Shown: piece by piece, positions 1 through 64,000 of the stretch
Position numbering within the stretch: position 1 is the stretch's first letter
Layout of the letters: each line of letters begins with the position of its first letter
From: Pirellulales bacterium
Lineage (GTDB): Bacteria; Planctomycetota; Planctomycetia; Pirellulales; PALSA-1355
DNA length: 64,000 nucleotides
NCBI GenBank assembly: GCA_022844125.1
Contig: JALHMI010000022.1
Coordinates: forward strand, 1-64,000
Direction: 5' to 3'
Notes under the pieces: model-generated
What the model saw: the letters and a program-made list of their open reading frames with translations, nothing else
What the model was told of the DNA's origin: nothing
Database searches by the model: none
Program-made: the position numbers and the translations under genes

Positions 1-200
1 AGCCGTCGGAACTGTATCCCGTGTCTAACCCACTTGAAAACTGACTTCCCGGCTCGACCGAAGGCTGTGGCGCCAAAACCCTCCAGCGTGAGAGTTCTGC
101 CTCCTTCCGCGCGCCGAGCGTGAGAAAGTGCCCGATTCGTCGCATTCTGGCCACTTGCGTACAATTACTGCGAACCATCTAGCATGCGAGCCAATCAACC

Positions 201-3200
201 GTGACCACCGCACTTCACACTTTCAGCGCCGGGCAGCTAGCCCGTATCGAATGCCGCACCCAGGAGTTGGGGCGGCGGCTGTTTGAGCGTTCGCGCGCCG
301 ATCAGCCTTCGGTGCTCGATCGTCGCTGGTGGGACGACCGGATCATGTCCTGGGCGATGCAGGACGAGTCGGTCAAGGTGCAGATGTTCCGCTTCATCGA
401 TGTGCTACCGATGCTCTCCTCGAGCGATGAGGTGACCCGGCATTTGCACGAGTACTTCCACGACGTGCGGCAGTATCTACCTTCGGCCGTGCGGCTCAGC
501 CTGGCCGTCGCACAGCCCGGCACGCTCCCCGGCCGCGCTTTGGCAATGGCCGCGCGGCGCAACGCGATGGGGCACGCGCGGCGGTTCATCGCCGGCACCA
601 ACGAAGCCGAAGTGCTGACCGCGGCCAAGCGCGAACGGCGTCAGCAGCGAGCCTTCACGCTCGACGTGCTCGGCGAAGCCGTGACCAGCGAGCGCGAAGC
701 CGAGCTGTATCTGAACACGTACCTGGACCTGATCCGTGGCACCGCGCCGATCGTCAACGCCTGGCCCGAAGTGCCACTGATCGACCGGGCCGGCGCCCGC
801 GAGATCCCGCGAGTCAATGTTTCGGTGAAGCTTTCGGCGCTCGACAGCCAGTTCGACCCAATCGACACCGCCGGATCCACCCGTCGCGCAGGGGACAGGT
901 TGCGAACGCTACTCCGCGCCGCGCGCGAAGCGCGAGCCTTCGTCAACGTCGACATGGAATCCTACAAGGTCAAGGACCTCACGCTCGCGATCTTCCGGCA
1001 GGTCATGCTGGAGGATGAGTTCCGCGAGACAAGCGACGTGGGCATCGTGATCCAGTGCTACCTGAAAGACTCGCGGCGAGACCTGCTGGCGCTGGCCGAT
1101 TGGGCTCGCGAGCGCGGCACGCCCGTCTGGGTGCGATTAGTCAAAGGCGCGTACTGGGATTACGAAACGGTGCTGGCCGAGGCCGCGAGCTGGCCGGTGC
1201 CGGTGTTTCAGCGGAAGTGGGAGACGGACGCCAACTACGAAGCCGTGACGCGCGAGGCGCTCCTGCGTCACGAACACCTGTGCACGGCGCTTGGCAGCCA
1301 CAATCTGCGGTCGCTCGCGCACGGGATGGCCGTGGCTGAGGAGCTTGGCGTCGGCGGCGAGGCATTCGAGCTGCAAATGCTCTACGGCATGGCGGATGCC
1401 CAGCAACAGGCCATCGTCGAGGCGGGGCAGCGGCTGCGGATCTACATGCCCTACGGCGAATTGATTCCCGGGATGGCGTATCTCGTGCGGCGGCTGCTGG
1501 AGAATACCTCGAATGAATCGTTCCTCCGCGCCAGTTTTTCTGAAGACATCTCGGCGGAGACCTTGCTGATGAATCCACTCGACAAAGCGAAACAGGGCCG
1601 CGTTGACGGAGATCTGCCAACGCACAGAACAGACACGCCCGTCTACCAGAACGAGCCGCTGGCCGATTTCAGCCAGGCCGAAGCCCGCGAGGCGATGCAG
1701 GCCGCGATCGACGAGGTCGAATCGCAGCTCGGCGGCGAGTATCCGCTGGTGATCGACGGCGAGCGGATCTATACGGACTCGTGGATCGAATCGATCTGCC
1801 CCGCCCACAAACACCGGCTTGCCGGGCGCGTGGCCGCGGCGACTCCCGCTGAGGCCGACGCTGCCGTGCAGGTTGCTGCGCGTTCGCTGGCCGAGTGGTC
1901 CGCGCTAGGAGCGCCTGCCCGGGCGGAGTATCTGCGCACCGTAGCCGAGATCATGCGTCGCCGCCGTTTTGAGCTGGCCGCGTGGCAAGTATTTGAGTGC
2001 GCCAAACCTTGGCGCGAGGCTGACGCCGACGTCTGCGAGGCGATCGACTTCTGCGAGTACTATGCCGCCGGTGCAGTTCAGCTCGAAGCGCCGCACGGCG
2101 CCGACCTGCCCGGCGAAGAGAACCGCTTCGAGTATCTGCCGCGCGGCGTAACGGCCGTCATCGCGCCGTGGAACTTTCCGCTCGCGATTCTCACCGGCAT
2201 GGCCACCGCGGCGCTTGCCACCGGCAACACTGTGGTCATGAAGCCGGCCGAGCAATCGAGCGTGATGGCCGCCAAGTTGATGGAGATCTTCCTGGAAGCT
2301 GACCTGCCGCCGGGCGTCGTCAACCTGCTCGCCGGACAGGGCGAAACCGTCGGTCCGGTGCTGGTCGACCATCCGCTCGTGGCCACGATCGCCTTCACTG
2401 GCTCGCGCGGCGTGGGGCTGTCGATCAACGCCCGGGCCGCGCAGGTTTCGGCCTCCGGCAGATTCAAGTTCGTCAAGCACGTGATTGCCGAGATGGGGGG
2501 CAAGAACGCGATTATCGTCGATGCCGACGCCGATCTGGACGAAGCCGTCGTGGGCGTCATGAAAAGCGCGTTCGGCTACCAGGGCCAAAAGTGCTCGGCT
2601 TGCTCGCGCGTGATCGTGCTCGATGCCGTGTACGACGCGCTGGTCGAACGACTTGTCGAGGCATCGCGAAGCTTGAAGGTCGGTCCGGCCGAAGATCCGG
2701 CAACCAGCCTCTCGGCGGTTATTGATTCAGACGCCTATGAGCGCATCCAGAAATACATTGTAGGCGGCCGAAAAACCGCACGCGAGGCTCTGGCAGTCGA
2801 CGTCGGCTCGCTTGCCGACGGCGGGTACTACATCGGCCCGCACATTTTTACGCACGTCGCGCCCAATGATCCGCTCGCCCAGGAAGAGATCTTCGGCCCC
2901 GTGCTGGCCGTAATTCGCGCGGCCGATCTCGACGAGGCGATTTGGATCTTCAACGATACGGACTACGCCCTGACCGGCGGCATGTTCTCACGCAGTCCGC
3001 AGCACTTCGACCGCGCTCGCCGCGAACTGCTGGCCGGCAACCTGTATTTGAACCGCGGGATCACCGGAGCTCTCGTCGGACGACAGCCGTTCGGCGGTTT
3101 CCGAATGTCCGGCATCGGCACGAAGGCCGGTGGCCCCGATTACCTGCTACAGTTCGTGGTTCCCCGGACGATCACCGAGAACACGATGCGACGGGGCTTT

Positions 3201-3221
3201 GCACCGCAGACAGGTGAGTGA
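201..3221 (+). CDS. putA: Bifunctional proline dehydrogenase / L-glutamate gamma-semialdehyde dehydrogenase
   Basis: The product (1006 aa) should oxidise proline to pyrroline-5-carboxylate with FAD and then the semialdehyde to glutamate with NAD. The N-terminal half has a PRODH barrel with motifs such as RLVKGAYWDYE and a late LRIYMPYGE stretch. The C-terminal half is an aldehyde dehydrogenase with the WNFPLAI, TGSRGVG and MGGKNAI motifs and the catalytic cysteine in GYQGQKCSACSR (about residue 798). The start is GTG with no clear ribosome site. There is no N-terminal DNA-binding ribbon-helix-helix, so it is not the trifunctional regulator type. It stands alone, and its length fits the short fused PutA class. 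Confidence 0.95.
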   Translation: MTTALHTFSAGQLARIECRTQELGRRLFERSRADQPSVLDRRWWDDRIMSWAMQDESVKVQMFRFIDVLPMLSSSDEVTRHLHEYFHDVRQYLPSAVRLSLAVAQPGTLPGRALAMAARRNAMGHARRFIAGTNEAEVLTAAKRERRQQRAFTLDVLGEAVTSEREAELYLNTYLDLIRGTAPIVNAWPEVPLIDRAGAREIPRVNVSVKLSALDSQFDPIDTAGSTRRAGDRLRTLLRAAREARAFVNVDMESYKVKDLTLAIFRQVMLEDEFRETSDVGIVIQCYLKDSRRDLLALADWARERGTPVWVRLVKGAYWDYETVLAEAASWPVPVFQRKWETDANYEAVTREALLRHEHLCTALGSHNLRSLAHGMAVAEELGVGGEAFELQMLYGMADAQQQAIVEAGQRLRIYMPYGELIPGMAYLVRRLLENTSNESFLRASFSEDISAETLLMNPLDKAKQGRVDGDLPTHRTDTPVYQNEPLADFSQAEAREAMQAAIDEVESQLGGEYPLVIDGERIYTDSWIESICPAHKHRLAGRVAAATPAEADAAVQVAARSLAEWSALGAPARAEYLRTVAEIMRRRRFELAAWQVFECAKPWREADADVCEAIDFCEYYAAGAVQLEAPHGADLPGEENRFEYLPRGVTAVIAPWNFPLAILTGMATAALATGNTVVMKPAEQSSVMAAKLMEIFLEADLPPGVVNLLAGQGETVGPVLVDHPLVATIAFTGSRGVGLSINARAAQVSASGRFKFVKHVIAEMGGKNAIIVDADADLDEAVVGVMKSAFGYQGQKCSACSRVIVLDAVYDALVERLVEASRSLKVGPAEDPATSLSAVIDSDAYERIQKYIVGGRKTAREALAVDVGSLADGGYYIGPHIFTHVAPNDPLAQEEIFGPVLAVIRAADLDEAIWIFNDTDYALTGGMFSRSPQHFDRARRELLAGNLYLNRGITGALVGRQPFGGFRMSGIGTKAGGPDYLLQFVVPRTITENTMRRGFAPQTGE

Positions 3222-3446
3222 CACGCTCGGCGAGGTCGTGTGCTGTGGGATCCATCGGATGACACCATCGGGCGTGACCGTCAATCATCAATAGCCTCAG
3301 AACTTGCCGAGGTTGTTTTCAATGCTCGAGACATTCGGACGCCAAACGGGATTGATATCTTATACAGGCTCGCCAGAGCGGATGGGAATTCGGTTGTCGA
3401 AGAACGCTGACGGTACGTTTCATCTCGGACCGGCGCTCACAGAACT
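3222..3446. other. Intergenic region, no supported gene
   Basis: This 225-bp gap after putA holds one possible 56-codon reading frame (GTG at 3240, stop at 3408-3410) with no recognisable family and no ribosome site. It may be a remnant like the two decayed genes that follow. Confidence 0.3.
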
Positions 3447-3655
3447 ATGACATACTATTGCCCCTGTGTGGTTTTCCTGGGCTGTCCGGCCCGCCCTATG
3501 TAGATGCAGGCAAGTCGGGCCTAATTCGAGGCTGTACGGCTCCATATTCGGTCCACTCCGGGATCCCATCGTTTGAGGTGTGCCCCTGTTGTGGTTTTGG
3601 TGGAAACGACGATGAACCGGGTATCGCTCAACCGGAGACGTTCGAGCAATACCTG
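3447..3655 (+). pseudogene. Cysteine-rich CPCC protein, frameshifted remnant
   Basis: ATG at 3447 opens MTYYCPC, then the frame is lost; the next frame continues as CGFPGLSGPPY and later FEVCPCCGFGGNDDEPG. The doubled CPCC motif and the following acidic stretch match the small Cys_rich_CPCC family. A one-base loss near 3467, inside what should be TGC-CCC-TGT-TGT, explains the break. The reading frame then runs into a different decayed gene instead of ending normally. CPCC proteins often sit beside toxin or immunity genes, but no such partner is visible here. Confidence 0.55.
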
Positions 3656-4066
3656 GCTGATTATCGGCCCTTCGACCGACGAAGTCCTGGTTCTGGAACA
3701 CGCGACCGGCGAAGAATCGATGCATCGCGACGACGACGAGTTCCGGCGTTCGGCTGGTGGTCGACCTGGAACTATCCCCTGCACGTGGGTTCGATTCTGG
3801 GCCTGCCGACCAAGATCCTTTGGCTCGCGGCCTGCGTAGCACTAATGGCCATGCCCGTGACGGGCGTCTGGATGCGGTGGCAGCGGCGGCCGAAAGGCAC
3901 CGCGGGCTTGCCGCGGAAGAGCGACGTCCACGTGCCGCGGTGGCTGGTCGTCGTGATCTGCTCGCTGGGATTCGTGCTGCCGGTTCTGGGGATGTCGCTG
4001 GTGGCGATCTTGAGCGGAGAGTGGCTCGTTCGGAGGCAGCGCCGGCCGGCCGTGGCCGCGACGTAG
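3656..4066 (+). pseudogene. PepSY-associated transmembrane protein, C-terminal remnant
   Basis: Two frames carry pieces of one PepSY-TM protein. The first reads DEVLVLEHATGEE; the second reads NYPLHVGSILGLPTKILWLAA, followed by MPVTGVWMRWQRRPKG and a second hydrophobic segment. PLHVG...P.KILW...MPVTG is the usual C-terminal signature of PepSY-TM proteins linked to iron or siderophore reductase functions. The N-terminal PepSY domain and the first helix are missing, and the frame changes near 3750. It reads as a truncated, frameshifted relic joined to the CPCC remnant. It may still express a short membrane peptide, but I consider it non-functional. Confidence 0.6.
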
Positions 4067-4089
4067 AATTCAGGCAGGAAACCCGTTTA

Positions 4090-4782
4090 ATGTCCGCCAA
4101 TCGCGACAGTTCACAACCGATCATGCGCAGTTCCGTCGCCTGGGTCACCTTGGCCTTTGCCGTGGTCTTGGCGCTGGTGGCCGTGGTGCGCTGGCACGAC
4201 AACACGTGGGGCGCCGCGGTCTGGCTCGCGGCGTTCGTGGCAATCCTCGCCATTCGCATGCCACATTCGATTCGCAACCGGCAGAATGTGATCGTCGCCG
4301 CGCGCCGCGATCTGAATGAGAGAGTTCTGCTGAGTGCCATGTTCCTGACGATGATGGTTTTGCCACTACTGGAAATCGGCACTGGTTTCCTGGCCTGGGC
4401 CGACTACCAACTGCCCGACTATCTCACTGCGATTGGCGCCGCCTTGCAGCTCCCGGCGTTGTACATGTTCTGGCGGGCTCACGCCGATCTGGGACGCAAT
4501 TGGAGCCCCGGGCTCGAAGTTCGCGAGAACCACGGCCTGGTGAATCGCGGGGTCTATGCTCGCGTGCGACATCCGATGTACGCGGCCATCTGGCTGTTCG
4601 TGCTGACACAACCGCTGCTGATCCACAACTGGGTCGCCGGCGTGCTGGTGATTCCCGCTTTCACGGCGATGTGGCTGTTGCGCGTGCCGCGCGAAGAAGC
4701 GCTGATGCGGCAGACATTTGGCGACGCCTACGACGAGTACTGCCGCCGCACGGGCCGGTTATGGCCGAAGTTCGGCCATTAG
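4090..4782 (+). CDS. Isoprenylcysteine carboxyl methyltransferase-like membrane protein
   Basis: The 230-aa product has about five hydrophobic segments and ends with the ICMT/PEMT-type signature: GVYARVRHPMYAAIWLF, then PREEALMRQTFGDAYDEYCRR. In this family the RHP-Y and EE...FG..Y..Y elements bind S-adenosylmethionine and complete the active site. Bacterial members methylate unknown small or lipid substrates, so the substrate cannot be named. The frame is open upstream to 3757, but that part antisenses the PepSY remnant. ATG 4090 was chosen because it follows a CAGGAAA ribosome-like site. Confidence 0.8.
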   Translation: MSANRDSSQPIMRSSVAWVTLAFAVVLALVAVVRWHDNTWGAAVWLAAFVAILAIRMPHSIRNRQNVIVAARRDLNERVLLSAMFLTMMVLPLLEIGTGFLAWADYQLPDYLTAIGAALQLPALYMFWRAHADLGRNWSPGLEVRENHGLVNRGVYARVRHPMYAAIWLFVLTQPLLIHNWVAGVLVIPAFTAMWLLRVPREEALMRQTFGDAYDEYCRRTGRLWPKFGH

Positions 4783-4827
4783 GCCGTGGGTTGAGAACAA
4801 CTAACCCAGGATTCTGCGGCTATTCCT

Positions 4828-4912
4828 CGAATCATAACCCGACGCTTGAGCGAGGCGAAGTACCTTGTCGCTCGACACTCCATCCTTGCTTACGCCGTCG
4901 GGTTGTGATTCG
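4828..4912. repeat. Intergenic palindromic repeat (REP-like)
   Basis: CGAATCATAACCCGACG (4828-4844) pairs with CGTCGGGTTGTGATTCG (4896-4912), 16 of 17 positions. The enclosed part has GAGCGA/TCGCTC elements that could form a second stem. The CCCGACGC..GAGCGAGG theme resembles repetitive intergenic palindromes I associate with planctomycete genomes. Confidence 0.6.
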
Positions 4913-4965
4913 AGCGCCGCACTGGATAGAGAGGGGACGGGAGTTTTGAGAGACTCTCGTCCCTT

Positions 4966-5562
4966 TTATACGCCCCCTGGCCTGCTCTTGTCTGCGTCAA
5001 CAGCCGAATCTTCTCTCGTACGGGAGGAAGTCAATAGTTCAACCTCGGCCATCATGAACGCGACGGCTATCATCAGACCAACGCTCGCCCAAAACACAAA
5101 TACAACGAACGGCCTGACGACCTGTCGTCCTTCCCCACTGAAATAGACGACGTCGGCGAGACTTCCGCCAATGAAGAATGCCGAAATCTCCAAAGGCAAT
5201 ACTGATACGTCATAAATTGGCTTCAGCACGTTCCGGAATTGATACGAGATCGGAATCGTTGGAAGCCGCTGCGTACCTTGGATGGCAATAAGCACACCGT
5301 CGCCAACGTCGCACCAAGGGAGAATGGCGAAAATCGAAGTAACGACAAGGCACGCGACGATTGCGTTGCGTCCCCTTCGCCGTGCTAAGACGAAGACGCA
5401 CGCCAGGAATGCGATATAAGCCGCCAGTACCATTTCCGAGCCGCGCACTAAAGCGACAAGCAGACCACATAAGGTTACCGCGCTGAACAATGTCGACAGC
5501 GAAAGCTTTAGCGGAACCGTCTGGCGCCACCTCTTGGAAGGCTTGTGCTGTGTGGTCGACAT
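4966..5562 (-). CDS. Hypothetical multi-spanning membrane protein
   Basis: This 198-aa protein has roughly five hydrophobic segments. The first pair lies near residues 20-60, the last around FVVFVFWASVGLMIAVAF near the C terminus, and the tail is acidic. No catalytic motif or family was recognised. The frame extends upstream to 5730, but the extra 56 residues are basic and overlap the end of the DUF1501 gene, so ATG 5562 is preferred. It is transcribed away from the ICMT-like gene and follows the DUF1501 gene on the same strand. Confidence 0.6.
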   Translation of the reverse strand: MSTTQHKPSKRWRQTVPLKLSLSTLFSAVTLCGLLVALVRGSEMVLAAYIAFLACVFVLARRRGRNAIVACLVVTSIFAILPWCDVGDGVLIAIQGTQRLPTIPISYQFRNVLKPIYDVSVLPLEISAFFIGGSLADVVYFSGEGRQVVRPFVVFVFWASVGLMIAVAFMMAEVELLTSSRTREDSAVDADKSRPGGV

Positions 5563-5647
5563 CTCTGTGGCCACCTCGCTATGAATATCGCAGTGGCTGA
5601 AGATATAAAGTGGCCGGGAGGCCTTCAAAATGGCTCCGGGCCCTTTT

Positions 5648-7075
5648 TTAGAATAGCTCGGTGAGCGGCGAGCCCTCGGCCAGCAGGCTGTACGGTCGGC
5701 CCTCGCGATCCGTCGCTTCGAGATCGTCAATCCCCATCGCGTGATAGACCGTCTTGGTCACATGTGCGGGCGTGATCGGCTTCTCGGCCGGATACTCGCC
5801 GCGGCGATCGCTCGATCCATAGACCTGTCCACCGCGAATACCGCCGCCCGCTAGCACGTCGGTGAGACAGTGAGTCCAGTGATCGCGACCTGCGCCGCCT
5901 TGTCCGCCCGATCGCGGATCGCCGATCTTCGGCGTGCGACCCATTTCGCTGGTGACCATCAGCAGCGTGGAATCGAGCAGGCCGCGATGGGAGAGGTCCT
6001 CGATCAGGGCCGAGAACGCCCGATCGAACATCGGCAACAGATCGTCCTTGAGACAATTGAAGTTGTTGCCGTGCGTGTCCCAGCCGCCGGCGCTGGCGCA
6101 CTTTTTGGCCAGCCGATTCTCGTCTTCCTTCCAGAACACGGTGATGAACGGGACTTCCGCCTCGACCAGGCGGCGTGCCAAGAGCAGGCTCATGCCGTTC
6201 ACGTTCTGACCATAGCGCTCGCGCAGTGTTTCCGGCTCTTGTGAGACAACAAAGGCCCCGGCCGTTGCCGATGACGAAAGCAGATCGAACGCCCGCCGCT
6301 GCTGCCGAGTCCAACTCACCGTTCGCTCGTTGGCTTCGAACTGTCGGCGGGCATCGTCGATCGCCGTGAGCAGCTCGCGCCGCGAACTCACACGCTGGCC
6401 GGTCATGCCTTGCTGCAACTCAAGCGCGGGCGCCGAGAACCTCAGCGGCTCCTCGACACTCCCTTCGAGATACAACGGATCGTGTTCCACACCCAGTCGG
6501 GCGGCGAACTGCCCCGGCCGCGTGTAGGGCGCCTTGCTCGGCTTGTGCGGCAGCGTGATCGCATTGGCCAGCGTCGGATGCGGCGGTCGCTTCGCGGCGA
6601 CGACCGTGCCCATGAACGGCCAGTCGTCGGCATACGGCGTGCGATTGTTTCCCAGCGACAAGAACGTGGGATCGGCCGCGTGCCCAGTCAGGTTATAGTA
6701 GTAACCCGCGTGATGATCGTTGGTACTGACGGAACTTCCCACCGAACGAACCAGTGCCAGGTGATGCGCCTGTTTGGCGAGTAGCGGCAAGTGCTCGCTG
6801 AGCTGGATATTCGGCGCCGTCGTGCCGATCGGCTGGAACGGCCCGCGGTACTCGAGCGGAGCGGCGGGTTTCATGTCCCAGGTATCAATGTGCGATGCGC
6901 CGCCGCACAGGAAGAACAAGATCGTGCTCTTGGCCTTGCCGCCCCGACCCCCGCCGGCCGGCGTCGCGGTCGCGGCGGGTGCTGCGCGGCCGAACTGCAT
7001 GCCAGCGAAGCCCACAGTCGAAGCAACCAGAAACGCACGGCGTGACGTCGTGGGTACGTGGTGCATGACGATCAA
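5648..7075 (-). CDS. DUF1501 domain-containing protein (sulfatase-like, exported)
   Basis: The 475-aa product starts with a twin-arginine type signal (TSRRAFLVASTVGFAGM), so it is probably exported by Tat. The rest is a DUF1501 domain of the alkaline-phosphatase fold, with FFLCGGASHIDTWDMKP near the N terminus, ARRLVEAEVPFITV in the middle and MVTSEMGRTPKIG and GRDHW near the end. DUF1501 proteins are greatly expanded in planctomycetes, usually beside DUF1553/1549 cytochrome-like partners; no such partner is next to this one. ATG 7075 or ATG 7066 are both possible starts. Confidence 0.9.
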   Translation of the reverse strand: MIVMHHVPTTSRRAFLVASTVGFAGMQFGRAAPAATATPAGGGRGGKAKSTILFFLCGGASHIDTWDMKPAAPLEYRGPFQPIGTTAPNIQLSEHLPLLAKQAHHLALVRSVGSSVSTNDHHAGYYYNLTGHAADPTFLSLGNNRTPYADDWPFMGTVVAAKRPPHPTLANAITLPHKPSKAPYTRPGQFAARLGVEHDPLYLEGSVEEPLRFSAPALELQQGMTGQRVSSRRELLTAIDDARRQFEANERTVSWTRQQRRAFDLLSSSATAGAFVVSQEPETLRERYGQNVNGMSLLLARRLVEAEVPFITVFWKEDENRLAKKCASAGGWDTHGNNFNCLKDDLLPMFDRAFSALIEDLSHRGLLDSTLLMVTSEMGRTPKIGDPRSGGQGGAGRDHWTHCLTDVLAGGGIRGGQVYGSSDRRGEYPAEKPITPAHVTKTVYHAMGIDDLEATDREGRPYSLLAEGSPLTELF

Positions 7076-7135
7076 TTTCCTGCAAGGCGGGAGGGGCAGG
7101 CTGGGCGGTGGGCAAACGGGGGGGCGGCGCGGAGC

Positions 7136-7315
7136 TCAATCCCCCTTGGCCGCGGCTTTCTTGGGAGCCGCTTTCTTGACGGCCTTCTTCTTGGGTGCAG
7201 GCGCTGCGGCCTCGGCCTCGGCCTTGGCATCCTGGGCAGCCCACATCGTCTTCAGATTCTTCACATGTCGCTTCCGCTTCCGGGCAGCATTCTCTCCTGC
7301 GCGATTCGCACCCAT
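7136..7315 (-). CDS. Small Lys/Ala-rich basic protein
   Basis: A 59-aa protein begins MGANRAGENAARKRKRHVKN, includes an acidic EAEAEAAA stretch, and ends in PAPKKKAVKKAA repeats. The ribosome site AGGAGAAGG lies just upstream of ATG 7315. The composition, with PKK-type repeats, recalls histone H1-like nucleoid proteins, so DNA or RNA binding is plausible but unproven. It sits 60 bp upstream of the DUF1501 gene on the same strand, so the two could share a transcript. Confidence 0.65.
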   Translation of the reverse strand: MGANRAGENAARKRKRHVKNLKTMWAAQDAKAEAEAAAPAPKKKAVKKAAPKKAAAKGD

Positions 7316-7675
7316 CTGTTACCTTCTCCTGGCGATAGCAAAATCAAATTGGTTGGGCTGCCTTCATGGCGAGCCGCGTGGGCCTGAGTATAGCGGACGG
7401 CTGCCGGTTCTGCCGCATCTCCCTGCCAAGACCCGGCTAGAGCGAACCGGAGTCCACCCAGAAGTGTCCCTGGTTACGCGCGGGGTGCAAACTGGCTGGA
7501 ACCCTCGGGCAGGCAGTAACTTAGCCCATCGGCTCCGCCGCCCTGAGGCCCGGTTCTGGCCTGCAAATTGCTTGTCCCCGGTCCGCCAGTGAGGTATCTT
7601 AATTTGTTTACCCTGAATGAGTTTCGCTCAGGGTGTGCTCCCCTATTCTGTCAACCTTTCCGGAGTGATCGACCA
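7316..7675. other. Divergent intergenic region
   Basis: These 360 bp separate the minus-strand 59-aa gene from the plus-strand acetolactate synthase gene and should contain both promoters. The coding frame of the synthase stays open back to 7568, but nothing there resembles the family. No riboswitch or leader peptide with branched-chain codons was seen. Confidence 0.4.
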
Positions 7676-9448
7676 GTGGCTACTACGACCCCCAAACGCG
7701 CCGCCGCGGCCCTGCAGTCAGGTGCCGATATCCTTGTCGAATGCCTTGTGCGGCACGGCGTCGAGGTCGTCTTCGCCTATCCCGGCGGAGCCAGCATGCC
7801 GCTCCATCAATCGCTCACGGCCTATAAAGACCAGATCCGTACGATTCTGCCCCGCCACGAACAAGGCGGCGGCTTCGCGGCCCAGGGTTACGCTCGTACC
7901 ACCGGCAGGCCCGGCGTGTGCATGGCCACCAGCGGCCCGGGCGCGACGAACCTCGTCACCTGCATTGCCGACGCCAAGCTCGACAGCATTCCGCTGATCG
8001 CCATCACGGGCCAGGTGAAGACGGCCGTCATCGGTACCGATGCGTTCCAGGAAACGCCGATCGTCGAAGTCTGCCGCGGCATCACCAAGCATCACTACCT
8101 GGTGACCGACGTCAATGATCTTGCCCGCGTGATGCGCGAAGCGTTCCACATCGCCACGACTGGCCGCCCCGGCCCCGTGCTGATCGATGTGCCCAAGGAC
8201 ATCCAACTCGCCCAGATCATCGCCGACTACGACGCCCCGATGAATCTGCCGGGCTACCACGTTGAGGATCGCAAGGCGCGCCCCGAGCAGATCGCTCAGG
8301 TGGCCGCTGCCATCAAACGCTCGAAGCGTCCCGTGATCTATGCCGGCGGCGGCGTGGTGATGGGTGACGCCAGCGGCGAACTGCGCGAGCTGGCCAAGAA
8401 GACGAAGATTCCCGTGACCATGACCTTGATGGGCCTGGGCGCGTTCCCCGGCGACCATCCGCAGTCGCTCGACATGCTCGGCATGCACGGCAGTGTGTAT
8501 GCGAACTACGCGGTCGATCAGGCCGACCTGCTGCTGGCTTTTGGCGTGCGGTTCGACGACCGCGTGACCGGCAAAGTCTCTGAGTTCGCCAAGCACGGCA
8601 AAATCGTGCACATCGACGTCGATCCCTCGGAGCTGAACAAGAACAAAGAAGCTCACATTCCAATCGTCAGCGACATCAAGTACGCGCTTTCGGAATTGAA
8701 CAAGATTGTCGAAGCACCGGAGGATCTCGGTCCCTGGCTCGCGCAGGTTGCCGAGTGGAAGAAAGACAACCCCTTCCGCCTGGGCGAGTGCACCGGCGAA
8801 ACGATCACTTCGCAGTACGCGATCGACAAACTGTGGCAACTCACCAAAGATCGCGACACGATCGTCACCGTGGGCGTGGGCCAGCATCAGATGTGGGGTG
8901 CGCAGCACTATCGCCTCAAGGAGCCGCGCACTTGGTGCTCGAGCTCGGGCCTGGGCACGATGGGCTTCGGCCTGCCCGCAGCCATGGGCGCCAAGGTCGC
9001 GCATCCGGAAAGCCTGGTGATCGACATCGATGGCGACGGCAGCTTCCAGATGAACATCCAGGAACTGGGCACCTGTTTCTGCGAAAAGATCCCCGTGAAA
9101 GTGCTGCTGCTCAACAACCAGCACCTGGGCATGGTGGTCCAGTGGGAAGATCGCTTCCACGCCGGCAATCGTGCGCACACGTATCTCGGCCCGATCGACA
9201 ATCCCGAAGCCATCGGCCAGGGCTGTGCCGACAAACCGGCCGCGCGGTTCCCGGACTTCGTGGGCATCGCCAAGGGCTACGGCGCCGGCGCTCGCTATGT
9301 GAGCAAGAAGTCGGAGCTCGAAGACGCCCTACGCGAGATGATCGAGTGTCCCGGCCCGTACGTGCTCGACGTCGAAGTTCCCTACCAGGAACACGTGCTC
9401 CCGATGATCCCCGCCGGCATGACGGTGAAGGATCTGATTAAGGAGTAG
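7676..9448 (+). CDS. ilvB: Acetolactate synthase, large (catalytic) subunit
   Basis: This ThDP enzyme makes acetolactate or acetohydroxybutyrate from pyruvate, the first common step of valine, leucine and isoleucine synthesis. Of 590 aa, the N-terminal Pyr domain has [12 protein letters not shown] and the catalytic glutamate in [17 protein letters not shown]. The central domain has the [12 protein letters not shown] motif, and the C-terminal PP domain has the ThDP-binding [12 protein letters not shown] followed by [18 protein letters not shown] 7676 follows a CGGAG ribosome site; upstream in-frame codons are not family-like. No small regulatory subunit follows. Confidence 0.93.
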
Positions 9449-9831
9449 CGGGGGCGAGTTTCCCAGGCCAGTAGTCGGACCAGGAATTGAATTGGAATGC
9501 CGGCGCGTGCCGTTCGGTCTACGGCCGGGGGTCCTACGCCGTCGCATTTCCCCCCTGAATTTAATTCCATTCGCCCGCGACGATTCGCCGCGTTGACCCT
9601 CCGTCGGCCCCGCTTTTTTGCGCGTCGTTCCTGACGCCTGAAGCTGTCAGTTGCGCCCTGCGTCATCCTGTTTCACGGAAATTTGGTGACCTCGGCCCCC
9701 CCAACTATAATCCGCTTGCGTGTTTGCGCCCGCAGCCGAGGCGAGACTGCGGAACTTTTTGGTACCCGATAGCGTCCATTGTGTGCAGCATCGTTCGTAT
9801 CCCTCAATCTAGCGTGAGTGAGAGTCTCGTC
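9449..9831. other. Intergenic region before the TPR-CHAT gene
   Basis: These 380 bp hold no supported gene. The TPR-CHAT frame is open back to 9724, but the signal peptide argues for ATG 9832. No clear terminator or named regulatory site was seen. Confidence 0.35.
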
Positions 9832-12800
9832 ATGCAACGTTCGCCGGGTTTCCGCGGGCTGATTTTCGTGCTCCTGATCACCGCTCAGTTGCTTCCCGGG
9901 CGGGCACTGCTGGCTCAGGACGTCGCATCGCAGGGCGAGATCAAGACCAAAGCCGACGAGATCGAATACCTGGAGGCCAAGGCGAAGGCTCTGGCGACGA
10001 TCGAAGCCTTGCGAGCGAAAGACGTCACCGCCGCCATCAAGCTGGCCCATAAGATCTTCGAAGCCGACCGACAGGGATTCGGCCCGAATCACGAGCACGG
10101 AGTCACCACCTTGCAAGTCATGGCCGGACTCTACTGGTCGGCCAACGACAAGAAGAATGCAGCGGGCTGCCAGTCCACCATTCTGGCGATTCGCGAGAAC
10201 TTGTACGGGAAGGAAGACTGGCGCCGCAACGAAGCCCGCTGGATCGCCGAACAATGGAAACACCTGGCCACTTCCAAAGAGCTCGTGAGCGCTGACGAAC
10301 AGGCCATGGCCATCCTCCGCGAAGCAGCCAGCGCCTACGCAGCGCGCGACTATGCCAATTCGATTGCGTTGGCGCAAAAGTCGGCGGCCATACTCAAGGA
10401 GGTGTATGGCGACAACGTACCGCCCTACGGCACCGCGCTTGGTTACATTGCCGTCTGCCTGCTAGATCAGGGAAATCTGGCCGAGGCGCGGGCCTACTAC
10501 ACGCAGGCGGCTACCATTTGCCAAGGCTGGTATGGCTTCGTCAGCCCGCAGTATGCCGACATTCTCGTGAGTTTAGGGCAAGCTACGCAGAACGAGCAGC
10601 GTGAGCAGTATTACCGGCAGGCGATTGACATCTACGAACAAGTACAGGGCTACGACCGCTCGCTGCTGGTACGCGTGCTCCGGAACCTGGCCAGCCACTA
10701 TGCAGGTGCAGGCCGCTTCGCCCAAAGCGAAACACTTCTCGCCAGAGCGATGGACGTCCAGGAATCGCTCCAGGGCCGCGACAGCCAGATTTTCAAAGAT
10801 ATGCAGCTCACAATGGCGGGCGCCTACCGCTGCCTCAAGAAATATGCGGAAGCCGAGACCCTGCTCAACTCCCTGTTGGCCCACTACAACGCCAACCCAA
10901 AGCAGACGGTCGACGTGCGGATTGAAATCTATGACGAACGAAGCCGAATCTACGAGGATCAAGACAAGTTCGATCTGGCGGAGCAGGCAATTCGCCAGGC
11001 GTTGGATATCGAACGAAAGGCATTCGGCGAAACTCGCCTTAGTTTCGCGATGCTCCTCCGGCAATTAGGGGACATTCAGTATTTCGCCAAACAGACAGTG
11101 GCCGCTGAGGCCACCTTCGACAAGAGTCTGGCACTCGCGATCAAACTAGGCGGTCCGCAGTCCCAAGCGGCGCTCAATGCAGCCGACGCACTGAGCGTCG
11201 TGCTTCGCGTACAGGCCAAGCAGCTTAACGCAAAAGGAGATCATGCCGCGGCCCGCGGCAAGCTCCAATCCTTGGTCGACAAAGTACTTCCACTATTCGA
11301 CGAACAGAACATCGTCACCGTGATCACACGTGTGGCCCTCGCCCAACAGGATCAGATCGATCAACTGCCTGCGGACCTCGTGAAGGTGGTGCTCGAGGCC
11401 GAGCGGATCGAGCAGGAAGGCCGCGATGCGAAGACGGCAGGCGATTTCCCCAAGGCCGAGGAGCGCTTTCGCCAGGCCATTGAGTTGCGTGCGGCGCTGG
11501 CCGATAAACAGAACCCATACGTCACGGCGTCGGCCAACTATATGTTGGCCGAGGTACTCCAGGAGCAACAGAAGTGGGTGGACTCCGAGCAACCCTTGAT
11601 CGTCGCCCAGCAAGCGTTCAAGGAAGTCTTCAAGGACAAGAGCCCTGCCTCGGAATACCCGAACACGCACTACCTGCTGGGACAGGCCCTAGCGAAGCGA
11701 GGCGCCAACGTCGAGGCGATCGAACAGCTTCGCTTGTCGATGGAACTTTATCGCCGCATCTATGGCCCGCAAAACGGTTCCGTACTGAAGGTCACGGCCC
11801 AGATTGGTGACCTTCACTTGTCGCTGGGCGACTACAAGCGGGCATCAGCGGCGTTTGGCGAGTATGCCGAGGCGATCGCCCAGGTTTACGGAAAACAATC
11901 TGGCGCATTCGCAGAATCTTTGTCTTCGCTCGCCAGCGTTGAGTTGAAATCCGGAAACATTTCCAAGGCTCGCGAACTGTATCTCCAAGCCCTCGAAATT
12001 CGGAAGTCCTTGACGAACGATCAAGGCAGTTGGCTTAGATTCCTGAACGTTCGAATTGCCGACTGCGATGGTCGCCTGGGCGATGTCGAGGCGGCCATCG
12101 CACGTTGCGAAGCGGTTATCGAGGAGCTGCGCCAGCTAGAAAAGTCTGACGAACTGCAATGGCATTTACAGACGCTCGCCAACCTGGAAGCCAAACGCGG
12201 GCAGGACGAACGAGCGGAAGCGCTGGCGCTCGAAGCACTCACGCTGTGTGCAAAACTACATGGCGACCAGGATTTCAAGACCATCGAAGCCTCCAACACC
12301 TTGTGCACGCTATGGCTTGCACGTATTGCGAAGTTGCAGTCGGAGGAGAAGCTCGCGGATGCCGCCACGCTGCTGGAGCAACTGGTCGCTGAGCACGTCA
12401 AGCGTTATGGCGAGAACCATCCGATGAAGCGCCAGTACGAGCTCGAGCTGAATCTCGTCAAGCAGGTTCTGGTTTTCCCCGCCGAGAAACAGCAAACCTA
12501 CTTTGCCGCCGTTAACGATACCCTCAAAGCCAAGAAGCTATTGAAAGAGAATCAGGAGAAGGCCGCAGGCGACGCCGCACTTGCCGCCGCCGAATCCTAT
12601 CGCAAGTTGCTCGGCAATGAGTCGCCGAAACTCGCCGCGGCGTTATGTTTCGCGGCAAGTTGCCTGCCGCCGGGAGCCAAGGGCGAGGGGCTTTGTCGCG
12701 AAGCACTCAAGATTCGTCAAACTGCCTTTGGCGAGAAAGACTTCGAGACGGCATCTGTGCACGAACAGTTGGGAAGAAGCCTGCTCGCCCAGCATCACTA

Positions 12801-15381
12801 TGCCGATGCGATTGAGCATTTGAAACTATCCCTGGACTTCTACACGCTAAACGAGGCCGCCATCGGTAGCAAATCCCGCGCGGATGTCTTGGCCGCCCTC
12901 GGATTCTCTTATATCAAGATCGGTGAACTCACGGCCGCGCAGCAGGCGCTCGACGAAGCCGATCGACTACTCCCCTTGCAACCCTTGGCCCTGATAGCCC
13001 GTGGTTTGCTCGCCCTGGTACTCGGAGACCACGATGAGTATCTGCGGTTCTCCCAGCTAACCTACGATCGGTTGTTGCAGGGGGTAGATCGGGAGTCGAA
13101 CGAGGGCCTGACGGGGACGCTCAATCTGGCTGACGGCTACATTCTCACCGCGAACTTTGAGAAAGCGGAGCCATTGTTGCAGGAGTCTATGGAGATACTG
13201 AAGAAGCAAGGCCGTGAAAACGAAGCGAAATTTGCGAACTTCCTGGTGTCGTTGAGCAAAATCCAAGCCCATGCCAAGGAGCACGAACTGGCCCTGGCCA
13301 GCCTGAATCAGGCTCACGAAATCCTTGCCAAAACGAGCGGTAAGGAAAGTCACGACTACCAATATGCCTCGGTGCTGCTCGCTAGGCACTATCGAACAGC
13401 CGGCAAACTTGCCGAAGCGGAATCGCTACTACTACAAGCATACGAAGTAAACAAGAAGCTCGGTCTGGGAGCGTCCGGTGTCCAAATCTCAGGGTCGGCC
13501 GATTTGATGGGAGTTCTGATCGAGCAAGGCAAGTTTGTCGACGCTACTGTGCTCGCCGAGGAATCGCTGCTAAGCCATGAGCGCATGCTCTCGGCCGCAG
13601 CCAGTTTTCAGACCGAACGCCAACAAGCCGCGACGATCCGCGAAGCACGGTACTTGAATGGCTGGTACTTGGTAGCGACCGTTAACGAACCTAAGTTCAA
13701 CGACAAAGCCTACGACCACGTCCTCCGCCTGAAGGGCTCGATTTTCGCCCGCCAGCGGCGTCTGCGTGAGCTGGCCAAAAATCCCGCGGCCAAGGAACTG
13801 CTCGAACGCTGGGGTCGCCTCACGGGCACCCTGGCAACGCTTTCGCTGCGAGCTCCCTACCCCGAGGAGCGCACGGCCTGGAACCAGCGAATCGCTCTGC
13901 TGACGGCCGATAAGGACGATCTGGAAAAGCAACTGCTCGCACTGGCTAGCAAGGAATCATCGCGGATCGCTACCGCAGAGCAGATTCGCAAATCGCTGCC
14001 TGCCAAGACGGCCCTGGTCGATTTCTTCTACAACGACGCTTCCAAGGTCAATGCGGACGGCACGCAGGAAATAGCCTCCGACTTTCGCGTATTCATCAGC
14101 CGCCCCGATCAGGCGAGTGTCATCCGAATCGTTGGCACAGGCGCCGCCGAACTGAGCGCAGCCATTGACCGCTGGCGAGAGGCGATCGACTGGCGTGAAT
14201 CCGAGGCAGCGAAGCAGGCCAAGGAGGAGGACGACACGAACACTTTGCAGAAGCTCTTCGCCGAGTCTCAGACGACGCAGCGAGAAATGGCGGCCGTCAT
14301 CAAGAAGCTGATTTGGGAGCCGCTCGAGCCGCATCTCCAAGGCGTCGAGCTCGTCGTGGTCTCGCCGGATGGCCCGCTGGCGAAGTTTCCTTTGGCCGCT
14401 CTGCCAGGCAAACAGGAAAACTCGTACCTGATCGAGGACATCGCGCTCACCACGGTCGCGGTCCCGAGCATGCTACCAGAGCTCTTGGCAGGCGGGTCTG
14501 ATACGCAGGACAAAGAGACTTTGCTGGTGATGGGCGACGTCGCCTATGGTGGCGCCGCCGGGTTGGCCGATGTCCGCGGCGCGGTGGCTACGAACGCGAC
14601 CCGAGCCTGGCTCCCATTCAGTTTCTCGGTATTGAATGCGGTACGGGCCGAAATGGATGACATCCTGCGATTCTTCGGCGCTCGCTTCACCACGGGCAAG
14701 TCGATGGTGCTGGACGGGGAGGGAGCGACCGAGAACGCTTTTCGCCGTGAAGCCCCGCAGCACCGTTGGGTGCACCTGTCGACGCACGGTTTCTACGCTC
14801 CTGATATTCTCAATGAAGCCCAGAGCGCCGCGGCGAAAGCAGCGGTAACCGAATCAGCACTCGTCGACAGCGCCGCAAATGCTCCTGGAATCGTACACGA
14901 GGGTCTCAAGTCGGGCTTAGCTCTAGCCGGCGCTAACGAGATCAACGCCAGCGGCGAAGACGATGGCATCCTCTCCGCGATGGAAGTCTCCTCGATGGAT
15001 CTGACGGGCGTCCAAATGGCCGTGCTTTCAGCCTGCGAAACCGGCCTGGGCAACTCGGTGAGCGGTGAAGGCGTCGCTGGCCTGCAGCGTGCGTTTCAAA
15101 TCGCCGGTGCTCGCAGCACGGTAACCAGCCTCTGGCCGGTGGGGGACGTCTCGTCGCGATTGCTGATCGCGCGGTTCTATCGCAATCTGTGGACGGGCAA
15201 GATGAGCAAGGCCGCTGCGATGCGCGAGGCTCAGCAGTGGATGATCGCTGCAGCCTACAAGGACGATGGTCAAGAGAAGATCGATACTGAAAACCTGACG
15301 ATTGACTCGGAAGTGCTTCCTCAGACCTTCCGCTTGCCTGAGCACTGGGCACCGTTCGTGCTCAGCGGTGATTGGCGGTAG
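9832..15381 (+). CDS. Secreted TPR-repeat protein with C-terminal CHAT peptidase domain
   Basis: The 1849-aa product begins with a signal peptide (GLIFVLLITAQLLPG, then ALLAQD). Residues about 60-1250 are dominated by tetratricopeptide and Kinesin-light-chain-like repeats, for example AEARAYYTQAATICQGWYG. The last 320 residues form a CHAT domain of the caspase/separase clan: HLSTHGFYAPD carries the likely catalytic His (about 1651) and VLSACETGLG the Cys (about 1733), followed by AFQIAGARSTVTSLWPVGD. The repeats probably bind a partner and gate the protease. With a signal peptide, it would act in the periplasm. Neighbours do not reveal a substrate or a Gasdermin-like effector. Confidence 0.9.
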   Translation: MQRSPGFRGLIFVLLITAQLLPGRALLAQDVASQGEIKTKADEIEYLEAKAKALATIEALRAKDVTAAIKLAHKIFEADRQGFGPNHEHGVTTLQVMAGLYWSANDKKNAAGCQSTILAIRENLYGKEDWRRNEARWIAEQWKHLATSKELVSADEQAMAILREAASAYAARDYANSIALAQKSAAILKEVYGDNVPPYGTALGYIAVCLLDQGNLAEARAYYTQAATICQGWYGFVSPQYADILVSLGQATQNEQREQYYRQAIDIYEQVQGYDRSLLVRVLRNLASHYAGAGRFAQSETLLARAMDVQESLQGRDSQIFKDMQLTMAGAYRCLKKYAEAETLLNSLLAHYNANPKQTVDVRIEIYDERSRIYEDQDKFDLAEQAIRQALDIERKAFGETRLSFAMLLRQLGDIQYFAKQTVAAEATFDKSLALAIKLGGPQSQAALNAADALSVVLRVQAKQLNAKGDHAAARGKLQSLVDKVLPLFDEQNIVTVITRVALAQQDQIDQLPADLVKVVLEAERIEQEGRDAKTAGDFPKAEERFRQAIELRAALADKQNPYVTASANYMLAEVLQEQQKWVDSEQPLIVAQQAFKEVFKDKSPASEYPNTHYLLGQALAKRGANVEAIEQLRLSMELYRRIYGPQNGSVLKVTAQIGDLHLSLGDYKRASAAFGEYAEAIAQVYGKQSGAFAESLSSLASVELKSGNISKARELYLQALEIRKSLTNDQGSWLRFLNVRIADCDGRLGDVEAAIARCEAVIEELRQLEKSDELQWHLQTLANLEAKRGQDERAEALALEALTLCAKLHGDQDFKTIEASNTLCTLWLARIAKLQSEEKLADAATLLEQLVAEHVKRYGENHPMKRQYELELNLVKQVLVFPAEKQQTYFAAVNDTLKAKKLLKENQEKAAGDAALAAAESYRKLLGNESPKLAAALCFAASCLPPGAKGEGLCREALKIRQTAFGEKDFETASVHEQLGRSLLAQHHYADAIEHLKLSLDFYTLNEAAIGSKSRADVLAALGFSYIKIGELTAAQQALDEADRLLPLQPLALIARGLLALVLGDHDEYLRFSQLTYDRLLQGVDRESNEGLTGTLNLADGYILTANFEKAEPLLQESMEILKKQGRENEAKFANFLVSLSKIQAHAKEHELALASLNQAHEILAKTSGKESHDYQYASVLLARHYRTAGKLAEAESLLLQAYEVNKKLGLGASGVQISGSADLMGVLIEQGKFVDATVLAEESLLSHERMLSAAASFQTERQQAATIREARYLNGWYLVATVNEPKFNDKAYDHVLRLKGSIFARQRRLRELAKNPAAKELLERWGRLTGTLATLSLRAPYPEERTAWNQRIALLTADKDDLEKQLLALASKESSRIATAEQIRKSLPAKTALVDFFYNDASKVNADGTQEIASDFRVFISRPDQASVIRIVGTGAAELSAAIDRWREAIDWRESEAAKQAKEEDDTNTLQKLFAESQTTQREMAAVIKKLIWEPLEPHLQGVELVVVSPDGPLAKFPLAALPGKQENSYLIEDIALTTVAVPSMLPELLAGGSDTQDKETLLVMGDVAYGGAAGLADVRGAVATNATRAWLPFSFSVLNAVRAEMDDILRFFGARFTTGKSMVLDGEGATENAFRREAPQHRWVHLSTHGFYAPDILNEAQSAAAKAAVTESALVDSAANAPGIVHEGLKSGLALAGANEINASGEDDGILSAMEVSSMDLTGVQMAVLSACETGLGNSVSGEGVAGLQRAFQIAGARSTVTSLWPVGDVSSRLLIARFYRNLWTGKMSKAAAMREAQQWMIAAAYKDDGQEKIDTENLTIDSEVLPQTFRLPEHWAPFVLSGDWR

Positions 15382-15434
15382 CAGTGTCACCCCTAGCGGC
15401 AGCAGCCGCCGGTGTGCCGGCAGTTATCGCTCGC

Positions 15435-16307
15435 TCAGGATTCAAACGGTTCCATGTGCACCAGCACGTCGCGCACAGCCGGAACTGCGGCGCGAATCGC
15501 ACCTTTGACCTTGCCGCTCAGGATGTGCGCGTCGTGCAAGGATAGCGCCGGCTCGGCCTGCACGTGCAAGTCAACCATCAGCTCCGCGCCAAAGCGGCGG
15601 ACGCGCAGTTTCTCGGTCGCCAGCACGCCCTCGACCGTACGCGCCGCTTGCTCGATCTGCTCCAGTATCGGGGCTGCCGGCATTCGATCCATCAGGTCGT
15701 TCACCGCCACGCGAAGAAACCTGCCGCCGTTGATCGCGATGATCGCAGCGGCCACGATGGCGGCCCAATCGTCGGCGGCCGCCCACCGCTCGCCGCCCCA
15801 AATGGCCAGGGCAATGCCGATGAACGCCGCGGCCGAGGTGATCGCGTCGCTGCGGTGGTGCCAGGCGTCGGCCATCACCACGTTGCTGTCGACCTGATGC
15901 CCTACGGCGAGTACCTTGCGAAACAACACCTCTTTGACGATCACCACGCCGGCCAGCACATAAAGCGTGAACATGGCCGGCACATGGTGCGGGGTCATGA
16001 TCTCGCGCACTGCGGCGATCGCGATGCCGATCGCCGCGCCCAACAGCATCAGCGAAACCGCAGCCGTGGCCAGCGCCTCGGCCTTGCCGTGACCATAGGG
16101 ATGCGAGTCGTCCGGCGGTTGGGCCGACACGTGCAGCCCGCCCCACACGATCAGCGAGGCGAAAATATCGGTCGACGATTCGACTGCGTCGGCGACCAGG
16201 GCGTATGAATGCCCCACGATGCCAGCGACGAGCTTGATCACCACCAGCGCAGCATTGATCAACAGTCCCGCCTGCGCCGCTCGAATGCCTGTGGTGAGTC
16301 TCCGCAC
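15435..16307 (-). CDS. Cation diffusion facilitator family transporter
   Basis: This 290-aa protein has six hydrophobic segments and a short C-terminal domain, the standard CDF layout. The metal-site residues are visible: DAVESSTD in helix 2 and AWHHRSDA (HxxxD) in helix 5, plus the HPYGHGKAE loop between helices 2 and 3. It should exchange protons for Zn, Fe, Co or Mn; the specificity cannot be read from the sequence. The C-terminal metal-binding fold contains VRRFGAELMVDLHVQ. It is convergent with the TPR-CHAT gene. Confidence 0.9.
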   Translation of the reverse strand: MRRLTTGIRAAQAGLLINAALVVIKLVAGIVGHSYALVADAVESSTDIFASLIVWGGLHVSAQPPDDSHPYGHGKAEALATAAVSLMLLGAAIGIAIAAVREIMTPHHVPAMFTLYVLAGVVIVKEVLFRKVLAVGHQVDSNVVMADAWHHRSDAITSAAAFIGIALAIWGGERWAAADDWAAIVAAAIIAINGGRFLRVAVNDLMDRMPAAPILEQIEQAARTVEGVLATEKLRVRRFGAELMVDLHVQAEPALSLHDAHILSGKVKGAIRAAVPAVRDVLVHMEPFES

Positions 16308-16623
16308 GCCACTAGTTTAGCAGCCAGTGGCGCGGCTGGAGCAACCCCGTTCCAGACCGATGACCGACTTCCGAGCACGGCTGGCGCAATCATTACGACC
16401 GCCACCGCTTCCGGTCTAACTTCGCTTAGTCCGCTTCAGCCTTGCGCTACTGGCGGCCGATGTAAACCTTGCCGCTCATGGAGGAGTCTGAGGATTGGGC
16501 AAACCGTCCGCACCACTGCCAGGTGCGCCGTCGGTCACCGTCCCACGTTTCCTCCAGCCACTGGCGGCGCGCAATCGTCAAGGACGCGACGAGCAAACCA
16601 ACTCGGCATCCTTGACGTGACAC
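16308..16623. other. Divergent intergenic region
   Basis: These 316 bp separate the CDF gene from the GAF/PP2C gene. It should contain both promoters; I saw no gene, repeat or hairpin worth naming. Confidence 0.35.
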
Positions 16624-18198
16624 GTGAATAAACAAATCCCCAATTACCTGCGGCTGGTGACCGATACTAGCTTGCAGCCACGCGGGCAGCGCGACGAAGA
16701 TCAGGCCGTGCTCGACCGAGCATGCCAGGCGTTCGTCGAAGCCACCGGCTGGCAACTGGACTTTGCTCGCGGAGCATCCACCGAAGCACCAACGAACCTG
16801 ATGTGGTCTGCCCCGGTTGATCCGGGCGTTGGAGTCTCTCCCGGACACATCAGGCTCTTTACGAGTGCTCTCGACTCGGTGACGATTCCGCTCGAGCAGG
16901 CGTCGCTGCTGGCCCAGTCGATTGGCGATTTGTGGGGCGAACTGCTCGCCACGCGGCAAGCCGTCTGGGAGCGCGAGGCCGATCTGGCCACGGGCGTTCC
17001 GCTTGTTCTGCGCACGGACGACCCGCGCTCCCCCAGCCTGGCGCAGCGTCTGGAGTCCGTCCTTAAAGGGGGCGCCGAAGCGATTGGCTGTCAGGCCGCG
17101 GCGCTCTATTTGCTCGACGAAGCGACGAGCGAGCTCAAGCTGCGTTCGAGCTTTGGTCTTCCGCGCCGCCGGCTGCTCGATCCGGCCCGTCCGCTGCGCC
17201 CGGCGCTGGCCGATCTCGAGGCGCTGTTGGGCCACGCCGTCGTCATGAATGAACCGGCGCTATTCGATTACTGGAAAGTGCCCGAGCAAGGCTTTCGCTC
17301 GGCAGTCTGCGTGCCCGTCTCCAGCCCTTCGATGCCGCTCGGCACGCTCTGGATTTACAGCGACCGGGTGCGCGACTTCAGCGATGCCGAGACGAACATC
17401 GTGGAGGTGGTCGCCGGCCGCCTGGCTTCGGAACTGGAACGCGAAACGCTCGTGGAACAGGCCGTATCCACGCGCGATCGTTCGCGGCGAAAGCAGCGCG
17501 AAGTGTGCGAACAGACCTGTCCGCTCCCGTCGGTTGCCCCTGAGATCGAAGGTTGGGAAATCGCCGTCCAGGCCGTGGGTGGCGATGTTCCGGCCAGCGC
17601 TTTCTATGACTGGTTGAACGCGGACGACGGCAGCCTTTCGATTGTCGCCGGTGCTGTCCAAGCGCAGGGCGTCACCGGCGCCCTGGCCGCGAACCTGCTA
17701 CGCGGGGCAATGCGCGGCATCTGTACCAAGCGTCAAGCGGCCGGAGACCTGGCCGGAAAACTGAACGACGTCCTCTGGTCGTGCAGCTCGGGTGATACGC
17801 AAGCGGGGCTTCTCTGTGCCGTGGTCTCGCCGAGGGCTGGCGTGCTGGAGCTTTGCTCCGTGGGGCCGATGCGCGTGCTCGCGCTAACCAGCGAGAACGC
17901 CCGCGTACTGGAAGGACCCTCGCCGCCGCTGGGCCAGCAGGGCGACCCGAAGCTCGCCTCGCACCACGCGCCGCTGCTCGCTGCCGACATTGTGCTGGCC
18001 TATGCCACGGCGATCGTCGATCCGACGGGAGACGAGTCGCTGTTGGCGGCCTTCGACCAGCGGCTGGCGTTGTCGCTGGAGCCACAGCGAAATCGACCGC
18101 TTGCCGACCTGGCCGAGGTTGCGGGGAACCTGATGTCGGAAGCCCGCTGCGGCGAAGCGGAAGGGGTCGTGGTACTGTTGCGTCGCCGGCGCGTGTAG
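16624..18198 (+). CDS. GAF domain protein with degenerate PP2C/SpoIIE-type phosphatase domain
   Basis: The 524-aa protein has a central GAF domain (about residues 135-280; AIGCQAAALYLLDEATSELKL and a C-terminal FRSAVCVPV...LGTLWIYSD). A SpoIIE-like region follows from about residue 305. SpoIIE phosphatases bind two metals through GGDFYDW and DVxGHG motifs. Here the first reads GGDVPASAFYDWL and the second AGAVQAQG, so key acidic and histidine residues are altered. Catalysis is therefore doubtful. It starts at GTG 16624 and is followed closely by the tRNA. Confidence 0.7.
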   Translation: MNKQIPNYLRLVTDTSLQPRGQRDEDQAVLDRACQAFVEATGWQLDFARGASTEAPTNLMWSAPVDPGVGVSPGHIRLFTSALDSVTIPLEQASLLAQSIGDLWGELLATRQAVWEREADLATGVPLVLRTDDPRSPSLAQRLESVLKGGAEAIGCQAAALYLLDEATSELKLRSSFGLPRRRLLDPARPLRPALADLEALLGHAVVMNEPALFDYWKVPEQGFRSAVCVPVSSPSMPLGTLWIYSDRVRDFSDAETNIVEVVAGRLASELERETLVEQAVSTRDRSRRKQREVCEQTCPLPSVAPEIEGWEIAVQAVGGDVPASAFYDWLNADDGSLSIVAGAVQAQGVTGALAANLLRGAMRGICTKRQAAGDLAGKLNDVLWSCSSGDTQAGLLCAVVSPRAGVLELCSVGPMRVLALTSENARVLEGPSPPLGQQGDPKLASHHAPLLAADIVLAYATAIVDPTGDESLLAAFDQRLALSLEPQRNRPLADLAEVAGNLMSEARCGEAEGVVVLLRRRRV

Positions 18199-18354
18199 CG
18201 GTCGCGCAAGCATTTCTCATCCGCTGCCGGAGGATATTTGTGAAGAAATCGGCCGTTCTGCACCCGCCTGTGCGGCAGCGGTAATTTCGCCTCTCAGCAC
18301 GCCTTGACGCCCGACCCAAATGCCGTAGACTTCGAGGATAGCCGATTTATCGAC

Positions 18355-18438
<84 letters not shown>

Positions 18439-18452
18439 CTTGCTTTGTCACA

Positions 18453-18486
18453 AGGGTTTGCGAAGTATTTCGCGAACCCTTTTTTG
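18453..18486 (+). terminator. Intrinsic terminator after tRNA-Leu
   Basis: AGGGTTTGCGAA pairs with TTCGCGAACCCT over 12 positions (one G-U), with a 4-nt loop and a T6 tail. It should end the tRNA transcript and insulate the integrase. Confidence 0.8.
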
Positions 18487-18549
18487 TTTGGTGCCCGAGC
18501 GATAGGGGACAGAAAGGGGACATGCGTAGCGGTTGAATGGAGGTAGTGT

Positions 18550-19755
18550 ATGGCCTCGCTTGAGACCCGCCAGTTCCCGAACCGAACCAGCTATCGGCTC
18601 GTCTTTAGGCTACATGGACGCAAGTTCGGACAGACGCTCGACGCCGTCACGGAAGCAGACGCGAAGCTGGTGCTCGCCTCGGCCGAGAAGACGCTCGCCC
18701 TGATCGCTGAGGGACGCGTCACGATCCCGCCCGGTGCCGACATCGCCCTGTTCGTCGCGACGGACGGCAGGATCACGCAGAAGCCCACGCAGGGCAATAT
18801 CCTGCCGCTCGGCGAACTCTTCGACGAGTACGTGAACGGGAACCCCGACGGGCATCTTGAAGATTCAACGCTGCTCACCATGCGGATTCACCTGAAGCAT
18901 GCCGCCCGCGTTCTGGGGAAAAACACCCCGCTCGGATCGCTGACCTTCGACGACCTTCAGAACTACATCAATCGCCGCACGAAAGATAAGAATCGGCAGG
19001 GGAACAAGATCAGCCCCGTCACCGTTCGGAAGGAAATCAACACGATCAGCGGAATGTGGAGCTGGGCCGCGAGCCACGGAAAAGTGAAGGACGGATTCCC
19101 CGGAAAGAAACTGAAGTACCCCCCGACGACGGAAGCACCACGCTTTCAGACGTGGCACGAGATTGATCGCCAAGTGAAGAACGGTGCCGATGAATCGCTT
19201 TGGGATTCTCTCTTCCTCAGCCCCGACGAGGTTGAGAAGCTTTTGAAGCACGTTGAGAAGCACGGAGTGAAGCCGTACGTTCATCCGATGCTGCTGACGG
19301 CCGCCCACACCGGAGCCAGGCGAAGCGAGCTGATCCGGAGCCAAGCCGAGGACATCGACTTCAAAACGATGATCATTGCGATCCGCGAGCGGAAGCGTGA
19401 ACGGGGACACCACGGCACGCGATCGGTCCCCATGTCGGCCACGCTCGCGAAGTCCCTCAAGAAGTGGCTTGGAACCCGCACCAGCGGCCCCACGTTCCAA
19501 TGTAAAGACGGCCTGCCGCTGACACGAGATGAGGCTCATACGCATCTGCAAATGACCTTGGCTGATTCGAAATGGAAAGTGATGAAGGGCTTTCATACGC
19601 TTCGCCATTCACTGGCATCGAACCTCGCGATGAAGGGAATTGATCAACGCGTCATTGACGAGATCATCGGACATTCCACGGAAGCCGTCGCCCGAAGGTA
19701 CCGGCACTTCGCCCCAAACTTCAAACGGAACGCCGTGCAATTAGTCTTCGGGTAG
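18550..19755 (+). CDS. int: Tyrosine recombinase / integrase next to tRNA-Leu
   Basis: This 401-aa protein has an N-terminal arm-type region, a SAM-like core-binding domain (ADLFDEY-like stretch [10 protein letters not shown] onward) and a C-terminal catalytic domain. Catalytic residues are the first Arg in [18 protein letters not shown] (HxxR), GHSTE and the nucleophile Tyr in ARRYRHF. A strong GGAGG ribosome site precedes ATG 18550. Its position beside the tRNA and the excisionase-like gene converging on its 3' end make it the likely integrase of the island. Confidence 0.93.
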
Positions 19756-20007
19756 CAAACCTTCATTTTGCAGTCGCTTCAGTTCTGCGGCGGAGATCAT
19801 CCACTCCTTCGTATTACCGCGCCCGCAATTGCGTTTGCTGGCTTTGATGCGGCCGTACCGACACCATTCCCGCACGGTATACGCCGCGCGTTTGATGATC
19901 TTCGCCACCTCGGCCGGCGTGTACCATTCCTTTTCCTCCGGCCTGTTCAATGCTCTTTGGATCAGCTCCTCCATGCGATCCAATCGTTGAAGAATTTGAT
20001 CAATCAC
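19741..20007 (-). CDS. Excisionase-like helix-turn-helix protein
   Basis: This 88-aa protein carries a MerR/HTH_17-type motif, [22 protein letters not shown], followed by [18 protein letters not shown]. The N terminus is a short amphipathic helix ([17 protein letters not shown]). Such proteins beside an integrase usually act as recombination directionality factors or repressors. Its 3' end overlaps the integrase 3' end by 15 bp in convergent orientation, which could allow antisense control. Confidence 0.75.
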
Positions 20008-20119
20008 AAGTCACCTTTTCAAAATGGGCGTTCTGCCTAAGTGTCCTCTGCGCCTCCTAGCCAACGCTATTTCTCCGTAGGTACTGAAGCTGATTTTTCG
20101 CGGCGGGAAGACGGCGCCC

Positions 20120-20338
20120 CTACCGCTGTTTCAAAGCGAACTGTTCAAGGATCTCCTTTGCAGCTCCCTTGCTGACATTCTCAACCATTGATTGCCACAC
20201 TTCGCCGTCTTCGTAGTTCTCAACGCGATCCCTGAGCATCGTTCCATTCTCAAGCTCTATTCCGTCAAGAATACAGCCCTCAATAATGGCGGGTACCATC
20301 GCTTCCGGCTTCACGATGAACTTTGGCTTCGTCACCAT
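20120..20338 (-). CDS. Hypothetical protein, 72 aa
   Basis: The small acidic protein (MVTKPKFIVKPEAMVP...) has no recognised domain. A GGAG ribosome site lies 8 bp before ATG 20338. It leads the short group of minus-strand genes next to the excisionase-like gene. Confidence 0.5.
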   Translation of the reverse strand: MVTKPKFIVKPEAMVPAIIEGCILDGIELENGTMLRDRVENYEDGEVWQSMVENVSKGAAKEILEQFALKQR

Positions 20339-20379
20339 TTCATTTCTCCTGGTTTAGGTTCCCAAATCTCGCCCGACCG

Positions 20380-20811
20380 CTATTCGATGCAAACGTGCTC
20401 GACTGCCTCCGGCAACTCCCCGATGGATGTTCGAAGGAACTCCGGGAACAGCACCATCGAGTGGACCTCTTCGATCGGCCACCAGTGCATTCGCTCCGCT
20501 TGCGTTTTTTGAGTCGCGATCTCCTCATTGGCCTCGACTTCATAAATGGTTAGGAATTGATGCACGTGAATCCCGCCGTGATCAAAGACGTTCTCGACGA
20601 TCCACAGCAACCGCCCGATTTCGATATGTACGCCCAGCTCCTCCCACATTTCGCGAGACAGTGCCGAGCGGGTGTGCTCAAGGAATTCCACACGGCCACC
20701 GGGAAGGATGAACCCGCCCGGTGCGTGTTGCAACAGGATGTACCCCGAGCGCCGCAGCACTCCGGCCACACGCAAGCAGAACACACATTTGCCGTCCCAG
20801 AATTCAAGCAT
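20380..20811 (-). CDS. NUDIX hydrolase
   Basis: The 143-aa protein has a complete Nudix box with spacing G-x5-E-x7-REUxEExGU, in GRVEFLEHTRSALSREMWEELGV-like order, at about residues 38-60. It should hydrolyse a nucleoside diphosphate linked to another group; the substrate is not predictable. The strand after the box (ENVFDHGGIHVHQFLTIYEV) fits the MutT/Nudix fold. It lies in a run of small minus-strand island genes, directly downstream of a zinc-ribbon-like gene. Confidence 0.88.
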   Translation of the reverse strand: MLEFWDGKCVFCLRVAGVLRRSGYILLQHAPGGFILPGGRVEFLEHTRSALSREMWEELGVHIEIGRLLWIVENVFDHGGIHVHQFLTIYEVEANEEIATQKTQAERMHWWPIEEVHSMVLFPEFLRTSIGELPEAVEHVCIE

Positions 20812-20815
20812 CGCT

Positions 20816-20995
20816 TTACGCCTTGCTTTCGTCCTCGCCGTTCTTCGCCTTCGACTCCTGTCCGAGCAGCTTCCAAATGTGCTCCTTGCACACGGACCCG
20901 CTCAATTCGCGTTCACCGCGAATCCGAACGTTCGCCGTATCCTTGCTGTTGCAGTACACGCACTGTTTTCCCGAGTAGCTCTTCAACGTTATCAT
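20816..20995 (-). CDS. Small putative zinc-binding protein, 59 aa
   Basis: The protein contains CVYC...C..H (QCVYCNSKDTANVRI, then SVCKEHIW), a likely four-ligand zinc knuckle, and a charged tail. ATG 20995 is preferred over an upstream start because GGAGGTG precedes it. It ends 4 bp before the Nudix gene, suggesting one operon. Confidence 0.55.
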   Translation of the reverse strand: MITLKSYSGKQCVYCNSKDTANVRIRGERELSGSVCKEHIWKLLGQESKAKNGEDESKA

Positions 20996-21023
20996 TCTGC
21001 ACCTCCACTTCAGCTCTAGTGAA

Positions 21024-21440
21024 TTACATCGGTAGGTCATTCAGGTAGACAATGGTTCCGTCCTCATAACGGCGTCGGCCGCTTTCCGAGAGCCGCACTG
21101 GAATATCCAGAACGACTTGCTCAAGTCGCTCAACTTGGTCGTCGTCATCTGGTTCGTTCCCGAACCATCGAGCCCACGCTTCCTGCTGCTCGCTTTGTTC
21201 GAAAACCGCTTCGAGATCTCCGTTCCGAACGTGATGAGCGAGAGCTGTGAAGAACGCCAGCTCGAATGGCCAATCACCATAGCGAAAAGGGCCATCCGCA
21301 AACCCGTCGGCGGTGACGATTATCTCGCCATCCGCATCGCCGACTTCCATAAACTTCTTTAGTGAGGCTGTTGCCCCATCTCCGTAATAGCTACATGTCA
21401 CCAACCATTCAGAAGCGGATCGACAATGTAATGCGCTCAT
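21024..21440 (-). CDS. Hypothetical protein, 138 aa
   Basis: This acidic protein begins MSALHCRSASEWLVT. ATG 21440 follows a GGAGGTG ribosome site, and the gene starts 1 bp after the prim-pol stop. The sequence includes EIIVTADGFADGPFRYGD and ends with a DDDDQVE-rich helix region. No family was recognised. The tight spacing places it in the prim-pol operon. Confidence 0.55.
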   Translation of the reverse strand: MSALHCRSASEWLVTCSYYGDGATASLKKFMEVGDADGEIIVTADGFADGPFRYGDWPFELAFFTALAHHVRNGDLEAVFEQSEQQEAWARWFGNEPDDDDQVERLEQVVLDIPVRLSESGRRRYEDGTIVYLNDLPM

Positions 21441-21441
21441 T

Positions 21442-22305
21442 TCAAGCACCTCCAATCGAACTACGGATTCTCGAAACGACGGACTGAATCTTGTGTTCGA
21501 CGTCCTTGTCCGAAAACGGCGGGACCGCCCGGGCGTTGAAACCCGCAATGATCGGCAGAGCCTCGGATTCGGTGAGACCGAAGCCTTCCGGCTCGGGCTT
21601 TAACAATTTGCAAACGGCACGAAAAAGCGAATTATGCCCGCCCTGCCCGGAGACCGCCGGTTCCATTTTGTCGATATATGCGATCGCGCGGCGAATGAGG
21701 CGGAGGCGGCTTTCGAAAGGATCAATGGAAATCGTCGACTGCTTATACGTCCGCTCTTCCATAAGCCAAGCGGGATCGAAGACGGGCATCTGCTCGATCA
21801 ATTCTTTGCTCGGCACGCACACCCACTTGTAATAGCGACCGGACCAATGGCGTGACGGTGCCGCGACGACGTATGAGTTGTCCCCGCGGAGATCGAGCGG
21901 AAGCCCGCGCAGCTTGTTCCCCGGTCGTATCTCGAAACCGGGCCACTTGTAGAAATGATGCTCACCGTTTCCCGTGCGGCTGATAAGCGGAGTCGCGGGC
22001 AGATTCTTCCGCACAAATGACATCGCTTCCTTCGAATCCGCATCCACTGCCACCAGGTGCGAGACCTGGCCGCACATGATTGCGATGCTGTAGTCCCGAT
22101 CCCGACCGAAGAAATCGCGAATCTCAGCCTCGCTGCACGCCGCCACTGTGAACTGCTTCCACGTCCGCACCGCAGGGTTCTTGCCCGACTTCTTCTCCCC
22201 GAATGTCGGGGGATGAATCGGGAGAACGGACCAGCCGAGCTGGCGATACCGCAGGGCGGCTCGCAGAGCTTCGGAGCCGAATGGTTGGCGTTCAGGAGAT
22301 TTCAT
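21442..22305 (-). CDS. Bifunctional DNA primase/polymerase (prim-pol) domain protein
   Basis: The 287-aa protein matches the AEP-type prim-pol family of plasmids and phages. Visible motifs are VAVDADSKE (metal-binding acidic pair, residues about 86-92), SRTGNGEHHFYKWP (109-122) and DLRGDNSYVVAAPSRH (138-153). The C-terminal part (ISIDPFESRLRLIRRAIAYI...) resembles the helical primase-C-terminal region; a helicase domain is absent. It probably primes element replication. ATG 22305 was chosen over GTG 22335 because neither has a strong ribosome site and the extra residues are not family-like. Confidence 0.85.
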   Translation of the reverse strand: MKSPERQPFGSEALRAALRYRQLGWSVLPIHPPTFGEKKSGKNPAVRTWKQFTVAACSEAEIRDFFGRDRDYSIAIMCGQVSHLVAVDADSKEAMSFVRKNLPATPLISRTGNGEHHFYKWPGFEIRPGNKLRGLPLDLRGDNSYVVAAPSRHWSGRYYKWVCVPSKELIEQMPVFDPAWLMEERTYKQSTISIDPFESRLRLIRRAIAYIDKMEPAVSGQGGHNSLFRAVCKLLKPEPEGFGLTESEALPIIAGFNARAVPPFSDKDVEHKIQSVVSRIRSSIGGA

Positions 22306-22378
22306 CGGTCGTTCTCTACGCCGTTCATGGTTCACGGAAAAAGGCCGGACTCCCGAAGGAATCCGGCCATGGCCTCAC

Positions 22379-22687
22379 TCACGCTCGCATCGGACGCATG
22401 GTCTCTTCGATGCTTTCGATGAACGACGCAATCTGCGGATCAGATGCTCGCATCGCATCGAGCGCTGCTGTCAGGTGCATCGAAATCTGATCGCGGTGTG
22501 GCGCCATCTGCTTCCGAGCATTCCGCCGCTCGGCACGCTCGATGACATCCGCCACGATGGTTGAAGAGTGGTTGTCGACGTACGCTTGGCCGATCTCGCT
22601 CTCACGAACGAGCGAATCGAGCAGCCGAAGCGCCTCAAGGGTTGATATGTGCTTTGTTGCCGGTGTTGGTGAAATCAAAGTATTCAT
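22379..22687 (-). CDS. Hypothetical protein, 102 aa
   Basis: This largely helical protein begins MNTLISPTPATKH and contains LEALRLLDSLVRESEI. It has no recognisable domain. It lies between the DUF2958 gene and the prim-pol gene on the same strand. The frame stays open upstream, but that part is antisense to DUF2958. Confidence 0.5.
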   Translation of the reverse strand: MNTLISPTPATKHISTLEALRLLDSLVRESEIGQAYVDNHSSTIVADVIERAERRNARKQMAPHRDQISMHLTAALDAMRASDPQIASFIESIEETMRPMRA

Positions 22688-22694
22688 GTGTGGA

Positions 22695-23048
22695 TCAGGA
22701 AATATCGGAAAGGGGAGTCGGCTGGAATGCTCGATCACGTTCGATCGGCATCCCGCACCGACCGCTGTTTCGAAGCAACTCGCTGAGCGAGAAGTAGCCC
22801 AGTTCGCGGACGTCGCCGTCGACGAGGCCGAAGAACGTGTCGTCGCCGTCGAACTCGGTGACATACCACGTCCATGAAAAGTCGGGATAAAAAAGCTTCA
22901 GCATTGCTTTCGGATCCTGTTGCCCGTCGGTCGACCCAAGGGGCGGGAGCGACGAAAGCACTTTCTGCGGAAGCAGCTTGCTTTTTCGAATTGATTCAAG
23001 CACCGTATTCACGGCCTTGGCCTGATGTGTGAGAACTGATGGTTTCAT
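22695..23048 (-). CDS. DUF2958 domain protein
   Basis: The 117-aa product carries the DUF2958 pattern: AMLKLFYPDFSWTWYVTEF, FGLVDGDVRELGYFSLSEL and GMPIERDRAFQPTPLSDI. This family is typical of plasmids and integrative elements; its biochemical role is unknown. ATG 23048 precedes MKPSVLTHQAKAVN. It is co-directional with the prim-pol gene. Confidence 0.75.
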   Translation of the reverse strand: MKPSVLTHQAKAVNTVLESIRKSKLLPQKVLSSLPPLGSTDGQQDPKAMLKLFYPDFSWTWYVTEFDGDDTFFGLVDGDVRELGYFSLSELLRNSGRCGMPIERDRAFQPTPLSDIS

Positions 23049-23228
23049 GGTTAAGAGAGAAATGGCGGATAAAGCTGTTTCTCTTTGTCTGTGTGTTTCG
23101 CCGATGGTGTCCATGTGGCTTGTTAGGCCGATTCGTGACGCACACGCCACAGCACCGCCAGTCAAGGTGGAGACGCGGAGCGTACGACCTTGACCAGGTG
23201 CTACGCTGGCGAAGTCACGAACGGCAAA

Positions 23229-23453
23229 TCATTGGGCTAGCGCCACCCCGCATCCAATTAGCGCCAAGACGAACAATCCGAATAACACCCCAAGCCACAG
23301 TTCACTTCCGTTTGAACTCATCGGTTGCGGTAGTGGCTTTTGCTCGATTCGAGGCTGCGGAGATTTCTTCTGCACGAATCGCCGCCGGGTTCGCCGTCCG
23401 TCCTCTTCGTGAATCTCGATGATCCGTTCGCGGATGATTCTTCGCCGAGCCAT
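23229..23453 (-). CDS. Small single-span membrane protein, 74 aa
   Basis: The protein has a very basic N-terminal half (MARRRIIRERIIEIHEEDGR) and one C-terminal hydrophobic helix (ELWLGVLFGLFVLALIGCGV). The positive-inside rule puts the basic half in the cytoplasm. No family was recognised. Confidence 0.5.
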   Translation of the reverse strand: MARRRIIRERIIEIHEEDGRRTRRRFVQKKSPQPRIEQKPLPQPMSSNGSELWLGVLFGLFVLALIGCGVALAQ

Positions 23454-23727
23454 AGTGATGCTCCTGATGATGGAGGGGGATTAGTACGGTTCTGTCACCA
23501 GTCTGTAAGTCGCTGCCTCATCGCTGCTTCGATGTCGTTCTCAAATCGGTGAACTGCACACATGCTGTACAGGTTGTTGTAGGGGGAGCCGTGGTCAGGC
23601 ACGGCTCGGTTGTGTTACCCTTCCTTCCGGTGCCAGTGCTTGCACCGCGTATCGAAATAGAAGCCAACTTTCTCGGACGGTAATCCGAGAAGGGCGAATC
23701 GGATCAGGTTGACGTAGACCATGAAGA
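23454..23727. other. Gap with one hairpin
   Basis: GAGCCGTG/CACGGCTC (23586-23607) forms an 8-bp hairpin without a T-run. A possible 35-codon minus frame ends at 23615, but it has no ribosome site. No supported gene. Confidence 0.3.
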
Positions 23728-23964
23728 TCAACGCGCAACCGCGGCCCACTGCACCCAGTCCGAAATAGCCAATGTGGCATAATTTCGGATAGCTTCTCTT
23801 GCCGATGATGTAAGCGCTTCCATAGGTAACTCGAAGGACTCTTCGGAATCGTTTCCACCGTAGAACGCCACTCTGACGCGCAACGGCTTCTCGCCTTCTC
23901 GGTACAAGAACTTGATAGAGAAGCGATCGTCGAAATCCAATGAATTGAGTAATCGTGTGTCCAT
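23728..23964 (-). CDS. Hypothetical protein, 78 aa
   Basis: The protein reads MDTRLLNSLDFDDRFSIKF and later LRVRVAFYGGNDSEESFELP. The frame is open upstream to 24102 and a second overlapping minus frame (23615-24088) exists. This one is preferred because its composition is more protein-like. No family was recognised. Confidence 0.4.
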   Translation of the reverse strand: MDTRLLNSLDFDDRFSIKFLYREGEKPLRVRVAFYGGNDSEESFELPMEALTSSAREAIRNYATLAISDWVQWAAVAR

Positions 23965-24065
23965 ACATGGTTTTGGAAAGAAGCGGATAAAAAGCGCTTT
24001 CGCGCGAAAACCTACGCCCGACGGCGATTCGCCTGACCGAACCAAGCGGAGCGTAGCTGCATAAA

Positions 24066-24668
24066 TCACAATGAACACTTGTTGCCATAAATGTCTTCCC
24101 ACACGTTCTTGCCGAACGGGTCCTTGGAGGCTTTTGCGTAAGTCGTCAGAAGGAGTTGATCTCCCAGAAACGATCCAATCTCCCTTACCTGCTTGATTCG
24201 CCGATCATGCGGGGCCACGAAAAGAACGAAGTCACTGCCCTTCGCGTAGACTTGCAATCGCCGTGCAAGAGCCCGTCGGCGCTCCGTGTCCCGGTCCAGT
24301 TCGAGGTGGAACACGTGGCCGTATTCACGAACGTCCGCATCCGCTCGGAACTCCGAATCGACGTCTTCGCCGCGACACCACGGTATGCCGTCCGCTTCAA
24401 AATGAACCAGAATGTCCGATAGCTCGGCTTCGTGAACCAACTGGTCCGCTTTGCATTGCCATCCGTAGACGTTGACCATCTTGTCCTTCGATCCGAAGAC
24501 TTTTCCGAGAACCTTGATATTGCCATATGTCACCTGTTTCTCAGCCCACCGGAACGCCGCCTGCCACCCCGGATATCCGAGATGCTGAATCGCCGTCAAC
24601 CTTGATGGGCACCGTTTGAGCCATTGGAGTGACCGTTCAGCGCGTTTTGGATATTCGACAATCGCCAT
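24066..24668 (-). CDS. Replication-relaxation-like protein lacking the N-terminal winged helix
   Basis: The C-terminal half (YGHVFHLELDRDTERRRALARR, then LQVYAKGSDFVLFVA) parallels the core of the island's other replication-relaxation protein (LRFFAEIDNGTERIRS...RFRVLFISG). Both place an acidic E-D-TE motif before a strand. The usual N-terminal winged-helix part is missing or replaced by MAIVEYPKRAERSLQWL. It overlaps the upstream ATPase gene by 73 bp, suggesting translational coupling. Assignment rests on this within-window comparison only. Confidence 0.5.
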   Translation of the reverse strand: MAIVEYPKRAERSLQWLKRCPSRLTAIQHLGYPGWQAAFRWAEKQVTYGNIKVLGKVFGSKDKMVNVYGWQCKADQLVHEAELSDILVHFEADGIPWCRGEDVDSEFRADADVREYGHVFHLELDRDTERRRALARRLQVYAKGSDFVLFVAPHDRRIKQVREIGSFLGDQLLLTTYAKASKDPFGKNVWEDIYGNKCSL

Positions 24669-26203
24669 GCTGCACCAATTCGAATGGGTTGATTTTCCGC
24701 CTCAGCTTGCGGCGTGCGGAAGTATGGCCGCTCGCGCATTTCGCACAGGAATTCCTCAAACCGCTTTTCGTATGTCCGCTCGAGTGCCGGCGGAAACGGC
24801 GAAGCAAGCCATGGCACCGTACCCCAGTAGGCGCGACCATTCTCAAAGACCAGCCGTTCGCCGGGCGCCTGCTGCATCACGTCCGTTGCCGCTTCGATGA
24901 GTTGATCCTCCGTCCTCATGTACGAAATATTCTCCGTCGCGAACTCTCGATACTTCGGCCGAAGGATGATGTCGGTGGAAGTTGTTGTGCTTTCCGTCTC
25001 GGTGTCATACGGATTCTTTCCGCCATGATGCTGCTTTCCGAAAGTGCGAGACACCTTCTCGCGTTCGATCTCATCGAAGCCGTCATGGAATTGCTGCCAC
25101 GTCGTGTCTCGGTGATGTTCTCGGTGAAAGTCGATTAAAGGCCATAAGTGGTGAAGCATGTCCTTCAGGACTTCGGCGGACGACTGAAAAAGTTCGACTC
25201 GCTGAAATGACTGCCAAAACCGCTTCTCAATCTCCTTTGGAAAATCGGGCGCCTGCGCACACGCTGAAAGACCCGTCAAGAACTTGGCCATTTGTTCGAT
25301 CTGGTCGGCCATCATGTGCGATGCGAATCCCCGGTTGAACTCGTCGATGATGATCAGTAGAGGAACCCGTCTCAGTCTGGCGTAGACAATCGCCCGTAGC
25401 ACCAAGTTCAAACAAAACGGGCGCATCACCTCCTGCGCTACGTTCCCACCATCAATGAGCAACGCGCCACCATCCTCCAAGAATCCGCACCAGTCCCAGC
25501 CTCCCGAACGTTCTCGTACTTGCGGAACGACGTAGCTCTCGATGATTCGACGGGCCGCGCCGACTTGCCGCTCGATCTCCATTCGTGGAAGTGCGCACAG
25601 CTCCGCAAACGCTGCCTGAACCGCTCGGTCGTTGGACTGCTCGACGAGGTTGCGCGACCGATCGCCCAGAACTTGGTACATCGCCAGAACCTGGCGGAGC
25701 GGCTCGCGGTCGCGTATCAATGCCCGAATCGGCCAGTACAGCCACTGGCGAACGAAGGGATGGAGGTTAATTCGCTCCATATGGCCGCGCTCATCGGCAA
25801 GGATCTCGACTTGCCGCATGACCTCGTTGTGAACTCCGACTTCGGATTCGAACCCTTCGCCTTGCACGGGGTTGTATTGCAGGTATCCCGGCACGGCTTT
25901 TTTCTGGTCCAATTCGTCAAGCACTGTCCGCGAAGCTCGGCCTGCAGCGAAGAAACGTCTACTGAGCGATTCGACGGTATCCCCGTGTGGGTCGATGAAG
26001 AGTAAGCCTTGCCTCTCAAATGGCGTCAGCCACCATTCGCAGGCTTCCACTTCCGAAGCACCGGACTTCCAACTACCGGGCGAGCCGATCCTAAGCGTCC
26101 GCTTCGCGCGGGCTGTCCGCTGACGTACGAAGACGTTGGTCAGAATCTGCTGGCGTCTTTCCGCCGGCAGTTCAATCGTGCGTTTAGCGATGATCGAGTT
26201 CAT
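24596..26203 (-). CDS. TraD/TraG-like ATPase with degenerate Walker A
   Basis: The 535-aa protein resembles type IV coupling-type ATPases: LLFIDPHGDTVESLSRRF parallels ACIEPHGDLADSLLALI of the intact island ATPase, and PLLIIIDEFNRGF is a clear Walker B. The expected P-loop GSPGSGKS reads GSPGSWKS, with Trp replacing the conserved Gly. ATP hydrolysis is therefore doubtful. The gene sits in a five-gene minus-strand cluster with two membrane proteins and a vWA-like protein, overlapping genes on both sides. It may be a non-catalytic partner in a membrane complex. Confidence 0.65.
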   Translation of the reverse strand: MNSIIAKRTIELPAERRQQILTNVFVRQRTARAKRTLRIGSPGSWKSGASEVEACEWWLTPFERQGLLFIDPHGDTVESLSRRFFAAGRASRTVLDELDQKKAVPGYLQYNPVQGEGFESEVGVHNEVMRQVEILADERGHMERINLHPFVRQWLYWPIRALIRDREPLRQVLAMYQVLGDRSRNLVEQSNDRAVQAAFAELCALPRMEIERQVGAARRIIESYVVPQVRERSGGWDWCGFLEDGGALLIDGGNVAQEVMRPFCLNLVLRAIVYARLRRVPLLIIIDEFNRGFASHMMADQIEQMAKFLTGLSACAQAPDFPKEIEKRFWQSFQRVELFQSSAEVLKDMLHHLWPLIDFHREHHRDTTWQQFHDGFDEIEREKVSRTFGKQHHGGKNPYDTETESTTTSTDIILRPKYREFATENISYMRTEDQLIEAATDVMQQAPGERLVFENGRAYWGTVPWLASPFPPALERTYEKRFEEFLCEMRERPYFRTPQAEAENQPIRIGAAWRLSNIQNALNGHSNGSNGAHQG

Positions 26204-26786
26204 TGCTCAATCTCCGAAGGTACTTCTCGACTTCGCGTGCGCTTAATTCTTGAACGACGTCCTTCGCCAGCGTCTCATCGCCTCCGATGTCCGTCAGTTC
26301 CGTTGCGATGATGTCCAACCGTTCCTGCAGCTCCTGCTTCTGTCGCGACACCTTTTCTCGCAACGTTTCTTCCTTCACCGGCTCGGGGTTCACGTCGATG
26401 ACCTCCACTGGCAGCGGCGCGGGCAGCCGTGGCGGGTCGGGCCAGTGCATCGGCAGAGACTTTGGCGGGCGTTCAAAGGCTCTTGTCAGACGATCCGCAA
26501 TGAACCCGCCCAGGGCCAGCACGATCCATGAGCCGCCAAGCATCCAGCCAGCCGCAAAGAGGGATCGAATGGCAATGAAGAGAAAACTGTCCGCGTCTTT
26601 GGGTTCCTCGACGGCCGCCGCATAGAGGCCGTAGCCCACGAAGCTGGTAGCGGCCAACCGGTATCCCCACGCATGGAGATCCCGGCGGCTCGCCACCATC
26701 ACGCTCCCGACCCAGCACAGTATTAGGATCAGCCCCAGCAATGAGGAGGGATCGGGTTCAGCCAAGACTCGAAAGATGACGTTCAT
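26184..26786 (-). CDS. Membrane protein with C-terminal coiled coil
   Basis: The 200-aa protein has about four hydrophobic segments in its first half (from LLGLILILCWVGSVMVA to SWIVLALGGFIADRL). A proline-rich linker follows, then a charged helix (EETLREKVSRQKQELQERL) likely to form a coiled coil. It overlaps the degenerate ATPase gene by 20 bp, so the two are probably made together and could interact at the membrane. Confidence 0.6.
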   Translation of the reverse strand: MNVIFRVLAEPDPSSLLGLILILCWVGSVMVASRRDLHAWGYRLAATSFVGYGLYAAAVEEPKDADSFLFIAIRSLFAAGWMLGGSWIVLALGGFIADRLTRAFERPPKSLPMHWPDPPRLPAPLPVEVIDVNPEPVKEETLREKVSRQKQELQERLDIIATELTDIGGDETLAKDVVQELSAREVEKYLRRLSNELDHR

Positions 26787-26789
26787 AAC

Positions 26790-27470
26790 TCAATCAAAAC
26801 TCGGAAGAGTTGGGTAGTCGTTTATTCCAGCTTCCATGTGGTATTGAATTCCCGACTCGTTCAAACCGCGAATCCAAGGACTCACGATCTCCGCTTGCGT
26901 TGAGGCATAGTAGAAGCCCAGCACGCCGCCGCATTTTTTGTAGTCCGCTAATGCTTTTCGAAACCGCGAACTGGTATCGCCTTTCGCACTCACGACATTG
27001 TTCGCAAGGTCCGAGAGCACCAAGCAACACGACTTCACATCGCCGCTTCGGACATGCGGATCACGCATCACGTACTCAAGCACGTCTGAAAATCCGTCCG
27101 CAATGCGCGAGGCATCAGGATTGCTTCTCGCGATAAGAAAATCTCGAAACGCCTTCGCGCTCGGGAACTTCTCTCGCAGATCGTGAGCAGTCCCCTGGAA
27201 CAAAAGTGGGTCATCATTTCCGCTCAGTTGCGCGATAATGATGTGATCGGACGTTCGGTCTTGTCCGTACCTATCCAAGACGCGCATCAAAAAATCGTAT
27301 GCTCGTCCTTCCTCAGCCATGAGTTCGATGAAGCTCCCAGATAAATCAATCGCCACTACCGTCTTGTGCTCCACGTCCGATTCGAAGCGAACCGCCGAAT
27401 AGTCTTGGCGCCGCTGGCAACCGAGACACGAAAGCGCTGCCACAGTCATGAATTCTCTGCGAAACATCAT
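26790..27470 (-). CDS. vWA-like exported protein
   Basis: The 226-aa protein starts with an RR-containing signal-like stretch, MMFRREFMTVAALSCLGCQ; the Cys could be a weak lipobox. VVAIDLSGSF carries a DxSxS metal-site motif, and CCLVLSDLANN resembles the later vWA strand. It follows a membrane protein gene with no gap. The cluster of vWA protein, membrane proteins and ATPase suggests a membrane assembly. I cannot name the pathway. Confidence 0.6.
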   Translation of the reverse strand: MMFRREFMTVAALSCLGCQRRQDYSAVRFESDVEHKTVVAIDLSGSFIELMAEEGRAYDFLMRVLDRYGQDRTSDHIIIAQLSGNDDPLLFQGTAHDLREKFPSAKAFRDFLIARSNPDASRIADGFSDVLEYVMRDPHVRSGDVKSCCLVLSDLANNVVSAKGDTSSRFRKALADYKKCGGVLGFYYASTQAEIVSPWIRGLNESGIQYHMEAGINDYPTLPSFD

Positions 27471-28034
27471 TCAGTCCTCCCGTTTCGTTTTGCTCTTCAG
27501 GGAAACGCCGATGAAATTCACAAGGACGACGATTGCCACGTAGACAATCGTTGAGACTCCCGCGCTGAGTGACAGCGATGTCTCCGACCAGCCAGCTTCA
27601 GCGGCGGAACTGTAGAAGAGAATGGCATCGCCGACGAGGACCGCCGTGCCCAGCACTATCCAGCCGGTGTACTCACGCCGCTTTCGGTCCGTCACCCTCG
27701 ACATGCCATCGAGGTACATCTCGATCATCATGCTCCACGCCCAGCACACGAGAAACGCCATCATGATGGACCCCACCATGGCGTAATCGAGCCGATACGT
27801 GACTTCAAAATCTCTCAGAAATCCTAGAAACGGAACCCGATACACCTTTTGTCCAAAGATCGAATTCTGTCTTCGCAACCCGTCGGCGATCACGCCTACG
27901 TAAATCACCACCATCGCGGCTTGGAGTGTCAGCTTGTAGGCCAGGTACACCAGCCACGCGAACAGCACGTCCCAATTCACGCCGGGCTTTCGCAGCGGAA
28001 TGACTCGCTCCTCCTGCCGCATTGCAGTTGCCAT
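27471..28034 (-). CDS. Four-span membrane protein, 187 aa
   Basis: Hydrophobic segments include VLFAWLVYLAYKLTLQAAMVV-like and SIMMAFLVCWAWSMMIEMY, with two more near the C terminus. The N and C termini are charged. It is the first gene of the five-gene minus-strand cluster, with its start 1 bp from the next stop. No family was recognised. Confidence 0.6.
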   Translation of the reverse strand: MATAMRQEERVIPLRKPGVNWDVLFAWLVYLAYKLTLQAAMVVIYVGVIADGLRRQNSIFGQKVYRVPFLGFLRDFEVTYRLDYAMVGSIMMAFLVCWAWSMMIEMYLDGMSRVTDRKRREYTGWIVLGTAVLVGDAILFYSSAAEAGWSETSLSLSAGVSTIVYVAIVVLVNFIGVSLKSKTKRED

Positions 28035-28151
28035 AGACCACCTCCTCGTAACTGAAGAAATTGATCAGCCAAAGCCTCTACCTCCGCGCGTACGTCGAGC
28101 GCTTGCCGTAAACGGCTTCACTTTTTGAACCGCCGAGCGATGATCGCCCGA

Positions 28152-28191
28152 CAAAAAAAGAAACCCCGCCTAGCTTTTTGCCAGCGGGGTT
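28152..28191 (-). terminator. Strong intrinsic terminator
   Basis: AACCCCGC (28162-28169) pairs with GCGGGGTT (28184-28191), and on the minus strand a run of seven T follows. It lies 50 bp downstream of the 27-codon ORF below. Confidence 0.8.
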
Positions 28192-28240
28192 ATTGCGCTT
28201 CAGCAGCATCCGTGCTGAAATCGCTGAGTCGCGAGTCACC

Positions 28241-28324
28241 TTACTGGCTCTCGACCGCCTCAAGGAACCTGCAAGTTGCCTTGGGGAGGACCGGCCCTTC
28301 GGGGCCGGTTTCTATGTGTTTCAT
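28241..28324 (-). CDS. Possible 27-aa small protein
   Basis: The minus frame from ATG 28324 reads MKHIETGPEGPVLPKATCRF and ends ESQ. The ribosome site GGAGGTGTAA is 5 bp upstream, and a strong terminator follows the stop. Its codons for GPEGP form the CCGGCCC-TTCG-GGGCCGG hairpin (28291-28308). This order of ribosome site, short ORF and terminator supports a real gene or a regulatory leader. No function is predicted. Confidence 0.4.
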   Translation of the reverse strand: MKHIETGPEGPVLPKATCRFLEAVESQ

Positions 28325-28857
28325 TTACACCTCCGAATCGAAAAACTGTTCTCTACGCTTCAAAGACGTATGGAGTTCGATTTGGGTCGATAAATCTGGA
28401 AAACTTTTCGTTGTCGCGTCGGCTAACCACGATGCGCACGCAAACGCATGAAGCCTATCGCCTCACATTCATGGAAATCTGAGTGCGCAGAAGACCAAAA
28501 CCGCCACCACATGTCATCCGAGACGGTCAGATGAGCCAGTGATTAAGTTCAGGATTCGCACTCGGTGCCGAGGGGACATATCGGCAAAGAGTAAAAGAGG
28601 CCCTTTCGCCTCAAATGAGTCACGCCCGCTGTCCCCTTGCTCCCAATTTTGCAACGCGCAAAGTTGTAAGACAAGGTTGTGATAATCCCAGGTGTTTAGG
28701 CAGACTCTACCTAAACATATAGTCATCGAAAACCTCAAAGTCAACGAGAACTTTACATCGGCGGACAATTTTTCACGATCGCAACGCAAGCCAATGCTAT
28801 TCCAACGTCACCACCGATTCGAGATTGCCGGTCGCATCACCGTACGAGCTCCTCTAC
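28325..28857. other. Gap between small ORF and recombinase
   Basis: A minus-strand frame at 28514-28789 has no ribosome site or family features. I see no supported gene or repeat. Confidence 0.3.
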
Positions 28858-29853
28858 TCATCGAATCTGAATATGGCGGGCGGCGTTCTCTGAGTCGCTT
28901 TCGCGCGGCTGATAATAGAGCTGAGTTGTCCGGATATCGCTGTGGCCAGCAAGCTGCTGCACTTGCTCGATCTTGGCACCGTGCTCCAGGGCGTTCGTCA
29001 ACGCGGTTTTTCGCAGTGAGTGGACGGCAACGCCTCTTCCGCTAAGCCGGTCAACATCGATGCCGGCCTGGCGGGCGTGCCCCTTCACGATCTTCCAGAT
29101 AGTTGCACGGCCGAGGTGCCGACGGAGTAAGGTCGATCGGTCCTTTGCCACGGGCCGAAAAAGCGGTCCTTCGATGTCGTCGCGAATGCCGGCAGCCTCC
29201 AGATATTCGAGCACCGACGGCGCCGCTTCAAGCAACGCTTTTCGCTGCCGCTTGTTTCCCTTCTCGCGGACTGACAGGTAATAGTCGGTGTCGGTTCGCT
29301 CGATGCTGCCGACGCACGCATTCGCCACAGCCGAACATCGCGCGGCGGTCTTGAAGAACACGAACAGCATCGCGTGATCGCGCAGTCCCTGAATCGTCGA
29401 TCGATCGGGAGCGTGCAGTAGCTTCTTGGCCTCGATCTCACTAAGCGCCGGTGTCGTGTTCTTTTCGATGCGCGGAGATTCGATCGCCTGAATGTCTCGG
29501 ACGCGCACCCACGGCAGCAGCCCGTGGCTGCCGAATTGCTGATAGGCACCGCGGAGGACAGATAGCACGCGGGCGATCGTAGTCGCACTTTGGCCGGCGC
29601 CGAGCAGCGCAGCCTTGTACATCCGGACGTGATCGCCGGTGACCTGAAGCGGACCGATGCCTTGTTCCTGCATGGTTCGCAAGAACGCGGTAAGATCGTG
29701 GCCGTATGCCTGACGGCTGTGCGGCGATAAGAGCCGATCACAAAACCACGGCAGCAATGCCGCCGCTGGATCGCCTCGACTTCCCTTCGTCTGTGCAATC
29801 GCCTTCGTCAAAAATTCTCGGATCGTTGCCTCGGTCGAAAGTCGAACGGGCAA
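28858..29853 (-). CDS. XerC/D-like tyrosine recombinase
   Basis: The 331-aa protein has an N-terminal SAM-like domain (SRQAYGHDLTAFLRTMQEQG) and a catalytic domain with the first Arg in TAARCSAV, HSLRKTALT (HxxR), GHSDIRTTQ and the nucleophile in LYYQP. Its sequence differs clearly from the tRNA-adjacent integrase. It lies mid-island and could be a resolvase for the element or the integrase of a second, nested element. Confidence 0.9.
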   Translation of the reverse strand: MPVRLSTEATIREFLTKAIAQTKGSRGDPAAALLPWFCDRLLSPHSRQAYGHDLTAFLRTMQEQGIGPLQVTGDHVRMYKAALLGAGQSATTIARVLSVLRGAYQQFGSHGLLPWVRVRDIQAIESPRIEKNTTPALSEIEAKKLLHAPDRSTIQGLRDHAMLFVFFKTAARCSAVANACVGSIERTDTDYYLSVREKGNKRQRKALLEAAPSVLEYLEAAGIRDDIEGPLFRPVAKDRSTLLRRHLGRATIWKIVKGHARQAGIDVDRLSGRGVAVHSLRKTALTNALEHGAKIEQVQQLAGHSDIRTTQLYYQPRESDSENAARHIQIR

Positions 29854-30057
29854 TTTCGGAACGGCCGAAAGATTGACGGGTAGGTTTTCTATGGGGGGAC
29901 GAACGATCGGATTTTACGTCACGGAAGAGGAAGCATAAAGCACATTATGTCGACTCATGTTGCTCATCCGGCACACTTGTGTCGTGGCGCGCGGAAAAGA
30001 TTCGCCGGAAAACAAATGTGGCGATACGGCAAGAGGGGAGCGTCTGAAGTGATCAAT

Positions 30058-31569
30058 TCAGTCCGCGTCCAAAAAGTCGTCGACTTGTGCGGCGGCGACT
30101 TCAGTGTCCGGTATCGATCCGTCAACTTGCATCATGCGCACGCGAGCATGGCCGCGTTTCTTTGCAGCCATGTTGCTCAGATGCTGCGCGAGGTCCTTGA
30201 GTGCCTGCTGGTTCTCGTTGCGAACGTCAGTCTTTTTCGGGCCAGGTGCTTGCAAGGCCTGGACTGGTGCGGCCGGCGGCTGGAACGGAATCGATGGGGG
30301 AGTGTCGGTTCGTGGACGCTTTTCGGTGATGGCGGCGGAAAAACTGTTGGCCTCCTTCACTCGCGACGTGAGTGGGCCAAGATCCCACTGGTCGGAGAGA
30401 TACCGTAGGAGACTGGTGTGATCGAGCGTCTCTTGGAACACTCCCGCCTTTACCCACGGCGACACGAGCAATGCAGGTACACGAACACCGAGTCGCGTGA
30501 AGTTGTACTCGTTGCCGAACTTATCGGGCGTGACCGCTTCTGGCGGAGATATGTGATCGTAGAAACCCCCGTGTTCGTCGTACGTAACGACGAGGAGCGT
30601 TCGATTCCAAAGCGACTCGTTGGCGCGAATCGCGTTGTACACTCTCGCGATCAACTCCTGTGCCGCGAAAATGTCGTAGGGCGGATGATCGTCGTTGGGA
30701 TCGGGTTCCAGGTACTGTGGCTCGATGAAGACATACGCGGGAAAGTCTTGCTCCGGCCCCACGACATCCTGCTCGAACTGATCCATTTTTCGGTATCGCC
30801 GTTTATTCTCCTTCCGCCACTGGTGGGACAATGCCAGCGATTGCGGCACGTCGTGAGAATAGATTCTCCACGGAATGCCCTTCTCATTCAGTCGATCATA
30901 GATCGTCGTCTGGTCGTACAGATCGTAGTTCATGATGTCCGATCCATGATCGGGCATGCGAACGATTCCAAGCGAGGTGCCAGTGTGCACGAAAAATCGA
31001 TTGGCCCACGTCGGTCCGGGCACTGACGAGAACCAGTGGTCGCAAATCGTGAAGTGATCGGCGAGCGCGTGCAACGCAGGCAGCTTGCCACGTTCGTAAT
31101 ATCCCATGATCTCGTGGAGATTCAGTGACGGTTTGTCTTTGTACGACTCCGCATAGTCAGCGACGAACGCGCCTCGATACTCTCGCACTGCCATCGCCTT
31201 GACTTCGGGTCGCGATGGCCGAAGCCAGGACCACCCAGCTGTCACGGCGGCGCGTATGACTCGACAGATTCGATGCATGCGTGTGTGGCTTCCCGGCACA
31301 AATGAATCCGCCTCGATCTGCCGGAGAACATGGGCGAGTTCGTGAAGGGGATCGGGACTCACCGATCGTGCGGTTGTGGGAGCCTGTGGTATTGGGTTGC
31401 CTGAAAGGTCAGCATTGGTTCGTGGCGGTGCGGCAGGATCGATTCCGTCCAAGTCTTTGTAGACAGACTGGTAGACGCCAAGCATCTGATCGAACGAATG
31501 GTTCTCCAGCATGAGCACGACCACGTGCTGAATCGGACTCGCTGTACCATCCTTCGTTGCTAGAGCCAT
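30058..31569 (-). CDS. Phosphoesterase family protein (phospholipase C / acid phosphatase type)
   Basis: The 503-aa protein begins MALATKDGTASPIQHVVVLM and continues LENHSFDQMLG, the signature of the PF04185 phosphoesterases. Further family motifs are the FTICDHWFSSVPGPTWANR segment and VVTYDEHGGFYDHISPP. The family hydrolyses phosphodiester or phosphomonoester bonds. No signal peptide is present, which is unusual, since most members are exported. GGGAGAG precedes ATG 31569. It is cargo-like in this island. Confidence 0.88.
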   Translation of the reverse strand: MALATKDGTASPIQHVVVLMLENHSFDQMLGVYQSVYKDLDGIDPAAPPRTNADLSGNPIPQAPTTARSVSPDPLHELAHVLRQIEADSFVPGSHTRMHRICRVIRAAVTAGWSWLRPSRPEVKAMAVREYRGAFVADYAESYKDKPSLNLHEIMGYYERGKLPALHALADHFTICDHWFSSVPGPTWANRFFVHTGTSLGIVRMPDHGSDIMNYDLYDQTTIYDRLNEKGIPWRIYSHDVPQSLALSHQWRKENKRRYRKMDQFEQDVVGPEQDFPAYVFIEPQYLEPDPNDDHPPYDIFAAQELIARVYNAIRANESLWNRTLLVVTYDEHGGFYDHISPPEAVTPDKFGNEYNFTRLGVRVPALLVSPWVKAGVFQETLDHTSLLRYLSDQWDLGPLTSRVKEANSFSAAITEKRPRTDTPPSIPFQPPAAPVQALQAPGPKKTDVRNENQQALKDLAQHLSNMAAKKRGHARVRMMQVDGSIPDTEVAAAQVDDFLDAD

Positions 31570-31654
31570 TGGGCTCTCCCGGAAATAGAACGGATCAATC
31601 AATGCGAGCGAGAATTATCGCCCGCTATCTGGTGCCAGTCCATTGCTCGACAGT

Positions 31655-31730
31655 AAAAAGGCCCTCACGTTGAGGGCCGTAGTGCAAGAAGCCGCTGGGG
31701 CTTCGTGCTGCACAATTCAGCATTTCTGGG
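31655..31730 (-). repeat. Tandem-hairpin 3' module, copy A
   Basis: On the minus strand the region reads a short coding end (LAAAQKC stop), a GAAGCC/GGCTTC hairpin and a GGCCCTCA/TGAGGGCC hairpin (31660-31678) with T5. A related copy lies at 33115-33186. Copy A has no full gene upstream and may be a relic. Confidence 0.6.
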
Positions 31731-31784
31731 CAGCGGCGAGGCCGCCGGCCACACTTAGGCCGCGGGCAGAATCTCCGCCCCCAA

Positions 31785-31808
31785 TAAAGCCCCGTACGAA
31801 GACGGGGC
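31785..31808 (-). terminator. Intrinsic terminator
   Basis: GCCCCGT/ACGGGGC with a 6-nt loop and a short T-rich tail on the minus strand; it follows the 122-aa gene by 18 bp. Confidence 0.7.
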
Positions 31809-31826
31809 AAATTGTGACGCGATCCG

Positions 31827-32195
31827 TCACGCACAGTGATGGCAGCGTTTGTGCTGCTCAGAGGATTCCAGGCTGGGCCGGACTTCACAAGCCCACTCAA
31901 CTTCAAGGCCGATCTCGCCGGCGAGTACCCGGCAGATAAATTCGAGCAGTCGCTCCTCAGTCATCCACGACGCCGTGATGCTTTCGAGTTGGATGTAGGG
32001 AGCCTCGGGCATTGCCGGCCTTTTGAGAACTGCATACTCGGCGGCTCCATCTTCGGATGTGGCGTCATTGAGGAAAAGATAGTCGCCGATCTCGAAGGCG
32101 GTGCACAGGCACCACGTCGAACTAGCAAGTTTGATGGCGAGGTCTTCCGGCGTCGCGATCGGGAAAATGCACCAAGTTCGCAATGTGTTCATCAT
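31827..32195 (-). CDS. Hypothetical protein, 122 aa
   Basis: It begins MMNTLRTWCIFPIATPEDLA and ends HKRCHHCA, a possible metal-binding tail. AAAGGAGACG precedes ATG 32195. The start overlaps the stop of the preceding 81-aa gene by 4 bp (ATGA), so the two are translationally coupled. No family was recognised. Confidence 0.6.
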   Translation of the reverse strand: MMNTLRTWCIFPIATPEDLAIKLASSTWCLCTAFEIGDYLFLNDATSEDGAAEYAVLKRPAMPEAPYIQLESITASWMTEERLLEFICRVLAGEIGLEVEWACEVRPSLESSEQHKRCHHCA

Positions 32196-32437
32196 GGCAC
32201 GTCTCCTTTCAACGCTCGTTTACGGGCCTCGCGAACTTTGCTCAGCGCCGCCATACAAACGAAGTGCGCCACGGCTCGGTGCCACCCACGGCCGAGAGCC
32301 TTTGGCCCAAGAGTCTGCGGCGGGAAGCCGCGTTTGCCGAGCCACCCCAAAAGGTTTTCTGCACTAGCTTCTACCTCATCCCAGCTGCGCCGCTTCAGCG
32401 CCTGGAATAACTCACGCAAGGTTTCGTCAGGGTCCAT
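32192..32437 (-). CDS. Hypothetical protein, 81 aa
   Basis: The helical, charged protein begins MDPDETLRELFQALKRRSWD and ends in EARKRALKGDVP. GGAGGACAG lies upstream of ATG 32437. The open frame continues far upstream to 33127, but that part is antisense to another gene and rich in Cys and His, so it is not used. It heads a two-gene operon. Confidence 0.6.
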   Translation of the reverse strand: MDPDETLRELFQALKRRSWDEVEASAENLLGWLGKRGFPPQTLGPKALGRGWHRAVAHFVCMAALSKVREARKRALKGDVP

Positions 32438-32800
32438 GTCTGTCCTCCGGTGAATGAAATGAGCGAGCAGAACGCTGCGGTTCCCTACCCGATTAGGCAA
32501 GGTGGAGGACGATAGACCTGATATGCGTTGCCGACAACTACTTTCGGCAGGCTTAGGTCGCTCCGACTGCGAGCAGCAAAATGGGTGGCCTACAAAACAA
32601 CACACAGGTTCGGTGCGGGAAAAAAGGGTAGTGGATCGAGGTCGGAACGGCACGCGGAACGGTGCTCCATAAAGCACTCCGCATAAAGGAACCCCATTTG
32701 CTGGCCAGAATGGGCAGACAGTGATAGCGTAGCGGACCTTTTTGGCATGTCGCCAAGAAGGAGCGATTGCTTCCTTCACTTCACAGATTGGAGAATTCCG
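32438..32800. other. Divergent regulatory gap
   Basis: These 363 bp separate two divergent small genes and probably carry both promoters. No hairpin or repeat of note was seen. Confidence 0.35.
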
Positions 32801-33046
32801 ATGGCAGAAAAGAAGAAGCCCGAACGTATTTACCGAGTCGGGGACGTATCGGCATCGATCTTCGTGCAAGAGGCCGGCAATGATCGAGTGTTTCGAACGG
32901 TCAGTCTGCAGAAGAGCTACATGGCGGACGGCGAACGTCAGTACACGAGCTCGCTGTCGATGGCTGAACTTCCGGCGGCGATCGAGGTTCTGCGAATGGC
33001 GCTCAGCTATGTCGCCGACGAAAAGGAAGAAGCCGTCGTCGTGTAG
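32801..33046 (+). CDS. Hypothetical protein, 81 aa
   Basis: The protein reads MAEKKKPERIYRVGDVSASI, then FRTVSLQKSYMADGERQYTS and a C-terminal helix. The alternating strand pattern suggests a small beta-rich fold, and similar small proteins occur on planctomycete mobile elements as far as I recall. GGAG lies 8 bp before ATG 32801. Function unknown. Confidence 0.6.
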   Translation: MAEKKKPERIYRVGDVSASIFVQEAGNDRVFRTVSLQKSYMADGERQYTSSLSMAELPAAIEVLRMALSYVADEKEEAVVV

Positions 33047-33114
33047 ATGCGATGGAGGGACATCGCAACAGGACGGTGGGCAGCAATGCCTACCGTTCTT
33101 TTGAGAACACAGAG

Positions 33115-33186
33115 AAAAGGCCCTCACGAATGAGGGCCGGAAAATGCAAGAAGCCGCAAGGGCTTCAAGTGGTGCGATTCAGCACT
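33115..33186 (-). repeat. Tandem-hairpin 3' module, copy B
   Basis: Same order as copy A: a coding end with LAACRKC stop, a hairpin around GAAGCCC...GCGGCTTC, then GGCCCTCA/TGAGGGCC and a T-run on the minus strand. It terminates the 178-aa gene. Confidence 0.65.
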
Positions 33187-33715
33187 TCCGACACGCGGCG
33201 AGCCAGAGATTCGGCCTATACTCAGTACTGCGAAGCTCACAAACGCGCACGCGGCCATTTGTGACTGCGAGCCCGAAGCCATACGACACCTTGCCAGTGC
33301 TTTGGTCTGCACAGCGGCAGTAGTCGTTGTCGCCGCAATCCAGCAGATCTTTGCCTGTCTTCGCTAGGTGGACGACGAGTGCCGTGGCCACGATGACGAT
33401 CGGTGCGGGTTGCCAGCGGTCGAGCGATCCGAGATGAGCAAACTGCTCGCCCCAATCTTTATTGCTCGACTCCGGGACGGGAAGGAGGAGGCGGTAGTAG
33501 CCGGGGGCGACCACCCGAAACATGTTGTCAAACCTGTATTCGCGGCTAATGTGTTTTTCTCCGGCGGGAAAGCGGCGGAGTTGATCAAAGGTCCACCCGC
33601 CGTAGTAGATGACGATGTGCCCACTCACCGGCTTTGCGATCAACGTATTGCCTGAGAGGATGCCGGTGACTGTATTAGCGTCATACAGGAGTCCAGCCTT
33701 TTGCGAGGTTTTCAT
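33179..33715 (-). CDS. Hypothetical protein, 178 aa
   Basis: It begins MKTSQKAGLLYDANTVTGIL. A central hydrophobic strand region includes APIVIVATALVVHLA, followed by a Cys-bearing part (DCGDNDYCRCADQ) and a final AACRKC. AAGGAG precedes ATG 33715. No family was recognised. The Cys-rich end and the paired-hairpin terminator are shared with a relic at 31.7 kb. Confidence 0.55.
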   Translation of the reverse strand: MKTSQKAGLLYDANTVTGILSGNTLIAKPVSGHIVIYYGGWTFDQLRRFPAGEKHISREYRFDNMFRVVAPGYYRLLLPVPESSNKDWGEQFAHLGSLDRWQPAPIVIVATALVVHLAKTGKDLLDCGDNDYCRCADQSTGKVSYGFGLAVTNGRVRVCELRSTEYRPNLWLAACRKC

Positions 33716-33991
33716 CGAGAAGCTCCTTCGTAGAAGCGTCCAATCCGTGGACGTGCGGGCTTCTCTCAGAAGTGAGACAAGCGCGCTGGGCGTGAAACGC
33801 GCGCAGGGTGCTTGCCTCAAGCTGAATCGTGCCGATGCTCGGAAAGAACATCGACGGTACGGTGCACCTATTCGCGCCTTCTGTCAATTCTATTCGCTTC
33901 TGCTTCTTCGGCAGTCGGGCATAGTGCTCGGCCGGATTTCAGGGATGTTCCTTGGCCGGATGTTGTTCCATTACACCGAAGGAGGATCGTC

Positions 33992-34759
33992 ATGATCCAA
34001 AGCAATCTGGTGCTCCATCGTGGGGCGCGTGAGGTCACACTGGACGAACTGGATGCAGTGCCACTGCCGCCAAGCACGTCGACGTACTTTCCCGTCGCGC
34101 ACGGGACGGTACTGAATCGTGTAACCGAAACGTTGACTGGCGCGGGTTTCGGCATCGAATCGATGCAACTCTCGCTTGCGCGCGACAGTGCCCGGTTCTT
34201 CGGAACACTGACGCTGAAAAACAAGCTCAGCAATGATGCTTGTCTGGCCGTGGGAGTTCGCAACTCCACGGACAAGAGTTTTCCGATCGGCCTGGTATGT
34301 GGCTCACGCGTGTTCGTGTGCGACAACCTCGCGTTCAGTTCCGAGATTGTCATCGCTCGGCGCCACACGAGGTTTGGAGCTGATCGCTTCAACGAAGCGG
34401 TGTCCAATGCCGTCGTCGGACTCCGCGAGTACCAAGTGTCGGCGCAACAACGGATTGCCCAGCTTCAGAACTGGGAACTGTCGCCACTCGAAGCGGACTC
34501 CTTGCTGCTCAAGTCGTGCGAAACCGGCACGGTCTCGTGGAGGATGCTGCCGGCGGTGATCGCCGCCTGGCGGAATCCTGCGCACGTTGAGTTTCAGCCG
34601 AGGACGGGTTGGTCCCTCTTGAACGCCTATACCGGCGTGTTGAAAGATCGCCAGAAGTCGTCCCCGCAAGAGGCTGCGATGCAAACGATCCGATTGCAGC
34701 GACTCCTCAGTCCTCCGGACGTTATCGACGTCGATTCGACGCCGGTAATTGCCGGCTAG
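33992..34759 (+). CDS. DUF932 domain protein
   Basis: The 255-aa product resembles DUF932/phage-plasmid-like proteins: GTLTLKNKLSNDACLAVGVR, NSTDKSFPIGLVCGSRVFVC and DNLAFSSEIVIARRHTR follow in order. Such genes are common on plasmids and phages; the biochemical role is unknown. GAAGGAGGATCGTC gives a strong ribosome site before ATG 33992. A terminator follows. Confidence 0.8.
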   Translation: MIQSNLVLHRGAREVTLDELDAVPLPPSTSTYFPVAHGTVLNRVTETLTGAGFGIESMQLSLARDSARFFGTLTLKNKLSNDACLAVGVRNSTDKSFPIGLVCGSRVFVCDNLAFSSEIVIARRHTRFGADRFNEAVSNAVVGLREYQVSAQQRIAQLQNWELSPLEADSLLLKSCETGTVSWRMLPAVIAAWRNPAHVEFQPRTGWSLLNAYTGVLKDRQKSSPQEAAMQTIRLQRLLSPPDVIDVDSTPVIAG

Positions 34760-34785
34760 ATCGGCCGATCCATGGATGGAGCGGC

Positions 34786-34815
34786 GCCCTCAGTCAGCAA
34801 TGACTGAGGGCTTTT
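34786..34815 (+). terminator. Intrinsic terminator of the DUF932 gene
   Basis: GCCCTCAGTCA/TGACTGAGGGC, an 11-bp stem with a 4-nt loop and TTTT tail. Confidence 0.85.
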
Positions 34816-34839
34816 CAGAAACGACGCTGGAATCTGCCT

Positions 34840-35199
34840 CTACGAGATCTCAAGCGTCGCCTTCAGGCAGTCGTTGATCTGCTGCATCGAAGCGGCCGGC
34901 AAGCTACCAATCTTGCGAAAAAGAAGTTGCTGCTCGACGGTCAACAAGTTCTCGCACGTGATTGCGGATAGATGCAAGACTCCCGCGGCGTTGCCTTCCG
35001 GTGTGGCGGGATCGAGCAGATACTGCGTCGGCTCCTGCTTGGCCCGCTGCGTGGTGCGGGTAATCATCGCGACGATTGTGTTCGTCAGCCGAGAGTTATT
35101 CTTGTCGGCCTGCACGATCAAAGCGGGCCGCACTTTGGTTCCACGGCCGGAGCTGAACGGATAGTTCAAGAGAACGACATCGCCGCGTGAGACCGTCAT
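34840..35199 (-). CDS. Type II toxin of the MazF/PemK family
   Basis: The 119-aa protein has the hallmark start RGDVVLLNYPFSSGRGTKVRPALIV, then NTIVAMITRTT and LHLSAITCENLLTV. MazF/PemK toxins are sequence-specific RNases that inhibit translation. The ATG overlaps the stop of the upstream antitoxin-like gene by 4 bp. Confidence 0.9.
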   Translation of the reverse strand: MTVSRGDVVLLNYPFSSGRGTKVRPALIVQADKNNSRLTNTIVAMITRTTQRAKQEPTQYLLDPATPEGNAAGVLHLSAITCENLLTVEQQLLFRKIGSLPAASMQQINDCLKATLEIS

Positions 35200-35465
35200 T
35201 GGTTTTTACGGTGAGCGTCGTAGTCGTTGTAGTCGTCCATGGCCGGATCATCCCAGCCGGCGGCTGCGGCGACTTTGTCCTGGATCGGATACGTTTCACG
35301 AATGTCGAACGTATCGTCACCGAGCAACGCGCGAATCTTCTGATAGGTGCCATCCGGAACGAGCACCCATTTCTCCTGCGTGTTGGCATCCACGACGTAG
35401 ACCGGCTCGCCGGGCTGCTGCTCGTTGATTGCCTGCCGCTGTTCGTTACTCAACTTAGGAGTCAT
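35196..35465 (-). CDS. Antitoxin partner of the MazF/PemK toxin
   Basis: The 89-aa acidic protein begins MTPKLSNEQRQAINEQQPGE and has PVYVVDANTQEKWVLVPDG, then a flexible DDYNDYDAHRKNQ tail that would fold on the toxin. The role is inferred from position and the coupled ATGA junction. It is not a MazE AbrB-type fold; a similar N terminus recurs at 61437-61676. Confidence 0.75.
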   Translation of the reverse strand: MTPKLSNEQRQAINEQQPGEPVYVVDANTQEKWVLVPDGTYQKIRALLGDDTFDIRETYPIQDKVAAAAGWDDPAMDDYNDYDAHRKNQ

Positions 35466-35584
35466 ACCCCTATTTTAGCACAAAAAAGCCAACCAAGGCT
35501 AGACGGACGCACGGCGTGCAGGCATGTTGTGGACGCAGAATGGCCCTTGTGCTGAGAGCCAAAATGCTACGAATTCCGGGCGTG

Positions 35585-35599
35585 GTTTCCCGGGGAAAC
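35585..35599. promoter_or_regulatory. 15-bp palindrome, possible partition or DNA-binding site
   Basis: GTTTCCCGGGGAAAC is a 7+1+7 inverted repeat 48 bp downstream of the TraD-like gene. The same 15-mer, in opposite orientation, occurs at 62828-62842 next to parB. Confidence 0.35.
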
Positions 35600-35647
35600 A
35601 TTCGCCGCCCTTGGCTTACCGACGCCATAAACGCGCAAATTCAATCA

Positions 35648-37939
35648 TCATGCGAGAGCTTCCGCCAGGTGACGATCGACTTGCCGTGCCGGCTTCGTGT
35701 AGCGGTGGTGGGATGTTCGCCGGAGTGTGTCAGGGGATTGCTCATCGCCACGACGTTTCGCAGGCGGCAGGGTTCGCACCGAGAACGGCGAGCTCGGCAC
35801 GCCGTCTGTGAGCATGCGCACGTACGCTTGATACTTCGGGAGGGCGAGCAGATCCGAGCGGAGCAGGCCGCCGCCGAACTCGTTCGCCATGATCTCTGCA
35901 TCGTGCTGCGATAGCTGAAACGCAACGGTTGTTCCGACGTTGCCGAACAGGCTGGCTCGCGTCAGCTCATCGAGCTGATCCAGAAACTGCGTCGCTACGG
36001 TGAGGGAGAGGCGATACTTTCGTGCCTCAGAGAACGCCGAAGAAAAGGCGTCGGTTGTAAACGAACTGAACTCATCGATATAGGCGAAGAAATCCCGGCG
36101 GTTCTCTTCCGTCGTGTCCGCTCGACTCATCGCCGCGAGTTGGATCGCCGTGACAAGCAAGGATCCGAGCAGCTCACTGGCGTCGCTGCCCACCTTTCCC
36201 TTCGAGAGGTTTACGATCAGGATCTTCCCTGCGTCCATCGTCTGTCGAAGGTCCAGCGTGCTGGCTGATTGCCCGACGATGTTCCTGAGAACCGGGCTAC
36301 TAATGAAGTGCCCAATCTTGTTGAGTACCGGGGAAATAGCTTCGCCGCGGAGTCGCGTCGGCATCTCGGCAAATTCTCGTTCCCAGAAGCGACGCACGGC
36401 CGGATCGCTCACATACTTCATCACGCCGTCCCGATAGTCATCGTCACCGAGCAGCGGCAGAATCTGCACGAGCGATGAGCCGGGGACTTCAAGGAGTGCC
36501 AGGAGCGCATTTCGCAAAATATGCTCCAGCCGCGGTCCCCACATCGTGCCGTAAATCTTCTTGAACGACGACACCAGGCCCGAGGCGACGAGCGGCCGTT
36601 GTGCCGGATCGGCACAAGCGAGCAGATTGAAGGAGAGCGGGTGCGACGCGTCGCCGACGTCGAAGAGCACGACATCGTTCGTTCGGCTGCGGGGAATCAA
36701 CGCCAAGAGCGAATCGGCTAGGTCGCCATGCGGTTCGATGCACGCGACACCGTGGCCGGCTTGGATGTCCGCCACGAGCAGATTCTGAAGTAAGGTCGTT
36801 TTTCCGGTGCCGGTCTTCCCGATGATGGCGAGGTGCCGGCGGCGATCGTCGACGCCCAGGCTGACTGGATCCCGCTGCGAGCGGAACTGCGTGCGGGCGA
36901 AGCACACCTGATCCGATCGATCGCCGCGTGCGGCCAGTCCCTTCGGTGGTGCAAACTCGCGACTCTCCACCTGGGCCAGGCGTGGAACGCGAACGGTATC
37001 GTTCGGCGGATGGAACAGCGTCGCCACTTCCTCGCACGACAGCAGAAACACGGGACCGAGTCGACGCGATTGATGCGGTTTTCCGATCTGAAAGGATCCG
37101 GTCCTAGGTGAGTTGAAATGCCCGAGACTTCCGGCCAGCTGGTGCAGCCGCTCTCGCACCTGGTCGCGCTCTGCCACCGGCGCCGCAAGCGACACCCGGA
37201 GCCGGGCCTCGAACAGTTGCCGCCCCAACTTATCGGACGCCGATTGCAGGTCCTCCTCTCTTTCGTGGAGTCTGGATCCCGAGACACTGAGCATGCTGCG
37301 TGACGCTTGATCGGTCGCCCTCCGGGCGGGAATCGAAAGCACCCGAGCAGTCAGTCGTCGCCAGAGCGTTGGCGAGAGAGCTGCCTTGGCATAGAACTCG
37401 GCGAGCCGGGGCTTGGATCGAAAGAACGGATGATCGAGTCGGCGCAGCGTGCGTCTCGCTTGTGCCGGCCTTCTGCGATCGGCCGGACGCACCACAAGCT
37501 CTAGCCGACCGGTGAACCCGTCACGCTGCAAATGATCGAGCGTCGTGAGAATGCCCATCAGCGGATCCGCAGTGAGACGATTCAACGCGTCCTCGAATTG
37601 CCCGTAGCGTCGGCACGGAAACAGATCCGGAGTGAGCATCAGATCGATGCTCCAGGATTCAAAGTCCTTGGGACTTTCGAGAGCACCGGCCGACAGCCGG
37701 TCTAACGTGCAATCGGGATAGTTCGCGTAGAACTGCTCTTCGACGACTGGTCGCATGACATTCTGGCCTGCGACGAACAGCCCCACTCCCTCCTCGTGGA
37801 TGCCGAACATCAAACGCAGCGGCAATCGCCGGACGTTGGCTTGGTGGAAGGCGGCGAAAGCCTGCTCGGCATACAGCGGACCACGATCGTTGCTCGCCGG
37901 CGTTCGGATTCTGAGGAGCACCGCGGAAGCATAGCACAC
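35648..37939 (-). CDS. TraD-like type IV coupling ATPase
   Basis: The 763-aa protein has IIGKTGTGKTTLLQNLL (Walker A, near residue 380), ACIEPHGDLADSLLALIP and a Walker B in FFAYIDEFSSFTTD (near 620), followed by ATQFLDQL. This matches DUF87/TraD-type motor proteins that pump DNA in conjugation. The N-terminal 300 residues have no recognisable membrane helices, so membrane anchoring is unclear. No relaxase or full mating-pair genes are visible, so the island may be mobilised rather than self-transmissible. Confidence 0.85.
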   Translation of the reverse strand: MCYASAVLLRIRTPASNDRGPLYAEQAFAAFHQANVRRLPLRLMFGIHEEGVGLFVAGQNVMRPVVEEQFYANYPDCTLDRLSAGALESPKDFESWSIDLMLTPDLFPCRRYGQFEDALNRLTADPLMGILTTLDHLQRDGFTGRLELVVRPADRRRPAQARRTLRRLDHPFFRSKPRLAEFYAKAALSPTLWRRLTARVLSIPARRATDQASRSMLSVSGSRLHEREEDLQSASDKLGRQLFEARLRVSLAAPVAERDQVRERLHQLAGSLGHFNSPRTGSFQIGKPHQSRRLGPVFLLSCEEVATLFHPPNDTVRVPRLAQVESREFAPPKGLAARGDRSDQVCFARTQFRSQRDPVSLGVDDRRRHLAIIGKTGTGKTTLLQNLLVADIQAGHGVACIEPHGDLADSLLALIPRSRTNDVVLFDVGDASHPLSFNLLACADPAQRPLVASGLVSSFKKIYGTMWGPRLEHILRNALLALLEVPGSSLVQILPLLGDDDYRDGVMKYVSDPAVRRFWEREFAEMPTRLRGEAISPVLNKIGHFISSPVLRNIVGQSASTLDLRQTMDAGKILIVNLSKGKVGSDASELLGSLLVTAIQLAAMSRADTTEENRRDFFAYIDEFSSFTTDAFSSAFSEARKYRLSLTVATQFLDQLDELTRASLFGNVGTTVAFQLSQHDAEIMANEFGGGLLRSDLLALPKYQAYVRMLTDGVPSSPFSVRTLPPAKRRGDEQSPDTLRRTSHHRYTKPARQVDRHLAEALA

Positions 37940-38019
37940 GGACTTGGGCGTATTGGAGCGTCACGTTCGCTATGCGTTCGGCGAGCCATGCGACGATGTT
38001 GCAATTTGGAGAATGCATT

Positions 38020-38280
38020 CTAATTCACGTGCCATTCGCGCCATGGCAAACGGTTCACGGAAATTCTCGTCAAAAAGTTGACGATATCAGGACGGCCGAA
38101 ATACGTCGGTCGGCCCCTGCCGTCTTGCTCCATCAGGACGACAGGCACTCCACCGAAATGTGGAGAGAAGGCAGCTTGGGTCTTGCGAGCCTCAACGGAA
38201 TTATTCGTCGCGCCGGATCGGACGCAGACGACAGCGAAGCTTACACCCTGTTCCTTGACCAGCGCAGCATCAATCATCAT
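38020..38280 (-). CDS. Hypothetical protein, 86 aa
   Basis: The protein begins MMIDAALVKEQGVSFAVVCV and includes FGGVPVVLMEQDGRGRPTYF. It might be a small ligand-binding fold. An AGGA site precedes ATG 38280. No family was recognised. Confidence 0.5.
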   Translation of the reverse strand: MMIDAALVKEQGVSFAVVCVRSGATNNSVEARKTQAAFSPHFGGVPVVLMEQDGRGRPTYFGRPDIVNFLTRISVNRLPWREWHVN

Positions 38281-38361
38281 TGGTCTAATTCCTGAAAATA
38301 GCTGCGACCAGGGCGCGCGCCGGCCACGATGTACCGTCGCCGCCCTCGTCACAGACAGCGG

Positions 38362-38568
38362 TTACTTGGCCCTGTTAAACTTCCACCAGCACGCCTTATT
38401 GCAACTCCGAATCGGCGGGAACGTTTCATCCCTTTCGAGTGGAATTTGGCGTTCGTTCGCGGTCGGCGCCGGACTGGTGCTGCCGTCAACGTAGCCGTCG
38501 AAGTCGTAGTAACCTGACCGGACGCACGTTTCGCCGGTCTTGAAGCGGGATCGAACTGCAGTGCTCAT
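38362..38568 (-). CDS. YjzC-like small protein, 68 aa
   Basis: The sequence SRFKTGETCVRSGYYDFDG with a later ETFPPIRSCNKACWWKFNR follows the F-K-x-G-E..SG...FPP pattern of YjzC-like proteins. CAGGAG precedes ATG 38568. The function of the family is unknown. Confidence 0.5.
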   Translation of the reverse strand: MSTAVRSRFKTGETCVRSGYYDFDGYVDGSTSPAPTANERQIPLERDETFPPIRSCNKACWWKFNRAK

Positions 38569-38673
38569 AACAACAAACTCCTGGGTCAACTTCGTGGGCT
38601 GGCGACGTGCCATCCCTACAGAAATTCCTCGCACGAAGTCGGAGTCTGTTACGTCAGCCTGCAGAAATTATTT

Positions 38674-39474
38674 TCAGGCTTCGGTCGCGGCAAGATAGGT
38701 AAGCACGCGACTCCCGAGAAACTTAGCTTCCTCCCAGACCTCGTTGCGACGGGGCCGATCGAACCAAGTCGACGCGCTTACTCGGCCTTCGACGAACTCG
38801 TCGTCTCTGCCGTGGTCGCGCTTCGCATAGAGCTCCGCGGTCTTGCTACCGCGGGGAATCGAGCTGCCGGACTGCACGAACGACATGTTGAGCAGTCGCA
38901 TGTCGGTCGACGCCCACGACCAGAGCACCGTGCCTTCACGAGAAACGACGATGGTGGTTGGCTCAAGTTCACAATCACAGTACCGAATGGCAGTGCTGGT
39001 TACGGAAGTGCCTAGCCGATCTGCCAGCGTGCAAAGGTCCGCTAATGTGCAGAATCCACCCCGGAAATTGCGCACGCCTTTGATGAATAGCGTCCTCGGC
39101 ATGAGCAGTGAGGCAGCGAATCGATCTGCCTCGGTTTCAACCGGGTCTTTCGATCCGTAGTCCGTTACGGAATTGTGGATATCTCCTGACTTAATGCGTT
39201 TTCGGTGTTCCGGCAGATAAAAGTGGCCCAGTTCGTGTGCGATGGAAAATCGCACTCGACCGTCAGGGCGGTACGGTCCGGCTTCCTTGTAGTAAATCGC
39301 GAAGCTGTCGAAGGGAGGATAATACTCGATGCGGGCGTCAAATCCTTTTCCGTACGTCCCGGACGCCAAGTGAATTCCCTCTTCGCGCACTATTCGGAAC
39401 GGGTCGACCGGCAGTCGCCAGAGATTCAAATCGCGAAGTATTTCTTCAGCGGCTTTTTCAACGGGATCAGCCAT
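38674..39474 (-). CDS. ImmA/IrrE family metallo-endopeptidase
   Basis: The 266-aa protein has the zinc motif SIAHELGHFYLPEH (His residues 80 and 84) and the third ligand region VETEADRFAASLLMP. Family members cleave regulators, as ImmA does with ImmR and IrrE with DdrO. The C-terminal part could sense a signal. It overlaps by 8 bp with a 116-aa gene that follows a sigma-factor gene, suggesting a three-gene control unit. Confidence 0.88.
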   Translation of the reverse strand: MADPVEKAAEEILRDLNLWRLPVDPFRIVREEGIHLASGTYGKGFDARIEYYPPFDSFAIYYKEAGPYRPDGRVRFSIAHELGHFYLPEHRKRIKSGDIHNSVTDYGSKDPVETEADRFAASLLMPRTLFIKGVRNFRGGFCTLADLCTLADRLGTSVTSTAIRYCDCELEPTTIVVSREGTVLWSWASTDMRLLNMSFVQSGSSIPRGSKTAELYAKRDHGRDDEFVEGRVSASTWFDRPRRNEVWEEAKFLGSRVLTYLAATEA

Positions 39475-39817
39475 CTTTCATCGCTTCGCGTTTTTTGCGA
39501 ATACGTTCTAAAATCTCCTCTCGCTTTTGCCTAAGCTCTTCAGATGTCTCAGCATCAATTTGCTCGGCACGATTCATTGCGAACTCGATGTCAGCTTTCG
39601 AATACTCGGACAGCGATTGATGAGAAGAATTCTTTTTTTCAGAATTCCATAACTTCTCGATCAAGTCGGGACCAAGAGCATCAATCGCTGCTTTCTCTTT
39701 TGATGTGAGTCGGGGCAGGCTCTCCGGCTTTACGCTGTCCGGATCACAGTCCCTGCGGAGCAACGAGACGATGAGAGCCTCGAAAGCCCGCGCTTCGCGT
39801 TCTAATTCGCTGCTCAT
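39467..39817 (-). CDS. Hypothetical helical protein between sigma factor and peptidase
   Basis: The 116-aa charged protein begins MSSELEREARAFEALIVSLL and ends with a long helix EELRQKREEILERIRKKREA that may form a coiled coil. CCGGAG precedes ATG 39817. Its place suggests it may be an anti-sigma factor or the peptidase substrate. That is inference. Confidence 0.6.
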   Translation of the reverse strand: MSSELEREARAFEALIVSLLRRDCDPDSVKPESLPRLTSKEKAAIDALGPDLIEKLWNSEKKNSSHQSLSEYSKADIEFAMNRAEQIDAETSEELRQKREEILERIRKKREAMKDG

Positions 39818-39821
39818 GGGT

Positions 39822-40463
39822 TCACTCCGGCGTGTAAAGGTCAAAACCGAGATCGATCAACTTCGCCGCAATTGTTGGCCGCGCTCGGTACCAGTTCCCC
39901 TTCGCCGCAGCAGCAGTCATGTCGTGCCCTGTAGACTCGCGAATCCCATTCGCGATCTCAGTGAACAAATCAGTGTCTCGTGTTTCCTTGTATCGCGTGA
40001 TGAAAGCGAGGGCTGTAATCTTCTGCTTTTCGGGAAGTTGGCAAATGACATCGAAGAGAGCGGAGTTGAAGGCGACTTGCTGGTCAGCCGTCATACACCT
40101 CCATCGTAATTCTACGGTCGTGCCTTTCAAATCTTTAGCCAAGTGCTCAAGGCAATCGTCAAGGTTTGCCGCAGATCGAATGCCTCGTTTCCTGAGGAAG
40201 TCTTTGGTATTCGTGTACGCTACGCGATAGACGAGTCGCATGGGCTCTGTGGGGTCAAAATCTAGCTTTCGAGTGGCATTGATCAGGTCGACCATCACGT
40301 CCTGATAAATGTCTGATATGTCGTTTGAGTCCAAAGCCCCTAATCCGGCACATTTTATGTAGCCGGCAATCTCATCACGAAAGAAGACGTGAAGAGCCTC
40401 CATACCCTCTTTAGGACTGCTTCGGAATTCGCCTTCTAGTTCATCCCTCGATATTCCGCCCAT
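39822..40463 (-). CDS. Sigma-70 family (ECF-like) RNA polymerase sigma factor
   Basis: The 213-aa protein has a region-2-like segment, ISDIYQDVMVDLINATRKLD, then LVYRVAYTNTKDFLRKRG, as in ECF sigma factors. The C-terminal region, expected to hold a region-4 helix-turn-helix, is less conserved (TEIANGIRESTGHDMTAAAA). It is followed by a helical gene and an ImmA/IrrE peptidase, a unit that could control island genes after proteolysis. Confidence 0.7.
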   Translation of the reverse strand: MGGISRDELEGEFRSSPKEGMEALHVFFRDEIAGYIKCAGLGALDSNDISDIYQDVMVDLINATRKLDFDPTEPMRLVYRVAYTNTKDFLRKRGIRSAANLDDCLEHLAKDLKGTTVELRWRCMTADQQVAFNSALFDVICQLPEKQKITALAFITRYKETRDTDLFTEIANGIRESTGHDMTAAAAKGNWYRARPTIAAKLIDLGFDLYTPE

Positions 40464-40915
40464 TTCGTCCTCGCATAGGGCGTACTTCTACCTATTCCTC
40501 GCACATGTAGGCAGAAAGTTACGTACTTGAACTCAGAATTCGGGTAAAGGCCCCCACATTATGGGGCGTCCCATTGGGGATTGCTAGCTCTTTGGTTCAT
40601 TTTCCGAGCTCGGTTGAATCGAAACTCCCGCCCCGGAATTGTGCGTCAACCCGAGGGCGGGCCTGTTAGTTCAACAACGTTCTTCCATATGACGGGACCC
40701 AATCCGGTAGGCAAGATCGCAAAGGATCAGAACCCCGAGTGCCCACGACGGAGTCATCGGAAACCCGCCGCGACAGATCGGGTGCCTCCGACGTCGGAGA
40801 AGGGAGCCTGCACGATCGCAGAACTCAAGCCAGGAATCCGAACGGAGAACCGACAGGGGCCGAGGGTAGAGGAATAGCTCGGCGCTGGTCAAGCTGCGCT
40901 CAGGAACGTAACGCA
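40464..40915. other. Gap with possible small minus-strand gene
   Basis: A GTG frame at 40916-40671 (minus) overlaps the stop of the next upstream gene by one base but has no family features (MRYVPERSLTSAELFLYPRP). A GGCCCCCA/TGGGGC-like hairpin near 40550 could terminate minus-strand transcription. I support no gene here. Confidence 0.3.
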
Positions 40916-41212
40916 CTATGATGCTCGAAATGCTGGCTTGAACGCATCAAGTTCTATGTGGCCGAGTGACTCTTGCTCGACGAACTGGTTCAGGCGCAGA
41001 ATCACGTCAGGAGCACCCGTCACGGAGGCCGTGGAAGACAATTTGTTTGCGGTCACGAGCGATATTCCTTCGATATTCGAGAGAATTGCCTCCAATCCAC
41101 GATCCACGATCTCTTGGCGATGACCGAGATCCAGCGACTGCTCGTCTGAGGGGCCTGTTGAAAAGAATACGATTGCTGATCGGCCGCTATTCATTACGGC
41201 AGAGATTAGCAC
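40916..41212 (-). CDS. Hypothetical protein, 98 aa
   Basis: The protein begins MLISAVMNSGRSAIVFFSTG, with a later VDRGLEAILSNIEGISLVTA. GTG 41212 overlaps the 3' end of the replication-relaxation gene; ATG 41194 is an alternative. It is likely the second gene of that operon. No family was recognised. Confidence 0.5.
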   Translation of the reverse strand: MLISAVMNSGRSAIVFFSTGPSDEQSLDLGHRQEIVDRGLEAILSNIEGISLVTANKLSSTASVTGAPDVILRLNQFVEQESLGHIELDAFKPAFRAS

Positions 41213-42087
41213 GGTACTGTGGCCGGCTGCAATGTGCGTGGCGCAAGCAAGGCCTCGACACCGATGTCAGGGACGAGCGACTGCCGGCCGCCCCTGTGAT
41301 CTGTGAAAACGGGAGACGTAACAGAGAATGTTGTCGTCAAGTATTCCATGAGCGTGATTCCGTAGAACAAGGTCCGGCTGGGATTCCGGGCAACGGACAT
41401 CGCGGTCTTGAGGATATGGTCCAGCCGCCCACGAGAATTTTGGCCGGAAATGAAGAGGACCCGAAACCGATCGCGTGGGTCCTGGTCCTGCACGGCGTCA
41501 TAGATGCGAATCTTCCGCTCGATGCTGTCTGCATCCTTCTGTGAACGGATGCGCTCCGTGCCGTTATCGATTTCGGCGAAGAAGCGCAGACTCTTGCCGT
41601 CACGTGTGACGAGTGTGAAGGAGGCATCGGGAAAAAGTGTCAGTCCGTCAGCGGTCAGTCGGATCGTATTCTCGCGGTAGAAGTCGGTGAAGTGGGCGCC
41701 GGATCGAAAAGCTCCGCAAGCCGTATGCACGACGAAGTCACTGACCGCGCGTTGATGCGGCTGTCGGCCGAGTCCGGCCGGCGAGAAATAGCCTTTGGTT
41801 GGCGGCTGGCTGTCTGGTCCGTGCAGGAGCTGATAACCGCGACGGGACAGGACGTAGTAGTTCTCTGGTTGCCCGCGATCCAGAATCGCGTAGCGATGCG
41901 TCGTCAAGAGTTTCGCCTCGCTGAGTCGCTGAAGTCGCTCACGCACGAGTCGGGTCGCGTTGAAGGGCGTCGCCCAGGTCATGCTGAGTTTCTCGATTTG
42001 TCGCGCCGTGAGGGGCGCGTAGTCGAGTGCTCGAAGCATTTCGATATCGCGCGGAGTGACTAGCCAGCCTGTGGAAGTACTTGTCAT
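41206..42087 (-). CDS. Replication-relaxation family protein
   Basis: The 293-aa protein has an N-terminal winged-helix region (RDIEMLRALDYAPLTARQIE, ..RLVRERLQRLSEAKLL) and a core with FPDASFTLVTRDGKSLRFF, AEIDNGTERIRSQ and RFRVLFISGQ. This matches the PF13814 family found on plasmids of actinobacteria and others. Members are proposed to aid nicking or relaxation, but biochemical data are sparse. It is divergent from the CHC2/Toprim primase gene. Confidence 0.8.
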   Translation of the reverse strand: MTSTSTGWLVTPRDIEMLRALDYAPLTARQIEKLSMTWATPFNATRLVRERLQRLSEAKLLTTHRYAILDRGQPENYYVLSRRGYQLLHGPDSQPPTKGYFSPAGLGRQPHQRAVSDFVVHTACGAFRSGAHFTDFYRENTIRLTADGLTLFPDASFTLVTRDGKSLRFFAEIDNGTERIRSQKDADSIERKIRIYDAVQDQDPRDRFRVLFISGQNSRGRLDHILKTAMSVARNPSRTLFYGITLMEYLTTTFSVTSPVFTDHRGGRQSLVPDIGVEALLAPRTLQPATVPC

Positions 42088-42142
42088 AGGCTGCGCCGGA
42101 GCCTATCATCGCCGACCGTACTTTTCTCCCAATCTCACTTGC

Positions 42143-43318
42143 ATGTCCGAACGAAAGTCATCCTTCATCAACGTCGATGAGCTGATGCCGCACATCTCGA
42201 TCGAGCAAGCGGCTGAATACTACGGCATTTCCTTGCCACAGATCCGCCATGTCGGCGATGAAATCCGGATGAAGTGCTTCCTCGCCTGCGGCCGGGCGGA
42301 GGAAACCGGCGACCGAGCAATCGCCGTGCAGGTGGACAACCCGGTGAAGCCCTGGAAGTGCCACGCCTACGAGTGCCAGAAAGGCGGTAATCTCGTCGGT
42401 CTCTGCGACTTGATGAAGCCCGGTGAGAACGCGGGCGGACGCCCACGGGGGGGGCGGTTCAAAGCAATCGCCGCAGACCTCGTTTCGATGGCAAGCGGTG
42501 CAGAACCTCCCTCGCGCACTGCCGAGGCTGTCATCGTCAAGTCTCCGAAAGCACCACAGAAGCCGGAAGTAAATGTACCGCTTTCGCAATCCGAGAATGA
42601 GCGTGCACGGGAGCTCGTGACTCTCGACGAACAATTTGTCACGGATGTCGCGGCCATGCCGCCCGAGGCGTCGGCCTACTTTCGCCGTCGCACCTTCCTC
42701 ACTCCCGAGGTGTGCCAGAAGTTCTCGATGGGATATCTCCCGCAAAGTTCTAAGTCCCTGCTCCGCGGGCATGTCGTCTACGGGTATCGGTCACCGACCG
42801 GTGAGATGCTGACCTGGTTCGGACGGAACGTCCGCTATGAGGAGCAACTCGCAAAATGGAAAGCGTCGGATCGCTCCGAACCGGAGCCGATCAAAACGCG
42901 GTTCGTGAAGGGATTCCATCGCGGTCTTGAGCTGTATGGAGAAGACATCGTGCGAGGGGAAGACGTCGATACGTTCAAGTTTACGGGCCTGTTTGTCACG
43001 GAAGGTCCGAATGATGCGATTCGATTGAATACGCTTGGTGTTCCCGCGATCGCCTTGTGCTCGAACTCGATCACGCAAGAACAGGTCGAGCGTGCCGTCA
43101 CTCTCGCGAATGCTCTCGGATTCGAGTGGATCACACTCATGCTCGACTGCGATGAAGAAGGTATTAATGGTGTGCAACAAGTGTTGCCGATGCTCGCCGA
43201 GAAGATACCGGTGCGGCTCGCTTGGTCAGCCGCGACTGCTGGCGGGAAATTCAGGGGTCGTCAGCCGGAGAATCTGACGGCGGAGGAGTGGAAGGAACTC
43301 ATGACGGCAACCCAATGA
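42143..43318 (+). CDS. CHC2-type zinc finger / Toprim primase-like protein
   Basis: The 391-aa protein has an N-terminal zinc domain (IRMKCFLACGR...PWKCHAYECQKGGNLVGLC) and a C-terminal Toprim fold with FVTEGPNDAIRL (catalytic Glu, about 288) and LMLDCDEEGINGV (DxDxxG, about 333). This is the layout of mobile-element DnaG-like primases; the central part (HVVYGYRSPTGEMLTWFGRN) is a RNA-polymerase-like domain remnant. It probably primes island replication. ATG 42143 is preferred over 42056, which overlaps the divergent gene. Confidence 0.88.
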   Translation: MSERKSSFINVDELMPHISIEQAAEYYGISLPQIRHVGDEIRMKCFLACGRAEETGDRAIAVQVDNPVKPWKCHAYECQKGGNLVGLCDLMKPGENAGGRPRGGRFKAIAADLVSMASGAEPPSRTAEAVIVKSPKAPQKPEVNVPLSQSENERARELVTLDEQFVTDVAAMPPEASAYFRRRTFLTPEVCQKFSMGYLPQSSKSLLRGHVVYGYRSPTGEMLTWFGRNVRYEEQLAKWKASDRSEPEPIKTRFVKGFHRGLELYGEDIVRGEDVDTFKFTGLFVTEGPNDAIRLNTLGVPAIALCSNSITQEQVERAVTLANALGFEWITLMLDCDEEGINGVQQVLPMLAEKIPVRLAWSAATAGGKFRGRQPENLTAEEWKELMTATQ

Positions 43319-43536
43319 GCGACTACATGCGAATTCTGAGGCCGCAAGTGGAACGTGTGAAGTCGCTCGTCGACAGTCCGGATATGGATGTCGCGGACAA
43401 AGTCTTCATGCGACAATGTGCCGCGGCAAGTATCGAAGCGTCCGAGCGTCGAATGGAGATCACAAGGCAGGAACGCGACGAACTGATGAAGCTGCTCTAT
43501 CCGTTCGACGTAGAGATATTTCCGGAGGAACGCTAG
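43315..43536 (+). CDS. Hypothetical protein, 73 aa
   Basis: The helical protein begins MSDYMRILRPQVERVKSLVD. Its ATG overlaps the primase stop by 4 bp (ATGA), so it is coupled to it and may assist replication. No family was recognised. Confidence 0.55.
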   Translation: MSDYMRILRPQVERVKSLVDSPDMDVADKVFMRQCAAASIEASERRMEITRQERDELMKLLYPFDVEIFPEER

Positions 43537-43650
43537 GCCGCTAGAATCTCTTGCGATACGCTGCACTGCCACCCCGAATCCCTGAGTTGCCTATGGTCAC
43601 CAAATCCGCCTACACCCGAACACTGGACTGCCCGCGGTACGCCTGGCTAT

Positions 43651-43656
43651 ATCAAC
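43651..43656. repeat. Left 6-bp direct repeat flanking the insertion
   Basis: ATCAAC, identical to 45495-45500. Joining at one copy yields CTATATCAACATCGG, encoding LYQHR in frame. Confidence 0.75.
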
Positions 43657-43699
43657 CAGAATTCACCTTGCCCATTGAAAGAAAATTAGTCCTGGTTAG

Positions 43700-43739
43700 A
43701 AAGCACCAAAGCCCCCGGTGGTGCTTTCACCGGGGGCTT
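43700..43739 (-). terminator. Nested hairpins, terminator-like
   Basis: AAGCCCCCGGTG (43709-43720) pairs with CACCGGGGGCTT (43728-43739), while AAAGCACC (43700-43707) can instead pair with GGTGCTTT inside it. The structures are mutually exclusive. It lies 57 bp downstream of the first insertion gene. Confidence 0.6.
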
Positions 43740-43795
43740 CGCACAATTGAACTTACACGCACGACGGAGTCCGGCGACGACAGGCGCAACAGTCT

Positions 43796-44242
43796 TTAAC
43801 AACCAGCCGCCGGATCCGCAGACACGCAGGTGCCACTACTGGTGATTGTACACCGTGACGTGCTGGGGCCAGAAACACAGCTGGTACCCGAACACTTTTC
43901 GCCGCAACCAGCAAGCTTAGTGGTGAGAGCGTCTTTCCCTACAAGGACACTTTCCATCTGGACCCTTTGAATCAACTGGCCATACTTCAACAGAACACGG
44001 AACCGTCGTTGACCGTATACTTGGGAGTTCAGAAGTTCCTCTGGCGACCACTCATGAATTGCGTGAAATGCGTCCCGGGGAACACGATAATAGAAGCCTT
44101 TTGCATCGGGATTCGGATAGATGCGAACAAAGTCTTTGTTCGCATCAGCTTGAATATCGCCATCGATACGGTCATTGAAACCGCCGAGTTCTTCGAGCTT
44201 CATTTCCTGGCTGAGAACTGCTGCAAGGTCGATACTTTTCAC
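43796..44242 (-). CDS. Hypothetical protein with Cys/Ser/Thr-rich C-terminal tail
   Basis: The 148-aa protein begins at GTG 44242 after GGAGGTTCTC. Residues about 1-110 are charged (KSIDLAAVLSQEMKLEELGG, then VPRDAFHAIHEW). The last 38 residues (AGCGEKCSGTSC, SRCTITSSGTC, SADPAAGC) hold six cysteines in a Ser/Thr-rich stretch. This leader-plus-core look recalls RiPP precursors, but no modification enzyme is adjacent. A disulfide-stabilised exported domain is the simpler alternative, except that no signal peptide is present. Confidence 0.55.
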   Translation of the reverse strand: MKSIDLAAVLSQEMKLEELGGFNDRIDGDIQADANKDFVRIYPNPDAKGFYYRVPRDAFHAIHEWSPEELLNSQVYGQRRFRVLLKYGQLIQRVQMESVLVGKDALTTKLAGCGEKCSGTSCVSGPSTSRCTITSSGTCVSADPAAGC

Positions 44243-44465
44243 GAGAACCTCCAAAAAGAAAAGCTTTTGCCTGAAGAAAACACACACCTACAACGTTTGC
44301 ACTCCACTTGGGAGCTTTTTTGAACAGCCACTGATAAACCCCAGATTCCCCAATCGAGTCGGCGCGGCGTCGCCGGGCGAGCGGATCCCTCCAATCGCAC
44401 GCGTGCCAAGAGTAACTGGGCTGCAACCCTAAATGCGGGACCGGGGCGATACTTATCACAATCGG

Positions 44466-45263
44466 TCAGAAGGCTTTCGTATAAGACTCGACCTCCCACT
44501 CCTTGGTATTTCCGTCCACGGACAGAACAATTCGCTCATCGCCGGCATGCTCGACGGCAATAATTGCCACAAGCACTTTGTTGCCCGATGCGTCTGTCAT
44601 TGTCGAGGTGTTGAAGGTCAAAAGCTTCAGGATAGTGCCACGTAGCCGCAGCTTGACTGCCGTAGGCGGCGACGCAGGTGGAAACGCGTATTTGATCTCG
44701 ACCGTATCGCCAACATCGACGGTAAACTTTCGAGCCTCTGTAACCAATCCAAGTGCTGGGTTGGAGAGGTCGAAAGCCACTGTATTGCGCTGGTGGATCA
44801 TTCCGGAGGGAGTACTAGAACCGCCGGAAGGTCCCGACGAGGTCAGCTCAATTGGAGGATGGTTGGAAGTTGCCGTGAACGCTTCAGAGGTAGTGACGAG
44901 CTTGGTAGGATCATCTGCACATCGCCCACTAACGCGAACCCGATACTTGTTCCCCACGAAGAGCTGAAACACGCCAGCTGAGGAATAGGTGTCACCCTTT
45001 GACAGCTGGTATCCGATCTCGTTTACATACGGCCCCCCTCCAACCGTTTCATTGAACACTTCAATCTCCCAACGACTGCCAATATCGCAGCTTGAAAGAT
45101 TCCGCACTCTTATGGGGGTGGTTGGGCCGGCCGTGGCGCGCGGTGCTCTGCCAGCCGAAACTGCACCCTCTTGCTTCACGTCAGGCGACTCGGCTGCTTG
45201 GCACGTGAGACCGGCTCCAGCCACCAAAGCCGCAAAAACTAAGCACTGCTTGGCTACTCGCAT
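44466..45263 (-). CDS. Secreted protein, 265 aa
   Basis: A clear signal peptide begins MRVAKQCLVFAALVAGAGLT and is followed by CQAAESPDVK, perhaps a lipobox-like Cys. The mature part is rich in beta-strand (TTPIRVRNLSSCDIGSRWEI, KYRVRVSGRCADDP) with four further cysteines, and a Gly/Ser linker near the middle (SSGPSGGSSTPSG). GGAGAAC precedes ATG 45263. It is the second gene of the insertion. No family was recognised. Confidence 0.6.
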   Translation of the reverse strand: MRVAKQCLVFAALVAGAGLTCQAAESPDVKQEGAVSAGRAPRATAGPTTPIRVRNLSSCDIGSRWEIEVFNETVGGGPYVNEIGYQLSKGDTYSSAGVFQLFVGNKYRVRVSGRCADDPTKLVTTSEAFTATSNHPPIELTSSGPSGGSSTPSGMIHQRNTVAFDLSNPALGLVTEARKFTVDVGDTVEIKYAFPPASPPTAVKLRLRGTILKLLTFNTSTMTDASGNKVLVAIIAVEHAGDERIVLSVDGNTKEWEVESYTKAF

Positions 45264-45494
45264 TCTGAAGTTCTCCAAAACCGGAATGGATCTGCCATCA
45301 TGCCTGCCATTAGAGGGAGAGCGGTCCTGTTGTCAAGCGATTGGTCTCACGCCCTTTCCGTAACCAATGTATTGACATTGGCTTCCGCCTCAACACTCCT
45401 GCTTATGACGATAAAATTGCTTTCTGAAAGCGAGGGCCAGGTAGCAGAGGTTGCGTAAAGAATCCGCTTGACAACCTGAAAGGTCGACTTTTAA

Positions 45495-45500
45495 ATCAAC
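45495..45500. repeat. Right 6-bp direct repeat flanking the insertion
   Basis: ATCAAC, the second copy of the target duplication; the DUF2779 frame resumes at 45501. A TTGACA hexamer sits at 45464-45475 near this end and may provide a promoter into the host gene. Confidence 0.7.
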
Positions 45501-47102
45501 ATCGGCGCGACGAAGTCGCAAAGGTGGATCTACAGCGACAGTGGATCCTAGAACAAGGTGACGTGGTCGAACGCCACGCTCGCACGTTGTTCGAGAGCGC
45601 GACGCCGGTGCAAGGTTTTCGATTTCGCGCGGTTCGAGAGACGGAACGACATATCGCGCGTGGTGCCACCTGCCTGTTCCAAGCGTCGGCGATCGCAGAC
45701 GACCTGCACGCGATGGCTGACGTCCTCAAGAAAAGTCCGCACAACGGAAGCTGGGACATCTATGAAGTGAAGGCTGCGGGTGAGGTGAAGGAGCGACATC
45801 TGCATGACGTCTGCTTTCAGAAGATCGCATTCGAGGGAGCGGGGTACGTGATCGACCGTGTGTTCATCGTGAACATCAATCGGGAATATGCCCGAAACGG
45901 TGAGATTGATCCGTCCGGCCTGCTCGTCACGAACGATGCCACGGGCGCTGGACTGGATCTCGTGACGGACGTTGAAGCCCGTATCGAGAAGGCACGGCGG
46001 CTTTTCGAACTTCCTGACGTTCCATCGATCGACGAGTTTCCGTGTGAGTGCAAGACGAAGGAGTGCCTCACGCTCGATCACTACTCTCCCGACCTGCCGT
46101 CGAACTCGGTGTATTACGTAAGCAGGCTCCAGCTCGCGAAAGCTCGTGCGCTCTACGCGGCCGGACACCGGACGATGCGCGACATTCCGGACACTGCAAA
46201 CCTTTCGGCACGGCAGCGATTGCAGGTGACGGCTGCGAAGTAAAATGTACCCTTCATCGATCGCCCGGCGATCCGGGCGATGCTCGGCGCGCTGAGGTAT
46301 CCCCTGTACTTCCTCGACTACGAAACGTTCGCAACCATTGTTCCTCAGTTCGCCGGCTACTTCCCGAACGAAGCGATGCCGTTCCAGCATTCGCTGCATG
46401 TGCTGCGGTCACCGACGTCAGAGCCGGAGCACTACGAGTATCTGGCGCCCGCATATTGCGATACGACGCCAGACGTCGTTGCGTCACTCCGCGCGATATC
46501 GCGGACGGTGGGACGGTCATCACGTGGAACAAGTCATTCGAGATGGGTTGTCATAGCCGCATGGCTAGGCTCCATCCGACGGCCGAACCATTCCTCGCGG
46601 CACTTAATGCGCGAGTGTTCGACCTCAAGGATGTCTTCAGCAAGCAACTCTACGTGGATGGTCGCTTCAACGGCAGCTGCTCGACCAAGGACGTGCTTCC
46701 GGCTCTCGTCCCGCATCTGTCGTACAAGAATCTCGCAATCCAAGAAGGCAACAGTGCGTCGCTCGGCTGGTATCGCATGTTCGACCCACAGTTGACGAGC
46801 GAAGAGCGGGCGACAACGGAAACGAATCTGCGGGCATACTGCAAGCTCGATACGCTGGCGATGGTCGAAATCTTCCGATACTTGCTGGCGCTGTAGGAGA
46901 TTCAGGCATTCGTCAAAAATGGAGCACGGTGCTGCGCACGTGGTCTTTCGTCTTCCGCTGCGTCTAGCAGCGGCCGCGTCCTGCTCCAGCTGGTGTTCCC
47001 GCTGTAAGGCGGGAAGCGTGCGGGACAAGCGAGCGCCGGTCGGATAAACCCACACCCACTGGTCACCCGCTCGGGCGATGATTCCTCGCGCATCTCCGAA
47101 GG

Positions 47103-47174
47103 CCGCGAGACCCCGGGCTGTGCCGCACATGTTGAGCGTAGCGAGCGGGCGTGTCGCAGGACGGGGTCTCGCGG
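47103..47174. repeat. 13-bp inverted repeat in the origin region
   Basis: CCGCGAGACCCCG (47103-47115) and CGGGGTCTCGCGG (47162-47174) are perfect complements with a 46-nt loop. A large stem-loop could act in origin opening, nicking or as an RNA. Confidence 0.5.
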
Positions 47175-47531
47175 GCGGAACGTCCCGCGAGCGCCGTCCC
47201 CTGACGGAGAGGTACTGCGGTTAGCAATGCGGTTGCCAGGTCGGCCTCCGGCCGCCGGCATCCTCGGCGTTGCCTTCGTCACCGGAAGCGGGCCGATGGC
47301 CGGGTGGCCGCGGGGACCTTTCAACCTCCGAGTGTTCATTGTTTTTCGTCCGTCTATCGAGCCGTGTTTTCTTCTTAAAAGCAGATAGAGGCCGAAGCCC
47401 TCCTTTGCTTAAGAACAATAAGCCTTTGCTTAGTATTTGGTCAGAATCGAACGGAGAGAGAGCCAAAGTGAATAGTTGGCTTCCAAAAGGCACGAAACTG
47501 CCGTCGAGGCCCATTCACGGCGAGACAAAAA

Positions 47532-47606
47532 GGTGCGGCAAAGTACACCCGTGGGTGCGGCAAAGTACACCAGGTTGGCAAATATGACGGTGCGGCAAAG
47601 TACACC
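47532..47606. repeat. Three 18-bp iterons
   Basis: GGTGCGGCAAAGTACACC occurs at 47532, 47554 and 47589 with no mismatch, at spacings of 22 and 35 bp. Such repeats bind the initiator in iteron plasmids. They lie 24 bp beyond the 3' end of the replication initiator gene. Confidence 0.85.
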
Positions 47607-47629
47607 TATCGGATGTTCGATCACAGCAG

Positions 47630-49111
47630 TCATTCGCCGTACGATGCGGCCAGCCTTCCAATCGCGGTAGCGGACGACCATTCGCCGTAATCTGGAAATC
47701 GGAATCCGGCGGAGAGGTGTCGCTCGGCCTCTTCGATCGCCTGCTGTTTCGCGACGTCTTCCGGAGCATCCTTGAACATCCCCAAAAATGTCTCAACGGT
47801 TTTCTGATAGCGATTCCGATCGATCTCTTCGCGGAGGAATTTATGCAGTGCTTCCTTCCTTGCTTTGCGATAGGCGATTGTGAGATTCGGGTCGGCGGAG
47901 ACGCCGCGAGCCTGTAGGTCCTCGTCATGCTGTCGTCGACGTTCGTCACGTTGATGATCAAGAAACCAGTCGGGCGCGGACGTCCCGCGCTTGATGCCGT
48001 CCAGACAGTAGGCTTCCGGACTCTTCGAAAAGAACTTCCGCCCCTTCGTCTCCATCGCGACCTGTGTGTATTGTGCCCAGCGGGCAATGACCTGGTGATC
48101 ATACTTCTTCAAAATCGATCGAATCGCGGCATCCTCGAAGCCGATCGTTTTCAGTGGTTCGTAGAGAGGGGAGTCAGCGGCGCTCGTCACCGGGTGATGG
48201 GAGAGTTGATCGATCGAATGCTGCTCGAAATACGATCCGCGTTCGAAGCGAATGGCATACAATCCGCGCCCGCGCTTCTCGAAGAGATCGGCCACTCGGT
48301 CGACGCCGCTCGGCAAAGCAATGAAGTTCGCAGCCAGAAGCTTCTCGGCACAGTGAGTGATGTCACGCTTGAGATACTTGGTCAGTCGGTGGGGCGAGTA
48401 CCCAAGAACATTCGTTCCGAGGTGTCGAAGTTCGAAAGGAGGTGAAACCTTTCGTCGCCAGAAGATCTTATGGAGTAAGAGCGCCAGTCGCCTTGATGCC
48501 GGATCGAAACTCCGGAACGTGTCGCTCGTCAGATCGAAGAAGAGTTTCCCGCCCGTCGCTTGCACGTATTCAAAGAACAATGGGTCCCAAACGATTCGCC
48601 ACGCTCGGGAGGAATCGTCACGTTGCGGCAGACTGTACTTGAGCAGTCCGAAGCCTGTATCCTGAAACGTCTGGAGGCGGGGATCGTAGAACGCATCGCA
48701 TTGGTAGAAGACACCGGCCAGGCGTTTGATCGTAGCCCGAAACTCGGCATATTGCTTTCCGCCCTTGGCCGCCAAGTATCCGAGCTTCTTCAGGCAGAAG
48801 TGCGGCGTGGCCAGAAACTCGATCGACGGCTGCGGTTGATTGAACGTCAGCGCGAGCAGTCCCCAGAGAAAATACTCGTCGCGGGACGAGAGTCCGAGTG
48901 CCGCGAAAATGGAGACGTTGGCGAAGCGGCGTTTGTTGGCGTCCGTGTAGAAGTACCCTGTCTTGTGCTGGTACGGTGCTATGAGGGAGAGAGCCGGGTC
49001 GAGCGAACAGAGTGCGTGCTCGATAATCGATAGCTGTGCAAGTCCGCTACGCTGCTCCCGCGTGCGCGTCGGCCGCGATGGATGGGCCGATGGGGGATTG
49101 AGTACGGACAT
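47630..49111 (-). CDS. Replication initiator protein A (RPA family)
   Basis: The 493-aa product has the pattern of the PF10134 plasmid replication initiators: RSGLAQLSIIEHALCSLDPA at the start, YFYTDANKRRFANVSIFAAL, then SLPQRDDSSRAWRIVWDPLF and a winged-helix region near PPFELRHLGTNVLGYSP. It should bind the neighbouring iterons and open the origin. The gene is on the minus strand, so the iterons lie downstream of its stop. An intact initiator inside an integrated island suggests it was a plasmid or still can excise. Confidence 0.85.
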   Translation of the reverse strand: MSVLNPPSAHPSRPTRTREQRSGLAQLSIIEHALCSLDPALSLIAPYQHKTGYFYTDANKRRFANVSIFAALGLSSRDEYFLWGLLALTFNQPQPSIEFLATPHFCLKKLGYLAAKGGKQYAEFRATIKRLAGVFYQCDAFYDPRLQTFQDTGFGLLKYSLPQRDDSSRAWRIVWDPLFFEYVQATGGKLFFDLTSDTFRSFDPASRRLALLLHKIFWRRKVSPPFELRHLGTNVLGYSPHRLTKYLKRDITHCAEKLLAANFIALPSGVDRVADLFEKRGRGLYAIRFERGSYFEQHSIDQLSHHPVTSAADSPLYEPLKTIGFEDAAIRSILKKYDHQVIARWAQYTQVAMETKGRKFFSKSPEAYCLDGIKRGTSAPDWFLDHQRDERRRQHDEDLQARGVSADPNLTIAYRKARKEALHKFLREEIDRNRYQKTVETFLGMFKDAPEDVAKQQAIEEAERHLSAGFRFPDYGEWSSATAIGRLAASYGE

Positions 49112-49393
49112 CGAAAGAGGCGACGTGCCTCGGATTGTCCGTCGCGATGGGCATCGTTGGCAAGCGAAGATATTTGTTCATGGCGAATCGATGTTGGAAT
49201 GCTAATCGGCCGACGATAGGTTACGGGAAGTGGAGAATGTCGTGATCGTTCACACAGGCCCGAGCCGTAAGCAGTACACGGCGAGTGAGACCTCGACTTG
49301 TCGGTTGTTGGGTGCCAATTTGCGGCGTTGCGAGAAAATGAAATGGGACTAGAATGCTGGGGAAGTTCCATCAGGTTTCCGAGGCTTGCTTTG
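49112..49393. other. Gap; possible truncated integrase-like 26-aa ORF
   Basis: A plus frame at 49125-49205 (GTG after GAGG) reads MPRIVRRDGHRWQAKIFVHG and stops after MLEC. It resembles the first strands of a phage integrase arm-binding domain but is far too short. No further gene is supported. Promoters for repA (minus) and for the regulator remnant (plus) should lie here. Confidence 0.3.
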
Positions 49394-49575
49394 ATGCCCT
49401 CAGCAGAGAAAACGAGCTTCGCAGACTACGTCATGGTGGCGTACGTGGCACCTTTCCTCGGCTATCGTTCGATACACGTCGAAACTGGGATAAAGCTGGG
49501 AAGCTCGCCTCTACTCGTCATCCGCCGAACGGTTATCGTTTATATAGACTTAGCGACCTGGATGAACTTCTGTGA
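49394..49575 (+). pseudogene. MerR-like helix-turn-helix regulator, frameshifted
   Basis: One frame reads DYVMVAYVAPFLG and the next SFDTRRNWDKAGKLASTRHP followed by NGYRLYRLSDLDELL, which together make a MerR-like HTH with the wing. The joint near 49461-49464 needs one extra base; GGC-GTA-TCG becoming GGCTATCG would account for it. Intact relatives are small regulators upstream of methylase or helicase operons. A 116-bp gap separates it from the four-gene operon. Confidence 0.65.
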
Positions 49576-49690
49576 TCGGTGCGAAGCCGTTTTGCCGCCG
49601 AGAAACTTAGAGTGAAGCGATCACGGCGCTCACCCGAGATCCTTGGACGATAGGTGTTGTTCCTCCGTTTAATCGGTTGGAGGCAGTGGT

Positions 49691-51094
49691 ATGCCGGCGA
49701 TCACCAAACCAGCGGCAAGAGCAATCATTGAGGATTTTGCGAAGGAAGTTCGCGAAAAGCGCTTACAGACAGCCAAGCCGTCGAAGGCGGTGATCAACTT
49801 CCGCACCGATATGAAGGACGGAATCGAACGGCCGATCTGGCGAGTTCCGATCTGCATTCTTCGGTTCCGCAAGGATAACGGGAGAATCTCGTCTGACGTG
49901 ATGGACCACGAGCACAATGTCGGCTTGCTACACGAGACCGACGAGACTGCGCAGCAAACGATCAGGCAATTCCTTGAGCAGAAAGACCCGGAACGGACTG
50001 ACGTGCTGCGGTCATCAATCATGCACGCCGGACAGCAAGAGCCGGCGATCATCACGTGTGATGGTTTCTTGATCAACGGTAACCGTCGCAAGATGGTGAT
50101 GGACCGGTTGCACAGGGAGTTCCCAGAGAATTCAACGTTCGCTTACATCAAGTGCGTCATCTTGCCGGGAAAGGACGATGAGGGCGGCCCGCCAACGCTG
50201 TTGGAGATCGAAAAGCTCGAAAACCGCTATCAGCTTCAAAGTGATGGCAAGTCGGAGTACTACGGGTTCGATCGAGCCCTTTCGATCAAGCGCAAGATTG
50301 ATCTTGGTCTCAGCCTTGAGGAGCAGCTTCGTGATGACCCGCGGTATACCGAGGCAACTAAGCCGCAGCTTGAAAAAGCCGTTAAGGACTGTGAGAAGAT
50401 GTTTCTGAAGCCGCTTGAGTGCATCGATCGGTACTTGAAGCAGTTCCACCGCGAGGGCCAGTACCGGACGATCTCAACCGGGATGTCAGATCCGGAAGGC
50501 CGCTGGCAGGCATTCATCGATTACAACCAGACGTACACGCAGAGCTTCATGAACCAGAAAAAGCTCATCGAGCTTGGAATCGAAGAAGATGAGATTGGCA
50601 GCATCGAAGAAGCCGCGTTCAACATTATTCGCCTGCGGACGATCCCGGAAATGCCGAAGGTCCACGTGATCATGCGGGATTTGCCAAAGTTTTGCCGAAC
50701 CAAAGAGGGGAAGCGGGAAATCCTAAGAATCGTCGAGGAAGTGGAGCCGGTCCTCCCGTCCAGCGAGTGCTTTGACAATAACGGGAATCCTCTTCCGACC
50801 GCCGGGATTGACGCAAAGTGGGCGGCAAAGTATAGCCGGCCGATCATCCATCATCTTAAAAAGGCGGCAAGCAAACACGAAACGCTGAAGGATAAAGAAA
50901 CTCCCCTCGGGCTGCTTGAGGCGGCTCACAAGAAGCTGACGCATTCGGACATGGATATTGGGGCCATCGGCGTGAACGACATTGCCAAAGCGCGAGAGCT
51001 TGCGACGGCAATTGAAGACCGCGCCTACGAGATCAAGGATCAGATATTTCATTTTGAAAAGGAATTGAAAAAGCTGACGGACCGACAGCGATGA
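49691..51094 (+). CDS. ParB/Srx-fold protein of a defence-like operon
   Basis: The 467-aa protein has a ParB-type N-terminal fold: WRVPICILRFRKDNGRISSD, then SIMHAGQQEPAIITCDGFLI and NGNRRKMVMDRL in place of the GxRRxxA box. The remaining 300 residues are helical (EQLRDDPRYTEATKPQLEKA, ..KKLTDRQR) and unlike chromosome-partition ParB. Such ParB/Srx or DndB-like domains act as nucleases or DNA-sensing regulators in defence systems. ATG 49691 heads the operon; its stop overlaps the next start by 4 bp (ATGA). Exact role unknown. Confidence 0.72.
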   Translation: MPAITKPAARAIIEDFAKEVREKRLQTAKPSKAVINFRTDMKDGIERPIWRVPICILRFRKDNGRISSDVMDHEHNVGLLHETDETAQQTIRQFLEQKDPERTDVLRSSIMHAGQQEPAIITCDGFLINGNRRKMVMDRLHREFPENSTFAYIKCVILPGKDDEGGPPTLLEIEKLENRYQLQSDGKSEYYGFDRALSIKRKIDLGLSLEEQLRDDPRYTEATKPQLEKAVKDCEKMFLKPLECIDRYLKQFHREGQYRTISTGMSDPEGRWQAFIDYNQTYTQSFMNQKKLIELGIEEDEIGSIEEAAFNIIRLRTIPEMPKVHVIMRDLPKFCRTKEGKREILRIVEEVEPVLPSSECFDNNGNPLPTAGIDAKWAAKYSRPIIHHLKKAASKHETLKDKETPLGLLEAAHKKLTHSDMDIGAIGVNDIAKARELATAIEDRAYEIKDQIFHFEKELKKLTDRQR

Positions 51095-52995
51095 TCGAAC
51101 TCTCGTTGCAGGGGACTTCACTGGTTGTGCGGCCGGAGAGCGGGGACTTCAAGCCTCGGCACGAAAGTCAACTCGTATACTGGGGGTTTGCGCGTAGTCT
51201 GGACGACGGCGCATTTGTTGCCGATGCCAGTGCTTCTTCGGCCTTGGCCAGTAAGCTCGTGTCGTACCTGAAAAGGGTTGGTGTACCGTTCCAAGTGGAG
51301 GGCGAGCTTCAGCCTTTGCTAGAGCGGCACGAGGAATCGCGTACCGCGTTGCAGGTGTCGGCGGAAACCTGTCGCTTGTTAAAAGACGGCAGGGTCGATC
51401 CGGGAGTGGTGTCCGAACTTGAAGATTTCCTGCGTAGCTCGATCGCGAGACCGCTTAAGGATCATCAATTCAAGGCAGCCCTTCATCTGCTAACTGCCGG
51501 AAACGGCGCCAATTTTTCGGTTCCGGGAAGCGGAAAAACGACGGTGGTGCTCGCTGTATTTCAGAAGCTTAAGCAGCTGGGAGACGTGGATTCGTTGTTC
51601 GTCGTCGGACCACCGTCCAGCTTCGCGCCCTGGAGAACTGAATACCGGGAAGTGCTGGGAGCTACACCCGACTGCGAAATCCTAGCCGGTGGTGATATCG
51701 AGTCCAGGCGGAGCCGATATCTCGTCGACAGTGAGTCCGTTCGCGACTTATACCTCACAACCTTTCAGACGCTCCAGCGGGATTGGGAACACGTCGCTCA
51801 ATTGTTCTTGGACCAGGGCGTCCGTTTTTTTCTGATCGTCGATGAAGCACATTACATCAAGCAGGTCGGCGGCGCATGGGCAACCGCCGTTCTCAACGTT
51901 GCGAAACATGCAACACGGCGATGCGTGCTCAGCGGGACTCCGTTTCCACGGAGCTACGAAGACGCATTCAACCTTTTCGACGTTCTCTGGCCGGAAACAT
52001 CCCCTATTAGCGTTCAGGACCGATATCGCATCGCGCTTCACTCACAGCGCAATGAGCTGGTGGAGGCGGCTACGGTACTTGAACAAGCGGTTGGCCCACT
52101 TTTTTATCGGGTGCGTAAAAATGACCTCGGTTTGGCGGAACAAGTGTTCCATGAGCCGATTCGCATTCGAATGAAGAAACGGGAGCGGCATGTATACGAT
52201 TCGATCATCAGCCGTATTGTTGCCGAGTCGGAGGCAGACTTTTTCCGCGACTTTGAGTTGCTCGTGCGGCTGCGGAAGGGAAGAATGATGCGGCTGCGAC
52301 AATGCACCTCATACGCGGCGTTGTTAAGTTCGGCGATCCCGGAATATGACGAAAACCTTTTGGTGGACGATGCGTCGCTGGCCAACCAGCTTCGGAACTA
52401 CGACGATCTTGAGACGCCAGGAAAATTAGACGCTCTGGTTGACCTGGTGAGGGATCTGCACGGCAGCGGCAACAAGATCGTGGTGTGGTCAAATTTCGTT
52501 CGTACGCTCAAGCTAATCGTCAATCGGCTATCGGCACTAGGATGCCGGGTCGGCCTCATCTATGGCGGAACACCATTTGAGAGCGCTGACCTCGAAGAAG
52601 AACTCAGTCGGGAAGAGATCATCCGCGAGTTCACAAAAGCCCACGGTGGCTTCGATGTGCTCGTCGCAAACCCCGCCGCCTGCGCTGAGTCCGTATCGTT
52701 ACACAAGTCTTGCTCCCACGCGGTGTACTACGACTTGTCGTACAACTGCGCGCAGTACCTTCAATCGCTCGATCGCATTCATCGTGTGGGCGGCTCTGAG
52801 AACAGGGCTGCCCACTATCATGTGCTGGAATACGAGAACACGATCGACCACGACATTCTGATGAATGTGCGCAAAAAGGCGGCGAACATGAATGCGGTGA
52901 TCGACCAGGACTACGCGATTTATTCTTTGGATATGTTCGGCGACGACGGGGATTTGGAAGCGTATGACCGACTCTTTGGAAAAAGAGAGCAATGA
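51091..52995 (+). CDS. SNF2-family helicase/translocase
   Basis: The 634-aa protein has Walker A VPGSGKTT (residues 144-151), DEAHYIK (251-257), LSGTPFPRSYEDAF (280-293) and a C-terminal motif with QSLDRIHRVGGSENRAAHY. This is the SNF2 superfamily 2 pattern, acting as a double-stranded DNA translocase. The N-terminal 120 residues form an unrecognised domain. It starts by ATGA overlap and should couple to the DUF3883 gene, which begins before its own stop. Confidence 0.88.
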   Translation: MIELSLQGTSLVVRPESGDFKPRHESQLVYWGFARSLDDGAFVADASASSALASKLVSYLKRVGVPFQVEGELQPLLERHEESRTALQVSAETCRLLKDGRVDPGVVSELEDFLRSSIARPLKDHQFKAALHLLTAGNGANFSVPGSGKTTVVLAVFQKLKQLGDVDSLFVVGPPSSFAPWRTEYREVLGATPDCEILAGGDIESRRSRYLVDSESVRDLYLTTFQTLQRDWEHVAQLFLDQGVRFFLIVDEAHYIKQVGGAWATAVLNVAKHATRRCVLSGTPFPRSYEDAFNLFDVLWPETSPISVQDRYRIALHSQRNELVEAATVLEQAVGPLFYRVRKNDLGLAEQVFHEPIRIRMKKRERHVYDSIISRIVAESEADFFRDFELLVRLRKGRMMRLRQCTSYAALLSSAIPEYDENLLVDDASLANQLRNYDDLETPGKLDALVDLVRDLHGSGNKIVVWSNFVRTLKLIVNRLSALGCRVGLIYGGTPFESADLEEELSREEIIREFTKAHGGFDVLVANPAACAESVSLHKSCSHAVYYDLSYNCAQYLQSLDRIHRVGGSENRAAHYHVLEYENTIDHDILMNVRKKAANMNAVIDQDYAIYSLDMFGDDGDLEAYDRLFGKREQ

Positions 52996-53953
52996 ACTCG
53001 GCCAAGTGCGATTGAAGCACGTCGAGGCGCTCGTTGACCTGCTGCGGACTTCGACGATCAAGCAAAAGGATCATGTTCGGCGGCGGTACTGCGAGCAGGC
53101 TTCGCACTTTGATGCAACGCTGCGTTTTGTGAGTCAACTTGGCTGCGTGTGCGATGATGGGGAATCGCTGTCGCTCAGTCCTGGAGTCGCCGCTGGAAAG
53201 CGCCTCTCTCAGGAAGTGTTGAGTCGCTTTTGTGCTCAGGCGAGTCCCTTTCGTGGGGAATTGTCTCAGTATCTTGTTCGGTTCTGTGTCGTGGACGATC
53301 GAGTTGTTTACCGGCCGATCGCACAACGCACGAGCCGTGAAAGTGAGCTTCGGAACCTATTGATGGATTTGGAAGTCATCTCGCATGATGCAATTGCCGG
53401 GACTTATGTCCTCAACCCTAAGTTCAACGGACTCTATACTCAGATGGCACGCGAGGTGGGAGTTGTCGCGCCAGGAAGCATTGCCGCACGACGTGCGGCG
53501 TCGGAAGCGGTGGGGTCTACAGCCGAAGAGGTCGTCCTTTTCTTTGAGCGCGAACGCGTCGGGGACGCATACGCGGCACAGGTGAAGCACGTAGCTCAAG
53601 TGGACGCTGCGGCAGGCTACGACATAGAAAGTGTCACTGTGCTTTCGGGATCGATGATAGTTCCTCGTTTGATCGAGGTTAAGGCCGTGCCCGCCGCTAA
53701 CCTGCGGTTTTATTGGAGTTCTAATGAAGTTGCGACGGCGCAGCGGTTTGGTTCGTGGTATTACCTGTATCTCTTGCCGGTTCAAGCCGAGGGACGACTC
53801 GACACCGATTGTCTCGTTATGCTGGAAAATCCATATCAGACTATTGCGCAGGACAACGGTGGGTGGTGCGTCGAACCTGAAGTCCTGCGGTGCGAAAAGA
53901 ACGATCGTCCGACACACGGATGCGACAAAGGCAACGGCGGGGCCATTGTATGA
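52964..53953 (+). CDS. DUF3883 domain nuclease-like protein
   Basis: The 329-aa protein has an N-terminal helical region and a C-terminal DUF3883 fold: AAAGYDIESVTV (Asp 220), PRLIEVKAVP (ExK, 238-240), FYWSSNEVATAQRFGSWYYL. D and ExK in this spacing indicate a PD-(D/E)XK-type catalytic site, so DNA cleavage is plausible. ATG 52964 overlaps the helicase gene by 32 bp. Together with the methylase, it has the character of a restriction enzyme. Confidence 0.82.
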   Translation: MTDSLEKESNELGQVRLKHVEALVDLLRTSTIKQKDHVRRRYCEQASHFDATLRFVSQLGCVCDDGESLSLSPGVAAGKRLSQEVLSRFCAQASPFRGELSQYLVRFCVVDDRVVYRPIAQRTSRESELRNLLMDLEVISHDAIAGTYVLNPKFNGLYTQMAREVGVVAPGSIAARRAASEAVGSTAEEVVLFFERERVGDAYAAQVKHVAQVDAAAGYDIESVTVLSGSMIVPRLIEVKAVPAANLRFYWSSNEVATAQRFGSWYYLYLLPVQAEGRLDTDCLVMLENPYQTIAQDNGGWCVEPEVLRCEKNDRPTHGCDKGNGGAIV

Positions 53954-54897
53954 AGCGGGACTATTCAACGGCAGGGAAGAAGGCGATTACTGCCGTGTCG
54001 GGGCCAGCTCCAGCGCCATTCGCATATTATGGAGCCAAACAGCGGCTCGCTAGCCAAATTGTCGCGTCACTTCCGCCGCACAATGCGTGGGTTGAAGCCT
54101 TTTGCGGGTCGGCTGCCCTGACGCTGGCGAAATCAGCAGCGCCAATCGAGGTGATCAATGATTTGAATGGGCATATTGTTAACTTGTTTCGGCAATTGCG
54201 CGGCAACTCTAAAGCTCTGTGCAAGGTTGTGACACTAACGCCGTACGCTGCCGAAGAGTTTGAAAAGTCACACAAGAACAACCGCACGATGACGCCGCTG
54301 GAACAAGCGCGACGATTCCTCGTTCGGACCATGATGACGGTAAATGGCACCGTCGATGGCACGCGGTCGGGTTTCTCGTTCTCGCAATCATACTCTCGCG
54401 AAGAACGGGAGGCGCGTGTGAATCGCTGGCACAACTTGCCTGATCGACTCGAAAGCATTGTCGAGAGGTTACGGAACGTGCGGATTGAGAAACGTGACGC
54501 ACGTGACCTTCTTCGAATGTTCAGCGATCGCCCTGCAACTCTAGTGTACTTGGACCCGCCGTACTTCACAAAGCGTGAGCACGGGTACGTGATTGACGCG
54601 AACGACCGTGACTTCCATGAGGAATTGCTTGAAGTATGTTTGGACGCAAAGTGCATGATCTTGCTCAGCGGTTACGATAACAAGTTGTACCAAGAGATGT
54701 TGGTCAAGAACGGCGGATGGACTAAAAAGAAAATCAAGACGCACACGCGGGATACGACCGGGAAGGATTACGCAAGAACAGAAGTGCTATGGATGAATGA
54801 TCGCTTTGTTCATGCGAAGAAGCTAGGTCGCGTGCCAATACGACTCTCCAAGAAGGAAAGGATTGACAATAAGGTCAACCCGCCACGATCACGATAG
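53950..54897 (+). CDS. D12-class N6-adenine DNA methyltransferase (Dam-like)
   Basis: The 315-aa protein has FAYYGAKQRLASQI and WVEAFCGSAALTLA (SAM-binding motif I region), then LVYLDPPYFTKREHGY with the DPPY catalytic motif IV (202-205). Order and spacing match GATC-type class D12 methylases. ATG 53950 overlaps the DUF3883 stop by 4 bp. It probably protects host DNA from the operon's nuclease. The target sequence is unknown. Confidence 0.9.
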   Translation: MKRDYSTAGKKAITAVSGPAPAPFAYYGAKQRLASQIVASLPPHNAWVEAFCGSAALTLAKSAAPIEVINDLNGHIVNLFRQLRGNSKALCKVVTLTPYAAEEFEKSHKNNRTMTPLEQARRFLVRTMMTVNGTVDGTRSGFSFSQSYSREEREARVNRWHNLPDRLESIVERLRNVRIEKRDARDLLRMFSDRPATLVYLDPPYFTKREHGYVIDANDRDFHEELLEVCLDAKCMILLSGYDNKLYQEMLVKNGGWTKKKIKTHTRDTTGKDYARTEVLWMNDRFVHAKKLGRVPIRLSKKERIDNKVNPPRSR

Positions 54898-55328
54898 TTG
54901 AGACTAGGCAACGCTCGCCGTGTTCGTTTGTGGATCTGTTGTTTGATGCAGATGACAGCGGACATTGTTGGTGATGAGATACACGGGTAACACGTTGACA
55001 GAGTGAGAATCTGATCTTCGAGAAACGATGAAGCCGCAGCCAGTCGGTCGCAACGTAGAGTCTGGCTGCGTCTTCGATGTCGCTTACACAGAAACCAGGA
55101 TAGCATCGGTACATGTTGAAGATCGGAATGCAGTGCGAGCCGGCCTAGGTGGGGGTGGGCTGCACTTATTGGGATATCGCCGCGCAAGTCCCCGCTACCC
55201 CGGCAAGTCTTTCATCCAGCGGGTGAGAACAATCAAGCATTTACGGAGAGGGGGGGGGTACGCGGGCCTCCGCTTTTCCAGGTTTGGGGCGTGCGAGGAG
55301 CGACCGGTTGGCGTAGGCTAGGGGCCTG
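54898..55328. other. Gap, possible island border
   Basis: No supported gene was found. The region is where island genes give way to chromosome-type genes; no copy of the tRNA-Leu 3' end was seen. Confidence 0.3.
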
Positions 55329-56189
55329 ATGGAATCGCTTGCTACATCCTTCGAGAATCGCCCAGCCGTCGTGGCCACCATGCACGGCAAGGAGCGAATC
55401 TTGGGACCACTCCTGAAGACTGCCTTTGGCATTGAAGTCTTTGTCCCAAGCGACTTTGACACCGACCGCTTCGGCACGTTTACGCGCGACGTACGGCGGC
55501 CGGCCAACCAACGCCGGACTGCGCGACTGAAAGCCCTAGCCGCGCTTGAACTGACCGGGGCGGAGCTAGCACTCGCCAGCGAAGGGAGTTTCGGAACGCA
55601 TCCGGATTTTCCCTTCGCCCCCTGCGATACCGAACTGGTGTTGCTGTTAGATCGCCAGAGCGGGCTGGAGATCATCGGCGGACACGTGGCGTTTAATGTC
55701 CGCATGGCCCACGCCATAGTTCATTCGGTCGCGGCCGCCCGGGAGTTTGCGCTGGCCGAGAATTTTCCGCGGCACGGGTTGGTACTCCGCTCAAGCGCTG
55801 ACTCGCGCGGCGATTTGGAGAAAGACCTCGCGTCCCTGGACGAGTTGGAACGGGCCGTCGCCGAACGGTTGCGCCGCTCGCGAACAGGCGCCGTGTTTTT
55901 AGAGAGCGATTTGCGCGCTCACCGTAACCCTACACGGCAGGCGAATATTGCGGCGGCAACTGAGGATCTGATCCGCACGATGCGCCGCCGATGCCCCGGC
56001 TGCAGGCAAGCGGGGTTCGCACTCGTCGAGCGCATCGAAGGCCTCCCCTGCCGGGCGTGCGGTCTGGCAACGCGCGGCCTATTGGCTGAGCGCTACTGCT
56101 GTGCGGGCTGCGGGTACACTGAACAACGGTCGGTACCGGAAAGTCCCACCGCGGCCGACCCGGCCATTTGTCAGCGCTGCAACCCGTAG
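55329..56189 (+). CDS. DUF6671 family protein with C-terminal zinc ribbon
   Basis: The 286-aa protein begins MESLATSFENRPAVVATMHG and carries KERILGPLLKTAFGIEVFVP and GTFTRDVRRPANQR, which I recall for DUF6671. The tail has four cysteine pairs, CPGCRQAG, CRACGLAT, CCAGCGYTEQR and CQRC, likely two zinc ribbons. Function unknown. It is convergent with purK. Confidence 0.7.
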   Translation: MESLATSFENRPAVVATMHGKERILGPLLKTAFGIEVFVPSDFDTDRFGTFTRDVRRPANQRRTARLKALAALELTGAELALASEGSFGTHPDFPFAPCDTELVLLLDRQSGLEIIGGHVAFNVRMAHAIVHSVAAAREFALAENFPRHGLVLRSSADSRGDLEKDLASLDELERAVAERLRRSRTGAVFLESDLRAHRNPTRQANIAAATEDLIRTMRRRCPGCRQAGFALVERIEGLPCRACGLATRGLLAERYCCAGCGYTEQRSVPESPTAADPAICQRCNP

Positions 56190-56209
56190 GCCGCCGTCGC
56201 CAAAACGTC

Positions 56210-57289
56210 CTATTCACACTCCCACGCACGCCGCAGTTCGGCGGCCTGCAGGTCGGCGTTTTTTCCAGTGAGCGTCAGGTGCCCCAGTTTGCGCCCCGGC
56301 GCCGGGGTCTTCCCGTAGAGGTGTAGCCGGGCATAAGGAATACCCGCCAGTGTCGTCAGACCGGCCGGGAGATGTCCGACGAGATTAAGCATCGCCACCC
56401 GACCGAGAGCGTGCGAGGGACCCAGCGGTAAACCGGCGATGGCCCGTAGATGATTTTCAAATTGGCTGGTGGCCGCCCCCTCAAGCGTCCAGTGTCCCGA
56501 GTTATGCACGCGCGGTGAGAGCTCGTTGGCCAAGAGGCAATCCGCCTGCTCAAAAAACTCGATGGCCAACACACCGACGTAATCCAACTCCACTAAGACG
56601 CGCGCGGCGTACTGCCGAGCCGATCCTTCCCAAGTTGAATCGAGCGGCGCGCGGGATTGTCGTAGAATCCCATTGACGTGCTGATTCTCCGTCAGTGGGT
56701 AGTACTGGATGGCACCATTTTGGCCCCGCACCGCGATCAGTGAAAACTCACGCTCGACCGCGACCCAGGCTTCGGCCAACAGGGGCACGCCCCCGAGTTC
56801 ACGCCAAGCCTTCCTTAGATCGTTCGAACACTTGACCACTCGCTGCCCCTTGCCGTCGTACCCCTGGCGGCGCGTCTTCAGGACGCAGGGAAAACCAACC
56901 TGCGCTGCCACCTCGGAAAAATCCCCCTGGGAATCTACGGCCGCAAACCGAGCCGTCGGAATGTTGAGTCGTCGCAGCAACAACTTTTCGGCCAGTCGTT
57001 CCTGGGTTACTGCCAAGCTAGCGGGCGAGGGACAGACTGGCAGCTTGATCGCCAACGCTTCGGCTAGCGCCCAATGCACCCCTTCGAATTCGTAGGTCAC
57101 CAGATCAAGCCCCGCGGCAAACTCCTCCACTCGGGCCAGGTCGAAAGGGGCTTGAAAATGCTCACCCAACACCGCTGCACAGGCCCCCAGCTGCGGATCC
57201 CAAAAGCGAAACCGAAACCCCAGCGGAATCCCGGCCAGCGCCAACATCTGCGCGAGTTGCCCGCCCCCCAAGACTCCCACGTTCAGCAT
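56210..57289 (-). CDS. purK: 5-(carboxyamino)imidazole ribonucleotide synthase
   Basis: This ATP-grasp enzyme makes N5-CAIR from AIR, bicarbonate and ATP in purine synthesis. The 359-aa protein starts [20 protein letters not shown] and has [20 protein letters not shown] (nucleotide loop), [11 protein letters not shown] and [20 protein letters not shown], all standard PurK motifs. It overlaps the purE end by 7 bp, so the two are made together. Confidence 0.95.
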
Positions 57290-57774
57290 GGGTCAGGGAA
57301 AGGTGCGGCTAAGATGTCGGCCATTTGTTGTTCACGATAGGTGGCGAGCCGCTGTCGCAATGCCGGATCTTGCCGCGCCAGGATGGCCGCCGCCAACAGC
57401 GCGGCGTTCGTCGCCCCAGCGGTGCCGATCGCCAGCGTCCCGACCGGTACGCCCGCCGGCATTTGGACGATCGAGAGCAGCGCGTCCAGTCCACCCAACG
57501 CCGTCGAGGGAACCGGCACGCCCAGCACGGGCAATAGTGTTTTGGCGGCACACATCCCGGGCAGATGAGCGGCTCCTCCCGCTCCCGCCACGATCACTTG
57601 AAGGCCCCGCGCTTCGGCCTGTTGTGCGTAGGCAAACAGTTTATCGGGAGTGCGATGTGCCGAGACGATCTGGGCCTCATACGTGATATCGAGCACGGTC
57701 AAGATCTTGGCGGCCCCCTTTAAGGTGGCCCAATCGGACTGGGAGCCCATGATGATTCCCACCGCGGGCGACAT
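57283..57774 (-). CDS. purE: N5-carboxyaminoimidazole ribonucleotide mutase
   Basis: The 163-aa class I PurE has the [16 protein letters not shown] and [16 protein letters not shown] motifs, then [17 protein letters not shown]. It converts N5-CAIR to CAIR as an octamer. Start ATG 57774. Its overlap with purK is a common purE-purK layout. Confidence 0.95.
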
Positions 57775-58408
57775 GCGGTGAGTCTAGCAGAGGGGACCGC
57801 TGTGCGCTACTGCTGCACGACGCGCCTACTTCAACTGTCAGCCGCCGATCGGCGTCAACGCTAGCCGCGGCGATTCGGCCAACCCGACCCGCAGGGCGGG
57901 AAAGATACCAGCCGCGTAGTCGGTTTTGCGACCCAGGCCGACCGCACCACCTCTCAATGGCGGTGTCGTTCGCGCGCGCGTGAAAGGGTTTGCAGCCGTG
58001 GCCAAAGCCGACGTCCCGACTGATGCCGCCAACGCCAAGTTTTCTGAAGCGTGGTCTAACATAGATATCTTCAAGATAAAATCCGGGTGCTCCGCGGAAG
58101 GTCGAAAAAAGTACCTAGAAAGCGCAATAGCCTGCCGAGTAACCGTCGACCTCCAGATTCGGACATCGATTGGTGCTGGTTGTGCAAATAAACGTTGATG
58201 AAGCTTCCTCTCAAAACCGACACATACGACGTTCCCCCCGTCGAGTAGTTTAGCGATCTCCCCAATCAGTTCGCCCAAGAGCGTCATGTCTTGAGGTGTA
58301 CATTTTCAATTTCTTGTGGCCTCTCATGAAGCACTTCGCAACTGTGATGCTGCTATATTGGGGCAGAAAATCCTTTGAGATTTAATTCATCGGACGTACA
58401 GTGGTGTC
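57775..58408. other. Gap with unsupported frames
   Basis: A minus frame (57838-58287; GAVGLGRKTDYAAGIFPALR near its end) and a plus frame on the same DNA both look weak. I support neither as a gene. Confidence 0.3.
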
Positions 58409-58615
58409 GTGCCAATCGATCCACAATCATTCGGGCTCAATGAAGAGGAGGACACCAAACGAATGGTGGGAGACCCGGAAGTGATGTCGAGAGGAGCAAC
58501 GCTGGATCATCTTCAGAGGCACCCTTCGATGCACCAGTCGGAGAAAAAAACAAATGAGGAAATCGAAGAGGAAAGGCAACGACTGCGGGAAGATTATAGG
58601 CGTTTCTATTTTTGA
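58409..58615 (+). CDS. Hypothetical protein, 68 aa
   Basis: GTG 58409 opens a small charged protein (PIDPQSFGLNEEEDTKRM, ending EEERQRLREDYRRFYF), largely helical. No family was recognised, and the ribosome site is weak. Confidence 0.4.
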   Translation: MPIDPQSFGLNEEEDTKRMVGDPEVMSRGATLDHLQRHPSMHQSEKKTNEEIEEERQRLREDYRRFYF

Positions 58616-58764
58616 ATCGGCGTACTGGAAGGCGCGCCAGACCTTCCTTCTCAGAAGGTATTCAGCGTAGACTTTTCCTGTGCTTTCCGTTACCGGCTAG
58701 CAGCGACACTATCTTGATCTCGACGGACCTCGTTGCCGCTTATCGATCCCGAGCACGGATGCGC

Positions 58765-59142
58765 TTACATGTTGATGCTGGCTGACTTCTCGCGCGACCC
58801 GGACGGCGGCTTCGGCTGGCGGCGACCGTGCGGCGGCGCGGCGACGACTTTCAGGGCCGGCAGTGTGGTGGCGCCGTAGGTCACTTGGCGCTTGCCTTCC
58901 TTCATCCCTGTAAACACGAACGCTCCGGCCTTCGTGCGTCCAATGCGATAGTAGGCGAGCGTCGCCGGATTTTTCATCTGCGCAGTCTGCAATCGCAGTC
59001 CGAACGCGGCTACCAAATCATTGATCGACCGGCAGATGGCTTGACCTTCCTCGACGGTTGCTGGCTCCATCCCTGCATACGAAGCGAGGAGTTTCTCAAT
59101 CTTGGCGGCGATGTCCGCCTGCAGTCGCTGCAACTGGGGCAC
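58765..59142 (-). CDS. Hypothetical protein, possibly 5'-truncated paralogue
   Basis: The 125-aa protein begins with GTG 59142 (PQLQRLQADIAAKIEKLLAS) and includes YRIGRTKAGAFVFTG and VTYGATTLPALKVVAAPP. It is similar to the 146-aa protein at 59754-60194: GKRQVTYGATTLPALKVV against GKRPTEYAGTRFPKLEVVV. The frame continues upstream to about 59299 with coding-like sequence (SFDNALAEIATLRTG), but no ATG, GTG or TTG start is present, so the real N terminus may be lost. Confidence 0.5.
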   Translation of the reverse strand: MPQLQRLQADIAAKIEKLLASYAGMEPATVEEGQAICRSINDLVAAFGLRLQTAQMKNPATLAYYRIGRTKAGAFVFTGMKEGKRQVTYGATTLPALKVVAAPPHGRRQPKPPSGSREKSASINM

Positions 59143-59753
59143 AGCGTGCTCGATCGTGTCCTTGAGCAGGTCGGCCGTTGGCGGCAGGGATTCTGGAATG
59201 GCAGGCGGGGGACCGGTGCGCAGTGTAGCAATCTCGGCCAGCGCGTTGTCAAATGAATCGGTGTCCCGCAGAAGCGTCCGTTCTTCGGGGCATGCGCAAG
59301 TGATTTATCTCGTGATACCAAAATGGTGAAGTGTATCGGCGATGCGATATTAAAAATGCTCCAACCAACTCTTGGGCAGGGACTTTGGAGCGGCACCCGG
59401 CTCGTGCCAGGACTCATCCCAGAGGAGCACTTCAACGTCGGGAGCGGCGTCATCCGCTCAGGAAACCAGCAGTACAGACCCTGGGCTGAGTTGTGATGCA
59501 TTTTCAGGGAGGCTGCGATTACTGAGTCCGAAATGATCGTCGCAACGAATGTGGTTTTCCATGGTAGCTGGGAGAATAGGGTAATGAAGTGTGCTCGAAC
59601 ACTACCACTTGGCAAAACGAGGTTGATATTGCTGCAGGCAGTGCGTGCGAAAGTTCTGGGAGTCAATCGTGCGATCCTCGGCGAGTGTGTTGATCAACCC
59701 ACTGACCCTCCTCTCTTGACGCGGTACTCGCGAAAGTGACATCTTGTCTGCCC
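59143..59753. other. Gap between the two paralogues
   Basis: Codons continuous with the preceding gene run from 59143 to 59299, then a stop. I saw no gene or hairpin in the rest. Confidence 0.3.
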
Positions 59754-60194
59754 ATGTCTGCCGAGTTTCCACCACTGGGTCCGAAGCGCGCCGCCGACAA
59801 GGCCGGCCGAGGTTCACTCCGTCTCGAACAAGCGCCACCGGCACTGGACGCCATTTCTCAAGAGATCGAGCGGATTCGCGGCCCCTTGGCTCAGCGGTTA
59901 CAACAGGTGCTCGACGCCCTGGCGGGCCAATCTCTCGAACCGCCGGAAGCAAACGTGGAAATCGTACGCGAGATTAATGCCTTGCGGAGGTCGCTGCGGC
60001 TGACCCTTCGCTTAGCAGGAAACGAATTACCCGTACAGCTGCGATGCGCCTTCGGTCCCCGGCAGAAGAATCCAACGATTCAAGTGGTTCAGAGCACGGG
60101 TAAGCGGCCGACGGAGTACGCCGGCACCAGGTTTCCCAAGCTGGAAGTCGTAGTGGCAGAGATCAATCAGAAAGTCCGCGGGCGAGGATTCTAA
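59754..60194 (+). CDS. Hypothetical protein, 146 aa, paralogue of 58765-59142
   Basis: The protein begins MSAEFPPLGPKRAADKAGRG, has a helical part (LDAISQEIERIRGPLAQRLQ) and ends with KLEVVVAEINQKVRGRGF. It shares a helix-then-strand layout with the 125-aa protein. GTG 59736 is an alternative start. Function unknown. Confidence 0.5.
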   Translation: MSAEFPPLGPKRAADKAGRGSLRLEQAPPALDAISQEIERIRGPLAQRLQQVLDALAGQSLEPPEANVEIVREINALRRSLRLTLRLAGNELPVQLRCAFGPRQKNPTIQVVQSTGKRPTEYAGTRFPKLEVVVAEINQKVRGRGF

Positions 60195-60767
60195 AGGCTC
60201 GGAGAGCCATACATCAATTGTGGGAATTGAGCACTCAGACCCTTGTGCGTTCCTTGACGCTAACGACGCTTGCCGATTCTCCCAATCGGTGTTTAACTTT
60301 ATGTGCTGCTGACCCGTCCGCGAAAACCATCGAGTCGGCAGTGCAACTCGCCAGGACAGCCCCGTGCTGTCCTGGCCTTTTAAGTGAATCTCTTCCGGAA
60401 GATCGGATAAACGAACATGCTTTGGGAAGAGGTTACGAGCAAGAGTACGGCTAAGCGGCTTTCGGGAAATCCTTCGCGCGGAGTGTGCGCCCGCTCCTTA
60501 CACTTGGATTGCGATCGAAGGATTATGAGGAGCTGACCTTATACAGGACGCGCCCCTGGCGTCGCTCCAGAAAAACGAGCGGCGGATCATCAAGGTGTCG
60601 TACGAGAGGCCTCTTCGAGCACGTCAAGTCCTAGTACTTGCTATCCCGAATCGCGTGATGCACTGTGGACTCTATGGTCCCGCATGACGCGGTACATAGT
60701 TGGCAAGGAGGACAAGAGTGATAGCTCTCCACGCACAAACGAGACACACTGCGATTCACACAACATC
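60195..60767. other. Gap with terminator
   Basis: Holds the terminator at 60351-60382. A plus frame at 60218-60454 is not supported. Confidence 0.35.
60351..60382 (+). terminator. Intrinsic terminator
   Basis: CCAGGACAGC pairs with GCTGTCCTGG (10 bp), loop CCCGT, tail CCTTTTAAG. It lies 157 bp after the 146-aa gene. Confidence 0.75.
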
Positions 60768-61304
60768 ATGACTGCCTCGCCTGAACAACCACCAGCGCCA
60801 CTCCATCAACTGCTTCGTGCGTTGGAAGAAGACTTGCTACATGCACAGCAGTCAGCAGAAGGCGAATCTGCGGAGTCGATCAAGCGGATTGCCATGCTTG
60901 CCAAGCAGATTCGGCGGATGTTTGAAGATAGAGTCGAGGTTTGCATCCGGCCGGATCATAACGATGAGAACATGGAGGACTCAGAGCATATGGAAGCCAA
61001 TCAACTCGCAATTGTACGCGCGGTCGTGGGCTATGTTGAGCAGACCGTGGGCCAACCGCCCAGGATTCGGCTGACGCCACCGAAGGATTGGTACCCAGAC
61101 CTTGAGCAGACGGCCGACGAATTGAACGCGGCATTGCGAGATCAGATTCCCATCATCGGTGACAGGCGCAATCTCAAAGCGATCCAGCAGGGAGATGCCA
61201 GCTCTCTAAACGCATTGAGTGATGTGATCGCGGTACGCACCCTGGAACGTGTTCAACTTACTGTGTTGCCGCGGCTGACGGATCTGCTTTCGGCAAGCCG
61301 ATAG
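60768..61304 (+). CDS. Hypothetical helical protein, 178 aa
   Basis: The product begins MTASPEQPPAPLHQLLRALE, has a helix AESIKRIAMLAKQIRRMFED and a later RNLKAIQQGDASSLNALSDV. ATG 60684 is an alternative start 28 codons upstream. No family was recognised. Confidence 0.5.
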   Translation: MTASPEQPPAPLHQLLRALEEDLLHAQQSAEGESAESIKRIAMLAKQIRRMFEDRVEVCIRPDHNDENMEDSEHMEANQLAIVRAVVGYVEQTVGQPPRIRLTPPKDWYPDLEQTADELNAALRDQIPIIGDRRNLKAIQQGDASSLNALSDVIAVRTLERVQLTVLPRLTDLLSASR

Positions 61305-61436
61305 CTTTAGCTATTTTCCGGTATAGCCTGCGAGCGCCGGCAGTACGGTGTATAGGATTTCAAGCACGACAGCATTTTCCGCTCTCGATCAACGATAAGT
61401 GACAGCTGCGCAGTTCATTGGGTGTACACTTCATTC

Positions 61437-61676
61437 GTGCTCACTGTGTCAGACGAGCAACGGCATTACCTCAATTTGGATGGCGCTCCATTGCCGCTTA
61501 TCGATGCGGAAGAGGGTCGCTGCTACATGCTGATGCCGGTCACATTTGACCGTGACTCACACGGTCGTATTAGAGCGAGTGTGCCGGGGATTCGCGCTGT
61601 CGGAGAAGCCGATCAACCTGTCGAAGCACTCGCAACGCTCGCGATTCTCCTCAAGGACGTTTTGGGTCGCCTCTGA
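61437..61676 (+). CDS. Small antitoxin-like protein, 79 aa
   Basis: It begins LTVSDEQRHYLNLDGAPLPL, similar to the start of the antitoxin at 35196-35465 (KLSNEQRQAINEQQPGEP followed by PVYVVD). A strand-rich middle part and a hydrophobic helix (EALATLAILLKDVLGRL) follow. No toxin gene is adjacent, since a transposase starts 20 bp later. It may be an orphan. Confidence 0.5.
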   Translation: MLTVSDEQRHYLNLDGAPLPLIDAEEGRCYMLMPVTFDRDSHGRIRASVPGIRAVGEADQPVEALATLAILLKDVLGRL

Positions 61677-61696
61677 ACAGTGCTATTGTCCTTGGC

Positions 61697-62784
61697 ATGG
61701 CCAGACCTCCGCGCCATGTCATCGAAGTCGACTACCAGTTGCATTCCGAGCTGTGGGGATATGCGCGGAAGGATTCGGCAACCGCAAAGGACATTTGGAC
61801 GAGAGCGTACGCGGCGTCACTGACATTGCCCTTATCCCAAAACGTGAGAAAGCGCCTTCGCTGGTTTTTTGACCGCGCCACAAAGTTCAACGGCAATGTG
61901 CGGAAGACCTGTCGCTATCATGGAATTTCACCGAAGACGTTCTACTACTGGAAGAAACGGTTCGACATTCGAAATCCACGATCTCTTGAGGAGCGATCCC
62001 GCCGGCCGAAGAATGTGCGCCGAGCCGCAGAAAACGGCGTACAGACGCAGCGTATCGTCGATCTGCGGTCGATGCATCCGTACTATTCAAAAATGAAGAT
62101 CGCCGTCCTCTATGAGAGGATGTACGGAACCAAGATTGCATCCTGGCAGGTGCAGCGTGTCATCGAACGATTCCGGATGTATCCGGATTCCGTGAAGACA
62201 CAAAGATCGCCCGCAAGAGAAAGAATGCGGTGCATAAGCAGCGCATTGCGAAGTGCGGCAATGAAGCGTGGACGGGTTGGCTCTTCAGTCTGGACACAAT
62301 CACGCTGCACATTCTGGGGCATAAGATCTACATCCTCACCGCGATCGATCGCTTCTCTCGTCTTCTCTTTACGAGAGCGTATCGCAATCACAGTTCGAAG
62401 GCGGCTGCCGACTTTCTCGAACAGCTCGTTGACTTTGCCGACAACCGTGTGCAAAACGTCCACACCGACAATGGCAGCGAATTTCATGATTGCTTCGAGC
62501 AGGCGGTCAAGCGGCTCAGACTCACGCATTGGTGGAGTCGCACGCGTACTCCGAAGGACAATGCGATGAACGAGCGAGTCAACAGGACGATCCAAGACGA
62601 GTTCTTGCCGGCATACCGATACTGCACGGATCTTGAGGAACTCAATCGCGGCTTGGTCGAGTGGATGACGGAGTACAACCACGATCGTCCTCACATGGCC
62701 CTGGGCTATAAGACGCCCTACGAAGTTGCCATGGCCCGTCCGAATCCGGCACCTCGTTTCTTCGATTGGGAAGCCCGATCCTAG
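61697..62784 (+). pseudogene. DDE (rve-type) transposase, frameshifted
   Basis: The first frame encodes a helix-turn-helix arm (RYHGISPKTFYYWKKRFDIR) and the second the integrase core: FSLDTITLHILGHKIYILTA (first Asp), VHTDNGSEFHDCFEQ (second Asp) and NERVNRTIQDEFLPAY (Glu). The two frames join between about 62175 and 62200; no slippery heptamer is visible there, so a single-base loss is likelier than programmed frameshifting. Terminal inverted repeats were not found. It is likely inactive unless the break is a sequencing or assembly artefact. Confidence 0.7.
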
Positions 62785-62827
62785 AAAGCGTTACTAATGT
62801 CCTCATCACTAACAGGCGGATGGCCGG

Positions 62828-62842
62828 TTTCCCCGGGAAACT
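62828..62842. promoter_or_regulatory. 15-bp palindrome next to parB
   Basis: GTTTCCCCGGGAAAC, a 7+1+7 inverted repeat 20 bp downstream of the parB stop. The same 15-mer in the opposite orientation occurs at 35585-35599. The inner order resembles the classical parS theme (GTTTC...GAAAC), so it may be a ParB site. Confidence 0.4.
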
Positions 62843-62862
62843 TTCGACGAATTTGGCGTAGG

Positions 62863-63651
62863 CTAGCGGTGTGTTCCGAGTCGCAACTGCTCTTGGTTGG
62901 CGGGCGACGTCAGTTGCTCGCGAGCCTCGTCGAGCGCAGTAAGCACGTCGGGGTCGCCGACGGATCGTTTGCGGAATGAGATCGTCACGATGGCGGCACT
63001 GGTCTGGAACCGTCGCATCGTCATATGCGGCGTTCCGCGGCGACTGGATGGTTGCTTCTCCCGGCGAACCAATTCCTCAGTCTCGACGACTTTCAGTCCG
63101 CGGTGTTGGACTTCCTTCATGATTTCAGCTTGGCGGTCCGGAGCGACCTGGGAAACTGCGTAGAGTTGTCTGCGTGAAAGGGTCGAATCCTGGCGGGCGC
63201 GTTTCTGCACCTCAGGTGCGAGCGAAAGCAAAGCGAGGAGCTTCGAGATTTCACCTTTGGGCTTCCCGGTCAACTTGGCGAGTGCGTCCTGCGTCAGCTT
63301 GTTGGTGTCGCGGATGGAAGCAAGCGCATCGGCGAGCTCGAACGGACTCAAATCACTGCGCTGCCAGTTCTCAACGATCTGACGAACAAGGATCTCTTCC
63401 TCGCGGGGGGATTGCACCCAGCACGGAACCTCGGTGAGCTTGGCCCGAAGCGCGGCCTGGTAGCGCCGCTCACCGGAAATGATCAGATAGATGTTCTGGT
63501 CTTCGATGTAGCGCACGGCGATCGGCTGCATGATGCCGAACTGCTTAATGGAAAGGGTCAGTTCCTGCTGTGCCTGCGAATCGAGCTGGCGTCGCGGCTG
63601 TGTTGGATCCGGGTGGATTCGACCGATCTCGATGAAATACGCGCCAGCCAA
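62863..63651 (-). CDS. parB: ParB/RepB/Spo0J family partition protein
   Basis: The protein has the ParB core: IGRIHPDPTQPRRQ, QFGIMQPIAVRY and the box LIISGERRYQAALRAKLTEV. A HTH region includes TQDALAKLTGKPKGEISKLL. It should bind parS and CTP and partition DNA with ParA. TTG 63651 was chosen; the frame is open up to 63903, but that part overlaps the parA coding end by more than 200 bp. A CTG at 63705 near the parA stop is another candidate. Confidence 0.8.
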   Translation of the reverse strand: MAGAYFIEIGRIHPDPTQPRRQLDSQAQQELTLSIKQFGIMQPIAVRYIEDQNIYLIISGERRYQAALRAKLTEVPCWVQSPREEEILVRQIVENWQRSDLSPFELADALASIRDTNKLTQDALAKLTGKPKGEISKLLALLSLAPEVQKRARQDSTLSRRQLYAVSQVAPDRQAEIMKEVQHRGLKVVETEELVRREKQPSSRRGTPHMTMRRFQTSAAIVTISFRKRSVGDPDVLTALDEAREQLTSPANQEQLRLGTHR

Positions 63652-63697
63652 GCGGCGGCGTCCGTCCAGAGCTTCAGCTCCAGCCTGGGGCTTCTGC

Positions 63698-64000
63698 TCA
63701 AGCAGCGACGACGGTCGAGCGGCGAACGTTCGATTTGCGGCGGTGACTGCTTTGGCCAGCGAGCGCTTTGATGCGGGCTTCGACTTCGCGGAAGAGAGCG
63801 CGCGCGATATCGGCCTCTTCGGAGCGAGGCGCTTGGAGCGTGATGGGGATGCGGTCGGTGACACTTTGCTCAAAGCGTGCCAGATCAGGTACGACTGTGT
63901 CAAAGGCCAGTCCGCCGAAATGCGTGCGTAACTGCTTCAGATAACTCTGCTGGTACGCTCGCGCCCGCTTGAATCGAGAGACCAGATAACCAAGCAGTTT
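63698..64000 (-). CDS. parA: ParA-family ATPase, C-terminal part (truncated by window edge)
   Basis: The last 100 codons read GYLVSRFKRARAYQQSYLKQ, GLAFDTVVPDLARFEQSVTD, RIPITLQAPRSEEADIARAL and end HRRKSNVRRSTVVAA. The T-V-V-P-D..A....R.P....P.S...A..F motif is typical of ParA C termini. The N-terminal Walker region lies outside the window. Frame checked to base 64000; the gene runs into parB with a short gap. Confidence 0.8.
   Translation of the reverse strand, partial: KLLGYLVSRFKRARAYQQSYLKQLRTHFGGLAFDTVVPDLARFEQSVTDRIPITLQAPRSEEADIARALFREVEARIKALAGQSSHRRKSNVRRSTVVAA

What the first reader, a model, noticed from the sequence alone, without database searches (positions are those of the whole stretch)
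49394..54897. Four-gene ParB-fold/SNF2/DUF3883/Dam operon that looks like an uncharacterised defence system
The sequence shows four plus-strand genes with ATGA or longer overlaps: a ParB/Srx-fold protein, an SNF2 translocase (VPGSGKTT, DEAH, IHRVG), a DUF3883 protein with D and ExK, and a DPPY methylase. Established knowledge: modification methylase plus SF2 translocase plus PD-(D/E)XK nuclease is the basis of many restriction and restriction-like systems. Inference: the ParB-fold protein recognises DNA or regulates the nuclease. It is preceded by a MerR-like regulator remnant and sits in a mobile island. I do not recognise this four-part set as a named system such as DISARM, Dnd or BREX.
Basis: partly seen in the sequence, partly recalled or inferred. 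Interest (0 to 1): 0.82.

Follow-up and report, generated by a model that had tools for sequence, protein, structure and literature searches.

The report
ParB–SNF2 restriction-modification-like operon
Four overlapping genes encode what looks like a DNA-cutting immune system built around a ParB-like DNA clamp, a DNA motor, a nuclease and a protective methylase; the same clamp–motor–nuclease trio recurs across many bacterial phyla beside different methylases, and I found no name or test for it.

Summary
Four intact, overlapping plus-strand genes (49691–54897) encode a ParB-fold protein, an SNF2 motor, a DUF3883 nuclease and a Dam-type methylase. Searching by the ParB alone gave 99 other loci: 96 have the SNF2 gene directly downstream and 77 then have DUF3883. 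A DNA methylase is usually adjacent. The Dam partner is rare (window plus two loci). The commonest form is a C5 methylase directly upstream with no separate restriction enzyme gene recognised. Other loci have a type III Mod/Res pair or BanI/DpnII-like or Sau3AI/MutH-like enzymes. Where DUF3883 is missing, another R-M nuclease is nearly always present. DUF3883 has an invariant E…D…ExK site. The ParB model matches CTP-binding ParB structures better than sulfiredoxin, but the two residues needed for CTP hydrolysis in Myxococcus ParB appear as invariant Asn. Best reading: a modular, horizontally mobile R-M-like system in which methylation marks self, a ParB-type nucleotide-switched clamp recognises or licenses DNA, SNF2 moves along it and DUF3883 cuts. 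No PADLOC, NCBIfam or Pfam model and no paper found in the held open-access library describes the set. Defence activity and mechanism are untested.

The parts
49691..51094 (+). ParB-like protein (467 aa): ParB/Srx-fold nucleotide-binding N-domain (about 47-187), HTH/M-domain, helical C-terminal region
51091..52995 (+). SNF2-family SF2 motor (634 aa); Walker A VPGSGKTT, DEAH, IHRVG
52964..53953 (+). DUF3883/NOV_C nuclease (329 aa): N-terminal winged-helix region plus C-terminal PD-(D/E)XK-type domain (E188, D220, E238xK240)
53950..54897 (+). D12-class (Dam-type) N6-adenine methylase (315 aa, DPPY)
49354..49575 (+). MerR/excisionase-like HTH ORF, probably degenerate; not part of the conserved system

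Best explanation
The operon is a restriction-modification-like defence module. The Dam-type methylase marks the host genome (inferred from family). The ParB-like protein binds DNA, probably at or near the methylase's unmethylated sites, and uses a bound nucleotide (CTP by analogy) to switch into a DNA clamp; its hydrolysis chemistry is probably slowed or altered, because the two residues needed for hydrolysis in Myxococcus ParB appear replaced by invariant Asn. The clamp recruits or licenses the SNF2 motor, which translocates on double-stranded DNA, and the DUF3883 protein (winged helices plus PD-(D/E)XK domain) cuts. ParB-SNF2 is the core; the nuclease (DUF3883, Sau3AI/MutH-like, type III Res) and the methylase (C5, Dam, N6/N4, type III Mod) are exchangeable. 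Shown here: gene order, co-conservation, intact catalytic motifs, folds, exchangeable partners. Inferred: protein complex, nucleotide identity, site recognition, cleavage, phage defence.
For: ParB-only searches bring back SNF2 directly downstream in 96/99 loci and DUF3883 in 77/99; ParB-SNF2 gaps all <=50 nt (59/96 overlap), SNF2-DUF3883 gaps all <=50 nt (67/71 overlap), methylase-ParB <=50 nt in 36/38. Of 22 loci without DUF3883 downstream, 9 have a Sau3AI/MutH-like and 7 a type III Res gene next door, 3 end near a contig edge, one has a BanI-like gene, one has DUF3883 upstream, and only one (L057) has no substitute. In 33 of 93 tree rows a C5 methylase lies directly upstream and no other REase gene was recognised, which leaves DUF3883 as the candidate nuclease. 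DUF3883 E188, D220, E238, K240 invariant in 44/44; fold neighbours of the C-terminal domain include Hjc, NhoI/Eco15I, HinP1I, R.SwaI, of the N-terminus winged helices. ParB model (pLDDT 85.7) matches CTP/CDP-bound ParB at Z 11-12, rmsd 1.4-1.9 A over 90-95 residues, ahead of sulfiredoxin (Z <=8.6); profile match to canonical ParB E=4e-4 covering GERR/GNRR and the HTH. Dam methylases of window, L029 and L043 are 61-64% identical although the ParBs of the other two are only 25-31% identical to the window's. DUF3883 has been proposed as a REase domain in R-M operons (PMC3710099; PMC10609329).
Against: No functional data. Some loci carry both DUF3883 and a full type II R+M pair, so the trio could be an add-on rather than the restriction enzyme. 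DUF3883 fold matches are middling (nuclease rows Z 7.5-9; Foldseek E >0.01), so the claim rests on motif plus Pfam. The ParB profile-profile probability is low (35%) although its E-value is 4e-4. Nucleotide binding is by analogy only; the Box I correspondence (N63 to Q52) comes from the structural-alignment offset and motif spacing.
Confidence: 0.6

Rival explanations
1. The ParB-SNF2-DUF3883 trio is an accessory of ordinary type II/III R-M systems, e.g. clearing bound proteins, degrading cut DNA or blocking phage anti-restriction, and does not itself tell self from non-self.
For: 17 tree rows have a BanI/DpnII-like REase with a C5 methylase besides the trio; type III loci have a complete Mod/Res pair.
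Against: 33 of 93 rows have C5 methylase + trio with no other REase recognised; the window has no other restriction gene in the operon; where DUF3883 is missing another nuclease is nearly always present.
Confidence: 0.22
2. A methylation-linked defence of BREX/DISARM type: the methylase marks self but the effector blocks or degrades phage DNA without classical site cleavage, with DUF3883 acting on replication intermediates.
For: SNF2 motor resembles ZorD, DpdE and DrmD at domain level; many parts, and a ParB clamp is unusual for R-M.
Against: No hit to the defining partner proteins of BREX, DISARM, Dpd or Zorya among the four proteins; nuclease motif fully conserved.
Confidence: 0.1
3. An element-maintenance or competition module: a plasmid/ICE ParB-like protein with a nuclease that attacks competing elements, methylase protecting its own DNA.
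For: Found on plasmids and in an integrated element; ParB/Srx proteins can act in plasmid conflict (cited in PMC12839542).
Against: Many loci lie on long chromosomal contigs in many phyla; no ParA partner seen in the conserved set.
Confidence: 0.06
4. Chance or decayed neighbours with no joint function.
For: A degenerate MerR-like ORF lies upstream.
Against: Conserved order in 96/99 loci and intact motifs.
Confidence: 0.02

Closest known systems
R-M systems with DUF3883 (NOV_C) nucleases (noted in PMC3710099 and PMC10609329)
   Same: Methylase plus predicted REase-fold DUF3883 nuclease; SNF2 helicases occur in such operons, there fused to DUF3883.
   Different: The passages found do not describe a ParB-SNF2-DUF3883 trio; here the motor is a separate protein and a ParB-fold protein is the most constant part.
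SNF2-containing R-M operons with MORC/paraMORC ATPases (Iyer et al. 2008, PMC2292703)
   Same: SNF2 motor, C5 or adenine methylase, Vsr and REase-fold nuclease in mobile operons.
   Different: The extra ATPase there is GHKL; ParB does not occur in that text by full-text search.
Chromosomal ParB / Noc / KorB CTPases
   Same: N-domain fold (Z 9-12), Box I-III layout, probable HTH.
   Different: Catalytic Gln and Glu positions appear as invariant Asn; no ParA; paired with a motor and nuclease.
Type III R-M and type I/ISP R-M
   Same: Motor-driven restriction beside a methylase; ParB-SNF2 even sits in type III operons.
   Different: Motor, nuclease and methylase are separate proteins here; no HsdS/HsdR/Res in the window operon.
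PADLOC candidate PDC-S36 and PD-T4-1
   Same: Share the DUF3883-type nuclease domain (best member E 3e-27 and 7e-19).
   Different: Domain-level hits only; no ParB member matches them.
PD-Lambda-5
   Same: Its B protein is a D12 methylase (window hit 6.9e-19).
   Different: The window ParB does not match its A protein; one of 40 ParBs does, only at E=0.001.
Hma, DISARM, Zorya, Dpd
   Same: SNF2-type motor similarity.
   Different: Their other defining proteins are not among the four genes.

Membership tests
ParB/CTPase superfamily | ParB-type N-domain fold | tested here: met
   Z 11.8, rmsd 1.6 A, 93 residues to 7bnr_A; ParB rows lie above sulfiredoxin rows
ParB/CTPase superfamily | Box I-III nucleotide-contact motifs (R of Box I, GxRR, E of Box III) | tested here: met
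   R65, G130, R132, R133, E177 conserved in 96-97 of 97 and, for GN(R/T)R, in loci not chosen by that pattern
ParB/CTPase superfamily | Catalytic Gln (Q52) and Glu (E93) for CTP hydrolysis (M. xanthus; PMC9178275) | tested here: not met
   Aligned positions are N63 and N131; N63 by structural offset. Fold membership stands; standard hydrolysis is doubtful
ParB/CTPase superfamily | ParB HTH (M-domain) | tested here: inconclusive
   HTH_ParB Pfam hits in 3/41 members, best E 0.0054; profile alignment covers it, E=4e-4, probability 35%
ParB/CTPase superfamily | CTP binding and clamp closure | not testable with these tools
   needs biochemistry
Type II-like restriction-modification | Linked DNA methylase | tested here: met
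   MethyltransfD12 1.7e-20, DPPY; ATGA overlap
Type II-like restriction-modification | Linked nuclease with intact catalytic motif | tested here: met
   NOV_C 1.2e-11; E188/D220/ExK invariant in 44/44
Type II-like restriction-modification | Nuclease blocked by the cognate methylation | not testable with these tools
   needs cleavage or transformation assay
Type I / ISP / III R-M | Motor and nuclease in one subunit with HsdS or Mod partner | tested here: not met
   Separate SNF2 and DUF3883 genes; no HsdS/Mod in the four-gene operon
DISARM | DrmA + DrmB core | tested here: not met
   No DrmB hit listed for the four proteins; only weak DrmA/DrmD hits to the generic SNF2 domains
Zorya | ZorA/ZorB with ZorD | tested here: not met
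   ZorD-like hit to SNF2 domain only; no ZorA/B hit in the four proteins
PD-Lambda-5 | A and B proteins together | tested here: not met
   B hit 6.9e-19 (shared D12 domain); no A hit for the window ParB
Hma | HmaA, HmaB and HmaC together | tested here: inconclusive
   HmaA 3.5e-8 over the helicase C-domain only; HmaB/HmaC not among listed hits (best 25 shown for the SNF2 protein)

The most novel reading that the evidence does not exclude
A previously undescribed class of restriction system in which a ParB-type nucleotide-switched DNA clamp, with the usual hydrolysis residues replaced, loads at unmethylated sites and licenses an SNF2 motor and interchangeable nucleases: ParB clamps used for immunity instead of segregation, spread over many phyla.
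Probability: 0.3. Interest if true: 0.87.

Novelty: new variant of a known kind. Interest (0 to 1): 0.72.

Why it matters
ParB clamps are known for segregation and gene silencing. A ParB–SNF2 core shared by C5-type, Dam-type and type III-linked R-M operons would mean that a nucleotide-controlled clamp is a widespread way of controlling restriction, and would explain a large set of 'ParB family partition protein', 'DEAD/DEAH helicase' and 'DUF3883' annotations as one system. It would also supply a nuclease for many seemingly orphan C5 methylases.

Tried and rejected
Filing under DISARM, Zorya, Dpd, Hma or PD-Lambda-5: only domain-level hits. Sequence search of PDB with ParB and DUF3883 profiles: nothing useful. 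Search of viral contigs with the window ParB alone: no relatives; DUF3883 alone on plasmids: no match. Close relatives in the same order: none convincing among 297 genomes. In the phylum, 392 genomes gave three ParB–SNF2–DUF3883 loci besides the window (L112–L114; a methylase was recognised nearby in all three) and one ParB–SNF2 locus without a DUF3883 hit (L115). Dam genes elsewhere in the phylum sample: the long matches are 38% identical or less. tRNA-Leu repeat as att site: none of ≥14 nt. Literature: no held paper contains DUF3883+SNF2+ParB+methyltransferase; ParB+CTPase+restriction-modification+defence none. Only open-access papers are held, so a published description elsewhere is possible. 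Partner labels come from clustering plus a few Pfam checks, so some 'none_seen' or 'C5 only' rows may hide an unrecognised REase.
Full report
What is there. The four ORFs lie where reported and are uninterrupted: ParB-like 49691–51094, SNF2 51091–52995, DUF3883 52964–53953, Dam-type methylase 53950–54897. Each overlaps the next (ATGA, 32 nt, ATGA). Pfam supports SNF2, NOV_C/DUF3883 and MethyltransfD12; the ParB has no Pfam, PADLOC or NCBIfam hit. The operon is at the right end of a lower-GC stretch (about 19–55 kb) that begins with tRNA-Leu and a tyrosine integrase and holds a primase-polymerase, a second recombinase, a coupling protein and a replication-relaxation protein; GC rises again beyond about 55 kb, where purK/purE-like genes follow (the pur assignment is by eye). 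So it is probably cargo of an integrated mobile element.

Co-conservation. tblastn of the ParB on plasmids gave 13 records; in each of the nine opened an SNF2 gene follows (in L010 it was found in the DNA though not annotated). A genome scan with a ParB alignment found 195 relatives, 80 of them kept, and 7 viral contigs. Across 99 loci with a plus-strand ParB, 96 have the SNF2 directly downstream and 77 have DUF3883 after it; all measured ParB–SNF2 and SNF2–DUF3883 gaps are ≤50 nt and most are overlaps. Most loci were chosen by ParB similarity only, so their neighbours are independent evidence; a handful (L011–L016) came in through SNF2 hits, and a few loci duplicate one another (e.g. L008/L099, L073/L097). 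Hosts include Bacteroidota, Bacillota, Pseudomonadota, Actinomycetota, Campylobacterota, Chlorobiota, Verrucomicrobiota, Mycoplasmatota and several candidate phyla. In the window's own phylum three more ParB–SNF2–DUF3883 loci turned up in 392 genomes.

Partners are exchangeable. A C5 methylase of roughly 540–600 aa sits directly upstream in 33 of 93 tree rows with no other REase recognised; 17 rows have a BanI/DpnII-like REase, usually with a C5 methylase; 9 a Sau3AI/MutH-like enzyme; 9 an unrecognised ~290-aa gene ('Rx'); 5 a type III Mod/Res pair; one a 986-aa protein with N6/N4-type methylase matches. The Dam form is the window, L029 (delta-proteobacterium) and L043 (Bacteroidetes, cut by the contig end); in those two the methylase precedes ParB, in the window it follows DUF3883. 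These three methylases are 61–64% identical, while the other two ParBs are 25–31% identical to the window's, so methylase and trio evolve at different rates or have been exchanged. The SNF2 tree puts window and L029 together but weakly (48) and with long branches, so a single origin of the Dam form is not shown. Where DUF3883 is absent downstream, 16 of 22 loci carry another R-M nuclease next door (9 Sau3AI/MutH-like, 7 type III Res), three are cut near contig ends, L079 has a BanI-like gene, L081 has DUF3883 upstream, and one (L057) has none. The simplest reading is a ParB–SNF2 core with a replaceable nuclease.

Proteins. DUF3883: E188, D220, E238 and K240 invariant in 44 sequences, the PD-(D/E)XK signature; the model (pLDDT 82) has winged-helix-like N-terminal parts and a C-terminal domain whose neighbours include Hjc resolvase, SPARDA nuclease, NhoI/Eco15I, HinP1I and R.SwaI. 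These Z values are middling, so motif and Pfam carry the claim. ParB: model pLDDT 85.7, pTM 0.80; best matches are CTP/CDP-bound ParB, Noc and KorB (Z 11.9–9.5), then sulfiredoxin (Z 8.6 and lower). Profile alignment to canonical ParBs of related genomes aligns GNRR with GERR and continues into the ParB HTH (E=4e-4, probability 35%). Myxococcus Q52A and E93A mutants fail to hydrolyse CTP (PMC9178275). I take E93 as the E of GERR (own knowledge), which aligns with N131; Q52 falls on N63 by the structural offset (48↔37). Both Asn are near-invariant (96–97 of 97). The GNRR pattern was used in the genome scan, so N131 is biased there, but the plasmid-derived loci and the HMM-found loci L112–L115, not chosen by it, also have GN(R/T)R. 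Thus nucleotide binding looks kept and hydrolysis altered; this is inference.

Mechanism. Shown: conserved operon, intact motifs, folds, exchangeable methylases and nucleases. Established knowledge: SNF2 proteins are dsDNA translocases; D12 proteins methylate adenine; ParB closes into a DNA clamp on CTP binding. Inferred: the clamp marks or licenses DNA lacking methylation, the motor moves along it, DUF3883 cuts. Rivals are an add-on to ordinary R-M, a BREX/DISARM-like non-cutting defence, or an element-competition module.

Novelty. Individual links are known: DUF3883 as a REase domain and SNF2–DUF3883 fusions in R-M operons (PMC3710099), presumed DUF3883 type II enzymes in archaea (PMC10609329), SNF2 in MORC-linked R-M operons (PMC2292703). 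None of the passages found describes the ParB–SNF2–DUF3883 trio, and full-text searches for the combination returned no description. PADLOC lists the nuclease domain only as candidate PDC-S36 and inside other systems' proteins. I therefore rate it a new variant of a known kind (R-M), with a real chance that the clamp mechanism is new in kind. Prior description in papers not held here cannot be excluded.

Noticed in passing
window 18355-19755: tRNA-Leu followed by a tyrosine integrase: left end of a roughly 36-kb integrated element; no >=14-nt att repeat of the tRNA found.
   Followed up: partly
window 47630-49111 (-): 493-aa protein resembling plasmid replication initiators by eye, without any Pfam hit.
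   Followed up: no
window 63124-63645 (-): A canonical ParB (TIGR00180) lies in the same window, about 8 kb from the operon; the genome has five such matches in all.
   Followed up: no
L004:7039-7905 and 8 relatives: A ~290-aa family ('PCRHPGAPPEEV') directly upstream of ParB in actinobacterial and alphaproteobacterial loci, no Pfam hit: probably an unrecognised restriction enzyme.
   Followed up: partly
L007:5296-7905, L011:2891-5485: 860-880-aa proteins with sigma-70 region 4-like HTH upstream of ParB-SNF2 in Enterococcus plasmids; they cluster with Sau3AI/MutH-like enzymes.
   Followed up: partly
L042:5229-6500 (-) and L087:8992-10251: Second, divergent ParB copies of the same family near the main operon.
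   Followed up: no
window 55329-56189 (+): DUF6671 protein just beyond the element's right end, then purK/purE-like genes.
   Followed up: no
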